DNA from: Rhodanobacter thiooxydans
Lineage (GTDB): Bacteria > Pseudomonadota > Gammaproteobacteria > Xanthomonadales > Rhodanobacteraceae
Assembly: GCF_030291135.1 (NCBI RefSeq)
Contig: NZ_CP127409.1
Location: 1,116,001 to 1,180,000, forward strand
Reading direction: 5' to 3'
Length of the DNA: 64,000 bases
Of the stretch, positions 1 through 64,000 are shown piece after piece. The notes beneath the pieces were generated by a model that was not told the DNA's origin, did no database searches, and saw only the letters and a program-made list of their open reading frames with translations. Position 1 is the first letter of the stretch, and each line of letters begins with the position of its first letter. The position numbers and the translations under genes are program-made.

Positions 1-2
1 CG

Positions 3-77
3 CACCGGGACTCGCCGCTGATCGTCAGCTGGCTGCCGGGCGGTTTCAAGGTGGGTTTCATTCACCGGTTCAAGTAA
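3..77 (+). CDS. 3' end of a CDS entering from the left edge
   Basis: An open frame runs in from the window edge and stops at TAA 75-77. It leaves 24 C-terminal residues ending in GFIHRFK. The stop lies just ahead of the convergent DUF4124 gene, as expected for a real gene end. Too little is present to name a family. The call rests on the open frame and on the coding gap it fills. Confidence 0.45.
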   Translation, partial: HRDSPLIVSWLPGGFKVGFIHRFK

Positions 78-95
78 GCGCGGTACGCCGCCGCC

Positions 96-716
96 TCAGC
101 ACTGCGTGCGGCCGCCGGCCAGCTGCTTGCATGGATGGAAGATCGGTTGGTCCGATACCGGTGGCGGCTGGTGGTCGCCGTCGTGGTCATGGTCGCGATG
201 GCGGCGCGGGTATGGCGGCGCGACCCAGTAGGCGGGCGGGGCGTTGTAGACCGGCTGGCTCAGCTGGTTCTGGTAATCCGCGTTCTGCTGACGCAGCGCC
301 TCGTTCTCGAGCTGCAGCCGATCGCGCTCCGCTGCCTGGTCGGCCAGCGCCTGCTGCTGTGCTTCTTCGGCCCGCTGCTGCGCTGCGTAGGCGTCGTCCG
401 CATCGCGCTGGGCCTTTTCGTCCAGTGCCTGCTGGCGGGCCTCGACGCGTTGCCGGTAGAGCGCTTCGAGGTGGTGTGAAACCGCATAGCGCTTCGCCAG
501 CTCGTCCTGGCCCAGGCGCAGGTAGCGGTCGATGACTTCGGTGTCGTCGGCCTGATGCAGCAGTTCGCCGCTGCCGCCCGGGCAGGGGTGGTCGGTGTAG
601 GCGACCTGTCCGCCCTGCGTGCACTTGTAGATGTTCTGCGCACTGGCCGTTCCCGCGGCAGCCAGCAGCAGGATGGCGGCGTACAGGAACGGCATTCCAC
701 CCGGCAGGGTTTTCAT
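96..716 (-). CDS. DUF4124 domain envelope protein with coiled coil
   Basis: The product is a secreted or periplasmic protein of unknown role. An N-terminal signal peptide (about residues 1-26, ending in ASA) is followed by the DUF4124 signature NIYKCTQGGQVAYTDHPCPG, with its paired Cys residues. Then comes a long Gln/Ala/Glu-rich coiled coil, a short Pro/Tyr linker, a His/Asp-rich stretch (HRDHDHDGDH) and a Cys-containing tail. The His/Asp run could bind metal, but that is inference. I chose the start at 716 because it places the signal peptide at the terminus; an in-frame ATG at 728 is possible. The gene stands alone and converges on the partial gene at the left edge. Confidence 0.75.
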   Translation of the reverse strand: MKTLPGGMPFLYAAILLLAAAGTASAQNIYKCTQGGQVAYTDHPCPGGSGELLHQADDTEVIDRYLRLGQDELAKRYAVSHHLEALYRQRVEARQQALDEKAQRDADDAYAAQQRAEEAQQQALADQAAERDRLQLENEALRQQNADYQNQLSQPVYNAPPAYWVAPPYPRRHRDHDHDGDHQPPPVSDQPIFHPCKQLAGGRTQC

Positions 717-805
717 CGTGGCATCCATCCGGCATCGGCGTTGCGTGCCGCCGTAGTGTCACCGCGACGGCGTTACGACGGGCTGAACATGCCGGGGCCT
801 GGCTT

Positions 806-1375
806 TCAGGTCAAGGCCGGTGCCTGGTCCGCGCGCTGCCATGCGCGCAGCCCGATCACCGCCAGCAGCACGAAGCCGGCGTACAGCACCGAAGTGATCA
901 GCAGGTGCTTGTAGACGTATTCGCCCACGTAGATCACGTCCACCACGATCCACAGCCACCACGCAGCAACGTGCCGCTTGGCCTGCCACCACTGCGCAAC
1001 CAGGCTGAAGGCGGTCAGCGCCGCGTCCAGCCAGGGCAGGGCAGCGTCGGTGCGGTAGTGCATGAAGGCGCCCAAGGCCAGCGCGCCGAGGCTGCCGATT
1101 GCCAGGTGCGCGAGCGCCTGTCGCGGCGGCAGCGCGGCCACTTCCACGCGGCCGTCCTCGCCCATGTGCTGTAGCCAGCGGTACCAGCCGTAGCCGATCA
1201 GCAGCGCGAACGCCAGCTGCAGCAGCGCGTCGGAGTAGAGCCTGGCGTCGACGAACACCCACGTGTAGGCCAGCACCGAGGCCAGTCCCACCGGCCAGCA
1301 CCACGGACGGCGGCGGGCGGTGAGCCAGACGGCCCAGGCGCTGACCAGCGCGGCGGCAAGTTCGACCCAGGTCAT
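806..1375 (-). CDS. pnuC: PnuC-family permease, probably thiamine (PnuT-like)
   Basis: This is an inner-membrane permease of the PnuC family (189 residues, usual length about 190-240). Several membrane helices are evident, and the conserved Trp/Gln/Tyr-rich segments are present (SVLAYTWVFVDARLYSDALL, then GYGWYRW and IYVGEYVYKHLL). Family members move nicotinamide riboside, or thiamine or riboflavin, by facilitated diffusion driven by later phosphorylation. It starts 13 bp after the TonB receptor gene on the same strand, and that unit lies behind a TPP riboswitch. Thiamine is therefore the likely substrate, as in the PnuT subgroup. The family call is sequence-based; the substrate is inferred from context. 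Confidence 0.85.
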   Translation of the reverse strand: MTWVELAAALVSAWAVWLTARRRPWCWPVGLASVLAYTWVFVDARLYSDALLQLAFALLIGYGWYRWLQHMGEDGRVEVAALPPRQALAHLAIGSLGALALGAFMHYRTDAALPWLDAALTAFSLVAQWWQAKRHVAAWWLWIVVDVIYVGEYVYKHLLITSVLYAGFVLLAVIGLRAWQRADQAPALT

Positions 1376-1388
1376 GGCTGCCGGCCGC

Positions 1389-3572
1389 TCAGAACGCGTA
1401 CGTCACGGACAGCCGGGCCAGCCGCGGTGCGCCCGGGAACAGGTAGCTGTCGCCGCCGGAGTTGCCGGTGTCGCGCCAGTAGAAGTGGTTGAATACGTTG
1501 TCGACGCTGAGCCGCCAGGTCAGCGCATGGCCGTTCCACTGGCTGGCGTAGCGCAGGCCGGCATCGAACACGTGGTACGCCGGCACGCGGGTCAGACCGT
1601 TCGGCGTGGCCACGTTGGGGCTGGCGTAGCGCCAGCCGCCGAGCAGGCCGAACCGGGGCGCGAACGGCAGGCGGTAGTCGACATACAACGCGCTGCGCAG
1701 GCGCGGCACGTTGACCACCTGGTGGCCTTCGTAGCTGGGGGCGCCGGTGCCTTCGGCGCGCGCCCGGATCAGGTTGAGGCTGGCGGTGAGGCGCAGGTTG
1801 TCGGTGAGCTGGCCGGCGGCGTTGAGTTCCACGCCGCTGTGCACCTCGTTGCCCTGCTGCACGAAGGTGAAGCCTGCGGCGGTGCTGTCCGGCCGGGCGA
1901 ACTGGTACGGCTGGCGGAGGCGGTACAGCGCGGCCGAGAGGCTCAGCGCGTCGCTCCAGGCGTACTTCACGCCGGCTTCGGCCTGGCGCGCCAGCAGCGG
2001 GGCCAGCGTGGTGCCGCCGTTGGAGGTCCAGTACGGCGCCTCGTTGCCCAGCGACAGGCTTTCGCTGTAGCTGACGTAGGTGGTCAATTGCGTGGTGGGC
2101 TGCCACAGCACGGCGGCCTGCGGCAGGAATTTGCCCAGGCGGGTGTCACGTTCGGGTGTGCCGGCGTCGTCGTAGGCGCGCTCGTGCAGGCGCACGTAAC
2201 GGCCGCCGAGCAGCACCTGCCACTGCGGACCGAGATGCACGCGATCCAGCGCGAACACCGAATGCTGCCAGCTGGTCAGCCGCCGCGCCGACGCGCCGGG
2301 CTGGTTCGGCGACGGCGCGAAGTAGGGCGGATCGACCTGATCGATGTTGGCGGTGCCGACGTAGTCGTAGACGTAGGGGCGCTGGTCGATGGTGCGGCGG
2401 AACGCGCTGGCGCCGACGCTGACTTCGTGGTTGAGCGAACCGGTGTCGAACGAACCCTTCACCACGGCGCGCGCCTCGTCGTTGACGCGGGTGTCGTCGG
2501 GGCTGCGGTAGTCGTAGACGTCGTAGTCGCCGTTGGGTGCGAAGAACCAGCCGGGCGTGGCGCCGCTGGCGCAGTCCGGCGAATAGAAGCAGCCGTAGGC
2601 GAACGCCACGTTGTCGTCGATCACCACATGGCTGTGGCCAGCCGACAATTGCGCACTCCATCGGTCGCTGAAGCGATAGTCGAAGCGCAGCGTGCTGTTG
2701 CTGGCGTCGATGCCTACCGGCTGCTGCCACGGCTCGAAGCCGAGCATGCGCGTGCGGCTGGGATGCGCCGGAATCGTGCTGCCGCCGAGCAACTGGTAGC
2801 CGGAGACCGAGCGCTGTCCGCTGGTCTGGTAGTTGGTGTCCAGCCGCAGCGTGGCGTTCGCACTGATCTTCCAGTCGGCGGCCAGCGAGAAGAACGTGCG
2901 TCGGCCGTCGGCGTGCCGCACGTAGGAGTTCATGTCCTCGTGCGCCGCATTCACGCGCACGCCGAAGTTGGGCGTCAGCCAGCCGCCCACATCCAGCGCG
3001 AGGTAACGCGAGCCGTGCGAGTCGGTGCCGACGGTGGCAGTGTGCACGTCGGCCGGGCGCTTGCTGACGTAATTGATCAGCCCGCCCGGCGCGACCACGC
3101 CCGCTTCGAGGCCGCCCAGGCCCTTGAGGATCTCCACGCGCTGCTTGTCTTCCAGCGGCTGCAGCTGTTCGCCGGCCATGCTCATTTCGTTGAAGCGGAA
3201 GCCGGTGGCCGGATCCAGCGCATAACCGCGGATCGCGATGTCCTGGTAATAGCCGACCGGCGCGTAGTTGTCGCCCAGCGCGGCGTCGGCGCGGGCCAGC
3301 TCGCTCAGGGTGCGCGGCTGGCGGTCGTCGATCTGGTCGCGGGTGATCACCGTGATCGCGGCGGGCGTGTCCTGCAGCGGCGCGTTGCCGAAGCTGCCGA
3401 AGGTGTCCAGCTGCGAGTTGTCGGCGTGGTAGCCGCTGGCGCTGTCGGCCTGCACGTGCACCGGCGCCAGCCGCGTGGCCTGCGGTTTGTCGGTGGTGTC
3501 GCCGGCATGGACGGGCGCCATGGCCGCGAGCAGGGCGAGGATCAGGGGGGTGCGGGGAAATGGCATCGTCAT
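1389..3572 (-). CDS. TonB-dependent outer-membrane receptor, probably for thiamine
   Basis: This is a TonB-dependent receptor of about 727 residues. It has a signal peptide ending near HAG, a plug domain (PLQDTPAAITVITRDQID, then IRGYALDPATGFRFN and VEILKGLGG) and a long beta-barrel with the terminal aromatic residue typical of BAM substrates (...SVTYAF). It looks like a siderophore-type receptor by sequence, but the TPP riboswitch in its leader and the PnuC-type permease 13 bp downstream point to uptake of thiamine or a precursor. The frame opens at a TTG (3584). I prefer the ATG at 3572 (another lies at 3566), and no strong Shine-Dalgarno sequence is visible. Expression should fall when TPP is plentiful. 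Confidence 0.85.
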   Translation of the reverse strand: MTMPFPRTPLILALLAAMAPVHAGDTTDKPQATRLAPVHVQADSASGYHADNSQLDTFGSFGNAPLQDTPAAITVITRDQIDDRQPRTLSELARADAALGDNYAPVGYYQDIAIRGYALDPATGFRFNEMSMAGEQLQPLEDKQRVEILKGLGGLEAGVVAPGGLINYVSKRPADVHTATVGTDSHGSRYLALDVGGWLTPNFGVRVNAAHEDMNSYVRHADGRRTFFSLAADWKISANATLRLDTNYQTSGQRSVSGYQLLGGSTIPAHPSRTRMLGFEPWQQPVGIDASNSTLRFDYRFSDRWSAQLSAGHSHVVIDDNVAFAYGCFYSPDCASGATPGWFFAPNGDYDVYDYRSPDDTRVNDEARAVVKGSFDTGSLNHEVSVGASAFRRTIDQRPYVYDYVGTANIDQVDPPYFAPSPNQPGASARRLTSWQHSVFALDRVHLGPQWQVLLGGRYVRLHERAYDDAGTPERDTRLGKFLPQAAVLWQPTTQLTTYVSYSESLSLGNEAPYWTSNGGTTLAPLLARQAEAGVKYAWSDALSLSAALYRLRQPYQFARPDSTAAGFTFVQQGNEVHSGVELNAAGQLTDNLRLTASLNLIRARAEGTGAPSYEGHQVVNVPRLRSALYVDYRLPFAPRFGLLGGWRYASPNVATPNGLTRVPAYHVFDAGLRYASQWNGHALTWRLSVDNVFNHFYWRDTGNSGGDSYLFPGAPRLARLSVTYAF

Positions 3573-3640
3573 CGTCGTCGTCAAGGGAGTACGGACGAAG
3601 CGACGGCGACCCGGCTGTCGCGAGGACAGGCTGGATCTGC

Positions 3641-3719
3641 AAGCTCCCTACGCCGGTACTAACCGGGTCAGGTTCCAAGGGACTCTCTCAGCCCGGCTTT
3701 TGCCGGGCACCCCCGCTTC
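3641..3719 (-). promoter_or_regulatory. TPP riboswitch (THI element)
   Basis: Read on the minus strand, the conserved THI-box elements occur in order. A GC hairpin (GCCCGGC/GCCGGGC) leads into CTGAGAG (complement of 3685-3691). ACCTGACCCGG follows (complement of 3663-3673), then the GGTTAGTACCGGCG segment and GTAGGGA (complement of 3645-3651). The element ends about 70 nt before the TonB receptor start, so it controls that receptor and the PnuC-type permease. It lies downstream of the kinase gene at 3757-4893, which it cannot control unless they share a transcript. Confidence 0.95.
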
Positions 3720-3756
3720 AAGAACGTCTATTGAACCACGAATCGCCGCGGGATGG

Positions 3757-4893
3757 TCAGCCGGAGTTGCGGATGGCCTGCAGCAGGGCCTGGCCGGCGG
3801 GCGTGTGGAACCACCCGGCATGCCCGCGCAGGAAGGTGTCGTAGGCCACGTCGGCGTTCGCGCGCGAGTGCGTGATGGCGTGGAAGTACTCCACCTCGGA
3901 CAGCGCGAAATCCACGTGCACCAGCGGCAGCAGGTCGGCCAGCAGGTGCAGGTCGGCCGCCTGCAGCGGACGTTGGCGGCGGTAACCCTCGATCAGCGCA
4001 TGGGCGATGCCGGGATGGGCGGCATCCAGGCCGGTGTCGAGCGCGAGCCAGGCGATCGCGTTGCGCTCGATCGCGGTGGCGAGGTCGAACAGTACGAAGT
4101 TGGCGGCGGCGAGGCCGAAGTCGAGCACGGCGCTGATCCGCGCGTCGCTGCCGCCGTCGCTCCAGCACAGGTTGGAGACGTGCCAGTCGCCGTGGGTCCA
4201 CCGTTGCGCCTGCTGCGCCAGCCGTGGCTGGGCGGCGGCGTGCCACGGAGCGAGCAGTTCGGCGAAGTCGCGCGGCCAGTCGCGATCGCGCAGGTAGTCG
4301 GCCAGGCCCGGGCGCTGCGGCAGCTGCGCGTGCAGCGCGGCGACGGGATCGGGTGCGGCGATCAGCTCGCTGCGCGCGACCAGGATGTGGGTGTCGCGCT
4401 GGGGCGCGCGGTAGTCCGCGGCCGCATCGTGCAGCGCGGCCAGCATGCGGCCGGCGGTGCGGGCATGGTCGAGGTCCGGCAGCGGTTGCCACGAGATCGC
4501 CTCACGGTACAGGTCGATGCCGGCGGCCTGCTCGTGCACCTCGTAAACCCAGTCGCCGGATGCCACCGCGGTCTGTCCGTGCGTATCGCGCAACACCGCC
4601 GGGAGCGGCATGCCGCGGTCGCGCAGGTGCGCGATGAAGCGGTGCTCCTCGGCGAGCGTGGCGGCCGAGCGCACGCTGCGGTGATGGCGCTTGACGAAGA
4701 CGGTGGCGTGCGCCGTCTCGACCAGGCACGCCGCAGACAGCGGGCGTGGGCTGTGCCAGGCGATTCGGGTCAGTGCGCCGAGTGCCGGATAGTCGCGCAG
4801 GACGGCCTCGACCTTGCCGGCGGTCAGCGGCGGCCAGTCCGGCGGCGTGTTGTCACCGGCCAGCCCGTGGGCGAGGTGGAGCGGGTCGTTCAT
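3757..4893 (-). CDS. APH/choline-kinase-fold phosphotransferase, possible thiamine kinase
   Basis: The product is a 378-residue kinase-like protein of the aminoglycoside/choline phosphotransferase fold. An N-terminal lobe with a Lys in TVFVKRHH is followed by the catalytic loop motif THGDWHVSNLC (Brenner-type HGDxxxxN) and the metal-binding ISAVLDFGLAAAN (DFG-like D). The family phosphorylates small molecules such as choline, homoserine and thiamine (ThiK belongs here). The gene lies immediately upstream of a TPP riboswitch and thiamine-uptake genes on the same strand, so trapping of imported thiamine by phosphorylation is a fair hypothesis. It is unproven. The fold assignment is solid; the substrate is inferred only from position. 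Confidence 0.75.
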   Translation of the reverse strand: MNDPLHLAHGLAGDNTPPDWPPLTAGKVEAVLRDYPALGALTRIAWHSPRPLSAACLVETAHATVFVKRHHRSVRSAATLAEEHRFIAHLRDRGMPLPAVLRDTHGQTAVASGDWVYEVHEQAAGIDLYREAISWQPLPDLDHARTAGRMLAALHDAAADYRAPQRDTHILVARSELIAAPDPVAALHAQLPQRPGLADYLRDRDWPRDFAELLAPWHAAAQPRLAQQAQRWTHGDWHVSNLCWSDGGSDARISAVLDFGLAAANFVLFDLATAIERNAIAWLALDTGLDAAHPGIAHALIEGYRRQRPLQAADLHLLADLLPLVHVDFALSEVEYFHAITHSRANADVAYDTFLRGHAGWFHTPAGQALLQAIRNSG

Positions 4894-4991
4894 GGAATGG
4901 CGAGGCGTCCGCAGGCGGGGCAGGCCGTGGATTATCCCCGAAAGGGCAGCGCGTCACGTCCGGGTGTCGTCGGCACGCGGCGCGCCATCCC

Positions 4992-4997
4992 TATAAT
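4992..4997 (+). promoter_or_regulatory. Consensus -10 box before the AEC permease gene
   Basis: A perfect TATAAT stands 29 bp before the ATG of the AEC-family gene at 5027. No convincing -35 hexamer is visible at 16-18 bp. The placement gives a short leader of roughly 22-25 nt. Confidence 0.5.
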
Positions 4998-5026
4998 GGC
5001 CGACTTTCCCCGCGGTACCCCGTTCC

Positions 5027-5929
5027 ATGAGCGCGATGTTGCTGCTGTTCGTCTGCCTGATCCTCGGCACCCTGGTGGCGCGCTACGCGAAACCGCCGGC
5101 GGGGATCGTGCCGGGCATCAACTGGTGGGTGCTCAACGTGGCGTTGCCGGCGTTGGTGCTGGAACTGATCCCGAAGCTGAAGTTCGATTCGCAGCTGTGG
5201 TTCCCGGTGGCGGCGATGTGGCTCACCTTTGGCGGCGCGTGGCTGCTGTTCGGACTGCTCGGGCCGCGCCTGGGCTGGTCGCGGCAGCGCACGGGGGCGC
5301 TGATCCTGGTCTGCGGGCTGGGCAATACGGCGTACATGGGTTACCCGATGATCGAGGCCCTGCACGGCAAGGCGGGCCTGGCGCTGGCGGTGGTGGCCGA
5401 CCAGCTCGGAGCGTTTCCGGTACTGGCGTCGGCCGGCATCGTGGTGGCTTCGGTGTATTCGGGACGCACGCTGCAGCTGCGCCTGATCGTCCGGCGCATC
5501 GTCACGTTCCCGGCGTTCGTCGCGCTGGTGGTGGGCGTCATCGCCGGCCTGTGCGGTGGCTGGCCCGAGGTTTTGAATGGCGTGTTTGCACCGATCGGCG
5601 CCACGCTGACGCCGCTGGCGCTGTTCTCGGTCGGCCTGCAGTTCAAGTTTCATCCGGGCCAGCGGCAGCTTGGCGCGGCGAGCTGGGGGCTGGGCTGGAA
5701 ACTGCTGCTGGCGCCGCTGGCATGCTGGGCGATGGGCGCGGCTGCCGGTGTCGACGGGCTGGTGTTGACCGTCGGCGTGTTGCAGGCGGCGATGGCGCCG
5801 ATGGTGTCGGCGACGATCCTGGCCGACGAATACGGGCTGGAACCGGCGCTGGCCAATACCGTGCTGGGCGCCGGCATCGTGCTGTCGCTGCTCACCATCC
5901 CGCTGGGCAACCTGCTGCTGGGAGCCTAG
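5027..5929 (+). CDS. AEC-family transporter (auxin efflux carrier fold)
   Basis: This 300-residue inner-membrane protein has about ten hydrophobic helices in two inverted halves, as in the AEC/BART superfamily. Recognisable features are the early INWWVLNVALPALVLELIPKL segment, the central GLGNTAYMGYPMIEALHGKAGLALA crossover region, and the C-terminal AAMAPMVSATILADEYGLEPALANTVLG helix with polar residues. Bacterial AEC proteins are thought to move carboxylates such as malate or malonate; the substrate here is unknown. The gene is monocistronic, behind a consensus -10 box. Confidence 0.85.
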   Translation: MSAMLLLFVCLILGTLVARYAKPPAGIVPGINWWVLNVALPALVLELIPKLKFDSQLWFPVAAMWLTFGGAWLLFGLLGPRLGWSRQRTGALILVCGLGNTAYMGYPMIEALHGKAGLALAVVADQLGAFPVLASAGIVVASVYSGRTLQLRLIVRRIVTFPAFVALVVGVIAGLCGGWPEVLNGVFAPIGATLTPLALFSVGLQFKFHPGQRQLGAASWGLGWKLLLAPLACWAMGAAAGVDGLVLTVGVLQAAMAPMVSATILADEYGLEPALANTVLGAGIVLSLLTIPLGNLLLGA

Positions 5930-6000
5930 AGCAGCTTGCGTCCGGCCCGCGCTGCACCGAGACTAGCGCCGGAATCTCATGGGCAGGGGGAGCTCGTGTC

Positions 6001-6588
6001 ATGGCCGCTTTCGAACTGATCAAGCGCATGTTCGGCGATCACGGCGAGCGCCGTGCGGTGCCGCGCAGCGGCGAGCCGAAGGAAGCCTGCGTGCTGGTGG
6101 TGGACGATTCGCCGACCATCCGCGCGGTGCTCGGCAAGATGCTGGCGCAGAACCGCCACGTGGTGCTGAAGGCGGCGGACGGCGAAAGCGCGCTGGAGAT
6201 CGCGCGGGCGGAGCTTCCCGACCTGATCTTCCTCGACATCGTGATGCCCGGCATGAGTGGCTTCGTGGTGTTGCGCACGTTGCGCCACGATCCGCTGACC
6301 CGCGACATCCCGATCGTGATGATCAGCGGCAACCTGCAGGCGACCGAGGAGTTCTACGTGCAGCGCTTCGGCGCCGACGATTTCATGAAGAAGCCGTTCG
6401 GCCGCGGCGAGGTGTTCGCGCGCATCGAACACCTCACACGCAGCGGCCGCCTGGTGGTGCGCCAGCGGGCGGAGGCGGAAAAGATCCTGGCGGAGCCGGA
6501 GTCCGGCGCGGCCGGGCACGACGCCATTCCGGACATCGCGATGCCGGACCCGCACGACATGGTGGTGCCGCCTGCCGGGCAGGACTGA
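6001..6588 (+). CDS. Single-domain response regulator (PilG/PilH-type) with conserved tail
   Basis: The 195-residue protein has an N-terminal extension (FELIKRMFGD) and one receiver domain. Its acidic pair is in LVVDDS, the phospho-acceptor Asp in LPDLIFLDIVMPGMSG, the switch Ser in IVMISG, and the Lys in DDFMKKPF. There is no DNA-binding or enzymatic output domain. The tail carries the motif IPDIAMPD. Such stand-alone receivers commonly act in twitching or chemosensory pathways (PilG/PilH family), but no pil genes are visible here. The start at 6001 follows a good AGGGGGAG Shine-Dalgarno. A paralogue sharing both the receiver and the tail motif lies at 7111-7761, on the other side of hslR. 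Confidence 0.88.
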   Translation: MAAFELIKRMFGDHGERRAVPRSGEPKEACVLVVDDSPTIRAVLGKMLAQNRHVVLKAADGESALEIARAELPDLIFLDIVMPGMSGFVVLRTLRHDPLTRDIPIVMISGNLQATEEFYVQRFGADDFMKKPFGRGEVFARIEHLTRSGRLVVRQRAEAEKILAEPESGAAGHDAIPDIAMPDPHDMVVPPAGQD

Positions 6589-6618
6589 ACTGCGCGCGAT
6601 CGCGCGATAATCCGCGCG

Positions 6619-7017
6619 ATGAGCAAGCCTGCCACCTCTCCGATGACTGACGTGCGTGTCGACGTGTGGCTGTGGGCCGCGCGTTTCTTCAAGACGCGCA
6701 GCCTGGCCAGGCAGGCGATCGACGGTGGCCACGTCGATGTCAACGCGATGGGTTGCAAGCCGGCCAGGCCCCTGCATGCGGGCGACCGCTTGAGGATCAG
6801 TCGTGGCGAGGAGCGACTGGAAGTCGAGGTGCTGGCATTGTCCGGCAGGCGCGGCCCGGCCAGCGAGGCACAGGCGCTGTACGCCGAGACCGAGGCCAGC
6901 CGGGTGGCGCGCGAGCTTGCCCGCGAGCAGCACCGCCTGGTCGGTGCAAGTGGCCCGCCCAAGCGCCCGGACAAGCAGGCGCGGCGCGAATTGCGACGGC
7001 TCAGAGACAGACGCTGA
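6619..7017 (+). CDS. hslR: Heat shock protein 15, S4-domain RNA-binding protein
   Basis: HslR (Hsp15) binds stalled 50S subunits that carry peptidyl-tRNA. The S4 RNA-binding domain is at residues 10-70 (RVDVWLWAARFFKTRSLARQ, then GGHVDVNAM and GDRLRISRG). A basic C-terminal tail follows (PKRPDKQARRELRRLRDRR), as in Hsp15. Its length (132 residues) matches the family. The gene lies 30 bp after the first response regulator and before the second on the same strand, so it may share their transcript. Confidence 0.9.
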   Translation: MSKPATSPMTDVRVDVWLWAARFFKTRSLARQAIDGGHVDVNAMGCKPARPLHAGDRLRISRGEERLEVEVLALSGRRGPASEAQALYAETEASRVARELAREQHRLVGASGPPKRPDKQARRELRRLRDRR

Positions 7018-7110
7018 GCAGTGCATCGCAGAATGCCGGCCGGATCTGCGGGAATATCCATGCCAATCCAGAGGGTTGGCGCCGCCATCCCATCAGACCG
7101 GAGGGCTCGC

Positions 7111-7761
7111 ATGGACGGACACGCACTGATGAATGGCCTCGGTTTCTTCAAGCGCCTGCTGGGTAGCCATGCGACTGACGCGGCTCGCGACGAGGCGCAT
7201 CCGCAGACCGCGCTGGGCGCCCGCATGCTGGTGGTCGACGACTCGCCCACGATCTGCGCCGTGCTCGGCAAGATGCTGCGCCAGGATGGCTACGCCGTGC
7301 TCAAGGCCACCGACGGCAAGGAGGCGATCGAGCTGGCCCGCAGCGAGCGACCGGCGCTGATCTTCCTGGACATCGTGATGCCGGGGATGAACGGGTTTGC
7401 CGTGTTGCGCGCGCTGCGCCACGACCCGCTGACCCGGGACATTCCGATCGTGATGATCAGCGGCAACCCGCAGGCGACCGAGCAGTTCTACGTGCAGCGC
7501 TTTGGCGCCGACGACTTCATGCAGAAGCCCTTTGATCGCGACGAGGTCTACCTGCGCATCGGCCAGCTGGTGCAGTCCGGACGTCTGGGCGGCCGTCTGC
7601 CATTGGCACCGGTGCCCGTCGAGGCGCTGCCGGCACTGGCCGCGGAACTGTCGGCCGATGAGCTGGCCGACATTCCCGACATCGCGATGCCCGACGCGGA
7701 GGTCACGCCGCACCTGGCTGGCGTGGCCCCGTTGCAGGTGGTGCACGGTCCCGGTAGCTGA
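7111..7761 (+). CDS. Single-domain response regulator, paralogue of 6001-6588
   Basis: This 216-residue receiver protein closely resembles the one at 6001-6588. Shared blocks are DDSPTI, LIFLDIVMPGM, LRHDPLTRDIPIVMISGN, QATEQFYVQRFGADDFM and KPF, and both carry IPDIAMPD near the C-terminus. I chose ATG 7111 because a GGAGGG box sits five bases upstream; ATG 7129 would still keep the GFFKRLLG amphipathic start shared with the paralogue. There is no output domain. The pair probably arose by duplication around hslR. A role in a PilG/PilH-like or other phosphorelay is possible but not shown by neighbours. Confidence 0.87.
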   Translation: MDGHALMNGLGFFKRLLGSHATDAARDEAHPQTALGARMLVVDDSPTICAVLGKMLRQDGYAVLKATDGKEAIELARSERPALIFLDIVMPGMNGFAVLRALRHDPLTRDIPIVMISGNPQATEQFYVQRFGADDFMQKPFDRDEVYLRIGQLVQSGRLGGRLPLAPVPVEALPALAAELSADELADIPDIAMPDAEVTPHLAGVAPLQVVHGPGS

Positions 7762-7771
7762 CGGCTCGCTT

Positions 7772-9214
7772 TCAGAGCGTCAGCCCCAGCGCCTCCGCCA
7801 CGCCTGCCGCGTAGGCCGGGTCGGCCTTGGCGAAGTGGCCGAGCTGGCGGCGCACGATGTCTTCCGGCACACCCTGCATCGCCGCGGCGATGTTGTCGAA
7901 CAGCTGCTGCTTCTGATCGTCGCTCATCAGGCGGAACAGGTCGCCGGGCTGGGTGTAGTCGTCGTTGCCGGCGCGGTGGTCGTAGCGGTCGGCGTCGCCG
8001 GAGATCTTCAGCGGCGGTTCCTTCACCGACGGATCCTCGACCGGGCCGCCGAACGAGTTCGGCTCGTAGTTCACGCTGCCACCGCCGTTGTCGCCGTAGC
8101 GCATCTGTCCATCGCGCGCGTAGTTGTGCACCGGGCAGCGCGGCTGGTTCACCGGCAGCTGGTCGTGGTTCGCGCCGAGCCGGTAGCGCGCCGCGTCGGC
8201 GTAGGAGAACAGGCGGAACTGCAGTACCTTGTCCGGCGAGAAGCCGATGCCAGGCACCACGTTCGCGGGCGAGAAGCTGGACTGCTCGACCTGGGCGAAA
8301 TAATTGTCCGGGTTGCGGTTCAACTCCATCATGCCGACCTCGACCAGTGGGTAGTCCTTGTGTGGCCATACCTTGGTCAGGTCGAACGGGTTGTACGGGG
8401 TTTTCTCCGCGTCGGCCTCGGGCATCAGCTGTACGTACAGCGTCCACTTCGGGAAATCCTTGCGCTCGATGGACTCGTACAGGTCGCGCTGGTGCGATTC
8501 GCGGTCGCCGCCGATCAGCTTCGCCGCCTCGGCGTTGCTGAGGTTCCTGATGCCCTGCTGCGTCTTGAAATGGAACTTCACCCAGTGACGCTCGCCGGCT
8601 TCGTTCCAGAAGCTGTAGGTGTGGCTGCCGAAGCCGTGCATGTGGCGCAGCGTGGCCGGGATGCCGCGGTCGCTCATCAGCGTGGTGATCTGGTGCAGTG
8701 ATTCGGGCGACAGCGACCAGTAGTCCCACATCGCGATGGCGTTGCGCATGTTGCTGCGCGGGTCGCGCTTCTGCGTGTGGATGAAGTCGGGGAACTTGTA
8801 CGGGTCGCGGATGAAGAACACTGGCGTGTTGTTGCCGACCAGATCCCAGTTGCCTTCCTCCGTGTAGAACTTCAGCGCGAAGCCGCGCACGTCGCGCTCG
8901 GCATCGGCCGCGCCGCGCTCGCCGGCCACGGTGGAGAAGCGCGCCAGCATCGGCGTCTGCGCACCCGGCTTGAATACCTTGGCGCGGGTGTACTTCGTGA
9001 TGTCGTGGGTGATGGTGAGCGTGCCGAACGCGGCAGAGGCCTTGGCATGCACCACGCGTTCGGGGATGCGCTCGCGGTTGAAGTGCGCATGCTTCTCGAA
9101 CAGCGCCACGTCCTGCACCAGCAGCGGGCCGCGCGGGCCGGCGGTGAGGCTGTTCTGGTTGTCGGACACCGGGGCGCCGGCGTCGGTGGTCAGCGTCTTG
9201 CGGTTCTGGCTCAT
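7772..9214 (-). CDS. Monofunctional haem catalase (small-subunit type)
   Basis: This catalase disproportionates hydrogen peroxide. It has 480 residues, typical of clade 3 small-subunit catalases. The catalytic His lies in [12 protein letters not shown] (H56). The essential Asn region is [11 protein letters not shown], and the proximal haem ligand Tyr is in [15 protein letters not shown]. The conserved [19 protein letters not shown] block is present. No signal peptide is visible, so it is cytoplasmic. A good Shine-Dalgarno (CAGGAG) precedes the start. It stands alone, converging on the second response regulator and following mutS with a 193-bp gap. No oxyR is adjacent. Confidence 0.96.
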
Positions 9215-9407
9215 GGCGGGCTCCTGGGGTGATTCGCTGTCCGGTCAATCTACGCAGGCCTGACGATCAATGGAATTCGAATGTTTCGATGTGGTCGATA
9301 GTCCATGACTATGGATTAGGCGGCTGTTCCCGGATCCGGCGGGCCAGCATCGCCGATCAGACGTGAGCGCAGGGTGGTGGTGACCAGCGGCATGGCCGCC
9401 GCCGCGG

Positions 9408-12023
9408 TCAGCCCAGCTGTTTCAGGCGGTACAGCGCTTCCAGTGCCTCGCGCGGGGTCAGCGCATCCGGGTCGATTTCTTCCAGCGCGCGTTCGGCGGC
9501 GGAGGGCTGCGCCGGGGCGAACAGGCCCAGTTGCGGCGAGGATTCGGTGGCCGACGCGGGCGTGCTGGCGTGCTGGTGCATGCCGCGCTCGAGCTCGGCC
9601 AGCGTGCGCCGCGCCTCGGCGATCACTGATTTCGGCAGGCCGGCCAGCGCGGCCACCTGCAGGCCGAAGCTGCGGTTGGCGGGGCCATCCTTCACCGCGT
9701 GCATGAAGACCAGTTGCTCGCCCTGCTTCTTGTCGTGATATTCCACGGCGTCCAGGTGCACGTTGGCGATCGCCGCGAACTCGCCGGCCAGTTCGGTCAG
9801 CTCGAAATAGTGGGTGGCGAACAAGGTGTAGGCGCGGCTGTGGCGCGCCAGGTGCACGGCGGCGGCGCGCGCCAGCGACAGGCCGTCGTAGGTGCTGGTG
9901 CCGCGGCCGACCTCGTCCATCAGCACCAGGCTGTCGGCGGTGGCGTTGTGCAGGATGTTGGCCGTCTCGCTCATCTCCACCATGAAGGTCGACTGGCCGC
10001 GCGAAAGGTCGTCGCCGGCGCCGATGCGGGTGAAGATGCGGTCGATCGGGCCGATCACCGCGCTCGCCGCCGGCACGTAGCTGCCGATGTGGGCGAGCAG
10101 CACGATCAGCGCGTTCTGGCGCATGTAGGTGGATTTGCCGCCCATGTTCGGGCCGGTGATCACCAGCATGCGGCGTGTGTCGTCGAGCTTCAGGTCGTTC
10201 GGCTCGAACGGCTCGTCGCGGACTTTCTCGACCACCGGATGACGGCCGCGCTCGATCGCGATGCCGGGCTCGTCGGTGAGTTGCGGCGCGCTCCAGTCCA
10301 GCGCCTCGGCGCGTTCGGCCAGGGTGGCCAGCACGTCGAGTTCGGCCATCGCGACGGCGGCGGTTTTCAGCGGTTCGAGTTTTTCGGTGAGCATGTCGAG
10401 CAGCGCCTCGTACAGCGCGCGTTCGCGCATCAGCGAGCGTTCCTTCGCCGACAGCACCTTGTCCTCGAACGTCTTCAGCTCCTCGGTGATGTAGCGCTCG
10501 GCGTTCTTCGTCGTCTGCCGGCGCGTGTAGTGTGTGGGTGCCTTGTCCGACTGCGCGCGGCTGATCTCGATGTAGTAGCCATGCACGCGGTTGTAGCCGA
10601 CCTTGAGCGTGGGGATGCCGCTGGCGGCTTTCTCGCGTTCCTCCAGTTCGACCAGGTACTGGTCGGCGTGGTTGGACAGTCGGCGCAGTTCGTCGAGTTC
10701 CGCGTCGTAGCCGTCGGCGACCACGCCACCGTCGCGCTGCAGCACCGGCGGTTGCTCGACGATGGCGCGGGCGAGCAGGGTGGCGGTGTCTGCGTGGTTG
10801 CCGATGCGTTCGACCAGAGTGTGCAGCAGCGGGCTGTCCAGACCGTCGATGCGCTGCTGCAACTCCGGTGCAGCCAGCAAGCCATCGCGCAGTGTCGAAA
10901 GATCGCGCGGGCGCGCCGAGCGCAGTGCCACGCGGGCGAGGATGCGCTCGAGATCGCCGATGCCGCGCAGCTGCTCGCGCAACGGTTCGCCGCGGCGGCT
11001 GTCGATCAGCATGCCGATCGCCTGGTGGCGTCGGCGCAGCACGTCGCGCGAGCGCAGCGGTCGGGTCAGCCAGCGGCGCAGCAGGCGCGCGCCCATCGGC
11101 GTCACCGTCTCGTCGAGCACGCCGAGCAAGGTGTGTTCGGTGCGCCCGCTGGGGTGGGTGTCCAGTTCCAGGTTGCGCCGCGTCGCCGCGTCCAGCGCGA
11201 TCGTCTCGCTGGCGCTTTCCACCGCCATGCCGGTGAGATGCGGCAGCGCACTCTTCTGCGTTTCCTCGACGTAGCCGAGCAGGCAGCCGGCGGCGGCGAC
11301 CGCCAGCGGCAGCTTGTCCACGCCGAAGCCGCCGAGGTCGCGGGTGCCGAAGAAACGGTTCAGTTCGCGCCGCGCCGCGTCGCTGTCGAAATGCCACGGC
11401 GGCCGCTTGCGCAGGCCGGGCAGGGTGCTGACCAGTTTTGGCCAGGGGACGTCTTCGCCGACCAGGGTTTCGGCCGGCTGCAGCCGCGCCAGCTCGGCGG
11501 CCAGCGCCTCGGCGTTTGGCACTTCGCTGAGCAGGAAACGGCCGCTGGACAGATCGATCCAGGCCAGCCCACAGGCGCCATGCGCACCGGCCGCGATCGC
11601 CAGCAGCAGGTTGTCGCGGCGCTCCTCCAGCAGCGCCGCGTCGGTCACCGTGCCGGGGGTGACGATGCGCACCACCTTGCGTTCGACGATGCCCTTGGCC
11701 AGCGCCGGGTCGCCCATCTGCTCGCAGATCGCCACCGATTCACCCAGCCGCACCAGTCGCGCCAGGTAGTTTTCCACCGCGTGGTAGGGCACGCCGGCCA
11801 TCGGGATCGGCGCGCCGCCCGACTGCCCGCGCTGGGTCAGGGTGATGTCGAGCAGCCGCGCCGCTTTGCGCGCGTCGTCGTAGAACAGCTCGTAGAAATC
11901 GCCCATGCGGAAAAACAGCAGCACGTCCGGGTGCTCGGCCTTGGCCGACAGGTACTGGCGCATGCCTGGAGAGTGGGAGGCGATCCACGCGGCCTGGTCC
12001 GTGTTTTCAACTTTCTCGATCAT
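9408..12023 (-). CDS. mutS: DNA mismatch repair protein MutS
   Basis: MutS recognises mismatches and recruits MutL. Its 871 residues match the family. The mismatch-reading FYE motif is at residues 43-45 ([10 protein letters not shown]), followed by connector, lever and clamp domains. The C-terminal ABC-type ATPase has Walker [10 protein letters not shown] near residue 623, Walker [17 protein letters not shown] and the FATHYFEL segment. The C-terminal tail with the tetramerisation or beta-clamp region is present. The start at ATG 12023 has a weak Shine-Dalgarno, but the MutS domain I begins within 20 residues, so it cannot be far wrong. Confidence 0.97.
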
Positions 12024-12340
12024 TTCGATATTTTTGCTTGCGTTGTTTTTGTGCAGATCGGGTCGTCAGCGTTTTTGCTCGCCAATGGCTTTGGGAAACG
12101 CAACGTGGTGTCCAGGCTCATGCTTCATGAAAAACAGGAGCCCTGGACGAACTCCTCATTGAACCACGGATAGCGGTCAGGTCAGGTGCCAGCGCTGGCC
12201 GACCATGTTGGCAACGCATGGTCAGTTGCGTTGGCCATGCGCACAGGGTACCCGCGGCTCGCTTTACGGCTTCTCGATCTACGAATACGGAGTTCGATCC
12301 AGTGGCAGGGTAGTCGCCACGTCGAGGCCCGGCGTCGAGC
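12024..12340. other. Intergenic stretch, no gene seen
   Basis: This 317-bp gap separates mutS from the TetR gene, both on the minus strand. The mutS-proximal part is slightly AT-richer (T runs near 12029-12050). Open frames crossing it are biased, low-complexity shadows without a ribosome site. I see no RNA gene, repeat or convincing terminator. Confidence 0.5.
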
Positions 12341-12982
12341 TCAATCCGCCGACATCGCCCGCCACAGGATGTGGAACAGCTCGCCGAACTGATCTGTAAT
12401 AGGTTGCTTGTCGGCACGCACGATGTGCATCAGCCCGACCCGGCCGAGGATGCCCATGAACACGTCCAACAGCACCTTGCTGGAGACGCGGTTGTTGAGC
12501 ACGCCGCGTGCCTGACCATCCTTCAGCACACCGAGGAACGCGCCCATCAGCTCCGGGCTTTCGTAGATGCGGATGTTGCGGTGGCGGGAGGCCGGGATGG
12601 CGGTGACCAGCAGCATCATCACCGCCGGATGCTTGTCCATGTAATCCAGGAACACCCAGCAGGTCTTGCGCAGGCGTTCGCGCGAGTCGTCGATGCCTTG
12701 CAGGTGGTCGATCATGCGATCGGCCAGGCGCACCAGCATGACGTCGAGCATGGCGTAGACCAGTTCTTCCTTGCTGCCGAAGTATTTGTAGATGGTCTGC
12801 AGTGACACGTTCGCCGAGCGGGCCACTTCTTGCAGGCTGACTTCGTGGAAGTCGCGGATGGAAAACAGCTCCAGCACCGCCTTCTCGATGCGGTTGAGCG
12901 TGTCGGCGCGCATGCCGCTGAGGATGTCGCGGCGGTCGATGATGGTGGAGGCTGGATCTGGCTTGGCTGGGGTGGTCGTCAT
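12341..12982 (-). CDS. TetR-family transcriptional regulator of the fatty-acid operon
   Basis: This 213-residue regulator has an N-terminal HTH (EVARSANVSLQTIYKYFGSKEELVYAMLDV) and an all-helical ligand-binding C-terminal domain. The longer frame starts at 13033, but ATG 12982 fits the domain layout better. The gene is divergent from the beta-oxidation operon that starts at 13248. By family precedent it probably represses that operon and itself and responds to an acyl-CoA or related ligand. A palindrome in the shared intergenic region (13173-13190) is a candidate operator, and a GGTAAC half-site also lies close to its own 5' end near 13026. Confidence 0.88.
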   Translation of the reverse strand: MTTTPAKPDPASTIIDRRDILSGMRADTLNRIEKAVLELFSIRDFHEVSLQEVARSANVSLQTIYKYFGSKEELVYAMLDVMLVRLADRMIDHLQGIDDSRERLRKTCWVFLDYMDKHPAVMMLLVTAIPASRHRNIRIYESPELMGAFLGVLKDGQARGVLNNRVSSKVLLDVFMGILGRVGLMHIVRADKQPITDQFGELFHILWRAMSAD

Positions 12983-13172
12983 GCACGCGTCCTGGGATAG
13001 CGGGATTTCCGCGATGGAAATGAATGTTACCAAATAACCGGGAAATAGCCCTTATCCGGTGTGATCTCTTGCCTTTCATGGGGCAGCTACACACTATGGG
13101 ATCGTAGCAGTTCACCATGATTGCGTGATTGTTGGCTTCTTCGACCGGCCAAGCTTGCCACCGTTGTCGAAA

Positions 13173-13190
13173 TGGTAATGATCGTTACCA
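13173..13190. promoter_or_regulatory. Candidate TetR operator palindrome
   Basis: TGGTAATGATCGTTACCA is an 18-bp near-perfect inverted repeat (arms TGGTAA/TTACCA, centre tGATCg). It sits between the divergent TetR gene and the acyl-CoA dehydrogenase gene, 57 bp before the preferred start of the latter. Size and position suit a TetR-dimer operator. Binding is not shown. Confidence 0.5.
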
Positions 13191-13247
13191 ATGCTTTCAG
13201 AAGGGCCGCCCGCCGATCCTGCCCGGCCCGTATCGAGGAGACACCCC

Positions 13248-14402
13248 TTGGCCATACAGAACTTCCCCGCCGCCTGGATGACGGACGAGCACCGCATGCT
13301 GCAGGAGTCCGCCACCCGCTTTTTCAAGGAGCAGTGGGTGCCGAAGGATGAGGCCTGGCGTGAAGCCGGCATGATGGATCGCGAAGCGTGGGCGCAGGCG
13401 GGCGTGAACGGCTTTCTGTGCGCCTCGGTGCCGGAGCAATACGGTGGCGCGGGTGGCGACTTCGGCCATGAGGCGGCGCTGCTGTACGCCCAGGGCGAGT
13501 CCGGAATGGCAGGCTTTGGCGGCTCGGTGCATTCGGGCATCGTCGCGCAATACATCCTGCATTGCGGCACCGAGGCACAGAAGCGGCGCTGGTTGCCGCG
13601 GATGGCTACCGGCGAGCTGATCGCCGCCATCGCCATGACCGAGCCGGGTACCGGTTCGGATCTGCAAGGTTTGCGCACGCTGGCGGTTCGCGAAGGCGAC
13701 CGCTATCGCCTCAACGGCAGCAAGACCTTCATCAGCAATGGCCAGCTGGCCAACCTCGTCGTGGTGGCCTGCAAGACCGACAAGGAGCAGGGCGCGCAGG
13801 GCATTTCGCTGCTGGTGGTGGAAACCGACGACGCGGAGGGATTTCGACGCGGGCGCAACCTCGAAAAAATCGGCATGGAGTCGCAGGACACCTCCGAGCT
13901 GTTCTTCGATGACGTGCAGGTGCCGGCGGACAACCTGCTGGGTGGCGAGGAAGGCCAGGGTTTCTTCCAGATGATGCAGGAGCTGCCACAGGAGCGGCTG
14001 ATCGTGTCGGTTGCGGGCATCGCCACGATGGAATTGGCGATGCAGGTCACCCTGGCCTATACCAAGGAGCGCAAGGCGTTCGGCAAGCCGATCTTCGCGT
14101 TCCAGAACACCCGCTTCAAGCTGGCCGAATGCCAGGCGCTGTTGCTGGCGTCGCGCGCATTGGTCGACGCGGCGATGGTGGCCCATCTCAAGGGCGAGCT
14201 GGGCATCGATCGCGCCGCGCTGACCAAGTACTGGGTCACCGACAACCAGTGCAAGCTGGTCGACGAGTGCCTGCAATTGTTTGGCGGCTACGGCTACATG
14301 AAGGAATACCCGATCGCGCGCCTGTGGGCCGACTCGCGGGTACAGCGCATCTACGGCGGCACCAACGAAATCATGAAGGAACTGGCCTCGCGCTTCCTTT
14401 GA
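13248..14402 (+). CDS. Acyl-CoA dehydrogenase
   Basis: This FAD-dependent acyl-CoA dehydrogenase catalyses the first oxidation step of beta-oxidation. Its 384 residues include the FAD-binding signature IAAIAMTEPGTGSDLQGL and KTFISNGQLANLVVV, and a C-terminal helical domain with RIYGGTNEIMKELASR, which holds the expected catalytic Glu. I chose the TTG at 13248 because GAGGAG lies about seven bases upstream and the ATG at 13191 directly abuts the candidate operator. It is the first gene of the operon behind the divergent TetR gene. Confidence 0.93.
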   Translation: MAIQNFPAAWMTDEHRMLQESATRFFKEQWVPKDEAWREAGMMDREAWAQAGVNGFLCASVPEQYGGAGGDFGHEAALLYAQGESGMAGFGGSVHSGIVAQYILHCGTEAQKRRWLPRMATGELIAAIAMTEPGTGSDLQGLRTLAVREGDRYRLNGSKTFISNGQLANLVVVACKTDKEQGAQGISLLVVETDDAEGFRRGRNLEKIGMESQDTSELFFDDVQVPADNLLGGEEGQGFFQMMQELPQERLIVSVAGIATMELAMQVTLAYTKERKAFGKPIFAFQNTRFKLAECQALLLASRALVDAAMVAHLKGELGIDRAALTKYWVTDNQCKLVDECLQLFGGYGYMKEYPIARLWADSRVQRIYGGTNEIMKELASRFL

Positions 14403-14451
14403 CGCGCGCGCCTTTCCGTATCACCCATCGACTCCCAGCGAAGGATTTCCC

Positions 14452-15657
14452 ATGACCGAGGCCTATATCTACGACGCCGTGCGCACCCCGCGTGGCAAAG
14501 GCAAGAAGGACGGCAGCCTGCATCAGGCCACGCCAGTGTGGCTGCTGCGCACGCTGTTGCAGGAACTGCAGCGGCGCAACCAGCTCGACACCGCGCTGGT
14601 CGACGACGTGGTGCTGGGCTGCGTCACGCCGGTCGGCGAGCAGGGTGCGGATATCGCGCGCACCGCCGTGCTCGACGCCGGTTGGGCGCAGAGCGTGGCG
14701 GGGGTGACGTTGTCGCGTTACTGCGGCTCGGGCCTGGAAGCAACCAACATGGCGGCCGCCAAGATCGTTGCCGGCATGGAAGACATGGTGGTCGCCGGTG
14801 GCGTTGAATCGATGAGCCGCTGGGCGATGGGCAGCGACGGCGGCGCGTGGTTTATGGACCCACGCGTCAACAGCGCGCTGGGCTTCGTGCCGCAGGGCAT
14901 CAGCGCCGACCTGATCGCCACGCTCGAGGGTTTCAGCCGTCAGGACCTGGATGCTTTCGCTGCCGAATCGCATCGTCGCGCTGCGCTTGCGCAGGGCGAA
15001 GGGCGTTTCGGCAAATCCATCGTCGCGGTGAAGGATCTCAACGGCATGCTGCTGCTGGACCGAGACGAGACGATCCGTCCGGGCAGCTCGGTCGAATCGT
15101 TGGCCAAGCTCAATCCCTCGTTCGAACAGATGGGCCAGATGGGTTTCGACGCCACCGCGATGGCGAAATACACCACGGTCGAGAAGATCCACCACGTCCA
15201 CCATGCCGGCAATTCGTCGGGCATCGTCGATGGCGCCGCGCTGCTGTTGCTGGGCAGCAAGGAAGCCGGCATCCGCGCCGGCCTGAAGCCGCGCGCCCGC
15301 GTGCGCATGGCATCGGTGATCGGTTCCGAACCCACCATCATGCTGACCGGCCCGACCGCGGCCTGTCGCAAGGCGCTGGGCAAACTCGGCATGACGCCGG
15401 CCGACATCGACCTGTGGGAAATCAACGAGGCATTCGCCACCGTGCCGATGAAAACCGCGCGCGATCTGGGCGTGTCGCTGGATCGGGTCAACGTCAACGG
15501 CGGCGCGATCGCGTTGGGTCATCCGCTGGGTGCAACCGGCGCGGCGATTCTCGGCACGGCGCTGGATGAACTCGAACGCCGCGACCAGAGCACCGCGCTG
15601 GCCACCTTGTGCATCGGTGCCGGTATGGGCATCGCCACCATCATCGAACGCGTCTGA
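14452..15657 (+). CDS. Acetyl-CoA C-acyltransferase (thiolase)
   Basis: This thiolase cleaves 3-ketoacyl-CoA to acetyl-CoA and a shortened acyl-CoA. It has 401 residues. The nucleophilic Cys is in [16 protein letters not shown], and the catalytic His is in [18 protein letters not shown]. The second Cys is in [13 protein letters not shown] is also present. It lies 49 bp after the acyl-CoA dehydrogenase gene and 13 bp before the bifunctional hydratase/dehydrogenase gene, forming the usual two-component fatty acid oxidation pair. Confidence 0.95.
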
Positions 15658-15670
15658 GGAGGCTCGCACC

Positions 15671-17821
15671 ATGACTTCGAACAACCCTGTCACCCTCGAG
15701 ATCGACGCCGACGGCATCGGCCTGGTCATCTTCGACCAGCCGGGCCGCGCGATGAACGTGCTCAACCCCGACCTGGTCGTGCCGTTCGCCGCCATCGTCG
15801 AGCGGCTGGAGCAAGAGGACGCCATCAAGGGCCTCGTGCTCACTTCCGGCAAGTCGACCTTCATCGTCGGTGCCGACATCGATCAGCTCACCGCGATCAC
15901 CACCGCCGAGGAAGCCTTCAGCCTCTGTGAAGACCTGAAGGCGCTACTGCGCCGGATCGAAAAGTGCAACAAACCGGTAGTCGCTGCGCTCAACGGCACC
16001 GCACTCGGCGGTGGCCTGGAAGTGGCGCTGGCCTGCCATGCACGTTTCGTGCTGGACGATGCCGCGCTCAAGCTGGGCCTGCCCGAGGTCAAGCTGGGCC
16101 TGCTGCCCGGCGGTGGCGGCACCCAGCGGCTGCCGCGCATGATCGGCATCCAGAAGAGTTTTGAACTGATTACCCAGGGCACCGAACTGCGCGCCGCCGA
16201 GGCCAAGGGCCTGGGTCTGGTCAACGACATCGCCGCCAGCCGCGAGGAACTGCTGCAGAAATCGCGCGCGTGGTGCGTGGCCAATCCGCGTGCCGTGCAA
16301 CCGTGGGACAAGCAGGGCTTCCGCATTCCGGGCGGCGACAGCAAGCATCCGGGCGTGGTGCAGTTGCTGGCGATTGCACCGTCCATCGCCAATGCCAAGG
16401 CGCACGGCAACTACCCCGCGATCGGCCACATCATGTCGTGCCTGTTCGAAGGCTGCCTGCTGGACTTTGATTCGGCCTGCCAGGTGGAGTCGCGCTACTT
16501 CGCTGCCTGCGTGGTATCGCAGGAATCGAAGAACATGATCGGCACGCTGTGGCACCAGCTCAACGCGATCAAGAAGGGCCAGTCGCGCCCGGCCGGCGTG
16601 GCGCCGTCCAGGGTGCGCAAAGTCGGCATCCTCGGTGCGGGCATGATGGGTGCCGGCATCGCCTACGTGTCGGCCAAGGCCGGCGTCGACGTGATCCTGC
16701 TCGACACCACGATCGGGAACGCCGGGAAGGGCAAGGCGTATTCGCAAGGCCTGCTCGACAAGGCCATTTCGCGTGGCCGCAGCACACCGGACAAGCGCGA
16801 CGCCTTGCTGGCCAGGATCACGCCGACCACCCGCTACGAAGACCTGCAAGGCTGCGATCTGGTGATCGAGGCGGTGTTCGAGGATCGCGCCATCAAGGCG
16901 GCCTGCACGCAGAAAGCCGAGGCGGTGATCGCTGCCGATGTGGTGTACGCATCCAATACCTCCACCCTGCCGATCACCGGCCTGGCCAAGGCCAGTGTGC
17001 GTCCGAATAATTTCATCGGCCTGCATTTCTTCTCGCCGGTGGACAAGATGCCGCTGGTCGAGATCATCGTCGGCGAGCAGACCTCGGACGAAACACTGGC
17101 GCGCGGTTTCGACTACGTGCTGCAGATCGGCAAGACCCCGATCGTGGTCAACGACAGCCGCGGCTTCTACACCTCGCGCGTGTTTGCCACCTACGTGATG
17201 GAAGGTCTGGCGATGCTCGGCGAAGGCGTGCATCCGCGCTCGATCGAGGCGGCCGGCATCAAGGCCGGCATGCCGATGCCGCCGCTGGCGCTGCAGGACG
17301 AGGTCTCGCTGAGCCTGTCGCTGCATGTCGCCGACCAGACCCGCAAGGATCTGGCCGCCGAAGGCAAACCGCTACCCGAGCATCCGGGCGAGCCGGTGCT
17401 GCGCATGGTCGGTGGCACGCACCAGCGCCTGGGCAAGAAAACTGGCAAGGGCCTGTACGACTACGACGGTCGGGACAAGCATTTGTGGCCGGAACTGACT
17501 CGGCTGTATCCGACCGCGCCCAAGCAGCCCACGCAGCAGGAACTGATCGATCGCCTGATGTTCGTGCAGGCCAACGAAGCGGCGCGCTGCTTCGAGGAGA
17601 ACGTGGTGCGCTCGGTGGCCGACGCCAACATCGGCTCGATCTTCGGCTGGGGCTTCGCGCCGTTCCACGGTGGCGCGCTGCAGTTCATCAACGCGATGGG
17701 CGCGGCACGTTTCGTGGCGCGTTCGCGCGAACTGGCCGAATGCTACGGCGCGCGCTTCGCGCCCACCGACATCGTGGTGAAGCAGGCCGCCGCTGGCGGG
17801 CACTTCGAGGGTGCGGCGTGA
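15671..17821 (+). CDS. FadJ/FadB-type enoyl-CoA hydratase / 3-hydroxyacyl-CoA dehydrogenase
   Basis: This 716-residue bifunctional enzyme works with the thiolase encoded upstream. The N-terminal crotonase domain (about 1-190) shows oxyanion-hole segments ([26 protein letters not shown]) and [22 protein letters not shown] with its catalytic Glu. The NAD-binding dehydrogenase domain starts near residue 315 ([20 protein letters not shown]) and has the [19 protein letters not shown] active-site segment. The C-terminal helical repeat follows. The start at 15671 follows a GGAGGC box. Its stop overlaps the GTG start of the CoA transferase gene by four bases. Confidence 0.95.
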
Positions 17822-18855
17822 GCGCCGATCACGACCCCCTGTCCGGTCTCCTCGCTGGGCTGCTGGTGGTCGATCTGTCGCGCAACCTGCCGGGGCCGTT
17901 CTGCACGCGGATGCTGGCCGATCTCGGCGCGGCGGTCATCAAGGTCGAGCCACCGGAAGGCGATCCGACCCGTCCACTCGGGCCGTTGTTCGAGGCGCTG
18001 AACCACGATAAGGAATGCCGCCGCCTTGATTTCCGCCAGCCGGCCGACCTCGACCGGTTGCGCGAGTGGCTGGCGGAGGCCGAGGTCATGGTCGACAGCT
18101 TCCGCCCGGGCATCCTGTTGTCGATGGGGCTGGATTTCGACCGGCTCAAGACGATCAATCCGAAGCTGGTGATGGTGTCGATCACCGGCTACGGCCAGCA
18201 CGGCGACTGGTCGCAACGCGCCGGGCACGACCTGAATTTCATGGCCATGTCGGGCGCGCTCGACCAGATGCGCGCATCGACCGGCGAGCTGGCCTTGTCC
18301 AACGTGCAGTGGGGCGACATGGCCGGTGGCAGCTCGATGGCCTGCATCGCGATTCTCGCAGCGGTGTTCGATGCGCAGCGTCGCGGTCGTGGCCGGCATA
18401 TCGACATCAGCATGACCCACGGCGTGCACGCGCACCTGATCCTGCCCAAGGCTACCTCGTCTTTGTTCGCGCCGATGCTGGGTCGCGCGCCCGGCGCGGG
18501 CGAGGATCTGCTCAACGGCGGCTTGCCTTGCTACAACCTCTACACCACCGCCGACGGCCGCCAGCTGGCGGTGGCGGCGCTCGAATTCAAATTCTGGAAA
18601 GCGGCCTGCGCGGTGTTCGAACGACCCGACTGGGTCGAACGGCATTGGCAGCGCGGACAGATGCCCGGCACCGACCAGAACAACGCGTTGCGCGAGGAAG
18701 TCGCTGCGCTGGTGATCACGCAGCCGCTGGCGTACTGGGCGGAACGTTTCGAAACCGCCGATGCCTGCGTCACGCCGGTGCTGACGATGGCCGAAGCCCA
18801 GGCCCATCCCCTGTTTACCGACGGCTCCCGGGCGCAAGCCTGGGCCGCCGTCTGA
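17818..18855 (+). CDS. CaiB/BaiF-family CoA transferase (type III)
   Basis: This 345-residue type III CoA transferase, or racemase-like family member, has the N-terminal LVVDLSRNLPGPFCTRMLADLGAAVIKVEPPEGD. The conserved Asp is likely in VQWGDMAGG, and RGRHIDISM is also present. Type III enzymes move CoA between acids; alpha-methylacyl-CoA racemase is a close relative and would fit beta-oxidation of branched chains. I start at GTG 17818 because it overlaps the upstream stop (GTGA), a translational-coupling arrangement. At 345 residues it is slightly shorter than many members, and the substrate is unknown. Confidence 0.88.
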   Translation: MSADHDPLSGLLAGLLVVDLSRNLPGPFCTRMLADLGAAVIKVEPPEGDPTRPLGPLFEALNHDKECRRLDFRQPADLDRLREWLAEAEVMVDSFRPGILLSMGLDFDRLKTINPKLVMVSITGYGQHGDWSQRAGHDLNFMAMSGALDQMRASTGELALSNVQWGDMAGGSSMACIAILAAVFDAQRRGRGRHIDISMTHGVHAHLILPKATSSLFAPMLGRAPGAGEDLLNGGLPCYNLYTTADGRQLAVAALEFKFWKAACAVFERPDWVERHWQRGQMPGTDQNNALREEVAALVITQPLAYWAERFETADACVTPVLTMAEAQAHPLFTDGSRAQAWAAV

Positions 18856-18885
18856 TTCCTCCATCCCCTCAGAGAGACCGATGCC

Positions 18886-19203
18886 ATGAGCGCACTCGAA
18901 TTGCTGCACAAGCTGCCCCTCGCGATCAATCCGCAGAGCACCGCCGGGGTGGATCGCACCATCCAGTTCAACATCAGCCAGCCGGCTTACGTGGTGATCC
19001 GCAACGGCGCGTGCGAAGTGACGGAAGGAAGCGCTGAAAACGCCGACCTCTCGTTGAAGATGTCTGACGACGACTTGGTCAGCCTGCTGACCGGCAAGCT
19101 TGATGGCATGGCGGCGATGATGACCGGCCGGCTGAAGCTGCAAGGCGACATGGGGCTGGCGACGCAACTGAGTCGCTATTTCGACGCCAGCAAATTGCAG
19201 TGA
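18886..19203 (+). CDS. SCP2 sterol-binding-domain protein
   Basis: This small 105-residue protein consists of one SCP2 lipid-binding domain (TIQFNISQPAYVVIRNG, then ADLSLKMSDDDLVSLLTGKLDGMAAMMTGRLKLQGD). The family binds acyl-CoA or other lipids in a hydrophobic tunnel. It lies 30 bp after the CoA transferase gene and before the acyl-CoA ligase gene, so it probably ferries lipid intermediates in this operon. The start follows an AGAGAG box at about 10 bp. Confidence 0.9.
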   Translation: MSALELLHKLPLAINPQSTAGVDRTIQFNISQPAYVVIRNGACEVTEGSAENADLSLKMSDDDLVSLLTGKLDGMAAMMTGRLKLQGDMGLATQLSRYFDASKLQ

Positions 19204-19284
19204 TCGAATCGTGCGCATGCCGATGTGCATCGTGCACAACGCGACCCATCGGTGGACGCTGCACCGTGCGAAAGGGGAATCGTG

Positions 19285-20972
19285 ATGGTTGAGGCCAACG
19301 TACCGACGTTGCTGCATCAGTTCCAGGTGTGGGAGCGCGAACGGCCGGACGCCATCTATCTGACCCAGCCCTTCCCCGATGGCAGCGTGGTCGATTACAG
19401 CTGGGCCGAGGTCGGCCTGCAGGCGCGATGCATGGCGGCGTACCTGCGCTCGCTGCAGCTTCCAGCAGGCAGCAGCATCGCGATCCTGGGCAAGAACAGC
19501 GCGCACTGGATCATTGCCGACCTCGCCATCATGATGGCCGGCCACGTCAGTGTGCCGATGTATCCCACGCTCGGTGCCGAGACGGCGCGCTACATCCTCG
19601 ACCACAGCGAGGCACGGCTGCTGTTCGTGGGCAAACTCGACGGCAGCAGCGACAACTGGCCACAGATTGAAAAAATGCTTCCACCGGACCTGCCGCTGCT
19701 CGGCCTGCCGATGACTCCGCGCGCCGACATCCCGCAGTGGGAGGACCTTGTCGCCCGGCGTGCACCGCTGCAGCCAGTGCATGACGCGCTGCCCGAGGAG
19801 TTGTGCTCCATCATTTACACCTCAGGTAGTACCGGGCAGCCGAAAGGGGTGATGCACAACTATCGCAGCATGATGGCGCCGGGGCCCGCCTTCACCGAAA
19901 TGATCGTGATCACCCGCGAGGACCGGTTGCTGTCGTATCTGCCGCTGGCGCATGCCGCCGAGCGCGCCATCGTGGAGTCCAGCTCGCTGTACGTCGGACT
20001 GCATGTGTACTTCTGCAACAACATGGACAGCTTCGTGCACGTCATCCAGCGCGCGCGACCGACGATCTTCTTTTCGGTGCCGCGGCTCTGGACCAAGTTC
20101 CAGCAGGGCGTCAATGCCAAGCTGTCGCCGTCGAAGCAGCGACTGCTGTTTGCGTTGCCGCTGGTCTCGCGGCTGGTCAAGCGAAAGATTCTCCGTGGTA
20201 TGGGCCTCGACCAGGTGCGCGTTGCCATCACCGGCTCGGCGCCACTGGCCGCCGACATCATCGCCTGGTACCGCCGGCTCGGCCTGACCCTGCTCGAGGG
20301 CTACGGCATGAGCGAGAACCTCGCTGTTTCACACAGCTGCCGCCCGGGTGATGCGCGGATCGGCTACGTCGGCACCTGCCTGCGCGGGGTTCAGGCGCGG
20401 ATCGCTGGCAATGGCGAAGTGCAGGTCAGGAGTCCGGGCCAGATGATGGGTTATTACAAGCTGACGGAACTGACCGCACAGGTCATGTTGCCCGACGGTT
20501 TTTTCTGCACCGGCGACCGCGGCGAAATCGACGCGGCCGGTCGCCTGCGCCTCACCGGTCGGGTCAAGGAGTTGTTCAAGACGGCCCGTGGCAAATATGT
20601 CGCGCCGGCGCTGATCGAGAACGAGCTCTGCAACCATCCAAGACTGGATAGCGCCTGCGTCACCGGGCCGGCCAGCCGCAACCGTTCGCGCTGCTGCGGC
20701 TGGCGCCGGAAGTACAGCAGGCCGTGGGTACCGATCCCGGTCTGCGCCATACGCTGGACGCCGAGCTCGCTACACTGCTGGAGCAAGTCAACGCGAACGT
20801 GGAACACCACGAACAGCTCGGGTACGCGGTGGTCGTCAAGGACAGCTGGACCACCGAAAATGGCCTGCTGACGCCGACGCTGAAGATCAAGCGCCAGGCG
20901 ATCGAGGATCGCTATCTGGGCAACGCCGGCGCATGGCTCGCGATGGACCAGAAAGTCATCTGGGAAAGGTAA
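19285..20972 (+). pseudogene. Long-chain acyl-CoA ligase (AMP-forming), frameshifted near 20,670
   Basis: The ANL-superfamily ligase (FadD type) activates fatty acids with ATP and CoA. The P-loop CSIIYTSGSTGQPKGVMHN, the LLEGYGMSEN motif and the CTGDRGEID hinge are all intact. After ENELCNHPRLDSACVTG the frame breaks. The plus-one frame continues with GQPQPFALLRLAPEVQQAVG and runs to TAA at 20972 (VIWER). Loss of one G in the GGGCCGGCCAG tract near 20665-20675 explains it. The in-frame reading instead ends at 20871 with a scrambled tail. It could be a true pseudogene or an assembly error in a GC-rich tract. The start follows AAAGGGG. Confidence 0.85.
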
Positions 20973-21307
20973 TCGCGCCAGTCGCTCCGGTGCTCGGCAG
21001 TCATTGGCCGCCGAGCGATGAAGACGATGTCTGCCCCAGGAAGGTGAAGGAGGTTAGTACCCCGATAAATGCCCTCTTTTGGGGCCCCAGGATGCGTCCA
21101 GGCGGGATTTCATGAGGTGGCGGATGTCTCGAAACCCGCGCCCCTCTTGGGTTCGCCAAACACCCACATGTTCTGGCGCATGAACGGGGTGTGCCTGGTG
21201 AGATCGTCTTGGCTCATGCAATACAAGTCTTGGCGTGGTCGCGCGGAACGGGTAGAACGGTGCCTCTGCGCGTGGCGCAGAGTTTCGTCCAAGTCCGGGA
21301 GTCTCGC
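20973..21307. other. Intergenic stretch between ligase and pncC, no gene seen
   Basis: The 335 bp carry short biased frames on both strands but no Shine-Dalgarno-supported gene. A GGGGCCCC palindrome stands near 21081-21088. No tRNA, terminator with T-run or mobile-element end is evident. Part of this DNA must be the pncC promoter region, but no clear hexamers stand out. Confidence 0.45.
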
Positions 21308-21817
21308 ATGGAGTTGTCGTCCGTTCCTACCGATGCCGAGTTGCTGGCGCTGGCCGGCGAGGTGGCTGACGAGGTGCAACGCTGCCGGCTGATGCTGGTG
21401 ACGGCCGAATCCTGCAGCGGTGGCTGGATCGCCAAAACGCTGACCGACCTGCCGGGCAGTTCGGCCTGGTTCGACGCCGGCGTGGTGACCTACAGCTACG
21501 AGGCGAAGGAAGCGCTGCTCGGGGTCAACCCGCGCACGCTGGAGCATGCCGGTGCGGTCAGCGAGGAAACCGTGCTGGAGATGGTGTCCGGCGCGCTGGC
21601 CCGCTTCGGCGCCGGCGTGGCGGTGGCGGTGACCGGCATCGCCGGGCCGTCCGGCGGCACGCCGGACAAGCCGGTCGGCACCGTATGGATCGGCTGGAAG
21701 CGGCGCGGCGGCTACGGTCACGCGCAGCTGTTCCACTTCCCCGGTGATCGTGAGGCAGTGCGCCGACAGACCGTGGCGGCGGCGCTCATCGGCCTGCGCA
21801 AAGCGCTGACGGAATGA
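21308..21817 (+). CDS. pncC: CinA C-terminal-domain protein, nicotinamide-nucleotide amidase
   Basis: PncC deamidates nicotinamide mononucleotide in the pyridine nucleotide cycle, removing NMN made by DNA ligase. The 169-residue protein is the stand-alone CinA C-terminal domain: LVTAESCSGGWIAKTLTDLPGSS, VTYSYEAKEALLGV, then VAVTGIAGPSGGTPDKPVGTV. The start at 21308 (MELSS) fits the domain boundary. Its place directly upstream of recA is common in gammaproteobacteria. Confidence 0.93.
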   Translation: MELSSVPTDAELLALAGEVADEVQRCRLMLVTAESCSGGWIAKTLTDLPGSSAWFDAGVVTYSYEAKEALLGVNPRTLEHAGAVSEETVLEMVSGALARFGAGVAVAVTGIAGPSGGTPDKPVGTVWIGWKRRGGYGHAQLFHFPGDREAVRRQTVAAALIGLRKALTE

Positions 21818-21963
21818 CGCGCGGTTCGCCGCCAGACTGGATTGACCGGTGTGGGATACTGCGCAGGCAGATGTCGCTCCGTGCCGATGGCGCAGATCGC
21901 AGCCCGTGAGATCCGAGCCGGGCATCATGCTCCCCATTCACAGCCCAACCGGAACACAAGACG

Positions 21964-23001
<1,038 letters not shown>

Positions 23002-23030
23002 GCGGTGATCGCTGGCTTTTCCCGGCACAA

Positions 23031-23059
23031 GACATGGCCCGGCTCGTCCGGGCCATGTC
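23031..23059 (+). terminator. recA-recX intercistronic hairpin
   Basis: A perfect 12-bp stem (GACATGGCCCGG at 23031-23042 with its complement at 23048-23059) closes a 5-nt loop (CTCGT). It lies 30 nt after the recA stop. Only a short T-poor tail follows, so it probably attenuates rather than fully terminates, giving less RecX than RecA. Both early in-frame ATGs of recX (23034, 23055) lie inside the stem, favouring the start at 23073. Confidence 0.75.
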
Positions 23060-23072
23060 CGTTTGCGTGGCC

Positions 23073-23570
23073 ATGAAGCGCCCGCCCGGCAAGGACGATC
23101 CGGCCCGGCCGAAGCGCAGCGCGTACGACAAGGCGCTGGGCCTGCTGGCGCGCCGCGAGCACTCGCGCAAGGAGCTGAAGACCAAGCTGCGCCAGGGTGG
23201 GTACCAGGGCGATGAAGCTGCCGCGGCGCTGGACCGCCTCGGCGAGCAGCATTACCAGGACGACAATCGTTTCGCCGAAGTGCTGCTGCGTAGCCGCATC
23301 GCCCAGGGTTACGGCCCGCTGCGCCTGCGCGTGGAGCTGAAAAGCCACGGCCTGGCCGATGCGCGCATTCGCGAGCTGCTGGACGCGGCCGAGGTCGACT
23401 GGGAGGCCTCGGCCGCCGCCCAGCTGCGCCGCCGCTACGGCGGCGCAGGCACGGCAGACCCCGCCGAGCGTGCCCGGCGGGCGCAATTCCTCTTGCGCCG
23501 CGGCTTTGCCGCCGCCACAGTACGGAGTGTTACCCACGCCGATGTGGACGAAGCCGACGATATTTCCTGA
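23073..23570 (+). CDS. recX: Regulatory protein RecX
   Basis: RecX limits RecA filament growth. The 165-residue product shows the helical repeats of the family ([72 protein letters not shown]). I prefer ATG 23073 (MKRPPGK) over 23034 and 23055 because the latter lie within the recA attenuator hairpin and the shorter form fits family length. It follows recA, as in most proteobacteria. Confidence 0.92.
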
Positions 23571-23654
23571 AATCCGCCCTCCGAGGATGACGGGTTGACG
23601 GGTCGATCGGCCGGGCCGCGGCGTGGCCTTTATCGCCTGCCACCTTTGATCCGC

Positions 23655-26282
23655 ATGAAGACCTCCGACATCCGCTCCGCCTTCCTCGACTACTTCCGCT
23701 CCAAGGGCCACACCATCGTGCCGTCCAGCTCGCTGGTGCCGGCCAGCGACCCGACCCTGCTGTTCACCAATTCGGGCATGGTGCAGTTCAAGAACGTGTT
23801 CCTGGGCAGCGAAAAACTGTCCTACGTGCGCGCGGCCGACGTGCAGCGCTGCCTGCGCGCCGGCGGCAAGCACAACGACCTGGACGCCGTGGGCTATACC
23901 GCGCGCCATCACACCTTCTTCGAGATGCTGGGCAACTGGTCGTTCGGCGACTACTTCAAGCGCGACGCGATTCTTTTCGCATGGGAATTGCTGACCAGCG
24001 TGTTCAAGCTGCCGGCGGACAAGCTGTGGGTCACCGTCTATCACACCGACGACGAAGCCTTCGACATCTGGCACAAGCAGGTCGGCGTACCGGCCGAACG
24101 CATCGTGCGTATCGGCGACAACAAGGGCGCGCCGTATGCGTCCGACAATTTCTGGCAGATGGCCGACACCGGCCCGTGCGGCCCGTGCACCGAGATCTTC
24201 TACGACCACGGCGCGGAGATTGCCGGTGGCCCGCCCGGTTCGCCGGACGAGGACGGCGACCGCTACATCGAGATCTGGAACCTGGTGTTCATGCAGTTCG
24301 ACCGCGCGCCCGACGGCACGCTGAGCCCGCTGCCGGCGCCATGCGTGGACACCGGCATGGGCCTGGAGCGTCTCGCCGCGGTGCTGCAGCACGTGCATTC
24401 GAACTACGAGATCGACCTGTTCGCGCACCTGATCCGCGTCGCCGGCGAGCTGACCGGCACGCAGGACCTGGGCAACAAGTCGCTGCGGGTGATCGCCGAC
24501 CATATCCGCGCCTGTTCCTTCCTGATCGTCGACGGCGTGCTGCCGTCCAACGAAGGCCGCGGCTACGTGCTGCGCCGGATCATCCGCCGCGCCTTGCGGC
24601 ACGGCTGGATGCTCGGCGTGCGCGGCGACTTCTTCTGGAAGATGGTGCAGCCGCTGGTCGAGGAAATGGGCCAGGCCTATCCCGAGCTGCCGGCGAAGCA
24701 GGCCTTCGTCGAGGACGCGCTGCGCACCGAGGAACACCGCTTCGGCGAGACGCTGGAGCATGGCATGCGCCTGTTCGATGAAGTCGCGACGAAGGCGGGC
24801 AAAACCATCCCGGGTGTCGATGCGTTCCGCCTGTACGACACCTACGGCTTCCCGGTCGACCTCACCGCGGATATCGCGCGCGAACGCGGGCTCGAAGTGG
24901 ACATGGCCGGCTTCGAGCAGGCCATGAACGAACAGCGCGAGCGCGCCCGCGCCGCAGGCAAGTTCGAGGCCAAGGGGCAGATGCCGGCTGAGCTGGCCAG
25001 TCAACTGCAGCCCACGAGATTTCTAGGCTACGACGCACTGCAGGCCAGCGGCAGCAAGGTGCTCGGCATCGTGCGTGGCGGCAAGCAGGTCGAGCAGCTG
25101 GGCGAAGGCGAAGAGGGCCTCGTGATCCTCGATCGCACGCCGCTCTACGCCGAGTCGGGCGGCCAGGTCGGCGATACCGGCACGCTGTCCAATGCCGTCG
25201 GCCGCTTCGAGGTGGGCGATACGCTGAAGATGGGCGGCGTGTTCTTCGGCCACGCCGGCCGCTGGCATGGCGGGCAGCCGCTGCGCACCGGCGACGTGGT
25301 CGAGAGCCAGGTGGACGTATCGCGGCGCCAGGCGATCGTGCTCAACCATTCGGCCACCCACCTGCTGCACGCGGCGCTGCGCCAGGTGCTGGGCACCCAT
25401 GTCACGCAGAAGGGTTCGCTGGTGGCACCGGAACGCCTGCGTTTCGACTTTTCGCACTTCAAGCCGATGAGCCATGACGAGCTGGCCCGGGTCGAGGCGC
25501 TGGTGAACGACGAAGTGCGCCGCAACGCGGTCGCCGAAGTGCACAACATGGGCTACGACCAGGCGATCGAGTTCGGTGCGATGGCCCTGTTCGGCGAGAA
25601 GTACGGCGACGAAGTGCGCGTGCTGAAGATGGGCGACTTCTCCACCGAGCTGTGCGGCGGCACCCACGTCGGGCGCACCGGCGACATCGGCCTGTTCAAG
25701 ATCGTCAGCGAAGCCGGCGTGGCTTCCGGCGTGCGCCGCATCGAGGCAGTCACCGGCGCCGGCGCGCTGGCCTGGGTGGCCGACGAGGAGCGTCGCCTGG
25801 CCGAGTTCTCGCAACTGCTTTCCAGCAGCGGCGACGAGGCGGTGGAAAAGCTGCGCCAGCTGTTCGATCGCCAGAAGAAGCTGGAACGCGAGCTGGAATC
25901 GCTGCGCAGCAAGGCGGCAGGTTCCGCCACGGCCGATCTGGCTGGTTCCGCCCGCGATGTCGATGGCATCAAGGTAGTCGCCGCGCGGTTGGAAGGGCTG
26001 GATGCGAAGTCGCTGCGCGACAGCGTGGACCAGCTCAAGCAGCAGCTGGGCGACTGCGTGATCCTGCTGGCCGGCGCGGCCGATGGCCGTGTCTCGCTGA
26101 TCGCCGGCGTGCACGGCAAGGCGCTGGGCCGGATCAAGGCCGGTGGCGTGGTGGCGCATGTCGCCGCACAAATCGACGGCAAGGGTGGTGGGCGCCCGGA
26201 CATGGCCCAGGGCGGCGGAACCGACGCGCCAAACCTGCCGGCGATCCTGTCTGCCCTGCCCGAGTGGATCGCGGCCCAGTAG
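23655..26282 (+). CDS. alaS: Alanyl-tRNA synthetase
   Basis: AlaRS charges tRNA-Ala and edits mischarged Ser and Gly. It has 875 residues. The class II core holds motif 1 and the [20 protein letters not shown] region (here [16 protein letters not shown]), with the aminoacylation domain to about residue 450. The editing domain carries the zinc ligands [12 protein letters not shown] and [13 protein letters not shown]. The coiled-coil and C-Ala domain ([17 protein letters not shown]) complete it. The start at 23655 ([19 protein letters not shown]) is the family N-terminus. Confidence 0.97.
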
Positions 26283-26550
26283 CTCCGTTTGGAGCATGAA
26301 CGGCGGGCCGTTTGGCAGGATCCGGACGCGTTGCGCTTACGAATAAGGCTCAAGTACTATCGGCCAGGTGTCGATGCTACCGGGAACGGTCGTGTCGCCA
26401 GTCAGGACGCTCAGGAGTGTTTTGGCTGTGAGCCGGGAAGGCGGTAGGGCCTTCGACGGATCAATCGTCGAACTGTGGAAGGGCGGTGCTCAGGGGTGAG
26501 GTTCCGTCGATTCGCAGGCCTGTGACCAACAGCATTATGGAGTAGCAATC

Positions 26551-26757
26551 ATGTTGATTCTGACCCGCAGGGTCGGTGAAACCCTGATGATCGGTGACGA
26601 GGTGACCGTTACCGTTCTTGGCGTGAAAGGCAATCAGGTACGCATCGGCATCAATGCGCCGAAGACCGTGGCCGTCCATCGCGAAGAGATCTACCAGCGG
26701 ATCAAGGGCGAACACGACACCAGTGGCACGCCCGCCGACGATTCCAGCGAACATTGA
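26551..26757 (+). CDS. csrA: Carbon storage regulator CsrA
   Basis: CsrA is a dimeric RNA-binding protein that controls translation of mRNAs with GGA motifs. The 68-residue sequence has the canonical start [20 protein letters not shown], the core [30 protein letters not shown], and a slightly extended acidic tail. A GGAG box precedes the ATG. The alaS-csrA-tRNA-Ser order is typical of gammaproteobacteria. Confidence 0.97.
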
Positions 26758-26834
26758 TCGTGTGAATTAAGGCTTTACCTCGACCGCGTCGGTCGGTATC
26801 CTTGCCGGCTCCGCAGCTGTGCGAAGAAAACCCC

Positions 26835-26927
26835 GGAGAGATGCCCGAGTGGCCGAAGGGGCTCCCCTGCTAAGGGAGTATAGGGTCAAAAGCCTTATCG
26901 AGGGTTCGAATCCCTCTCTCTCCGCCA
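26835..26927 (+). tRNA. tRNA-Ser (anticodon GCT)
   Basis: The acceptor stem GGAGAGA (26835-26841) pairs with TCTCTCC (26917-26923), followed by a G discriminator and an encoded CCA (26925-26927). The anticodon stem-loop CTCCC-CTGCTAA-GGGAG gives GCT. A long variable arm, as required for tRNA-Ser, and a T-arm GGGTTCGAATCCC complete the cloverleaf. It lies downstream of csrA and is followed by a Rho-independent terminator. The DNA beyond it is accessory, so it may be an integration site. Confidence 0.97.
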
Positions 26928-26942
26928 TATAAAGCAACTAAG

Positions 26943-26966
26943 GCCATGATTATCATGGCTTTTTTT
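26943..26966 (+). terminator. Rho-independent terminator after tRNA-Ser
   Basis: The stem GCCATGAT/ATCATGGC (26943-26950 and 26952-26959, single-base loop or less tight pairing) is followed by seven T residues (26960-26966). It lies 16 bp after the tRNA CCA end. Confidence 0.85.
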
Positions 26967-27051
26967 GTAAGTAAAAGCGGCTGGTATGCCATTAGGTATG
27001 CCAGCCGTTGTTGTTTGTGGATACGACTTGTTGGGCTTGATTCCCCACATG

Positions 27052-27273
27052 GGTTTCCATGCGGCGACCGGCAGCTTTCCAAGCGACCACCTGACCGTGC
27101 AGTCGGTGGTCGCCCGCATGCTGTTGCTGTATCGACGCAGCCGAGCTTGGGGCATCGGGATTGCACTGCTCGGTCTGCCCATGACATGGGTCCGCATCTA
27201 TCTGGGCGTGCACTATCCCGGCGACATGCCGGGAGCCATCGCGATGGATGGACTGGGCATGCTGGACAGCTGA
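27052..27273 (+). pseudogene. C-terminal remnant of a PAP2-family phosphatase
   Basis: The frame encodes the last part of a PAP2 (undecaprenyl-diphosphatase/lipid phosphatase) protein. Motif 2 appears as GSFPSDHLTVQSV and motif 3 as TWVRIYLGVHYPGDMPGAI, both with the catalytic His. Motif 1 (KxxxxxxRP) and all upstream helices are missing. Upstream is tRNA-terminator DNA, so the 5' part was lost, probably at an integration or deletion point next to the tRNA. The fragment should be inactive. Confidence 0.7.
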
Positions 27274-27367
27274 GGCTGGTTTCACCGCCTCGAGGCGTCT
27301 GCCGTTGTTTCCTCGTGAGCGTCAGGTCCAGTCCAAATGCGCACCGGCATCCAATGGCACGACACGC

Positions 27368-27727
27368 CTACGAGGAATGACTGACAGGCTCAATGTTGCA
27401 AGACGATGGTTGCACTAAGACACGGGCGCCGACACGCAAAAACTGCCGACCATCGAGCGGAAAGGCCAGCTTATACGAGGGTATTCGGCGCCCCATTCGA
27501 ATGCTTGCAACAACAATGGTGCCGTGTAGCGTCTCGCCTTCTTTCTCGGAAACGCTCACGCAGTGACGATCGACTTTGGGTGGGATCTTAGACTGACGGA
27601 CAATGTCCGTTATGGACGCAGCCCACCATTGATTCGGGTGGTCGCGGAAAAGGTGAACGCAACCCGTGGTGCACATCGCCAGCACCAAGGCTATTGAGAT
27701 ACTGATGACACCATGGCGATTAGGCAT
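27368..27727 (-). CDS. Small putative lipoprotein, unknown function
   Basis: The 119-residue product begins with a hydrophobic segment ending in a Cys (MPNRHGVISISIALVL then AMCTTGC), a plausible though non-ideal lipobox. I chose ATG 27727 because a strong GGGAGGTGG Shine-Dalgarno precedes it. The mature part has two further Cys residues and no family I recognise. The gene lies 45 bp after the GT9 gene on the same strand and may be cotranscribed with it. Confidence 0.65.
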   Translation of the reverse strand: MPNRHGVISISIALVLAMCTTGCVHLFRDHPNQWWAASITDIVRQSKIPPKVDRHCVSVSEKEGETLHGTIVVASIRMGRRIPSYKLAFPLDGRQFLRVGARVLVQPSSCNIEPVSHSS

Positions 27728-27772
27728 TGGCCACCTCCCTTCAGCGAGTGCTACGCCCGCATGCAACCGGAG

Positions 27773-28984
27773 TCAGCGCTCCTCTGACAGGCGATCGCTG
27801 AGTTCGCTCTTGGCAGGTTCGAAGCGATGTGGCACACCGCCGAGGTCTACCATGCCGGCGCCCGCGGTCTCCACGCGACATGCACCGGAAAAAAGCCAAC
27901 CGACAGCCGCGGCTGCCTCCGTAGCACTTAGATTTCGCGTATCGATGCCGCCGCTGCCGCGCCCATACGGTGCGTATTTGGCTTCGTCAGTGACCGAAAA
28001 CAAGCCGTAGGTAGGTGTGCCACTAGCCGCAGCAACGTGCATGACCCCACAGTCTGCACTGATGAAGCCATCCATATTGGCGATGACAGCGGCGAGCTTG
28101 CGCACATCGCGGGTGTAGAACGAGACGAAACTGCCGCCCAGCTGCGAGGCGCCATGCTCAGCGAGGACGTCGACAACGATAATGTCCGGATGACGTAGCT
28201 GAAGTGCGATCAGGAACAGCTGCCACCAATGTCCGTCGTAGCGCTTGGCTCCAGTGGCGTTCGCAAATACGCCCACCACCTTTTTGCTTTGCTCCGACGC
28301 CATCTTCCCCAGAATGGCAGTGAGCGCTTCCTGGCCCCGGGCACGTTCGACGTCACTGAGCTTTATATCCAGAGGTGGATAGATAGGTTCAACCTTTTTA
28401 CCAAGGGCTTGGTGCAAAAGGAATACGCTTCGCTTCGCCATATGCTCCGGGCACGAAGGATCAGTCTTGTTCACCTGATCGCCATCCCATGATGACGCTG
28501 GGAATCCGACCTTGTAACGAGCGCGAACCCAAGCAAGCAACAGGCGTCCGGATTGCGAGCCGATGCAGGCGTCAATCGCCAAGTCATAGGACGACAGCCG
28601 AAGCTGCCTGAGCAGGCCCATAGTCGTCCACAGATGTCGGGCGACGCGTCGCGGAAGGCAGATGACGCTGCGCACGTTGAAACGTGTCGAGAACAGCGAC
28701 TCTGCAGCGCGGCCGCCCGTCACGATGTCGATCTCCGCGCCCGGATAAATCCTTTCAAGCTCTGCCATCAGCGGGCTGATCAGGACAGCATTGCCCAGGC
28801 GGTGGTTTGGTCGACACACCAGAACGCGATGGATACCGCGTGCCGGCAAGGTTCCCGGAGCGCATAGGTCGCGTTCGACCGACCGGATCAACCGCCCGAA
28901 CACCTTGGCCACCACTCGATGACGGAAATCCACCGAAGGAGCGTGGGGCCGTATTTCGTGCGTATGAGGTAAAGAACGAGTCAT
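27773..28984 (-). CDS. GT9-family glycosyltransferase (heptosyltransferase-like)
   Basis: This GT-B glycosyltransferase resembles the LPS heptosyltransferases that use ADP-heptose. Typical segments are VLVCRPNHRLGNAVLISPLMAELERIYPGAEIDIV, VGVFANATGAKRYDGHWW and ISADCGVMHVAAASGTPTYGLFS. With the start at 28984 it has 403 residues; an upstream in-frame start at 29065 would add 27 poorly conserved residues. It is divergent from the CDF-like gene. The acceptor is unknown. Because it is a single glycosyltransferase away from LPS clusters, it may modify core oligosaccharide or a lipoprotein-linked glycan. Confidence 0.83.
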   Translation of the reverse strand: MTRSLPHTHEIRPHAPSVDFRHRVVAKVFGRLIRSVERDLCAPGTLPARGIHRVLVCRPNHRLGNAVLISPLMAELERIYPGAEIDIVTGGRAAESLFSTRFNVRSVICLPRRVARHLWTTMGLLRQLRLSSYDLAIDACIGSQSGRLLLAWVRARYKVGFPASSWDGDQVNKTDPSCPEHMAKRSVFLLHQALGKKVEPIYPPLDIKLSDVERARGQEALTAILGKMASEQSKKVVGVFANATGAKRYDGHWWQLFLIALQLRHPDIIVVDVLAEHGASQLGGSFVSFYTRDVRKLAAVIANMDGFISADCGVMHVAAASGTPTYGLFSVTDEAKYAPYGRGSGGIDTRNLSATEAAAAVGWLFSGACRVETAGAGMVDLGGVPHRFEPAKSELSDRLSEER

Positions 28985-29167
28985 CTCAACCAGCAAAGGC
29001 CATTCGGTATCGGCATGATTGGTGTCCAGCCTTATGGTTTTCTTACCGCATGGGAGGAGGCTCACTTTCTTCCAGCATGGGTAGGTGCAAACCGCTGGCT
29101 TGTGGACGCGTACTCCGTAGGATCAGGTTACGATCTGAAAAGCCATCCGCTCGCAGGAATCCATCTG

Positions 29168-29782
29168 ATGCCACCTGTTCTTGACACCGAGGCGCACGCC
29201 TCTCTCCGCCGTGTCGTTCTCATCGTGGCGCTGCTCAACCTGGGTTATTTCGGTATCGAGTTTGCTGTAGCCCTGGCTATCGGCTCAGTTTCCCTGTTCG
29301 CCGACAGCATCGATTTTCTGGAAGACACTTCTGTAAACCTGCTCATCTGGGCCGCCTTTGGCTGGTCGCTGAAGGCACGATCTCGCGTGGGCATGACACT
29401 CGCCGGGATCCTGCTCGTTCCGGCGCTGGCGACGCTATGGGCGGCATGGGGCAAATTCCAGGTGCCTGTCCCTCCCGCGCCGATACCGTTGTCGATGACT
29501 GCATTGGGCGCGATGCTGGTGAACCTCGCCTGTGCGTTGATGCTGACGCGTTATCGAAGTCATCGTGGGAGCTTGACGCGCGCCGCCTTCCTTTCCGCGC
29601 GCAATGACGTTTTCGCCAATGTGGCGATCGTGCTTGCCGCATTGGTGACCCGTGTCCACCCGTCCGCATGGCCCGACCTCATCGTTGGACTTGGCATCAT
29701 GGTGGTGAATGCCGATGCGGCACGCGAAGTTTGGACAGCCGCGCGCGATGAGCATCGATTGGCCAGAGAAGCCACACCCTGA
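29168..29782 (+). CDS. CDF-like cation transporter, short form
   Basis: This 204-residue protein is the membrane part of a cation diffusion facilitator. The first helix pair contains the CDF motif region SVSLFADSIDFLEDTSVNLLIW, and a later helix has LSARNDVFANVAIVLAALV, where the metal-site Asp lies. The cytoplasmic C-terminal domain of full CDFs is missing, as in a recognised short subgroup. The start at 29168 (MPPVLDTEAHAS) begins just before the first helix. It lies upstream of a metal-type RND efflux operon, which fits a role in metal homeostasis. The ion is unknown. Confidence 0.8.
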   Translation: MPPVLDTEAHASLRRVVLIVALLNLGYFGIEFAVALAIGSVSLFADSIDFLEDTSVNLLIWAAFGWSLKARSRVGMTLAGILLVPALATLWAAWGKFQVPVPPAPIPLSMTALGAMLVNLACALMLTRYRSHRGSLTRAAFLSARNDVFANVAIVLAALVTRVHPSAWPDLIVGLGIMVVNADAAREVWTAARDEHRLAREATP

Positions 29783-29919
29783 TAAGAGGCATGACAACCG
29801 AGCGCGGACAAGCGTTCGGACGGTATCTGAGTTGGCGCGGAGCCATTGGGCGGGCGGCAGGCTCAAACGGACCCGTCAGAGCCTCCCTCTCGTGCCTTGA
29901 CGATGGTGTCCGCCCCAGA

Positions 29920-29936
29920 TTTAAGAAAAACGTAAG
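29920..29936 (+). promoter_or_regulatory. Candidate PmrA/QseB-type direct-repeat box
   Basis: Two half-sites, TTTAAG (29920-29925) and CGTAAG (29931-29936), repeat with an 11-bp period. This is the geometry of PmrA/QseB-class binding sites (YTTAAK-N5-YTTAAK). They lie 94 bp before the response-regulator gene, so autoregulation is plausible. A weak TTGACG stands 17 bp upstream. Confidence 0.4.
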
Positions 29937-30029
29937 GTGCGACAAACAAGATGTCGAGGACATGCCTTTTCTTGCACTCACTCGATGGTCGTTTCGCCAT
30001 GCCGCCAGATCCTTTTCGGGAGGCCGGTC

Positions 30030-30695
30030 ATGCACGTGATTCTTGTCGAAGATGACGAATCGCTCGGGCAAGCCATCGAGCAAGCCTTGACCCGCTGGTC
30101 ACACGCCGTCACCTGGTTGCGTGACGGTCGTCTGGCGGCGGCCGCGATGCGCGATGAAATCGCGGATCTCGTGCTGCTCGATCTGGGGATTCCCGGCAAG
30201 GACGGCCTGGATGTGCTCGCCGAGGTGCGTCGCGCCCACGTAAAGACACCTGTCCTGATCATCACGGCGCGTGACGCCTTGGAAGAGCGCATTCGCGGGC
30301 TCGATGCGGGTGCTGACGACTATCTGGTGAAACCGTTTCATCTTGACGAGTTGGGCGCACGCATCCGCTCGCTGACCCGGCGGATGCATGGCTTGGCCGA
30401 CAATCGCATCCAGGCAGGCGAGCTGTGGCTTGACCTGGGTACCAACGAAGCCGAATTTCGAGGTCACCGCATCCCCTTGGCACGTCGTGAACTCGCGTTG
30501 CTGAGGCTGTTGATGGAGCGTGCGGGTCGCATCGTTCGACGCGACGTGCTGGAGACCGCCCTCTACGGATTGGAAGGCGGCGTTGAAAGCAATGCGTTGG
30601 AGGTCAAGATCCACGCGCTTCGGCGCAAGTTGAGCCCCGAGTTGATCCGCACGGTTCGGGGTGTCGGCTACATGATCGTGCGTGAACCGCAATGA
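30030..30695 (+). CDS. OmpR-family response regulator (QseB/PmrA type)
   Basis: This 221-residue response regulator has a receiver domain with LVEDDE, phospho-acceptor Asp in LVLLDLGIPGKDG, and DDYLVKPF. Its C-terminal winged helix includes LARRELALLRLLMERAGRIV and the recognition region ESNALEVKIHALRRKL, ending in IRTVRGVGYMI. The start at 30030 has a perfect GGGAGG upstream. Its stop overlaps the sensor-kinase start (ATGA), so the two are translationally coupled. It probably controls the efflux genes that follow directly. Confidence 0.93.
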   Translation: MHVILVEDDESLGQAIEQALTRWSHAVTWLRDGRLAAAAMRDEIADLVLLDLGIPGKDGLDVLAEVRRAHVKTPVLIITARDALEERIRGLDAGADDYLVKPFHLDELGARIRSLTRRMHGLADNRIQAGELWLDLGTNEAEFRGHRIPLARRELALLRLLMERAGRIVRRDVLETALYGLEGGVESNALEVKIHALRRKLSPELIRTVRGVGYMIVREPQ

Positions 30696-32104
30696 CTTCC
30701 ATGAGCCTGCGGGCGCGTCTGGGCTGGTTGATCATCGCCGTGATGATCGCCGTGCTGTTGCCCATGGCCGTATTGAGCTATCACCGCACCTTGCAGGAAA
30801 TGAACGAGCTTTCCGATGGGCGTCTGGCGCAGTCTGCACGGACGCTCGATGTACTGATCCGCCATGCGGGGATTGATGCTTTGCGCGGTGACGGCATCGA
30901 TTCCAATACACGGGTGCCCGTTGTGGGCACCCATGGCCATCGTTGTCCGATTCAAGGGACCAGCTGCGAACCCGAGGTAGGGTTTCAGGTGGTCGACGCG
31001 ACAGGAAAGATCAAGCTGGCCACCACCAATTTTGCAACGCCATCCCTGCCGTCCAGGGCTTCAAATACGTTCGAAGACATTCAGGTGGATGGCGAAGTCT
31101 GGCGCATGTTCACGTTGAGGGAAGCGGCAGGCAATCTCACCATTCGAGTCGGCGAACGGCAAGATAGCCGCCAAGAGATAGAGCAAACACTCAAGGCGCA
31201 ATACGTCATCCCGTTGGCACTCGGGTTGCCCCTGCTGGCCTTATTGATGGCTTGGGCCGTTCGCCATGGCTTGCGCCCGCTTGAGGCCCTGGCCCGCATC
31301 TTGAAACGACGCGAACCCGGCGACCGTACGCCGATGACCCTGCAACCGGCACCCCGCGAGTTGCAACCCGTGCTCTCCGGCCTCAACACGATGCTTGATC
31401 GGTCCGTAGACGCCCTGGAACGGGAGCGTCGGTTCAGTGCCGATGTGGCACACGAACTGCGCACTCCGCTGGCCGCCACCATGCTGCATATGGAGAATGC
31501 CCTTGCCACCGGCGATCCCCGCTTTGTGTCGCCTTCGTTTGTCAGCGCACAACATGGTTTGACCGAGCTCAGCCGTCGTGTCGATCAGTTGTTGGCGCTG
31601 GCGCGCGTAGAGGCGGGCGCGGCCTCGGAAGGCAGCACCAAAGTCGATCTCGTGGCTATGACCACCGGCGTCATTGAAGAATTGGCTCCGCAGATTGAAG
31701 TGAGCGGCGTCGAACTGAGTCTTGTGGGTGGATCGACGGCACTGTATGTGAACGGCTATGAAGTGGCCTTGATCGCGCTATTGCGCAACCTGATCGAGAA
31801 CGCGCTGCGCCATGTCTCGGTGGGTGGGCAAGTGGTGGTGTGTCTGACCCGAGGGGCGCAGGCCATCCTTATCGACGTGATGGACGACGGTCCCGGCATC
31901 CCGCTAGAGCGCCGCGCGGCCGTCTTTGCACGTTTCCATCGCGAATCGTCCGGGCGTGGCGACGGCTACGGATTGGGACTGTCCATCGTGCAGCGTGCTG
32001 CGCAATTGCATGGCGCATCGATCGAGCTGCTGGATTCCGCCTTCGACCACGGCCTTCTCGTGCGCGTGAGCATTCCTGTCCCCCAAGCCGAGGGTTCCTC
32101 ATGA
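30692..32104 (+). CDS. Sensor histidine kinase (QseC/PmrB type)
   Basis: This 470-residue inner-membrane kinase has a first TM near residues 10-28, a periplasmic sensor of about 150 residues with two Cys (HRCPIQGTSCEP), and a second TM near 175-190. HAMP-like sequence precedes the H-box FSADVAHELRTPLAATMLHM, then come the N-box (LLRNLIENALRH) and the G boxes (DVMDDGPGIP, GDGYGLGLSIV). The periplasmic Cys pair could contribute to metal or redox sensing, which is inference. It overlaps its regulator upstream and the TolC-type gene downstream, by four bases each. Confidence 0.92.
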   Translation: MTSMSLRARLGWLIIAVMIAVLLPMAVLSYHRTLQEMNELSDGRLAQSARTLDVLIRHAGIDALRGDGIDSNTRVPVVGTHGHRCPIQGTSCEPEVGFQVVDATGKIKLATTNFATPSLPSRASNTFEDIQVDGEVWRMFTLREAAGNLTIRVGERQDSRQEIEQTLKAQYVIPLALGLPLLALLMAWAVRHGLRPLEALARILKRREPGDRTPMTLQPAPRELQPVLSGLNTMLDRSVDALERERRFSADVAHELRTPLAATMLHMENALATGDPRFVSPSFVSAQHGLTELSRRVDQLLALARVEAGAASEGSTKVDLVAMTTGVIEELAPQIEVSGVELSLVGGSTALYVNGYEVALIALLRNLIENALRHVSVGGQVVVCLTRGAQAILIDVMDDGPGIPLERRAAVFARFHRESSGRGDGYGLGLSIVQRAAQLHGASIELLDSAFDHGLLVRVSIPVPQAEGSS

Positions 32105-33513
32105 CGTGGGCCGTTGCGAAAACCTTCCTTTGCGTGGCGACCCTTGCGCTCTGCGGCTGCGCTACTTATCAATCGCACCCTATCGATCCCGCCGCCCTGC
32201 GCGCCCATTGGCAAACGCACCGCCTGGACGACCCGTCGCTGGCCGCCACCGTGAAGCCGTTCCTGCCGCCACGTGACGCAGGCCAGTGGCCCCCAGCGGC
32301 CTATGGCCGGGCCGAATTGTTCGCTGTCGCGCTCGCGCTCAATCCCGACCTGGCCGAATCCCGAGCGCAGATGGCTCAATCCGTAGCGGCCGTCACGACG
32401 GCGCATGCGTTACCCAATCCCAAAGTGGGGCTTGCCCTGGAGCGTTTTACCCAGGCACAGGCGGGCAGTGCACCCTGGTTGTGGGGGGTAAGTACCGACT
32501 GGCTGATCGATGGAACGCTGAGGCGCAAGTTGCGCGAAGACGCGGCAAATGCGGGTGTCCGTGCAGCGCGTCTCGACTATGCGGAAAAGGTGTGGGCGGT
32601 CTGGCGCGACATACGCATCGCCCTGGCCGACCAGATGCTGGGCCAACGGCAAGAGTCCGTCGCGACGCAGACAGTCGACGCCGCCATGCAGTTGGAACAG
32701 TCTTTTGCCCAGCGCTACCAACTGGGTGAGTCGTCACCCGGCGAACGCCTGCAGGCTGCACGTACGTTGGCACAGGCGCAGCGCGATGAAGCCGTGGCGG
32801 CTCAACGCGTCGTCGACGCGCAAGCGCGTCTGGCACGCACCATCGGTGTGCAGGCCAGCGCCCTGAAAGACGTGCCGTTAGAGTGGGATGGCCTCGATCA
32901 ACCGGTCGCGCCGCCACCAGCGCAACTGAAGCAATGGGCCGATCAGGCGTTGTTGTCGCGCGCCGATCTGGAGCGCGCGCTGGTGGAATACGACACACGG
33001 GAAACCGAACTGCATCAGCAAATACGCGCGCAATATCCGCAGGTCTCACTGGGACCTGGCTATACCTACGACCACGGCATGCGCAAACTGACGTTTGGGT
33101 TCAACACCAGCCTGCCGATTTTCGACCGGAACCAAGGCCCGATTGCCGAGGCTAAAGCGCGCCGCGAAATGGCAGGCAAGCACGTCGAGGTCGTGCAGGC
33201 CGACATCGGCAAAGAGATCGATCAGTCATCAGCGCAACTGGAGGTTGCCTTGCATGGTTTGCATGCAGCTACCCAGGAGCATCAGCTTGCCAGTCGCGCC
33301 GCCGATCAGGCCACTCAGGCCAAGGTCCTTGGCGCCGAGGATCGCATTGCTGTGCTCAATGCCCGGCTGGCCGCCCTGGCGGCGGCGCAGACCGAACTTG
33401 TCACGCTTGCGCAGGCCCAGCAAGCGCTGGGCGCCCTTGAAGACGCGCTGCGTACACCACTTGATGGGGCTGAAGTCACGTCATTTCAGGCCATACCAGG
33501 AAGCCACCCATGA
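32101..33513 (+). CDS. TolC-family outer-membrane efflux lipoprotein
   Basis: This 470-residue outer-membrane factor of the OprM/CzcC type has a lipoprotein signal (VATLALCGC). Two repeated OEP domains are rich in coiled coil (AELFAVALALNPDLAESRAQMAQSVA early, RADLERALVEYDTRETELHQQIRAQYPQVSLG later). The start ATG at 32101 overlaps the sensor-kinase stop (ATGA). With the adaptor and RND genes downstream it forms a tripartite pump. Confidence 0.9.
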   Translation: MTWAVAKTFLCVATLALCGCATYQSHPIDPAALRAHWQTHRLDDPSLAATVKPFLPPRDAGQWPPAAYGRAELFAVALALNPDLAESRAQMAQSVAAVTTAHALPNPKVGLALERFTQAQAGSAPWLWGVSTDWLIDGTLRRKLREDAANAGVRAARLDYAEKVWAVWRDIRIALADQMLGQRQESVATQTVDAAMQLEQSFAQRYQLGESSPGERLQAARTLAQAQRDEAVAAQRVVDAQARLARTIGVQASALKDVPLEWDGLDQPVAPPPAQLKQWADQALLSRADLERALVEYDTRETELHQQIRAQYPQVSLGPGYTYDHGMRKLTFGFNTSLPIFDRNQGPIAEAKARREMAGKHVEVVQADIGKEIDQSSAQLEVALHGLHAATQEHQLASRAADQATQAKVLGAEDRIAVLNARLAALAAAQTELVTLAQAQQALGALEDALRTPLDGAEVTSFQAIPGSHP

Positions 33514-34460
33514 GAAGTTTCTATTGGCGAGTGTGCCTAGCCGGCGTGCTGGTATGGGCACTGGTGACGAGCAGCGTTGCGGCAACACGCACCACCGAAC
33601 TCGATCGCACGGCGCAAGACAGCCTCGGCCTTGCAACGACCACGCTGGTTACCCGTGACGTTCCGCAATCGATCGATGTGGCCATCGCGGTGCTCGATCC
33701 TGCTCCCCTGGCGAAGTTGGCGGATGAACTGATCGCGTCGCACGCGACGGTCAACGCATCGATGGCGGAAAGCCGGCGATCCGAGGTACTCCTTAAAGCC
33801 GACGGCAACATTTCGCGTAAAAGTGCCGAAGCGGCCCGTGCGCAGGCGGCGGGGGATCAGGCGCACTGGCGCCAGTTGCGATCCCAGTTGCGGCTGGAAT
33901 GGGGCGATGCCCTGGCGTCGATGGACGACGCCTCGTTGCAGCAAGTCGTGAAGTCGGTGGTGGGCGGCCGTGTCGTTCTCATTCGCGCACAGCCGCTAAC
34001 CCTAGGGGGGACGTCCTGGAAGCCCACGACGGCGCGCATCACTTTGCCGGATGGCGCCTCTTTGCAGGCGAATGTGCTTGGACCCTTGCCAAGCAGCGTT
34101 TCGAGCCTCGGAAGGGATTGGCTACTCGAGGCGTCGAGTGATGCCCTCGTTCCCGGCATGGCTTTAACGGGCGTACTGGAAGACCAAGATCACCGCCATA
34201 CCGGTGTCGTCGTACCGAGGGCCGCCATCATCCGCTGGAACGGGCTGGCGTGGGTCTTCGTGATGGTGGACGCCACGCATTTCGAACGTCGCGCCATCTC
34301 CATGTCGCAAGCGTTGGATACGGGATGGTTGGTCGGTGCACCGTTCAAAGCGGGTGAGCGCGTCGTCACCATCGGTGCCAACGCATTGATGGCGATGGAT
34401 GCCGTCGGAAACGAAGCCCCAGCGAAGAAAGCATCACCCACCGACCAGGATGGTGATTGA
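33510..34460 (+). CDS. Periplasmic adaptor-like protein of the RND pump, atypical
   Basis: By position this 316-residue protein is the membrane-fusion (adaptor) subunit. It has a signal peptide ending near VAA, a helical, Ala-rich middle (residues about 70-135), and a beta-rich C-terminal part with GVVVPRAAIIRWNGLAWVFVM and GERVVTIGANALM, as in CzcB/CusB membrane-proximal domains. The usual split lipoyl motif (SPVDGxV-like) is not recognisable, so the hairpin/lipoyl portion is reduced or diverged. It overlaps both neighbours (ATGA with the TolC gene, TGATG with the RND gene). Confidence 0.8.
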   Translation: MRSFYWRVCLAGVLVWALVTSSVAATRTTELDRTAQDSLGLATTTLVTRDVPQSIDVAIAVLDPAPLAKLADELIASHATVNASMAESRRSEVLLKADGNISRKSAEAARAQAAGDQAHWRQLRSQLRLEWGDALASMDDASLQQVVKSVVGGRVVLIRAQPLTLGGTSWKPTTARITLPDGASLQANVLGPLPSSVSSLGRDWLLEASSDALVPGMALTGVLEDQDHRHTGVVVPRAAIIRWNGLAWVFVMVDATHFERRAISMSQALDTGWLVGAPFKAGERVVTIGANALMAMDAVGNEAPAKKASPTDQDGD

Positions 34461-37400
34461 TGCTTGCTGCCATCATTCGAAGCGCGCTGCGCTGGCCGGT
34501 CTGGGTCGCGTTGCTGGGGCTTTTGCTTCTCGCTATCGGCGTAGGGAGTCTCAGCGGGGCGAAGTACGACGTGTTCCCGGAATTCGTCCCGCCACAGGCA
34601 TCCGTCCAAGTCGAAGCACCGGGTTTTTCCGCGACCCAGGTGGAGCAGCTGGTTACCCAGCGCATGGAAAACGCGATCAACGGCGGCACCAACGTCATCA
34701 CGGTTCGCTCGCAGTCCATCCAGGGCTTGTCGGTCATTACCGTCCTGTTCGAGGAGGGCAGCGACCCCTTTCTTGACCGGCAGATGCTCAGTGAACGCGT
34801 AAGCGAAGCCGCGGCGGGATTGCCCCAAGGTGTTCAAGCGCCCCGCATCAGCCCCATGACGTCCTCGACCATGGACCTGCTCAAGATCGGCTTCGTCAGC
34901 GACCGCCTTGACCCGGTGGCTTTGCGTTCGCTGATCGATTGGTCCGTCAAACCCCGCCTGCTCGCCGTCTCCGGTGTGGCCGGGATAGCCAATTTTGGTG
35001 GTGGCGTTCGTGAGCTGCAGATTCATGTGAAGCCGGCGCAACTGGCCACGTTCGGATTGACGCTGGAAGATGTGCGGCTGGCCGCCGCGGCCGCCACGGG
35101 CGTGCGGGGCGCCGGATACATCGATACGCCGAGCCAGCGCGTGATCGTGGAAACGAGCGGCACGGTGCATCGGGCGGCCGAGCTCGCGCGCACGGTCATC
35201 ACGCAACGGATGGGCCGCAACATCACGCTGGGCGATGTGGCGACCGTGACGGAGGGTGCGGCGCCGGCGTTTGGTGATGCGCTGATTCAAGGGCGCCCCG
35301 GCGTCGTCTCGCTGCTGACCAGCCAATACGGCGCCAACACGCTGGAAGTGACGCGCGCCGTCGAAAAGGCCCTGGATGGTTTGCGTCCCCTGTTGAAGGC
35401 GGAGGGCGTGACGGTCTATCCGCAGCTGCAGCGACCCGCCAGCTTCATCCAGGTCGCACTGAACCACATGCGCGACGCGTTGCTGTTCGGCGCCGTCTTG
35501 GTGCTGGTGGTACTGATCGTGTTTCTGCGCGACTGGCGCACGGCGCTGATTTCGTTCGTCAGCATTCCCTTGTCGTTGGCGATCGCCACCTTGGTGATGG
35601 AGCGGATGGGGTGGACGATCAACACCATGACCCTGGGTGGCTTGGCGGTGGCGCTGGGCGTCGTCGTCGACGATGCCATCATCGATGTGGAAAACATCAT
35701 GCGGCGCCTGCGTCAGGCCGGCCCATCGGGACCGCGCGCCGTCATCATTCTGGCGGCGTCGATCGAGGTTCGTCGCCCGGTGGTGCTGGCGACCCTGGTG
35801 GTGGGGTTGGTGTTTGTTCCGATCCTGCTGTTGCCGGGCCTGCAAGGCAGCTTCTTCGCGCCGATGGCCGGCGCGTTCCTGCTGGCGACCTTCGCGTCGT
35901 TGCTGGTGGCGCTGACCGTGACCCCGGCACTGTGCATGTTGCTGCTCAAACCCGAGGCGCGTCACCACGAACCGCATTGGCTCAAGCGCGTCAAGCTCAT
36001 CCAGCACGGCGGCATGCGCCTGGCCATGCCGAGGCCACGCTTGCTGTTGGCACTCTCGGCGCTGCTGGGCATCGCCGCCATTGGCTCACTCTGGCTGTTC
36101 GGTTCACAACTGTTGCCGACCTTTCGGGAAGGCCACTACGTCGTGCAGATCACGGCGCCTCCCGGCACATCGCTTGCCGAGATGACCCGACTTGGCACAC
36201 GGCTCAGCAAGGATGTCCTCAAGATCGATGGCGTACGCACCGCGGCGCTCATGGCGGGACGCGCGGAGGCGGTAGTGGATACCTGGCCTACCAATCGCGG
36301 TGAACTTCATGTCGAGCTGGCTCCCAAGCTCTCGGCGCATGAGCAACTGCGCATCGAAGCATCGCTGCGGAAGGTGGCGAGTTCCTATCCCGGCCTCAGC
36401 GCCGACGTGGTCACCTTTCTCGGCGACCGCATCGGTGATTCACTATCCGGTGAAACGGCGCCGGTGGCCATCAGCCTCTACGGCCCCGACCTCGACGAAC
36501 TCGACAGGCTTTCCACGCGCGCCGTCGATATCCTGAACACCATACCGGGTGCAGGTTCGGTGCACCTTTCCGCCACGCCAGCGGCGCCGACGATGCGGAT
36601 CCACCCCGATCCCGTCCGGATTGCCCGCTACGGCATGCGCATGACCGATGTCCTGGATGCGGTGGCGATGGCCTACCAAGGCATCATCGCCACGGAAACC
36701 TACGATGGCGTACAGGCCATCGGCGTGCGTGTCGTGCTCGATCAGGCATCCCGGCAAGATCCGGAAACGATTGGCCGCCTGCTGCTGCGCACGCCCTCAG
36801 GCAAGAGCATACCTCTGGCGGCCATCGCGGATATCGATCTGGTGCAGGGGCGCGCGACCATCTCGCATGAAGGCGGACGCAGGCGCCAGGTAATCGCTGT
36901 GCGGCCCACCAACCCCGATGTGGTGGGATTCGTGGATCAGGCGCGTGCCGCGCTTGCTCAACAGCTCGATCCACCGACCGGTTACTACCTGGAATATCAC
37001 GGAGCCGCGGAAGGAACGCTGCAGGCGCGCCACGCGCTTGAATGGCATGCGGCCCTGGCCGGCGCCGGCATCATCGCGCTGTTGTTCATGGCATTTCCCG
37101 ATCGTCGCAGCGTGGGGCTGATTCTCGTCAACGTGCCCTTTGCCCTGGTCGGCGGCGTGGCCGCCGCCGCCACCATGGGCAGCGTGCTGTCGATCGGGGC
37201 GCTGGTGGGTTTGGTGACGCTCTTCGGCATCTCCGCGCGCAACACCATCATGCTGATCTCGCACTACGAGCACCTGGTGCTGGAAGAGGGAGCGCACTGG
37301 AATCGCTTTACCGCCATGCGCGGCGCGCGTGAGCGGCTGACGCCGATCCTGATGACAGCGCTGGTGACTGGCTTGGGCCTTTTGCCCCTGGCCTTGGGTA

Positions 37401-37591
37401 ACGGCGAGGCGGGACGCGAGGTCGAAGGACCCATGGCCATCGTGATCTTGGGTGGGCTAATCACGTCGACCTTGCTCAACTTGTTGGTGATGCCGGCTTT
37501 GTCGCTGCGCTACCTGCGAATGGCTGCTCCCCCGCATGATGCAAATCAAGTTGAGTTATTGCCTGCAACCCACCGTCCCGTGGATCCATGA
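34460..37591 (+). CDS. RND efflux permease, heavy-metal-type (CzcA/CusA-like)
   Basis: This 1,043-residue inner-membrane proton antiporter has 12 TM helices and two large periplasmic loops. After TM1 it has the HME-type YDVFPEFVPPQASVQVEAPG. TM4 carries the proton-relay acidic residues (GGLAVALGVVVDDAIIDVENIMRRLR). The C-terminal half repeats the fold (LVNVPFALVGGVAAAATMG, then GLVTLFGISARNTIMLI). The sequence fits heavy-metal efflux more than drug export, but the ion cannot be told. It ends a five-gene chain with its own two-component system, all genes overlapping. Confidence 0.9.
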   Translation: MLAAIIRSALRWPVWVALLGLLLLAIGVGSLSGAKYDVFPEFVPPQASVQVEAPGFSATQVEQLVTQRMENAINGGTNVITVRSQSIQGLSVITVLFEEGSDPFLDRQMLSERVSEAAAGLPQGVQAPRISPMTSSTMDLLKIGFVSDRLDPVALRSLIDWSVKPRLLAVSGVAGIANFGGGVRELQIHVKPAQLATFGLTLEDVRLAAAAATGVRGAGYIDTPSQRVIVETSGTVHRAAELARTVITQRMGRNITLGDVATVTEGAAPAFGDALIQGRPGVVSLLTSQYGANTLEVTRAVEKALDGLRPLLKAEGVTVYPQLQRPASFIQVALNHMRDALLFGAVLVLVVLIVFLRDWRTALISFVSIPLSLAIATLVMERMGWTINTMTLGGLAVALGVVVDDAIIDVENIMRRLRQAGPSGPRAVIILAASIEVRRPVVLATLVVGLVFVPILLLPGLQGSFFAPMAGAFLLATFASLLVALTVTPALCMLLLKPEARHHEPHWLKRVKLIQHGGMRLAMPRPRLLLALSALLGIAAIGSLWLFGSQLLPTFREGHYVVQITAPPGTSLAEMTRLGTRLSKDVLKIDGVRTAALMAGRAEAVVDTWPTNRGELHVELAPKLSAHEQLRIEASLRKVASSYPGLSADVVTFLGDRIGDSLSGETAPVAISLYGPDLDELDRLSTRAVDILNTIPGAGSVHLSATPAAPTMRIHPDPVRIARYGMRMTDVLDAVAMAYQGIIATETYDGVQAIGVRVVLDQASRQDPETIGRLLLRTPSGKSIPLAAIADIDLVQGRATISHEGGRRRQVIAVRPTNPDVVGFVDQARAALAQQLDPPTGYYLEYHGAAEGTLQARHALEWHAALAGAGIIALLFMAFPDRRSVGLILVNVPFALVGGVAAAATMGSVLSIGALVGLVTLFGISARNTIMLISHYEHLVLEEGAHWNRFTAMRGARERLTPILMTALVTGLGLLPLALGNGEAGREVEGPMAIVILGGLITSTLLNLLVMPALSLRYLRMAAPPHDANQVELLPATHRPVDP

Positions 37592-37839
37592 AACGTCAAA
37601 AGCTTCCCGAGCGTTGAAACCCTGCGGTCACGTCATCAACGCTATCTTCGGCCCGCGAGGTCCCCCCGGGCAATGCAGTGTGGTCTAAACGTGCTGCGCC
37701 ACGACGCTGCGCCCCTACTACACGCGCTTAGCACACGTAAGAGCAGGCTCGGACTGCATCGCACGCCCTTCGGTACCACGCAGTCGTTTACCTATTGTCA
37801 TTACCGATCGGTCTGGCCGGGCGACAAGTCATGCGCCCG

Positions 37840-38049
37840 CTAGCCGCAGCAGGACTTCTGCTGCTGGATCGGCGGACACGGCACGCTGCCGTAGGAGCAG
37901 AACACGCAGCAGTCGCCCGCTTTCGGCCGCAACAGCTCGCCGCAACCCTTGCAGTCGTATAAGAACTGGCACGCATCGGTCGGCATGGTTTCAGTGACCT
38001 GGTGGCCGCAATGCGGACACGTCAGCGTGCTCTGCAGGATGACATCCAT
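37840..38049 (-). CDS. GDCCVxC-domain protein (mercury-module associated)
   Basis: This 69-residue Cys-rich protein contains CPHCGH, CKGCGELL, the diagnostic GDCCVFC, and a CPP..CCG tail. The family is named for this motif and often travels with mer-type genes; selenoprotein forms exist, but here the positions are Cys. I start at ATG 38049 (MDVILQSTLTCPHC). The function is probably binding or trafficking of soft metals. It follows the Cys-rich membrane gene by 26 bp on the same strand. Confidence 0.8.
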   Translation of the reverse strand: MDVILQSTLTCPHCGHQVTETMPTDACQFLYDCKGCGELLRPKAGDCCVFCSYGSVPCPPIQQQKSCCG

Positions 38050-38075
38050 TGCTCTGGCCCCCGAAGTTAGTGTCA

Positions 38076-38786
38076 TCAAAGGAACCATGCCATCAGCTTG
38101 GGCTCAAGCTGCGGCCACGCGAGCGCAAGAACCAGCACCAGACTTGCCAACCCCATGAGCCCCAGGGTCGAGCTGGCCAGTCGCGCCTTGTGCTTCACCG
38201 ACTGTCTCCATACCCACAGCCATGCTCCCACAACGGCAACTACCGCCAGAACAGTCAGCCACACATGCGCGCCGGCCAGCCACCCCAGCAGCCCACCTGC
38301 GATCGCCGTCGCGGCGACAGCCGGAAAAGCCAGGGGCAGCAGGCAACAGGCGCCACAAGCGATTACTGCCGTCGCCGATGTGGCCGTTGCGACTCCGGCT
38401 ATTCGTGCGGCTTTTATGGGGCTGACAGGCACCGAACAAGTCCCGCAGCATTCCGTAGCGCCGGTCGCCAATCGGCCGCCTTGAAAAGGAGCCAACAGTG
38501 CATCCGCCTCTTGAGAAGCGTGGTCGGGCACAGTGATGTCGAGGCGGACTTCCTCGCTGCTGTGGGTGATCCTGAATTCCAGAAAGGCGCAGCATTCTTG
38601 CTCGCGTGACATCAACGCTTCGACGTCGCGCTGCGCGGCCGGACCATAGGTCAGCATCAGCGTAGTCCCCTGGCGTTGAGCACGGCGCAGATGCTTGCGG
38701 TTCAATTCCGCAATCCAGGTGAGGCGCTCCTGAAACGCACGTCCCTCCAGCGAGCAAGCCGATCCGTGGGTAGTAGTGTCGGTCAT
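38076..38786 (-). CDS. Cys-rich membrane protein of a mercury-type module (MerT/MerC-like)
   Basis: The 236-residue protein has a soluble N-terminal third (REQECCAFLEFRIT, a Cys pair) and a linker with ECCGTCSVP. About four TM helices follow; one holds ACGACCLLPLAF, reminiscent of Cys pairs in the first helices of MerT/MerC transporters. I favour ATG 38786 (GGGAA at suitable spacing) over 38795. It is driven by the MerR-type promoter at 38814-38844 and divergent from merR. Mercury or another soft-metal uptake or handling is a reasonable inference. No merA is present. Confidence 0.65.
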   Translation of the reverse strand: MTDTTTHGSACSLEGRAFQERLTWIAELNRKHLRRAQRQGTTLMLTYGPAAQRDVEALMSREQECCAFLEFRITHSSEEVRLDITVPDHASQEADALLAPFQGGRLATGATECCGTCSVPVSPIKAARIAGVATATSATAVIACGACCLLPLAFPAVAATAIAGGLLGWLAGAHVWLTVLAVVAVVGAWLWVWRQSVKHKARLASSTLGLMGLASLVLVLALAWPQLEPKLMAWFL

Positions 38787-38813
38787 GAGGTTCATTTCCC
38801 GTGGAATGGCGCT

Positions 38814-38844
38814 ACCCTAATCCTTCAAGTTACTTGAAGTTCAA
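38814..38844 (-). promoter_or_regulatory. MerR-type promoter with 19-bp spacer and perfect dyad
   Basis: On the minus strand, a -35 TTGAAC (complement of 38839-38844) and a -10 TAGGGT (complement of 38814-38819) are separated by 19 bp. This is the over-long spacing typical of MerR-activated promoters. The spacer holds the perfect inverted repeat CTTCAAGTTACTTGAAG (38823-38839). It should drive the Cys-rich membrane protein and GDCCVxC genes, with MerR divergent at 38851. Confidence 0.8.
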
Positions 38845-38850
38845 GCCCCT

Positions 38851-39336
38851 ATGAACACGGAAATGAAGATCGGTCACCTGGCAAAAGCCACCGATACGAC
38901 GACTCCCACCATTCGCTACTACGAGGACATCGGCCTGTTGCCGACAGCCTCCCGCCGGCCCGGCAGCCAGCGTGTCTACGGGGAAGCCGATGTCCGTCGA
39001 CTGACCTTTATCCGTCGTTGCCGGGATTTCGGCTTCCCGATTGACAAGGTACGGCTGCTGGTTTCGCTAGTGCAGAACGGCGAACGCTCATGCTCGGAAG
39101 CACGTGACCTCACCTTCGCGCATCTGGTGGAGATACGGCAAAAGCTCGCTGAATTGCAGGAACTTGAACACAGCATCGCTTCCTTTGTGGACAGCTGCGA
39201 TCAATCCTGCGCAGACGGGTCGGGAGCTGACTGCGTGATGCTGGAAGAGTTGGCCCATGGCAACGCGCCCTTGCGGATCCCACCGCAGCGAACAGGCTGT
39301 TGCGCAAAAGCGGAAGTGAATAGGACCGCCAAATGA
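38851..39336 (+). CDS. MerR-family metal-responsive regulator
   Basis: This 161-residue regulator has an HTH ([26 protein letters not shown], then [13 protein letters not shown]) and a dimerisation helix. The putative metal ligands are Cys81 (RSCSEA), Cys116/Cys120 ([10 protein letters not shown]) and Cys128 (ADCVML). The 35-residue gap between C81 and C116 matches that of Hg(II)-MerR (C82/C117). Cd/Pb/Zn relatives also use a similar triad, so mercury is likely but not certain. An alternative start is ATG 38863. The stop overlaps ynfA (ATGA). Confidence 0.9.
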
Positions 39337-39671
39337 CCCTTACCGCTTTGGTCTACGCTGCCGCAGCTTTGGCAGAAATTGCCGGGTGCTTCGGGTTCTG
39401 GTTGTGGCTTCGAGAAGGCAAGTCTCTATGGCTCCTGCCGGCGTCACTTGTGTCACTGGCCGCCTTCGCGTGGTTGCTGACGCTCTCGGAAAGCCCTGCC
39501 GCGGGGCGTGCCTTTGCTGCCTATGGTGGCGTCTACATCGTGGCGTCGATTTTGTGGTTGTGGCGAGTCGAGAGCGTTCGACCCGACCGATGGGACATCA
39601 TCGGCGCGGGCATCTGCCTGTTGGGTGCGGCCATCATCCTGTTCGCGCCACGCCATGCGGTGGCCGGCTGA
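39333..39671 (+). CDS. ynfA: YnfA-family small membrane protein
   Basis: This 112-residue inner-membrane protein has four TM helices and matches YnfA/UPF0060 ([22 protein letters not shown], then [29 protein letters not shown]). The family is related to small multidrug-resistance transporters. Here it is translationally coupled to merR (ATGA overlap), which suggests a role in the metal module. Confidence 0.92.
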
Positions 39672-39791
39672 AGAAGTGTCCCGGTTCGAGCGTCTCGGCG
39701 TATGCCGCAAAACTGGAGCGCTGCCGGCGGAAAGCCGCATACCCAGTTCGCGGCAATGGCGCACACGCCCCTCGTGACCGACGTACCGAAC

Positions 39792-39813
39792 AAGGCGCCT
39801 CCGGAGGCGCCTT
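39792..39813. terminator. Palindromic terminator downstream of ynfA
   Basis: A perfect 22-bp palindrome (arms AAGGCGCCTCC and GGAGGCGCCTT) is followed on the plus strand by ATTTATTTAA. It lies between ynfA and the convergent lipoprotein gene, so it could terminate from both sides. Confidence 0.75.
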
Positions 39814-39884
39814 ATTTATTTAAGTGGCTCGTACCACCAATGGAACATCCGCTCCTCCCGATGAGGAGAGGAGCGGATGCTCTG

Positions 39885-41225
39885 TCACTGACCCAGCGAC
39901 TTGCAGACGTCAGCCCACTCTTGCATCTGCTCCAGACTGGTCGAGGTGTCGGCGTTCTGTTTCTGTTGGTCGACCGCAAACTTGTCCTGCAGCTTCTGGA
40001 TGCAAGGAGTCATCTTCGGCCAGCCATCCGGCCCAACGTCGCCGCTGTGCACCGTCGTATTCGCGACCGGCTGACCCTGCGGCTGCGAGGCGCCTGTCAG
40101 CACGGCCACGGCCGAATTCACAACCTGCGGTGTTACCGGAGCGGCAGGTGTCGGCTGGGCTGCTTGCGCTACCTGCGGAGCAGGAGCTGGCGTGGCTGTG
40201 CTCGTCGTGGCTACATCTGACGAATCGTTGGCGCTGTTAGGCCGAGATGCCACCACGGCTTCCCCCACAGTGCCAGTCGCGGATACGCGTACCCATTCAC
40301 CCTTTGCGAGTTCTTGGGCCTGGATGGGCGCTGGGGCCCGACCTACGACTTTGCCGTCACTGTCGTAACAGAGGGCGTCGGTACAAAAAAGCTTGCTCGG
40401 TAATAACGGAATTTCTTTAATAAGGTTGGGAATATAGTCCGGCATATCGGCACCGACGTTCCGCCTGACGAATTGGACATCCGCCGGATTCACTGGAAAT
40501 ACTCGATCGGCATTCTCTTCCAACCAACCGGCTGGCTGTCTCCCGGCATTCAGGGCCGGGTAACCAAGCGCGTCGACATGGTCGTCAACAGCCAAGGGTA
40601 AGCGCTTCCACAGATAGGCAAGTCTGGCAGCCTCAACCGCATTGTGACCCGGATAAAAAGCAGCCAAGGTATTGCCGTAGGTTGTGTCCGTGAAGGGCGA
40701 GGCAGGCTTGACAGGAATGCGCGAATTGGTGAGATAGGAAAAAGCTTCATCAGCGTTCGTGACCTTGTTGTTGCTGGCCATTTCCATCACACGGACGGTA
40801 TCTATCTTGAAGTCTTTGATGCTTCCACCCTTGAACCGGATGACAAAACCGGCGTAGTTAAGCGCTGGGTGTCCGTCGGAACCGAAAGCCCACTGGTAGA
40901 CATCACCTTCAGAAACGATATCAGCCTTGTCACGCTCGGCAAATGCCGAGTCTTTCACGCCCTTGTAGTCGCAACGGTATTCGACGAAATACTGGTGCTG
41001 CTCGGTCTGATCGACCTTCCACTTCACCGAGTCGCAGACTTTTCGGTAATCCAACGCCTGATCCACGGTCAAGTTCGGATCTGGGACTCTGAGGATCGGA
41101 TTTTGGAACTCATTGATTGGGTAGCTGAAGGGAAGTGCCTTCACCTCAGTGATGTGTTTGTCGGGGGCACAGCCCGTGAGAGTGATGACCGCAGCGACAG
41201 CCACGATGGAAAGGAGGATTTTCAT
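39885..41225 (-). CDS. Large putative lipoprotein, unknown function
   Basis: This 446-residue protein has a clear lipoprotein signal (AVITLTGCAPDK). I chose the start at 41225 because AAGGAAG precedes it and it begins right at the signal. The mature part shows a folded domain with Cys pairs (YRKVCDSVKW, VEYRCDYKG, KLFCTDALCYDSDG). A Pro/Ala/Thr-rich linker follows (about residues 325-385), and then a short C-terminal helical domain with two Cys. I do not recognise a family. A hairpin and the 230-residue membrane protein gene lie directly upstream on the same strand, so the two are probably one unit. Confidence 0.7.
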   Translation of the reverse strand: MKILLSIVAVAAVITLTGCAPDKHITEVKALPFSYPINEFQNPILRVPDPNLTVDQALDYRKVCDSVKWKVDQTEQHQYFVEYRCDYKGVKDSAFAERDKADIVSEGDVYQWAFGSDGHPALNYAGFVIRFKGGSIKDFKIDTVRVMEMASNNKVTNADEAFSYLTNSRIPVKPASPFTDTTYGNTLAAFYPGHNAVEAARLAYLWKRLPLAVDDHVDALGYPALNAGRQPAGWLEENADRVFPVNPADVQFVRRNVGADMPDYIPNLIKEIPLLPSKLFCTDALCYDSDGKVVGRAPAPIQAQELAKGEWVRVSATGTVGEAVVASRPNSANDSSDVATTSTATPAPAPQVAQAAQPTPAAPVTPQVVNSAVAVLTGASQPQGQPVANTTVHSGDVGPDGWPKMTPCIQKLQDKFAVDQQKQNADTSTSLEQMQEWADVCKSLGQ

Positions 41226-41257
41226 AGGGGCTTCCTTCGGTGGGAGCTCGATGGAGG

Positions 41258-41294
41258 GCATACAGCCCCGCCCTTACCGGGCGAGGCTGTATGC
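41258..41294 (-). repeat. Intercistronic hairpin (island hairpin family)
   Basis: GCATACAGCC (41258-41267) pairs with GGCTGTATGC (41285-41294), and CGCCC with GGGCG inside, around a TTACC loop with one mismatch. It lies between the membrane-protein stop and the lipoprotein start, 33 nt before that ATG on the minus strand. The ends (GCATAnAGCC) match the hairpin ahead of radC at 43331. Confidence 0.7.
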
Positions 41295-41301
41295 GAGGGA
41301 C

Positions 41302-41994
41302 TTACTGGGAATCGCTGCTGTTACCAGACATCGCCTGGCAGAGGGAGTCACAGGTCTGCGACTGCGACTTGAGGGTCGATGCCTGCTCAATCATCGAGGG
41401 GTTCTGCATGATGCCCCAGAGGTTGCAGAGCGTCAGGACCGTCAGGATGGCGCTCCAGATCAGGAGGCCGGTGGCCGCATTGGGCTTGGCAACGATGGCC
41501 GGACCGTTGCTGCTGTCCACCGCATCGACGCGGCTCCAGCCCGCGAGGAAGCCGCGGGTATGGAACCAGCCCGCAGCAAAGGCGCCCACGATCACCGAGA
41601 AGAAGGAGGCTGCGCCGCCACTATCGACTGCGGCGCAGCCGATGCCGACGAGAACCGCCACGATCACGCCGCCGATGGCGGCCATGATGTATTCCTTCTT
41701 GAGCGCGGGGCTATCCTTCTTGACGTACCCGCCCGAGAACTGCGTGCCACGGAAGTAGGAACCACGGCAGGCGCCGCGCCAGACGATGAACGGCAAGGCG
41801 AGGATCGGCAGCAGGTACTGAAGCACGAGCCCGAAGCCGTTGTCGGCTGCCAGGAACACGAGTCCGCTGGCCATCGCGCCGGCCAAGCAGGTGGCCAGGA
41901 AGAGGCGACTGATGATGAGGTTGTAGCGCTGGGCCGGGGAAAGCGATTGCAGGTTCGCCCGGTAGGACGGATAGGTATTCGCAACAGCGTTCAT
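41302..41994 (-). CDS. Multi-pass membrane protein, unknown function
   Basis: This 230-residue protein has about five hydrophobic helices: near residues 27-48, 50-70, 100-125, 125-145 and 175-195. It has a Ser/Gln-rich periplasmic or cytosolic tail with two Cys (SQTCDSLCQAM). ATG 41994 follows AAGGAAATACC; the longer frame to 42189 has no ribosome site. No family is recognised. It is the first gene of a likely two-gene unit with the lipoprotein at 39885. Confidence 0.65.
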   Translation of the reverse strand: MNAVANTYPSYRANLQSLSPAQRYNLIISRLFLATCLAGAMASGLVFLAADNGFGLVLQYLLPILALPFIVWRGACRGSYFRGTQFSGGYVKKDSPALKKEYIMAAIGGVIVAVLVGIGCAAVDSGGAASFFSVIVGAFAAGWFHTRGFLAGWSRVDAVDSSNGPAIVAKPNAATGLLIWSAILTVLTLCNLWGIMQNPSMIEQASTLKSQSQTCDSLCQAMSGNSSDSQ

Positions 41995-42465
41995 GGTATT
42001 TCCTTGTGAGTGGTGTGGTTGACTCAACTGGTACTGCGGGAGCCGCCTTCGTGTACGCGGCCCCATCCCCGCAGGACGCCCCTGGTAAAGAGCCGACCCG
42101 CCCAAGATGAGAGTGAAGAAACAGAACTCGCTGCGTGTCGTCACCAATCGACATGCCCACCGCCACTTCACAGACGCTGAAGTGTTCATGGCTTTGTCTT
42201 AGGTGTGCGCGGCTTCGCATCGGTTGTTCGATGGCCCCCTGTGGCCAGCTTTGAATGCTGCTCAGATCGGAATCCAAGCCACGCATCAATGATGCACCAT
42301 CATTCTGAACTGAACCGTAAAACGGTTCAACGACGAGTGGCGCATGAGGGGTCTATTCATCAAAAAGCCCAAGAAATAAGCGGAAATTGGCGATCGCATC
42401 GCCTGGGCATAAGCGGCCAATGAGTTGATAAATAGATCGTCTCGGCGCCTCCGTATGGTAGGGCC
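41995..42465. other. Intergenic region with an operator-like inverted repeat
   Basis: The 471 bp separate the minus-strand membrane gene from the plus-strand XRE gene. No supported gene is seen. A perfect inverted repeat, TGAACCGTAAAACGGTTCA (42311-42329), lies 136 bp before the XRE start, and a smaller palindrome CATCAATGATG is nearby (about 42284-42294). The repeat is a reasonable operator for the XRE protein or for regulation of the divergent unit. Confidence 0.5.
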
Positions 42466-42789
42466 ATGGCGACGCGTACTGACAAAAGTGTCAAATCGGT
42501 CGACAGAGGCGAATACGCCATTGCGTGGGCACTCCTGAAGTCCGCGCGTCTGTCAGCCAAGTTGACCCAGCGGCAACTAGCCGTGAAGCTGGGGCGCACA
42601 CAAACCTTCGTGGCTGATGTCGAGCTGGGTCGACGGCGACTCGACATCCTCCAGCTCTACGATTGGTGTAAGGCCACCGGGACACCCCTCGCTGCCTATG
42701 CGCAACAGGTGGAAAGCACACTAGACGTACTTCCCAAGCACTTGCCATCTGCGATGAAGGCCAGGAAGCCACGACAGAGTGCCAAATGA
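42466..42789 (+). CDS. XRE-family helix-turn-helix protein
   Basis: This 107-residue Cro/C1-type HTH protein (ARLSAKLTQRQLAVKLGRTQTFVADVELGRRRLDILQLYDW) has a short basic C-terminal tail. It may regulate an island module or act as an antitoxin-like regulator, but no toxin gene is adjacent. It converges on radC at 43303-42818. A candidate operator lies upstream at 42311-42329. Confidence 0.8.
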   Translation: MATRTDKSVKSVDRGEYAIAWALLKSARLSAKLTQRQLAVKLGRTQTFVADVELGRRRLDILQLYDWCKATGTPLAAYAQQVESTLDVLPKHLPSAMKARKPRQSAK

Positions 42790-42817
42790 GTACGCCGCGT
42801 TGACTTAGAAAAGAGAG

Positions 42818-43303
42818 TTACAGAAGCCCCCTGCCGGCCATGCTGACGCACTCTGCACCCACGACGATGTGGTCCAGAATCCGCACGCCTACCAGCCTCA
42901 ATGCGTCACGGAGCTCGTTGGTGATGGCCCTGTCAGCGGCACTGGGTTCCGCAAGCCCGCTTGGATGGTTGTGCGCGAGAATCGCGGCGCTGGCATTGAT
43001 GCCCAAGGCCGCCCGCACGACCTCTCGTGGATAGATGCTGGCACTGTCGACGGTGCCGGTGAATAGCTTCTGACAATCGAGAATGCGATGGCGGTTGTCG
43101 AGCCACAGTACGTGGAATTCCTCGTGCAACAGCGCACCCAGCCGCATACGGAGGAAGTCGGTGGCATCGGTCGGGCTGCCGATCCTGCCAAGCCGCTCAA
43201 GCCGCTCCCTCAGGATACCTTCGGCTGCAGCGAGTACGTCCTGTTCCGTCGTGTCGCTGCCAAGCTTGTAGCGGGTGTAGGCCAACGTTCGATGAACTTT
43301 CAT
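42818..43303 (-). CDS. radC: RadC-like JAB-domain protein
   Basis: This 161-residue protein of the MPN/JAB metallopeptidase fold has the full JAMM motif ([21 protein letters not shown]), as in RadC proteins. It lacks the N-terminal HhH part of chromosomal RadC, a short form common on mobile islands. Its biochemical role is not established despite the name. A strong hairpin precedes it, and a decayed second copy lies at 58528-58940, again behind a hairpin. Confidence 0.88.
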   Translation of the reverse strand: MKVHRTLAYTRYKLGSDTTEQDVLAAAEGILRERLERLGRIGSPTDATDFLRMRLGALLHEEFHVLWLDNRHRILDCQKLFTGTVDSASIYPREVVRAALGINASAAILAHNHPSGLAEPSAADRAITNELRDALRLVGVRILDHIVVGAECVSMAGRGLL

Positions 43304-43330
43304 TACGAACTCCTTTTAGACGACACAAAC

Positions 43331-43362
43331 GCATAGAGCCCGGCCGAAGCCGGGCTCTATGC
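43331..43362 (-). repeat. Strong hairpin ahead of radC (UUCG loop)
   Basis: A perfect 14-bp stem (GCATAGAGCCCGGC, 43331-43344, with its complement at 43349-43362) closes a 4-nt loop. On the minus strand this reads C-TTCG-G, the ultra-stable tetraloop. It ends 28 nt before the radC ATG and 52 nt after the small membrane-protein stop. There is no T-run, so RNA stability or attenuation is as likely as termination. Confidence 0.75.
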
Positions 43363-43414
43363 GTGGTCGCGAGGGAAGATGAAAAGGCAAAGAGATCAAG
43401 CCCAAGAGCTTGGG

Positions 43415-43543
43415 TCATGTGTGTGCCAACCCATCTTTCGGAGTCGCGGTTTTCCGGCGTCGGGCGCAATAGGCAAACAAGAAGCCGATCGAGAATACGA
43501 TGGCAAACGCAACAAGACATTCGAGTACGGGATAGTTGTACAT
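43415..43543 (-). CDS. 42-residue single-pass membrane protein
   Basis: ATG at 43543 is preceded by GGGAG at suitable spacing. The product begins MYNYPVLE, has one strongly hydrophobic helix (CLVAFAIVFSIGFLFAYC) and a basic tail (ARRRKTATPKDG), the form of a small positive-inside membrane protein. It lies upstream of the radC hairpin and radC on the same strand. No family is recognised. It could be a toxin-like or accessory peptide of the island. Confidence 0.55.
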   Translation of the reverse strand: MYNYPVLECLVAFAIVFSIGFLFAYCARRRKTATPKDGLAHT

Positions 43544-43795
43544 AGCGATTTGCTCCCATGAAATCGGTGGTGAGACACACGCAATCAGCTTTTTTGAGCG
43601 GGCAACGCGCTGCTCTCCATGGGGTGATATAGATCTGAATTTCTTTGCGATCGAGCGCCCGTATCGCGCAAAGGCGTTAAGCGGCCTTGCTTACGGTCGC
43701 GTCGCAGGAGACCACCGTTCGGACCTTGTCTGGAGTGAAAACACCAGCCCATCGTCCAGCTATTGCGGTCGTGTCTCGGCCAATAAGCAATCGAA

Positions 43796-44617
43796 CTACC
43801 GAGGCAAGCAGGCCAAGTGAAGCAGCACGCCAGCCAGACTCTTCAGGTCTTGGCTGTTATGCGCCAACACCCTCCTCAAGTTTCGTGCAGATCCTCCGCG
43901 CAGATAGCTGAGCCACGCGGCGGGAGCTTCCGAGCCAGGCAAGTCGTCTTCCCGCACTACACCAAGTAGTTCGCGCTCGGCGGTGGCCAGGCGACAGTTC
44001 TCCCAGACGCCCTTCCAGTGCCGGCGCACTGGGTGGAGCAGATCTAGATGACCTAGCCCGGACAACGGATCCGGCAACCGTGTCAGGCGGTAACGCGTCT
44101 TCAGCAAGGGCGAGTCGTAGCACTTGCCGTTATAGCTGACGAGCACCGTATCGGGTTGAAGCCACTCCGCAAAGGTTCGCAGCATCGCGGTTTCGGCCCC
44201 CATCGCGGTCGTCGTCAGCTGGCGCAGACGAAAGCGCCCATCCGCCAACCAGTCCGCGGCACCAATCATCCACGCGCGCGTACCCGTGCCTCCTGCCAAA
44301 CCGGTTGTTTCGGTGTCGAAGTGCAGCAGTCGGCTGTGAGCGACAGATTCCTCCCACCGTGCAAATGCGGTGTCGATCAACGGAGGAGGGCGGCCCCAAT
44401 CCATGAGTGCTTCCGTGAGGAACAGCCCAGGTGCGATCTCAGTCCCGGGAACGAATCGGTCACTGGATGGGGTGCGCTGGGCCATGCTCTGCATGCGAGT
44501 GCGTCCCTGAATCAGGCGAAGCACGTCAGACGAAAGTGCAGGCTTCGGCGGAGCCACAGACGACGCTTGGCCGGACTGCGTACGAAGCTGGCGCAGCCGC
44601 GCTGCTAACGCACTCAC
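43796..44617 (-). CDS. DEDDh exonuclease-like RNase H-fold protein (MrfB/YprB-like)
   Basis: The 273-residue protein has a DEDD exonuclease core: LLHFDTETTGLAGGTGTRAWM (D-x-E), VLVSYNGKCYDSPLLKTRYRL (second Asp) and RVLAHNSQDLKSLAGVL (last Asp). It matches the YprB/MrfB type. In Bacillus subtilis MrfB is a 3'-5' exonuclease that acts with the helicase MrfA in mitomycin C repair. I start at GTG 44617, whose GTGA overlaps the helicase stop, giving tight coupling. Function by homology is repair nuclease; this copy is untested. Confidence 0.85.
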   Translation of the reverse strand: MSALAARLRQLRTQSGQASSVAPPKPALSSDVLRLIQGRTRMQSMAQRTPSSDRFVPGTEIAPGLFLTEALMDWGRPPPLIDTAFARWEESVAHSRLLHFDTETTGLAGGTGTRAWMIGAADWLADGRFRLRQLTTTAMGAETAMLRTFAEWLQPDTVLVSYNGKCYDSPLLKTRYRLTRLPDPLSGLGHLDLLHPVRRHWKGVWENCRLATAERELLGVVREDDLPGSEAPAAWLSYLRGGSARNLRRVLAHNSQDLKSLAGVLLHLACLPR

Positions 44618-47022
44618 AAGGCCACCAGCAGCGCCAGCACGCGCAACGCCAGACCCTTGGGCGTTGTGGCCGCGTCCTCGTCGGCAGCAAGCACCGGCCC
44701 CACGCAACCCGGACAGCCACTACGACAATCGCAGCGCTCGATAAGGGTTATCGACTGCGCCACCAGATCCTCGCGCCGGTTGAACAAGGGTTCGCTTTGA
44801 CCGATGCCGCCGGGAAATGCGTCGTAAAGGTAAACGGTCGGCGTAAACGGGGCATCAGGTGCCAGAGCGGTAAGCTGCCCGTCGGTGCCGCGGATATGTC
44901 CGCGCCCCGTGACGTCCGCACTGACGAACCACGCTCCGTCGCCGCTGCCCACAGACTTCTGCAGGTCGCGCGCTTCGGCCATCACGGCCACAGTCGCCAC
45001 GATGTGTAGTGCGTAGGCGGCTCCGAGAAAACCGTCGAGGGCTTGGTGGCGGTCTTCGAAGGCGGTATCGAGGACGACCTGTGCGAGCTGCCACCACACG
45101 GCGGTCGTGTGCAATTCCTGATCGGGCAGGTTGACCGGACCGAAGCCGATGTTCTCGTGCGAGTAGAAGCGGATCTTCTTGTAGCCCGGCACGCGGCGTA
45201 CGACATGCACTTCGCCATGATGGGCCTTCCCACATCCTGCGTTGGACGTGTCGAAGCAATCGAGCACCTTGAGTTTCGTGTAGTCGATCGCGTCGGTGTA
45301 GTAGTCCACGTGGGTGCGCGTGACGTAGGCCTTGCGGCCTTCCCAATCAAGCCGTTCGACCTGGTAGGGTACGGACTGGATCATGTGGATAGCGCCCTCG
45401 TAGAGGGTCACCGGCGCAGCGGTGTAGTCGACCTCGGCGATGATGGTCTGGCGTCCGTTGGTGCGATCCACCACCACGAAGTTGCCGTCCGCCACCGAGC
45501 GCAACGACACGGCGATGGCCGGGTAGCTGTCGGCGATCCACTCCCAACGGTCGCCTTCGCGATGCAGCACGCCTTCCTCGCCCAGCACGTCGAGCCAGGG
45601 CGTGGCCACCTCGGTCCCGAACATCTCGTCGCCGACGAAGGGCAGCTCGAACGCTGCGCACCGAATGTGGTCGAGCAGGATCAACGGCTGATCGGGCTGG
45701 ATGCGTGCGTGTTCAGGCGGCGCGCCCTGGAAGAACTCCGGATGGCGCACGAGGTATTGATCGAGCGGATCAGAGCTGGCCACCAGCACCCCCAGCGCCG
45801 ATTGCTGCCGGCGACCGGCGCGGCCGAACCGCTGCCAGGTGGCCGCGACGGAACCGGGATAGCCGTTGAGCACGACTACATCGAGGCTGCCGATGTCCAC
45901 GCCCAGCTCCAGGGCCGACGTGCTCACGATCCCGTCGATGGTGCCGGCGCGCATCTCGCGTTCCGCGGCGCGGCGTTCCTTGGGCAGATAGCCGCCGCGG
46001 TAGGCGCGGATCCGCGCGGGCTTGCGCGGATCGCTATCGAACACGTCTTTCAGATACTTGGTCAGCACTTCGACCATCGTGCGCGACTGGGCAAACACCA
46101 GCGTCTTCATGCCGGACTTGATCGCCAGCCGTGCGATGCGGTTGGTCTGCGACCGCGCCGAGGCGCGCAGGCCAAGATCAGGATTCACGACGGGCGGGTT
46201 CCACAGCAGCACGTGCTTGTCGCCGGTGGGCGCGCCGCTTTCCGTAATCGCAGTCACTGCATCCTCGATCAGCGCTTCGGCGTGCTCCTTTGGATTGCCG
46301 ATCGTGGCGGAGCAGAGGATGAACTGTGGCGTTACCCCATAGAACGCACACACGCGCTTGAGTCGGCGGATCACGTTGGCCACGTGCGAACCGAACACGC
46401 CGCGGTAGGTGTGCACCTCGTCGATCACCACGTAGCGCAGGTTCTCGAAGAACTGCGCCCACTTGGTGTGATGCGGCAGGATCGCCTGGTGCAGCATGTC
46501 CGGGTTGCTGACCACGATGTCGCCATGCAACCGGATCGCCTGACGCGCGTCGCCGGGCGTGTCGCCATCGAACGTGAAGGCTTTGACGCCCAGATCGCCA
46601 GCCTGGTTGAGTTCGAGCAACTCGGCCACTTGGTCCTGCGCCAGCGCTTTGGTCGGAAACAGATACAGCGCCTTGGCGTGCTGCGTCATCGCAGCGGTGA
46701 TAACCGGTAGCGTGTAGCAGAGCGACTTGCCGGAGGCGGTAGGCGTGACGATGGCGACGTGCGCGCCGGATTGCGTCGCCGCCCACGCCTCAGCTTGGTG
46801 GCTATAGAGCTGGTCGATGCCACGCGAGCGCAAGGCATGCGCGAGCGCCGGTGGCAGATCGTCGGGTAACGGCGCGAATGACCCTTCACGACCGGGCACC
46901 ACGAAAGCACCGGTGATCCTCGCCGCGTACCGCTTCGTGAGGCGCTGCGCCAGCGTGCGGCCGTCGCTTGGGTTGCGCAGAACCAGTTCATCGGAGGCGT
47001 AGCGATCAGGAAGAGCGTTCAT
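44614..47022 (-). CDS. DEAD/DEAH helicase with Cys4 domain (MrfA/YprA-like)
   Basis: This 802-residue SF2 helicase has Walker A IVTPTASGKSL (about 91-101), motif II YVVIDEVHTYRG, and motif VI QRFGRAGRR. A C-terminal zinc-binding MZB-type domain contains ERCDCRSGCPGC. The layout equals YprA/MrfA (and eukaryotic Hrq1), a 3'-5' helicase for DNA-damage repair. Its coupled partner gene is the MrfB-like exonuclease. It is divergent from the SOS lexA-imuA-imuB-dnaE2 operon across 192 bp, with a LexA operator in that space near the lexA side. Confidence 0.9.
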   Translation of the reverse strand: MNALPDRYASDELVLRNPSDGRTLAQRLTKRYAARITGAFVVPGREGSFAPLPDDLPPALAHALRSRGIDQLYSHQAEAWAATQSGAHVAIVTPTASGKSLCYTLPVITAAMTQHAKALYLFPTKALAQDQVAELLELNQAGDLGVKAFTFDGDTPGDARQAIRLHGDIVVSNPDMLHQAILPHHTKWAQFFENLRYVVIDEVHTYRGVFGSHVANVIRRLKRVCAFYGVTPQFILCSATIGNPKEHAEALIEDAVTAITESGAPTGDKHVLLWNPPVVNPDLGLRASARSQTNRIARLAIKSGMKTLVFAQSRTMVEVLTKYLKDVFDSDPRKPARIRAYRGGYLPKERRAAEREMRAGTIDGIVSTSALELGVDIGSLDVVVLNGYPGSVAATWQRFGRAGRRQQSALGVLVASSDPLDQYLVRHPEFFQGAPPEHARIQPDQPLILLDHIRCAAFELPFVGDEMFGTEVATPWLDVLGEEGVLHREGDRWEWIADSYPAIAVSLRSVADGNFVVVDRTNGRQTIIAEVDYTAAPVTLYEGAIHMIQSVPYQVERLDWEGRKAYVTRTHVDYYTDAIDYTKLKVLDCFDTSNAGCGKAHHGEVHVVRRVPGYKKIRFYSHENIGFGPVNLPDQELHTTAVWWQLAQVVLDTAFEDRHQALDGFLGAAYALHIVATVAVMAEARDLQKSVGSGDGAWFVSADVTGRGHIRGTDGQLTALAPDAPFTPTVYLYDAFPGGIGQSEPLFNRREDLVAQSITLIERCDCRSGCPGCVGPVLAADEDAATTPKGLALRVLALLVAL

Positions 47023-47056
47023 GCGGTGGCCTGGACTGATGAGGGGAACAGTGAAT

Positions 47057-47091
47057 CCCGAAGCGATCTCATCCCGTGAGATGACTTCGGG
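47057..47091 (-). repeat. Hairpin in the leader of the MrfA-like gene
   Basis: CCCGAAG (47057-47063) pairs with CTTCGGG (47085-47091). Inside, ATCTCA (47066-47071) pairs with TGAGAT (47077-47082), around a TCCCG loop with 2-nt internal mismatches. It ends 35 nt before the helicase ATG on the minus strand, the same distance class as the hairpins before radC and the large lipoprotein. Confidence 0.6.
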
Positions 47092-47193
47092 TGACGCTGC
47101 TGCTGAAGTCGCCTTCGAAGCCGTATGCGATCACCGCGCTAAGCCATTGATCTGTCAGAGGTGGTTCGGCGTGGTTTTCTTTCATCTTTCATT

Positions 47194-47211
47194 TTCACCT
47201 AAATAGGTGAA
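47194..47211. promoter_or_regulatory. Candidate LexA operator (perfect palindrome)
   Basis: TTCACCTAAATAGGTGAA is a perfect 7-4-7 inverted repeat that ends three bases before the lexA ATG (47215). Its right arm, AGGTGA, can also serve as the Shine-Dalgarno, and TAAATA in the centre could be a -10 box. It resembles neither the enterobacterial SOS box nor the TTAGTA-type box known in Xanthomonas. The location strongly suggests autoregulation of the cassette. Confidence 0.7.
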
Positions 47212-47214
47212 ACT

Positions 47215-47844
47215 ATGCGAGCCATGACCATCCAGATCACCCAGCGCCAATTGAACGTCCTTGCCTTCATCCGCGCCCGGATTGAGCGGGACGGGCAGTC
47301 GCCCACGCTCGAAGAAATCGGCGACGCCCTGGGGATCGGCAATGTCAGCGCAGTGCTCAAACACGTCCGCTCGCTCGAAGCGAAAGGCAGGGTGACGATC
47401 GAACCCAACCACGCCCGCAGCATTCGCTTGGTGCGTGAGTCCGACCCTATGGATGCCGACACGCTCGATCTACCTCTGATCGGCCGTATCGCGGCCGGCG
47501 AGCCCTTGTTTTCGGAGTCACGGGTCGATCGCAGCCTGCGCGTGTCCCGTTCGCTGTTCCGGCTGCGGCCGGACTACCTGGTGAAGGTGGTCGGCGATTC
47601 GATGCGCGACGAAGGCATCCTGGATGGCGATCTGGTGGCGGTGCATGCCACGCCGGTAGCCCGTCATGGTCAGGTGGTCGCAGCACGTGTCCGCGGCAAC
47701 GAATTCACCATCAAGCGACTGCACTGGAAAGGCGATGTGATCCGGCTGATGCCGAACAGTCCGGGCTTCCAACCCATCGACGTGGATCCCACCGAAGACT
47801 TCGCAATTGAAGGTCTGTTTGCAGGCCTGCTGCGGGGTAGCTGA
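47215..47844 (+). CDS. lexA2: LexA-family SOS repressor of the imuABC cassette
   Basis: This 209-residue repressor has an N-terminal winged HTH (QRQLNVLAFIRARIERDGQSPTLEEIGDALGI) and a C-terminal S24 latent protease. The self-cleavage bond is A94-G95 (GRIAAGEP), nucleophile Ser129 (VVGDSM) and base Lys167 (FTIKRL). RecA filaments should trigger cleavage and derepress the operon. The start could be ATG 47215 or 47224. It overlaps imuA by one base (TGATG). Since it heads a mutasome cassette it is the LexA2-type paralogue; the chromosome probably has another lexA. Confidence 0.92.
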   Translation: MRAMTIQITQRQLNVLAFIRARIERDGQSPTLEEIGDALGIGNVSAVLKHVRSLEAKGRVTIEPNHARSIRLVRESDPMDADTLDLPLIGRIAAGEPLFSESRVDRSLRVSRSLFRLRPDYLVKVVGDSMRDEGILDGDLVAVHATPVARHGQVVAARVRGNEFTIKRLHWKGDVIRLMPNSPGFQPIDVDPTEDFAIEGLFAGLLRGS

Positions 47845-48467
47845 TGAACGCTGCAGTCCCACTCTCCGCGTTGCTCGATGCGCGCCAGGTCTGGCGTGGT
47901 CGTGCCCCCGAGGTGCCGGTCGGTGATCAACCCACCGGTTGGCGCGCACTCGATGCGGTGCTGCCGGCAGGCGGATGGCCCGAGGCCTCGTTGTCCGAGA
48001 TCCTGTTGCCCGTCGATGGCGTAGGCGAACTTCGTCTCGTGCTGCCCACGCTCGCACGGTTGACCCAAGGTCAGCGCCATGTGGTGATCGTGTCGCCACC
48101 CTACGCGCCATGTGTCGCCGGCTGGCGTCAGCAAGGCGTCGACATGCGCCGTGTCGAATTCGTGGATGCCGGTGAGAAGGATGTGCTCTGGGCCACTGAG
48201 CAGTGCCTGCGATCGGGAAGCTGCGCCGCGGTACTGGCTTGGCCGCATCACGCCGACGATCGCGCCTTGCGGCGTCTACAGGTCGCCGCGGTCACTGGGC
48301 AGGCTCTCGCTTTCGTGTTCCGCGATCGCTCCCACCTTTCAAACGCTTCGCCTGCCGCGCTGCGTCTGGAACTGGAAGCACCGCCACGTCCGCAGATTTG
48401 GGTGCGCAAATGCCGAGGTGGCGCCGTGCCCGCCCACGCCATTCCCTTGCCACGTTCTGTCCATTGA
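47844..48467 (+). CDS. imuA: Translesion synthesis protein ImuA
   Basis: This 207-residue protein of the ImuA (SulA/RecA-like) family starts at TGATG coupled to lexA. Typical segments are TGWRALDAVLPAGGWPEASLSEILLP near the N-terminus and AVLAWPHHADDRALRRLQVAA. ImuA binds RecA and ImuB and is needed for DnaE2-dependent mutagenesis in species that lack UmuDC. No Walker A motif is obvious, as usual for the family. Confidence 0.9.
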   Translation: MNAAVPLSALLDARQVWRGRAPEVPVGDQPTGWRALDAVLPAGGWPEASLSEILLPVDGVGELRLVLPTLARLTQGQRHVVIVSPPYAPCVAGWRQQGVDMRRVEFVDAGEKDVLWATEQCLRSGSCAAVLAWPHHADDRALRRLQVAAVTGQALAFVFRDRSHLSNASPAALRLELEAPPRPQIWVRKCRGGAVPAHAIPLPRSVH

Positions 48468-48479
48468 TGGCGGCCAGAC

Positions 48480-49883
48480 ATGCTTTGGCTCTGCATCTAC
48501 CTGCCACGTCTGGCCTTGGATGGGATTCTCCGACGCCGGCCCACGGACGATCCGTTGGTGCTTGTCGACGGACCCGTCAACGCACGCACGATCGTTTCGG
48601 CCAATGAAGCTGCCCGAGCGGCAGGCTTGCATGTCGGGCAGCGGCTGAGCGCAGCCCAAGCGCTGCTGTCGCAGTTCGAAGCGATCCCCTATGACCGCGA
48701 GTCGGTGGAGCGGTGGCTCCGGTTCCTGGCTGCTGTGGCTTACCGATACAGCTCCGAGGTCAGCCTGCTGCCGCACGCGATCGTGCTGGAAGTCAACAAG
48801 AGCATGGGCTTGTTCGGGCCATGGCCACGGCTTGAATCCATGCTGCGGGCCGACTTCACCGACCTAGGATTCCGCCATCGCATGGCAGCGGCGCCGACGG
48901 CTCACGCCGCCCATGTGCTGACCACAGTTTCCGATGGGCAGGCGGTGCTGTCCGTCGACATGCTGCGCAACGCTCTGCAGCGGGTGCCGATTGCGAAGAG
49001 TCATTTGCCCGCGAGCGCGATCGCGGCGCTGCCGAGCATGGGCATTCGTACCTTGGGCCAAGTGCTGGCACTACCGCGAGACGGACTGCGTCGACGTTTC
49101 GGTGCGGAACTGCTGGCATCCTTGGATCGTCTGACCGGCGACTTGCCGTCCGGTTTGGCGTTGTATCGGCCGCCGGATACGTTCGACCTGCGCATTGAGT
49201 TGCTCCACGAGGTGGAGAACCTATCGGCGTTGATCTTCCCCGTGCGGCGCATGGTCGATGATCTGGCTGCCTATCTCGCTGGCCGCGATGGCGGGGTGCA
49301 GCGTTTCTTGTTGCGCCTGGAACACCGCGACGGTCGCTTCACCGATGTGCCGGTGGGCTTGCTGGCGTCGGAACGCGACGGTGCCTTGCTGTTCGAGTTC
49401 GCACGTGGCCGGCTGGAACACGTAACGCTGCCTGAGCCGGTGCTGGCGTTGCGCCTGATCGCACGTGACCTGCCGGCGTTCGTGCCCGCGGGACGTGACC
49501 TGTTCGACGAACGCCCCGCGAACGCGTTGCCGATCGAGCAAGTGCGCGAGCGATTGCGGGCGAGGCTAGGCGATGGTGCGGTCTATCGACTGGGTAGCAC
49601 GCAAGATCCCCGGCCCGAGCGCGCGCAGCGCGAAGCCACGCATGATGAAGTGCCGATCGAGCCGCACCCACGCCCTACGTGGCTGCTTCCGCGCCCCATT
49701 CCGTTGCGCGGTGGGAACCCGATCATCCTGGCGGGTCCGGAGCGCCTCGAAACGGGTTGGTGGGATGGTGGTGAGGTCTGCCGCGACTACTACGTCATCG
49801 AAACCTCACTAGGGCAGGAGGCCTGGGCATTCTGCGCACCTGATGAGCAGACCGGCTGGATGATTCACGGGTGGTTCGCATGA
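48480..49883 (+). CDS. imuB: Y-family polymerase-like protein ImuB
   Basis: This 467-residue catalytically inactive Y-family polymerase homologue serves as the hub linking ImuA, DnaE2 and the beta clamp. The palm/finger region has [22 protein letters not shown] and [21 protein letters not shown], where the acidic SIDE-type catalytic motif of Y-family enzymes is replaced by VNKS. Helix-hairpin-helix-like [17 protein letters not shown] and a little-finger-like domain follow. Its stop overlaps dnaE2 (ATGA). Confidence 0.92.
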
Positions 49884-52800
49884 CGGCCTATGCGGAACTC
49901 CATTGCCTGTCGAACTTCTCGTTCGGCCGCGGGGCATCCAGTGCTCGAGAGTTGTTCGAGCGTGCGAAGGCGTGCGGCTATACCGCCTTGGCGATTACCG
50001 ATGAGTGCTCACTTGCCGGCATCGTCCGCGCACTGGAAGCCTCCCGCAGCACGGGCGTGCCGTTGATCGTCGGTTCGGAGATCCAGCTCGACGATGGTCC
50101 GAAGCTTGTCGTGCTGTGTGAAACGAAAGCGGGTTACACGGCGCTGTGCAGCCTGATTACCACGGGGCGGCGCACTTCTGAGAAAGGTACCTACCGACTG
50201 ACGCGCGCCGACGTGGCCACGGGTCTTCCGGGCACGCTGGTTCTATGGGCACCTAACCTGATCGTCGACATGGCTCACGGTCGCTGGGTGCGACAGACGT
50301 TCGGCGATCGTGCCTGGCTGGCCGTCGAGCTGCATCGCGGACCCAACGACGCACGGCGAGTGAGTGAGCTGGAAGCGATCGGACGCGAGCTGGGTCTGCC
50401 GCTGGTGGCAGCGGGCGATGTGCACATGCACATTAGGCGACGGCTGGCGCTGCAACACACGCTCACCGCCATCCGGCACCGCGTGCCCATCGCAGAGGCG
50501 GGAGGGTTGATCGCGCGCAATGGCGAACGACACCTGCGTCGCCGGCATGTGCTCGCCAAGCTCTACCCCAAAGGGTTGCTCGAAGAGAGCACACGGATCG
50601 CGGCGCGGTGCACCTTTACGCTCGATGAGCTGCGCTACCGCTATCCGGCCGAGCTCGTCCCGGACGGTCATACCCCCACCAGCTGGCTGCGCCAGCTGGT
50701 GGGGGAGGGCGCACGATGGCGCTGGCCTGAAGGCGTGTCGGACAAGGTGCACAAACAGCTAGAGCACGAACTGGGGCTGATCGAGTCGCTGCGCTACGAG
50801 GCCTATTTCTTGACCGTGCACGACATCGTGCGTTTCGCGCGCAGCCAGGGAATCCTTTGCCAAGGACGTGGTTCAGCGGCGAATTCCTCGGTGTGCTTCG
50901 CGCTCGGCGTGACCGAGGTCGACCCGATGAAGATGAGCCTGCTGGTTGAGCGGTTCATCTCCAAGGAGCGCAACGAGCCGCCGGACATCGACATCGACTT
51001 CGAGCACGAGCGCCGGGAAGAGGTCATCCAGTACATCTATCGGAAATACGGACGCGAGCGTGCTGCTCTCGCCGCCACCGTCATCTGTTACCGCGGCAAG
51101 AGCGCTGTGCGGGACGTGGCCAAGGCCATGGGGCTGCCGCTGGATCAGGTCGATCAGCTGAGCCAAGTATTCGCGTGGTGGGACGGCGACGAGTCACTCA
51201 ACGAGCAATTACGCGAGCGAGGATTCGATCCGGAGAGCGCGGTTATCCAGCGCGTCATCAAGCTGACGGCCGAGATCCTGGACATGCCGCGTCACCTGTC
51301 GCAGCACGTCGGGGGTTTCGTGATCGCCGATGCGCCATTGAGCGAACTGGTGCCGGTGGAGAACGCTGCGATGCCCGATCGCACAATCATCCAGTGGGAC
51401 AAGGATGATCTGGACGCCATGAACCTGTTGAAGGTCGATTGTCTGGCCCTGGGCATGCTCACCTGCGTCCAGAAATGCTTGAACATGCTGCGCGACCAAC
51501 GTGGACAGGATTACTCGATGGCCACGCTGCCATCCGAAGATCCCGACACCTACGCCATGATCCAGCGGGCGGACACGGTGGGCGTGTTCCAGATCGAGTC
51601 ACGCGCGCAGATGGCCATGCTGCCCCGGCATCGACCGGAGAACTTCTTCGATCTGGTAGTGCAAGTCGCGATCGTCCGGCCCGGCCCCATCCAGGGCGAC
51701 ATGGTGCACCCGTATCTGCGACGGCGTAGGGGCGAGGAGCCCGTCGACTATCCCTCGGAAGAGTTGAAGGAAGTGTTCGAGCGCACGCTGGGCGTGCCGC
51801 TGTTTCAGGAACAAGTGATGAAACTGGCCATGATCGCAGCGGGTTACACCGCCGGAGAGGCGGATGGGCTACGGCGCGACATGGCCGCATGGAAGCGGCG
51901 CGGCGGCTTGGAGAAGCACCGCGAACGCATCCTGACCGGCATGACCGATCGCGGCTACACCACGGCGTTTGCCGAGAAGCTGTTTGAGCAGATCAAGGGC
52001 TTCGGCAGCTACGGATTTCCAGAAAGCCACGCCGCCAGTTTCGCCGGCATCGTCTATGCGTCGTGCTGGTTGAAGCGCCACGAGCCGGCGGCATTCGCCT
52101 GTGCGCTGCTGAACAGCCAGCCCATGGGCTTCTATGCACCGAGTCAGATCGTGCAAGACGCTAGGCGTCACGACATCGAACTTTTCCCTATCGACGTGCA
52201 GTGCAGCGATTGGGACAACACGCTTGTCACTCGCGAAGAAGAACCTCCAGCGATCCAACTTGGCTTACGTCAGGTGCGCGGGTTCAGTGAGGAAGCTGCA
52301 CGTCGGATCATGGTGGCCCGTGCCCAGCGTCCGTTCGCCGACATCGCGGATCTTTGCGCGCGAGCGGCCGTGGACAAGCGTCACCAGGACTTGCTGGCGC
52401 AGGCCAGCGCCCTGCGAGGTTTGTCGCGGCACCGGCACCACGCACACTGGGAGATCGCCGGTGTGGAAAAGCAGCTGCCGCTCTTCGGCAACGTCAGTCC
52501 GGCAGAGATCGAAGTGGCCTTGCCGAAGCCGACGCAGGCCGAGGACACCCTGGCGGACTATGCGCGCACCGGACTGACGTTGGGCGTGCACCCTATGGCG
52601 CAGATCAGGGATCGGTTGCGCGCGGCTCGATGCACGGACTCACGCACGCTGTGCAAACGACCCCACAACACCTATGTGCGAGTTGCCGGGATCGTCACGA
52701 TGCGTCAGCGACCACAGACCGCCAGCGGTGTGACGTTCCTGACGATGGAAGACGAACACGGCTTGGTCAACGTCATTGTCTGGCGCGATGTCGCCGAAAC

Positions 52801-52951
52801 CCACCGGCGGGTATTGTTGGAGTCAGAACTGCTGGGAATCGACGGACGTTGGGAGGCGGTCGATGGCGTGTGCCATCTGATTGCCAGTCGCCTGCTTGAC
52901 ATGAGCGAGCTGCTCGGTGGGCTGGATGTGCGGTCGAGAGACTTCCACTGA
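49880..52951 (+). CDS. dnaE2: Error-prone DNA polymerase III alpha subunit DnaE2
   Basis: DnaE2 (ImuC) is the polymerase of the ImuABC mutasome. The 1,023-residue protein has an N-terminal PHP domain ([29 protein letters not shown]), then [25 protein letters not shown] DNA-binding and palm segments. The catalytic Asp pair is in [15 protein letters not shown] near residue 370. A (HhH)2 motif and an OB domain near the C-terminus ([27 protein letters not shown]) follow. As usual for DnaE2, the C-terminal tau-binding region is absent. Start ATG 49880 overlaps the imuB stop. Confidence 0.96.
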
Positions 52952-53328
52952 GCGCCTCGGGCGAAACACGCGGTGCCAAGGTAAGTCTGGATGTCACGGA
53001 AAAGCGCGAGAAGCACACGCCAGCGATGACGACATCCAGGCTACCCAGGCTCAACTGCATACAGCGGATTGAATGCGCTACGCGACCGATCCACGATCAC
53101 CAGCCCGCCGGCCATCATGATTAGCTGCAGAGCCGCGTCGACCGGCGGAAACCGACCCATAGCGGACATCCACCGCCCGGTGGTCAGAGTACGCCAGATG
53201 CAGAGACCCGGCAATGCGAGAAGAGCAGCATCACCGCTGGGCCCTCACAGCTCATAAGCGTCATTTCCGGAGTATGTGATAGCTTGCGTTCTCGCGGGGC
53301 ATAAGAAGGCGGGGGCACGTCGGCACGC
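52952..53328. other. Intergenic stretch between dnaE2 and the OLD-nuclease gene
   Basis: 377 bp separate the SOS operon from the defence pair. A 42-codon minus-strand frame (53041-53169, starting MSAMGRFPPVDAALQLI) lacks a ribosome site and is not called. I see no terminator with a T-run. This is a plausible junction between two modules, as GC content and codon use change afterwards. Confidence 0.45.
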
Positions 53329-55470
53329 ATGCACATCTCCAAGTTAATACTCATCAATTATCGGAATTTCGCTAGCGCCACCCTGCGATTCAATAAAGGC
53401 GTAAATACGATCATTGGCGAAAATGGCTCAGGAAAGTCCAATGTACTAAGAGCTATCAGACTCATGCTGGACGACAGCATGATCTGGGCTTCATACAAGC
53501 TCAATGAGTCGGACTTCTACCGGGGACTTGGTTCTTGGCGCGGTCACTGGATCGTCATCAGCGTCGAGTTCGACGAGATCAGCGCAGATGAGGCGGTTCA
53601 GGCGCTCTTCGTGCATGGCACGGGAGTTGGGCAGGCTGGGGGGGGGGTAGGGCGAGCAACATACAACCTGATATTCCGCCCAAATAAGCAGATCAGAATG
53701 AGTCTGGCAGCGCTCGCGGACTTTGATGTAGCTGGAATGAAGGGGATTCTCGATCGGGTAACGATCGACGACTACGAAACTGTATTTACGGGGCGGAGCG
53801 TTGCCGATTTTGCAGATCCAGCGACCTATCGGCGCATCGTAGGAGACTTTGACCACGCTGTATTTAGTAGTGAAATCGAATTTCCGGAGCTGGGTGCTCG
53901 CATTCCTGGCACGCTGTCGGTCACCAAGGAAGTGTCATTCACCTTCATTCAGGCGCTGCGCGATGTGGTGTCCGAGTTCCACAACAACCGGACCAACCCA
54001 CTACTCACACTGCTGAAGAGCAAGAGCGGACAGATTGACCCTGTCCAGTTTCAGCCAATCGTAGACCGCGCGCGGCAGCTGAACGCAGAAATTGAAAATC
54101 TAAACGATGTGCGAACTGTTCGCTCGGACATCGTGGAGACGATCCATGGAGCTGCCGGGCAGACCTATTCACCGTCCCTGTTGGCAATCAAGTCTGATCT
54201 TCCGGATGAAGCGGATTCTCTGTTTCAGTCACTCAAGCTCTTCGTCGGCGAGTTCGATGCGACCCATGAGGGCAGCATCCAGGAGCTAAGTCTTGGAGGC
54301 GCCAATCTCATTTTCCTGACGCTGAAGCTTCTGGAGTTCAAGTATCAGCACGAACGTCAGGCGCTTGCGAACTTTCTGCTTATCGAGGAGCCAGAGGCGC
54401 ACCTGCACACGCACGTCCAGAAGACGCTGTTCGATCGAATTGGATACGCCGGGGCGCAGATTATTTACTCGACGCACTCGACACACATCTCCGAGGTGAG
54501 CAACGTTCAGAGTGTCAATATCCTTGGGCGCACCGGGACTGCTTGTGAGGCGTTCCAGCCGTCTGCGGGGCTTGCTCCTGACCAGGTGGGGAATGTCCAG
54601 CGCTACCTCGATGCCGTTCGCAGCAACCTGCTCTTCGCAAAGAGCGTGCTCTTGGTGGAGGGTGACGCCGAAGAAATCCTCATCCCTTTGATGGTGAAGA
54701 AGGTTCTTGGCGTGAGCTTGGACGAGCTTGGAGTCAGCCTAGTCAATATCGGGAGCACCGGCTTCGCGAATGTCTCCGTGCTGTTCCATGAGACCAGAGT
54801 CCGGCGACGTTGTTCGATAATCACGGACCTAGACGCGCCATTTATGAACCCGCATGCCCTGCCGGGCGACGATCCGGAGACGTTGAAATTCAAGAGCAAA
54901 CTACTCGGTGCCCAAACGTCTGGCGCGGCTCGCAAAGTCAAACTCGATGCGCAGGCGGCAGGCAACGCATGGCTTCGGCCCTTCTATGCGGACAATACGT
55001 TCGAAGTTGACTTCGTTGCGTGCGGAAACGCGGGGGCGGTAGTCGCATCAGTGAACGATGTCTATGCGCAACCCGCAACGCGCGCTCAGTCCATAACTGA
55101 GCTGAACTCGGGCGATCCCACTCAGTTCGGGAGGCGCGTGCTCACCATGGCCAACTACGAAGGCAAGGGTTGGTTCGCTATTCTTCTGGGCAAGCGGATT
55201 GACCATAGGACCGTCGTTCCGCCCTATATCCAGCAAGCGATCATCTTCGCGCACGGCACGTTCTCGACCGAGCTGATCTTCAACATATTGAAGCACAGAG
55301 TGACGGTCAACAATCCAAGCGGAACCACCACACCGCCAGCACTGCAACGCTATTGGGAACGCCTGCTTGAGTATCGCGCAGGTCGAGTTGACTTCAACAC
55401 CATCAAAGCGGAGGCAGCTATAGGACTTCCCGGCGATCAGATCCTTGCATTTTTGGGCGATCTACCGTGA
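53329..55470 (+). CDS. OLD-family ATP-dependent nuclease with TOPRIM (GajA-like)
   Basis: This 713-residue protein has an ABC-type ATPase half with Walker A GENGSGKS (30-37), signature-like LSLGGANLIFL (about 321-331) and Walker B FLLIEEPEAHLH (349-360). A C-terminal TOPRIM nuclease has E444 (LLVEGDAEE) and D500/D502 (IITDLDAPF). OLD nucleases nick DNA; GajA in Gabija is the nearest analogue, with a helicase partner, although GajA is usually shorter (about 580). A G10 tract sits in codons 104-106 (see repeat entry). The gene overlaps the helicase start (GTGA). Codon use is less GC-biased than that of the core genes. Confidence 0.88.
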   Translation: MHISKLILINYRNFASATLRFNKGVNTIIGENGSGKSNVLRAIRLMLDDSMIWASYKLNESDFYRGLGSWRGHWIVISVEFDEISADEAVQALFVHGTGVGQAGGGVGRATYNLIFRPNKQIRMSLAALADFDVAGMKGILDRVTIDDYETVFTGRSVADFADPATYRRIVGDFDHAVFSSEIEFPELGARIPGTLSVTKEVSFTFIQALRDVVSEFHNNRTNPLLTLLKSKSGQIDPVQFQPIVDRARQLNAEIENLNDVRTVRSDIVETIHGAAGQTYSPSLLAIKSDLPDEADSLFQSLKLFVGEFDATHEGSIQELSLGGANLIFLTLKLLEFKYQHERQALANFLLIEEPEAHLHTHVQKTLFDRIGYAGAQIIYSTHSTHISEVSNVQSVNILGRTGTACEAFQPSAGLAPDQVGNVQRYLDAVRSNLLFAKSVLLVEGDAEEILIPLMVKKVLGVSLDELGVSLVNIGSTGFANVSVLFHETRVRRRCSIITDLDAPFMNPHALPGDDPETLKFKSKLLGAQTSGAARKVKLDAQAAGNAWLRPFYADNTFEVDFVACGNAGAVVASVNDVYAQPATRAQSITELNSGDPTQFGRRVLTMANYEGKGWFAILLGKRIDHRTVVPPYIQQAIIFAHGTFSTELIFNILKHRVTVNNPSGTTTPPALQRYWERLLEYRAGRVDFNTIKAEAAIGLPGDQILAFLGDLP
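53638..53647 (+). repeat. Homopolymeric G10 tract inside the OLD-nuclease gene
   Basis: Ten consecutive G residues (CT-G10-TAG) encode Gly104-Gly106 and the first base of Val107. Loss or gain of one G would shift the frame before the ATPase core is complete. Such tracts are classic slipped-strand phase-variation sites. As read here the gene is in frame. Confidence 0.9.
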
Positions 55471-57269
55471 CGTTCGTCTGGACTCGGACCGAGCTCAACG
55501 ATGAACAGTCGGAGGCTGTGCGAGAAGAGAACAGCGTATTCCTGGTTGCCTGCCCGGGCAGTGGTAAGACCAGAACACTTACCTACAAGATCGCCTATGA
55601 GCTCTCGCGCCTACAGAGCAAGCGACAGTTCATCGTGGCTCTCACCTATACGCATCGAGCGGCTGACGAAATTCATGAGCGTATCGAAATGCTTGGCGTC
55701 GACACGTCGCAGCTATGGATAGGGACAATTCACTCCTTCTGCCTGGAATGGATTTTGAAGCCCTATGGCATCTACGAGCCTGCTTTATCGAAGGGCTTCC
55801 GGATCATGGATGGCTACGAGCAAGAGAAACTACTGGAAGAGCTGTGCCGAACGCAACGAGGCATCACCTACTGGGACTGTGAATACTATTTCACCGACCA
55901 AGGGTACATTCTGGCTTGCAGGGATCAAAGCAAACACGAACGCCTTCGCGCCATCTTTGCACTGTATTTCCGCCATCTCGCGGACAACAAGCAAATTGAC
56001 TTTGAGCAGATCCTCTTCTACGCGTCGCGACTGATCGGAAGTCAACCGCAGATCACAACGGTCCTAGCCAATATCTTTCGGTGGATGCTGATTGACGAAT
56101 ACCAGGATACCAAGAGAATTCAATACGCGATCGTCGCAGCCATCGTGAGGGCTGGAGCTGAGCGAACAAACCTTTTTGTTGTGGGCGATCCTAACCAGGC
56201 GATCTTTGGCTCGCTTGGGGGCTTCGCGATGCCGGTTGCCGAACTTCGGCGACTCTGTGGTGTTCGGCTGGAAGAGCGTGCACTGTCTGAAAACTATAGG
56301 TCCACTGATCGGCTAATTAGGTACTTCTCGAACTTCACAGTTCAGACGACCGGCATTCGCGGAGCTGCATCCGACCGAGCGTTTCCCAGCAGCATCAGCT
56401 ACAACACCAATGTGGAGCGAGACCAGCTGGAGGCCGAGCTTGTGAGACTGATCAGGCTCAGTACTGCACAAGGGTTTTCCGCAGATCAGATCTGTGTACT
56501 GGCGCCGTGGTGGATTCTGTTGGCGGGAGTGACACGTCGACTTGCAGGCGCTTTGCCGGAGTACCAGTTCGATGGCCCGGGCATGGTCCCTTTCAGCCGC
56601 GATCAAGAAAACTTCTGGTATCGGTTGTCGCGGATAGCATTGACGGAGGCATCCCCCACGCAGCATGTGCGGCGGATGCGTTGGGCGGCAGAGGTGATCA
56701 GAGATCTAGGAAGTGAAGGCATCGACACTCGAGACCTATCTGCCAAGCGGCTTCTTCGGGAGAGCAATTCCATCCGGCTGAATCAGCCCGATGGGCTGCT
56801 GTATCTAAGAGAGTTCTTCGCTTCGTTGATGGATCGCCTCGGGGTCGACTGGCAATCACACGCTTTGCTCTCGGAGCATCATCAAGCCTTCTTTGAGAGT
56901 TCGGCCGCGAAGATTGATCGGTTACGCAGGGAAGGTACCGCGTATATCGGCGGAATTGACTTCTTCCGCAAAGTGTTTCAACACCGCAGCGGTATCACCG
57001 TCAACACCATCCATGGAGTCAAAGGTGCGGAGTTCGACGTAGTGATTGCGTTTGGCCTGCTGCAAGGAATGGTCCCGCATTTCAGCGAAGAAGCGGAGGC
57101 GGATGGAGGCGTCAACAGCGCCAAGAAGTTGCTCTACGTCGTTGGCTCTCGGGCGCGCAAGCACCTTTATCTAATCTCGGAGCGGCAACGCATGAGGGGT
57201 GGGGGACGTGGCCCATACGCGGCAACAGACACGCTTTCTGAATGCGTATTCGACTATGACGTCGTGTAG
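55467..57269 (+). CDS. UvrD/Rep-type SF1A helicase (GajB-like)
   Basis: This 600-residue SF1 helicase has motif I ACPGSGKT (28-35), motif Ia ALTYTHRAADEI, motif II LIDEYQDT (208-215), motif III VVGDPNQAIFG (238-248), ENYRST motif IV and TVNTIHGVKGAEFDVV (motif V). It starts at GTG 55467 overlapping the nuclease stop (GTGA), so the two proteins are made together. The OLD-nuclease plus UvrD-helicase pairing is the Gabija architecture for phage defence. Assignment is by architecture, not by close sequence comparison. Confidence 0.88.
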   Translation: MTFVWTRTELNDEQSEAVREENSVFLVACPGSGKTRTLTYKIAYELSRLQSKRQFIVALTYTHRAADEIHERIEMLGVDTSQLWIGTIHSFCLEWILKPYGIYEPALSKGFRIMDGYEQEKLLEELCRTQRGITYWDCEYYFTDQGYILACRDQSKHERLRAIFALYFRHLADNKQIDFEQILFYASRLIGSQPQITTVLANIFRWMLIDEYQDTKRIQYAIVAAIVRAGAERTNLFVVGDPNQAIFGSLGGFAMPVAELRRLCGVRLEERALSENYRSTDRLIRYFSNFTVQTTGIRGAASDRAFPSSISYNTNVERDQLEAELVRLIRLSTAQGFSADQICVLAPWWILLAGVTRRLAGALPEYQFDGPGMVPFSRDQENFWYRLSRIALTEASPTQHVRRMRWAAEVIRDLGSEGIDTRDLSAKRLLRESNSIRLNQPDGLLYLREFFASLMDRLGVDWQSHALLSEHHQAFFESSAAKIDRLRREGTAYIGGIDFFRKVFQHRSGITVNTIHGVKGAEFDVVIAFGLLQGMVPHFSEEAEADGGVNSAKKLLYVVGSRARKHLYLISERQRMRGGGRGPYAATDTLSECVFDYDVV

Positions 57270-57464
57270 CTCAAAGCTGTGGGTAATGTTTCCGTTGGAA
57301 TGGAATGGGTCCAATCGGACAGGCGCCGATGTCCGCTTCTGGCCGATTCCGGCCGGTGACCACGCGCTGACCAGGATGCCGACGCGCGCGACATGCTCGA
57401 TTGGTTCTGCTGATCAGCTACGTTGGTGTGCGTAGTCCGCTTGAGCTTGCTGAGATTGGAAGCA

Positions 57465-58454
57465 TCAAGGCTTCTTCTGCTGCACCAGTTGATGTTCGTA
57501 GTAGGGCCGCACTCGTCGGTCGAGGATCGCATACTGGCTCACGTAGTCACTCGGGCTCGGATCGAGCCACGCATCGATGTCCTCTTCTTGTATTGGAACG
57601 GGACACCGGTCGTGGCCCGCCTCAACGACTTCTGAGGGCGGGTCATCGGTGATCGCGGCGAACGTGTAGAACCCCGGATCGTCGCCGGCTGCCTCGACAT
57701 AGGTCCAGAGACAGGCGACGAAGAGGTTCTCACCGGTCGATGGCGTGAACAGGATCTCCACGCTTTGCTCGCGCTCACCCGGTACCAGCGCTCGTTGCTG
57801 CAGATTGTGGAGATACACGCTTTCGTAGAACCGATCCACGATCATGATGCCGTGGTTGTGGCCGAACACCTTGCGCCATACGGTGGAGAGCTTGTCACGC
57901 CGCGCATTGTACGTGCCTGGCTTCTCGATCTCATCGGCCTCTGTCCAGCCGGGGAGGCGACAGCGGTAGCGCATCGGGACTACCAATCGCTCGCCCGATT
58001 CAGGATCACGAATCATCACCGGAGCGAAGTGACCAGGCCAGATTCTGTCGATGCCATCGGCGGATGCTGGCAAGGCTAAGTCTTCGAGCTTCTTCCTTCC
58101 TGCCTCAATCTTGTTGATCGCGACGCGGCGATCGGTCTCGGCCTTTTTGGTCGGTTTGCTTGACGCCAGCTTGGCGTTCGCCTCGACAAGGCGCGCTTCT
58201 TGGACTCCGATCTCAGACACGATGAAGGCGATTGCCTCAGTTTCCGCTTCGCGCGCCATCTCGATCGTGCCGATGTCCAGCACGCCTCTCGTAGCGTCGG
58301 TCATCGCGCGGCGCATCGCCTTCGGGACAACCTTGATCCAGTTGCCCTTCTTCTTCGTCCATCCCGCAAGTTTCGTAAATTCCTTGATATCGAGCTTTCC
58401 GCCAAGACGCTCGTATTTTCTGAAGTCCGCCCAGATCTGCGCCGAGTAGCACAT
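57465..58454 (-). CDS. SRAP-domain protein (YedK/HMCES family), long form
   Basis: SRAP proteins form a thiazolidine crosslink with abasic sites in ssDNA through the N-terminal Cys2, exposed after Met removal. Here the start is MCYSAQ. Supporting residues are Asn/Arg in [12 protein letters not shown], Glu in [11 protein letters not shown] and the His in [12 protein letters not shown]. At 329 residues it is longer than YedK (about 220), the excess being a basic Lys/Ala-rich helical insertion near residues 60-125. It lies downstream of, and convergent with, the OLD-UvrD pair. Its role is protection of abasic sites by homology. Confidence 0.9.
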
Positions 58455-58527
58455 GTCGAAGCCTGCTTGATTTGACCGAGCTAAGCATAATGCGAGGAGG
58501 GGATTGCGCGGCCACCTTGGCGTACAG

Positions 58528-58940
58528 CACCAGCCTCAATGCGTCGCGGAGCTCATTGGTGATGGCCCGGTCTGCGGTACTAGGTTCCGCAACGACACTG
58601 GGGTGGTTGTGCGCGAGAATGGCGGCGCTGGCATTGATGCTGGATGCTGCCCGAACGACCTCTCGCGGATGGACGTTGGCACCATCGGCGGTCCCGGTGA
58701 AGAGCCTCTGGCAATCCAGGATGCGATACCGGTTATCGAGCCAAAGGACATGGAACTCCTCGTGGGTAGCTCACCTAAGCGCATACGCAGGAAGTCGGCT
58801 GCATCCATTGGGCTGCCGATGCAGCCTTGCCGCTTGAGTTTCTCGCGCAGGGTGCCTTCGGCAGCAGCCAAGATGGTTTAATCAGAGGTGTTGTGGGAAT
58901 GAACGGCTGACAGCGGTGTCGACGGTGAGACCTTTGGCAT
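58528..58940 (-). pseudogene. Decayed second copy of the RadC/JAB gene
   Basis: The minus-strand DNA is homologous to the intact RadC gene at 42818-43303 over most of its length ([34 protein letters not shown], then [31 protein letters not shown] in another frame). It has an in-frame TAA at codon 21, a one-base loss at GELP/THEEF that shifts the frame, and a missing C-terminus (VGVRILDHIVV...). It cannot make a working protein. Confidence 0.85.
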
Positions 58941-58968
58941 GACAGACTCCTTGGATGCGATGGCATAA

Positions 58969-59002
58969 CGCCCCGGGCCCGGCAGAAGCCGGGCCCGGGG
59001 CG
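58969..59002 (-). repeat. Hairpin ahead of the decayed radC copy
   Basis: A 15-bp perfect stem (CGCCCCGGGCCCGGC, 58969-58983, with its complement at 58988-59002) closes AGAA (TTCT on the minus strand). It lies 29 nt before the former radC start, exactly as in the hairpin before the intact radC (43331-43362). Arm sequences differ outside the GCCCGGC core. Confidence 0.75.
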
Positions 59003-59248
59003 TATGTCGCCATGAGAAGAAAAAAGGCCGAAGCGAACTGCGACAGAGCGCCGCGGCTTAGCCGGAATTGTCGCCGAAGGCATGGCTCACATGCTTTCAG
59101 GGTTTCCTGACACGTTGCATACGTATGCCCTTGCAGCGCTCAGGGGGTCAATTCACCAAGATAGCGCCACCCCGCGAGTCAGGCTCCATCCGGCGATAGT
59201 CAGGCAGTAGCCGACGTGCGATCAGGCGCAAGCCGATGACCGGGGAAC

Positions 59249-59362
59249 TCAAGCGCGGGGAGCGTGACGAAACAGGTCGAGCTGAGGGCCGAGTTCACGC
59301 AGCGCCGCCTCGTCCTCAGCGTCGACGTCGATGGGAGCGTACTGGGCGAAGCGGCCGCACAT
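59249..59362 (-). pseudogene. N-terminal stub of a second SRAP (YedK-type) gene
   Basis: The 37-codon frame from ATG 59362 begins MCGRFAQYAPIDVDAED, the hallmark start of classical SRAP proteins with the catalytic Cys2. It then stops at TGA (59249-59251) after QLDLFRHAPRA. The remaining about 180 residues of the domain are missing. It is a truncated remnant beside the intact long-form SRAP gene at 57465. Confidence 0.7.
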
Positions 59363-59371
59363 GACTGATTC

Positions 59372-59989
59372 CTACGGCGCAGACGAGGCATCTGCGGGCC
59401 TTGAGCGGGGAGCGTCAGGCATGCGGATACCAAGTGGCGTGTACAGGTAGTTTTGAATCAGCACGCGGATGCCCTCGCAAGCGTTCCGCAACTCGCGGTC
59501 GGTATAACCACCCCAGTTCCATCCGGACAGGTGAGCCAGCCCCTTGTTTGCTAGGTCGAACATTGCAACCAATGATCGTTCTGCATCGGCGGGTTCACCG
59601 TTATAGGCGGTAAACACCGCTTGGGGAGAAACTTTTGGTAAAGGCGCGTCGCGAGCATCGCGGAAGTACTCGATACCAATGTCGTCCTGGCGACGCGAGG
59701 GAATCGCCGCCAGATGGCCCTTCTCGACACGCAGCCCCATGAACTCCATGAGGCTCCGCGCATGGATGAATCCGACCTCGATCATCGGGTTCAACATCGC
59801 CGCAGTGTTTCCCCGAAGCAGGAGACGCCCCTCCACAAATACCTGCATTTCTCTCGGCTGCTCGTAGTCGTGCGACTTGTCGTAGGCCCATAGCAGGGTT
59901 TCCAAGGCCTGCAGGCGATAAGGAATCCAGACCTCCAGCAGTTCGGAGTTGCTCAGCTTGCCCTGATCTGTGTCTGTCGTGTCGGCCAT
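59372..59989 (-). CDS. Unknown 205-residue protein coupled to the restriction enzyme gene
   Basis: The protein is mainly helical with no motif I can name with confidence. Notable segments are SELLEVWIPYRLQALETLLWAYDKSHDYEQ, MIEVGFIHARSLMEFMGLRVEKG and LANKGLAHLSGWNWGGYTDRELRNACEGIRVL, followed by a Ser/Pro-rich tail. It starts nine bases after the stop of the type ISP-like gene on the same strand, with a poor Shine-Dalgarno, so translation is probably coupled. It may be an accessory or immunity-type partner of that enzyme, or an independent HEPN-like helical protein. Both are guesses. Confidence 0.65.
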   Translation of the reverse strand: MADTTDTDQGKLSNSELLEVWIPYRLQALETLLWAYDKSHDYEQPREMQVFVEGRLLLRGNTAAMLNPMIEVGFIHARSLMEFMGLRVEKGHLAAIPSRRQDDIGIEYFRDARDAPLPKVSPQAVFTAYNGEPADAERSLVAMFDLANKGLAHLSGWNWGGYTDRELRNACEGIRVLIQNYLYTPLGIRMPDAPRSRPADASSAP

Positions 59990-59998
59990 CGAGACGGC

Positions 59999-62900
59999 TC
60001 AGATATCCAGCTTCGGAAAGGCGCGGACGATCTTCAGGGTTTCGAGGCTGACGGTGATGACGCGTAGGAACAGTTCCAGCGGGTACTTGGGGTTGTGCAT
60101 GGTCTCAAGCGCCCAGTCGTTGGCGTCGTTGACGATGCCGCTGGCTTTGTCGGTTTTCACGCACTGGCGTTCGATCACCCAGTCCAGCGCGGGCTTGCCG
60201 TTGACGACGTAGTCGTAGGCTTCGGGCGGGATGCCGGTGACGGTGATGTGGGTGTTATAGACGAGGCGGGTGAGGTCTTTCTTGCCGCCGGCCTTGGGCA
60301 CTTTCATCTTTTCCACGAGGTAGTCGGCGTCGCTGAGCTTCTTGTTGCCGGTGTCGAGTTTGGCGCTGGCGTACATCGGCACGGTTTCGAAGTTCAGGTG
60401 CAGATCGGCCAGCGCTCGGCCAGCCTTGCTGAAGGCCCAAAAGTCGACGGCTGTCTTTACGCGCGGGATGCGCGGCAGTTCCTTGACGAGGTTGTCGGCG
60501 TAGCGCTCGCTGTAGTCGGGCGAATGCAGCAGGCCGTAGATGTAATAGAACAGGTCTTCCTTGCCGATCTTCTCGCCGGAGTAGGCGGACGTGAAGTGCG
60601 CGAGACCGGTATCGGTGATGGCGTCGCGGCGCTTGCGCGTTGTGGGTTTGGTGGCGTGCTGGTCGAACAGTCCGGATTGCGGGGTGTCGCTGTCCGCTGA
60701 AACCGGTTCGTCGTAGAGGTAAAGCGGAAAGCAATGCCCGGTGTCCATCGTGTGGCGGTTGGTCAACGCATCCGCCATTAAGACCGAGAAACCCGTGCGT
60801 GCACCAATTCCGGTCACACATAGCAGCAGATTTTCGGCTGCTGCGGTCGGAAAGATGCGTGGCATCTGGTACGCACTCCAGATACACGAGCGGTCAAAGT
60901 AGAAGTACGCCTTGGTGAACGGGCGATAGCACGCCGTTACTACTCGATCGGTGCTGAACTTGATTACCTTGTTCGAGGCGATCCCCCGAAGCAACTTATC
61001 GTCCCACCCAATCTTTTGCGCATCCTTTTCGACGAACTTGACCGGTTCAGCAGAAGCACCGGTCGCCTGGTACCTACCCCGTTCCTCGTTGTAGAAGCCA
61101 ATCATCCGTTCAACGTTGGCGGTCAACACCTGCTTCGAGAAGCTGTACACCCAACTATCGCGATTGGTAATCACGCCGTATGAATAGTCCTCAAATAGTG
61201 CGGCGTGGCCAGTCTTGTCGCCCAAGACGATGAAATTGCTGAAACCGCTGTCACGCTGGCGCAGCCAGTCTCCGTACTCGTCGGGCTCGATGTTTTGCCA
61301 GCAATCTGCTTTGGCGACACCATCGACACTACCCAAGCTGACAATCGACGCCAGCTTCTCGTCACGGCTCATTTCATGCCCAATGTCATGGAAATAGACT
61401 CGTCCGCGTTGCTGAGCCTCGGGGTTCTTAACAAGTACTGAGATGGCGATTCCAGCCATGCTGCCACTTCCGAATATATTCTGGCCTTCCCCAGCCCTCC
61501 CTTTGCTCAACATGTTTTTGCGAATGTCGCCTCGCAGATGGAACACGTAAATGTTAGAAAATTCATCGGCTATGCATCGGCGCATTCCATCCGTACTCTT
61601 CGCATCCAACCAACCGGCGTTCGTGACGAAACCAATGACCCCTCGATTGCCGATGCGGTCACTGGCCCAGCGGATGGCGCGGATGTACGAGTCGTAAACG
61701 CTTGTCCTTGTGCGTGCATCAGATCGATGCGCGTATGTGCGTGCGATCTGCGCGTCGAGATTTGGATAACTTACGTTCTGGTTGTCGTCAGCCGCATCGG
61801 ATTGCCCAATGGAATACGGCGGGTTGCCGAGGATGACGCGAATATCCAGCTTCTTCTGCCGCTTGCGCCGCGCGCTGTTGTCCACCAGCAGCGCATCCAC
61901 CAAGTCGTCCTTCTCGTACATCTGGAAGGTGTCGGTGAGGCAGATGCCGGGGAACAGTGTGTACTCGCTGGCGCACTTCGCTTCATCCTTCCCAGCCTCG
62001 GGCCCGCGCAGCAGGTCGTGGTAGGCGGTTTCGATGTTGATGCTGGCGATGTAGTAGGCCAGCAGCACCAGTTCATTGGCGTGGATTTCGTGCTGGTACT
62101 TGTACGGCAGGTCGGCGCGCGAAATGAAGCCGGATTGCAGCAGGCGGGTGATGAAGGTGCCGGTGCCCGTGAAGGGATCGAGGATGTGCACGTTACGGTT
62201 GCCCAGCGACGTGCCGAACTCGTTGCGCAGTACGTCCTGCACGCTGGCGATGATGAAGTCCACCACTTCCACAGGGGTGTAGACGATGCCAAGGCGCTTG
62301 GACAACTCGGGGAAGGCGCCGTTGAAGAACTTGTCGTACAGCTCCTTGATGATCTTCTGCTTGCCGGCGGCGTCATTGATGCCTTCGGCGCGCTGCCGAA
62401 CGCTGGCGTAGAACTCGGTGAGGGTGTCGGCCTCCTTGTCCAGGCTATGCTCGTCCAGGGTGTCGAGCACCTTCTGCATCGCCTGCGACATCGGGTTCTG
62501 CTTGGCGAAGTCGTAGTTCTCGAACAGCGCCTCGAACACCGGCTGGGTGACCATGTGCTGGGCCAGCATCTCGACGATTTCGGCGTCGGTGATCTCGTCG
62601 TTCAAGTCATCGCGCAGCTCGGCGGCGAAGGCGTCGAACGCCTTGCGCTCTTTCATGTGCGTCGGGTCTTCGAGGATGGCCTTAATGCGGTCGATGTGGG
62701 TGTTGGCGATCTTGGCAATGTCCGCCGCCCATTCTTCCCAGTGGTGGCGGTTGCCGACCTTCTGCACCACCTTGGCGTAGATGGCGCGCTCGATCTCGCC
62801 GATCTCGAACTCCATTTCCACCTGTTCCTGCGGCTTGTCCGCCACCGCCTGGCCGATGGCGTTACCGCCGCGCGCGTTGGCCGCGTGTTTCTTGCTGGTG

Positions 62901-64000
62901 TTGGCGCGCAACTGCGCCGCCTTCTTCTGCACCTTGTCGGTGACGGCCACCACTTCCATCTTGCTGGTGTCCTTGCCGTTGAACTCCAGCTTGTTGATCA
63001 TCGCGTCGAACTTGTCGTCGTGCGAGCGCAGTGCCTGCAAGACCTGCCACACCACCTTGTAAGTGGAGTTGTCGTTCAAGGCCTCGTGCGGCTCCTTGCC
63101 GGCAGGGATCACCACCGGCAGGATGATGTAGCCGCGCTGCTTGCCCGGCGCCTTGCGCATCACTCGGCCTACGGCCTGCACTACGTCTACCTGCGAGCTA
63201 CGCGGAGTGAGGAACAGCACGGCATCCAGCGCCGGCACGTCCACGCCCTCGGAGAGACAACGCACGTTGGAGAGGATGCGGCAGGTGTTGGGCGGCGTCT
63301 CGGCCTTCAGCCAGTCGAGCTTGGCTTCCTTCTCGCTGGCGTTCATGCCGCCGTCGACGTGCTCGGCCTTGCACTGGAGCGTAGCAGCGACTTCCTCCGC
63401 GCTGCCCTCGGTGGTGGCGGTTCGCTGGTATTCCTCCACCACGGCCTGGAACATCTTCGCGATGTTCTTGGAGCCGACCTTTTGCACCTTGGCGCCTTTC
63501 TTCGCCTCGATGACGTGGCAGAACGCTACCGCGCGCTGCATGGGGTGGCCGTCGCCTGCCAGGTCGTTCGTCAGCCCTTGCTTGGACAGCGCCTTCCAGC
63601 AGCCGACGATGCGCGCGGCATCGTCCATCTTGAGGTCATTGTCGCCGCTGGAGAGCAGTTTCTGCAGGCGGCGGTTGATCGCGGTTTCCTCCACCGCCAG
63701 GACGATCACCTTGTAGTCGGACAAGAGATCGCGGCGCACCGCTTCGGAGAAGCTCAAGGTGTAGAGCGTGTTGCCGAACCAGGCCGGGTTGTTCATTCCG
63801 TAGGTTTTTGCCCGGTCGCGTTCGGCCTTCGCCTCCGCCTCCGCGCTGTAGATGCGCGGGGTGGCGGTCATGTACAGGCGCTTCGCGCCCTTGATGAAAT
63901 CGGCGTCGTGCACCTTCACGAAGTGGCTTTCGTCCTCGCCCTCGAAGGTGGCGCCGGTGGTGCGGTGGGCCTCGTCGCAGAGGATGAGGTCGAACTCGGC
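59999..64000 (-). CDS. Type ISP-like single-chain restriction-modification enzyme (5' end beyond the edge)
   Basis: The open frame runs through the right edge, giving 1,333 visible C-terminal residues. It begins with the helicase motif II (LILCDEAHRTTG), motif III KRLYMTATPRIYS and motif VI QAVGRVMRK, then a long helical coupler. An N6-adenine methyltransferase follows, with motif I ILDPFTGTGTFITRL (about 600 residues from the edge) and motif IV VILGNPPYSIGQ. A C-terminal target-recognition region completes it. This order (nuclease-)helicase-methylase-TRD in one chain is that of type ISP enzymes such as LlaGI/LlaBIII. The expected N-terminal Mrr-like nuclease lies outside the window. A coupled 205-residue gene follows. 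Confidence 0.88.
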   Translation of the reverse strand, partial: AEFDLILCDEAHRTTGATFEGEDESHFVKVHDADFIKGAKRLYMTATPRIYSAEAEAKAERDRAKTYGMNNPAWFGNTLYTLSFSEAVRRDLLSDYKVIVLAVEETAINRRLQKLLSSGDNDLKMDDAARIVGCWKALSKQGLTNDLAGDGHPMQRAVAFCHVIEAKKGAKVQKVGSKNIAKMFQAVVEEYQRTATTEGSAEEVAATLQCKAEHVDGGMNASEKEAKLDWLKAETPPNTCRILSNVRCLSEGVDVPALDAVLFLTPRSSQVDVVQAVGRVMRKAPGKQRGYIILPVVIPAGKEPHEALNDNSTYKVVWQVLQALRSHDDKFDAMINKLEFNGKDTSKMEVVAVTDKVQKKAAQLRANTSKKHAANARGGNAIGQAVADKPQEQVEMEFEIGEIERAIYAKVVQKVGNRHHWEEWAADIAKIANTHIDRIKAILEDPTHMKERKAFDAFAAELRDDLNDEITDAEIVEMLAQHMVTQPVFEALFENYDFAKQNPMSQAMQKVLDTLDEHSLDKEADTLTEFYASVRQRAEGINDAAGKQKIIKELYDKFFNGAFPELSKRLGIVYTPVEVVDFIIASVQDVLRNEFGTSLGNRNVHILDPFTGTGTFITRLLQSGFISRADLPYKYQHEIHANELVLLAYYIASINIETAYHDLLRGPEAGKDEAKCASEYTLFPGICLTDTFQMYEKDDLVDALLVDNSARRKRQKKLDIRVILGNPPYSIGQSDAADDNQNVSYPNLDAQIARTYAHRSDARTRTSVYDSYIRAIRWASDRIGNRGVIGFVTNAGWLDAKSTDGMRRCIADEFSNIYVFHLRGDIRKNMLSKGRAGEGQNIFGSGSMAGIAISVLVKNPEAQQRGRVYFHDIGHEMSRDEKLASIVSLGSVDGVAKADCWQNIEPDEYGDWLRQRDSGFSNFIVLGDKTGHAALFEDYSYGVITNRDSWVYSFSKQVLTANVERMIGFYNEERGRYQATGASAEPVKFVEKDAQKIGWDDKLLRGIASNKVIKFSTDRVVTACYRPFTKAYFYFDRSCIWSAYQMPRIFPTAAAENLLLCVTGIGARTGFSVLMADALTNRHTMDTGHCFPLYLYDEPVSADSDTPQSGLFDQHATKPTTRKRRDAITDTGLAHFTSAYSGEKIGKEDLFYYIYGLLHSPDYSERYADNLVKELPRIPRVKTAVDFWAFSKAGRALADLHLNFETVPMYASAKLDTGNKKLSDADYLVEKMKVPKAGGKKDLTRLVYNTHITVTGIPPEAYDYVVNGKPALDWVIERQCVKTDKASGIVNDANDWALETMHNPKYPLELFLRVITVSLETLKIVRAFPKLDI

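Follow-up and report, generated by a model that had tools for sequence, protein, structure and literature searches.

A Gabija operon with a run of ten G residues

The window, that is, the whole 64,000-nucleotide stretch of Rhodanobacter thiooxydans DNA analysed here, contains two adjacent genes for an OLD-family ATPase/TOPRIM nuclease and a UvrD-like helicase, and the first of these genes harbors, within its first 15%, an unbroken run of ten G residues. The features concerned are the following.

49871..52951, forward strand: dnaE2-like polymerase gene just upstream of gajA (presumed name)
53329..55470, forward strand: gajA, 713-aa OLD-family ATPase/TOPRIM nuclease, Gabija subunit A (profile matches)
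53638..53647, forward strand: G10 homopolymer, in gajA codons 104-107 (GGG GGG GGG GTA)
53648..53649, forward strand: TA directly after the run, which with nine G's reads, together with the next base, as the stop codon TAG
55467..57269, forward strand: gajB, 600-aa UvrD-like helicase, Gabija subunit B (profile matches; GTG start)

That the two genes form a defence pair of an OLD nuclease and a UvrD helicase, as proposed in an earlier note made from the letters of this sequence, is borne out by profile comparison: at this level, the operon is a two-gene, Gabija-type gajA-gajB system. GajA matched the PADLOC profile PDLC00072 with 996.5 bits over residues 1-710, and GajB matched PDLC00127 with 825.4 bits over residues 3-599. 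The domain layout is that of Gabija, with an N-terminal ABC/OLD ATPase domain (PF13175, AAA/OLD ATPase) and a C-terminal TOPRIM nuclease domain (PF20469, OLD-like TOPRIM, at residues 435-502) in GajA, and an adjoining, overlapping gene for a UvrD-like helicase (PF00580 and PF13361); the NCBIfam scan yielded no family above the cut-off for either protein. The same organization, an OLD ATPase with TOPRIM followed by a UvrD-like helicase gene, is seen in the Gabija of Bacillus cereus VD045, the complex of which has been solved, although the solved GajA chains are mostly 575-598 aa long, compared to 713 aa here, and the sequence similarity is weak (E about 2e-12). Among the solved structures compared by sequence, the best matches were the C-terminal parts of class 2 OLD nucleases (E 7e-13), and GajA structures came next (E 1.7e-12). 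A Foldseek search with a model of GajA returned the GajA structure 8x5i as the top match (E 2.7e-9), with TM values of 0.39-0.50 for the two best GajA chains; the mean pLDDT of this model is only 69.4, and it was used just for this one fold search and for placing the loop discussed below.

The GTG start of gajB at 55467 overlaps the TGA stop of gajA in the tetranucleotide GTGA, just as the earlier note had it, and a four-base overlap is found also in 9 of the 13 homologous loci with a readable junction; in the other four, gajB starts 1-2 bases past the gajA stop, and in one further locus, the pair is cut. Given this recurrence in homologues, the coupling is typical of this Gabija group in general rather than tied to the tract. 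In a promoter and terminator scan of 52900-57600, the sites were no more numerous than in shuffled sequences, and no promoter-like site was found before gajA.

The run of ten G's, the sole homopolymer longer than 7 in the window, is indeed present at 53638-53647 of the nuclease gene. When read in frame, it encodes Gly-Gly-Gly-Val and comprises three glycine codons and the first base of Val107; the codons to which it had been assigned, 104-106, are thus correct for the glycines, and the run itself extends into codon 107. The tract is long enough to slip within the gene, and a one-base change in either direction abolishes the product in silico: with nine G's, TAG follows immediately and the product is 106 aa long, and with 11 G's, it is 119 aa long; two-base changes yield products of 118 and 107 aa. 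We take the Walker A motif of GajA to lie at residue 30 and LSLGG at residue 320 to be the ATPase signature, with IEEPEA, also counted among the motifs, at residue 352. Both the 106-aa and the 119-aa products lack the ATPase signature, the Walker B and the TOPRIM regions in silico, in agreement with the claim that slippage would truncate the protein before the ATPase is complete. Under this model, ten G's (and also 7 or 13, with which the gajA frame is likewise open in silico) would correspond to an operon that is ON, and 9 or 11 G's to a nuclease predicted to be OFF. A truncated gajA may, in addition, deprive gajB of its translational coupling and perhaps, through polarity, of its transcript, and the change in length would be reversible.

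Because 9 or 11 G's break the frame, the allele in the assembly is the in-frame state. This bears also on the possibility that the run is an assembly or base-calling error, such that its true length is different. Long homopolymers are error-prone in some sequencing methods, but ten G's keep open a frame of 713 aa, a length shared by many GajA homologues, and we consider an error very improbable.

Probable accessory setting of the operon

From its sequence and neighbors, we take the gene just upstream of gajA to be dnaE2-like, and the region 47215-52951 as a whole presumably comprises lexA-, imuA-, imuB- and dnaE2-like genes, by sequence and order. In related dnaE2 cassettes of the genus, the DNA similarity breaks off either right at the dnaE2 stop or no more than about 210 bases from it, and gabija DNA was absent from the flank of about 1.5 kb after dnaE2 in all 29 loci that we compared; judging by these sequences, the Gabija pair has the appearance of an accessory insertion. 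In several genomes of the genus, the dnaE2 end has matches at two or more places. We found gajA in 3 of the 45 genus genomes and in 2 of the 369 sampled genomes of the class, the source genome being included in both counts, and the operon was likely acquired horizontally. Relatives are present in 104 plasmid records (61.8% identity in the 40 rows listed), and none were found in the phage and viral collections.

The GC content of gajA-gajB is about 55%, compared to 62-65% in the upstream 9 kb (44-53 kb of the window). Since lowish GC, 55-62%, is found also at 40-44 kb and at 57-62 kb, the Gabija cassette may be part of a larger region of foreign origin. A gene for a Type ISP restriction-modification enzyme is located downstream of Gabija (window 59999-64000, minus strand, running off the window end), and the two may constitute a small defence island.

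A new cassette of this kind could be in a neutral or decaying state, with a donor-like, GGG-rich codon usage, and heading for frameshift and loss, in which case the run would be a step of the decay. Defence genes are often lost, and the low GC content of the cassette relative to the upstream 9 kb is compatible with such a course of events, as is the share of GGG among the glycine codons, 29% in gajA compared to 17% in gajB and 14-24% in four other genes of the window. However, part of this excess is the tract itself, the share in gajA being 25% when its three codons are removed, and the gajA and gajB ORFs are both intact and full length. We therefore regard decay as an improbable account of the run.

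The tract and the surrounding loop in homologues

In none of the 15 homologous loci for which the DNA was read (12 loci, two more from the same genus and locus L099) is there a G tract at the site, these loci being partly non-independent, as the two Cupriavidus loci L012 and L013 are identical at the site, and so are the letters of L020 and L025, which perhaps come from one genome. The longest G/C run among the gajA sequences, complete or partial, of 14 of these loci measures 6, and the maximum over the entire L099 locus is 5. Hence, G10 is peculiar to the gajA described here, and retention of the tract in related genes, a supporting although not strictly defining mark of contingency loci, is not seen. 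In close relatives, the site reads GGC GGC GTG, GGT GGC GTG, GGA GGA GTA and the like, with an equal loop length and no run, and Gly-Gly-Val-Val with mixed glycine codons is frequent at this position; Gly-Gly-Gly is present in the loop in 4 of 120 homologues. Non-tract glycine codons at this site in homologues are one of the two observations that, according to the earlier note, would refute a phase-variable switch, and they do count against it.

The restriction of the run to a single locus bears on another explanation, too, namely, that RNA polymerase slips on the G's and produces out-of-frame transcripts that tune the dose of GajA while the DNA is unchanged. Long homopolymers can cause such transcriptional slippage, but, given that the run is not conserved, we rate this as the least probable of the explanations considered here.

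In the structure model of GajA, the loop is located between the helix 86-95 and the strand 107-118, with pLDDT below 50 at residues 89-106. In the alignment of 121 rows, residue 106 ranks 14th of the 713 columns by entropy, and five of the columns 102-108 (102, 103, 104, 106 and 108) are within the 60 most variable. The loop length is 10 in 45 rows, 9 in 32, 11 in three and 7 in one, the other 40 of the 121 rows being unmeasurable by the pattern used. In a loop so free and variable, the emergence of the run requires just point substitutions, without net length change, and likely proceeded from GGN GGN GTN to GGG GGG GGG.

Among the 120 matches listed of 3194, the best full-length homologue is 89% identical to GajA and no gajA allele from the same species was seen; P0055, the one listed protein at 90% identity, covers 80% of the query, is shortened at the C-terminus alone and has a different loop. 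Four proteins that were considered as candidate frameshifted alleles, P0027, P0029, P0038 and P0040, were rejected: their first residues correspond to positions 46-51, ahead of the tract, and, as TTG or GTG starts occur in some relatives, the choice of start is likelier than a frameshift. None of the 120 listed homologues starts in or after the loop, N-terminal fragments of 106-119 aa falling outside the length range of the search.

Long G/C runs in the genome and the genus

The source genome (3.5 Mb; a single contig of 3,516,421 bases) encodes a histidine kinase with 98% identity to one of Rhodanobacter sp. LX-100, which likewise points to Rhodanobacter as the likely genus. It contains 30 G/C runs of at least 7, nine of at least 8, three of at least 9 and three of at least 10. 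Under a first-order Markov model, 0.07 G/C runs of at least 10 are expected per window, so that G10 is an outlier there, and simulations with Markov orders 2 and 3 produced runs of this length in 0 of 30 cases. Geometric extrapolation from the counts of 30 and 9 gives 0.81 runs of at least 10, with a probability of 0.049 for three or more. We also used a codon-usage null, in which the synonymous codons of the 41 proteins called in the window (82% of its length) were drawn at window usage and the counts were scaled to the genome; these gene calls are approximate, and scaling in this way treats the window as representative. This null yields 1.5-1.9 runs of at least 10 per genome in coding DNA, compared to the three observed in all sequence, and 195-212 runs of at least 7, 43-45 of at least 8 and 8-10 of at least 9, the lower figures being those without gajA. 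The observed runs of at least 7 (30) and at least 8 (9) are five- to seven-fold rarer than this prediction. Such a several-fold deficit of short runs suggests selection against slippery runs, that is, purging throughout the genome. The longest runs occur at about the expected number, and their survival could mean tolerance, recency or use.

Runs of at least 10 are present in 33 of the 45 genus genomes, the source genome included, although some of the very long runs in this survey lie at contig ends and are possibly artefacts. We compared 33 run loci by BLAST (up to 500 bases on each side; E 1e-8 or better), namely, 30 from other genomes, one each with the longest run, and three from the source genome, further runs being omitted. 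No orthologous run was detected among the 33 loci, the sole match being a repeat-like similarity of 52 bases between the flank of the intergenic run of the source genome and one other locus, nor was a conserved set of contingency genes seen among them. With no orthologous run at hand, long runs appear, on these sequences, to turn over within the genus. Ten ORFs at or near runs (9 loci) were scanned, the coding status at the genus runs having been assigned by a rough rule based on GC at codon positions. Pfam matches were obtained for seven of the ten (two glycosyltransferase-named proteins, a CDP-alcohol phosphatidyltransferase, a Crp-type regulator, a NERD-domain helicase, Gcw_chp and a histidine kinase) and a PADLOC match for one, the NERD-helicase.

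The second run of 10 in the source genome (L001:1501-1510; G000:C1:564635-564644) covers codons 5-8, Ala-Pro-Pro-Pro, of a histidine kinase gene, shortly after its start, where this gene overlaps the end of what we assume to be a TPR-like gene; relatives have mixed codons at this site. The third, a C15 run (L003:1501-1515; G000:C1:892898-892912), is located between convergent genes, one of them presumably murA-like, beside a repeat-like palindrome. In another genus genome, G028, a C10 run (L046:1501-1510) occupies the last codons of a 506-codon open frame, which overlaps, by GTGA, the gene for the NERD-helicase that matches a DRT-associated profile of PADLOC; the same genome also carries a gajA, with 60% identity.

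Switch or mutational hot spot

Two known systems offer precedents for a G tract as a switch. In Streptomyces coelicolor, according to excerpts of PMC4365076, the switching of the Pgl system is attributed to a G tract in pglX, with G8 changed to G7 in strains that lost Pgl, and switching frequencies are 10^-2 to 10^-4; the likeness consists in a G run inside a defence gene and a one-base change tied to the loss of the system. The Pgl genes, however, are unrelated to Gabija, and the genome analysed here has mutS and mutL. In Campylobacter jejuni, the tracts described in excerpts of PMC8355987 are mainly G9-G10 and reside inside genes, such as the Type IIG restriction gene cj0031; they vary at rates of 1e-4 to 1.6e-3 in a bacterium without functional mismatch repair, and one poly-G gene affects phage resistance. 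Campylobacter has many poly-G genes, in contrast to the three runs of at least 10 in 3.5 Mb found here, one of which is in gajA. Our literature search found no paper on phase-variable Gabija, and the excerpts of PMC12707154, PMC12926258, PMC12409358 and PMC12137116 contain no link between Gabija and phase variation.

The corresponding reading of the locus at hand is that G10 is an evolved contingency locus, a slipped-strand switch maintained by selection that would turn the whole Gabija operon ON or OFF in a subpopulation, like pglX in Pgl. Several observations are compatible with it: the length of 10 is within the range known to be phase-variable (G8 in pglX and G9-G10 in Campylobacter, per the excerpts cited above), the tract is in the first 15% of gajA, shifts of +1 and -1 both truncate the protein soon past the run, the gajA/gajB overlap would extend the effect to gajB, and G10 persists in a genome in which short runs are depleted. 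Moreover, excerpts of PMC12407980 state that highly expressed Gabija is not viable in a recB mutant of Pseudomonas aeruginosa PAO1, so that being OFF could, at least in theory, pay. On the other side of the balance, the tract is present in only one of 16 loci, the window included, no orthologous run was detected among the 33 run loci, and the number of long runs is explicable by codon usage. Furthermore, mismatch repair is apparently in place: mutS scored 1137.5 bits and mutL 589.2 bits, the latter in two stretches of one open frame, and neither gene has an internal stop. As both genes are there and unbroken, one would expect switching far less often than in phase-variable species that are free of mismatch repair. 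Taken together with the turnover of runs in the genus, these findings weigh against the suggestion that the run is kept as a switch. We consider an evolved contingency locus to be unlikely, even if the least unlikely of the alternatives, and it is equally doubtful that the tract provides bet-hedged Gabija immunity in an environmental, mismatch-repair-bearing bacterium.

Thus, we favor, with a probability of about 0.65, the reading that the locus is an ordinary, likely horizontally acquired Gabija operon in which G10 did not evolve as a switch but is an incidental hot spot of mutation. The tract is lineage-specific and intrinsically slippery but likely incidental, and, as the evidence stands, phase variation is the less likely of the two readings. 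Several points argue against this preferred reading. With runs of 7 or more and of 8 or more so strongly depleted, there could be a reason why one is tolerated in a defence gene that is potentially costly; the number of runs of at least 10, three, somewhat exceeds the 0.81 of the geometric extrapolation (P 0.049); and three glycines in a row would all be encoded by GGG in only about 1.6% of cases at the usage of gajA outside the tract. By analogy, the length of the run is within the range that is phase-variable in other species, and a defence-type operon predicted in another genome of the genus has C10 at a GTGA overlap (L046, above).

If the tract does vary, Gabija would join the few defence systems that are switched by homopolymer slippage, such as Pgl and some restriction systems, and this would represent population-level hedging of a nuclease-helicase system that is able to harm the host when RecBCD is impaired. 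If it does not, the locus calls for caution, in that a switch-like G run in a high-GC genome is about what codon usage yields once or twice per genome.

Two further runs in the genus, each in a different genome, could be slippage-prone as well, namely, a C13 run early in a glycosyltransferase-like gene (L033:1501-1513) and a G14 run early in a gene for a Crp-type regulator (L044:1501-1514).
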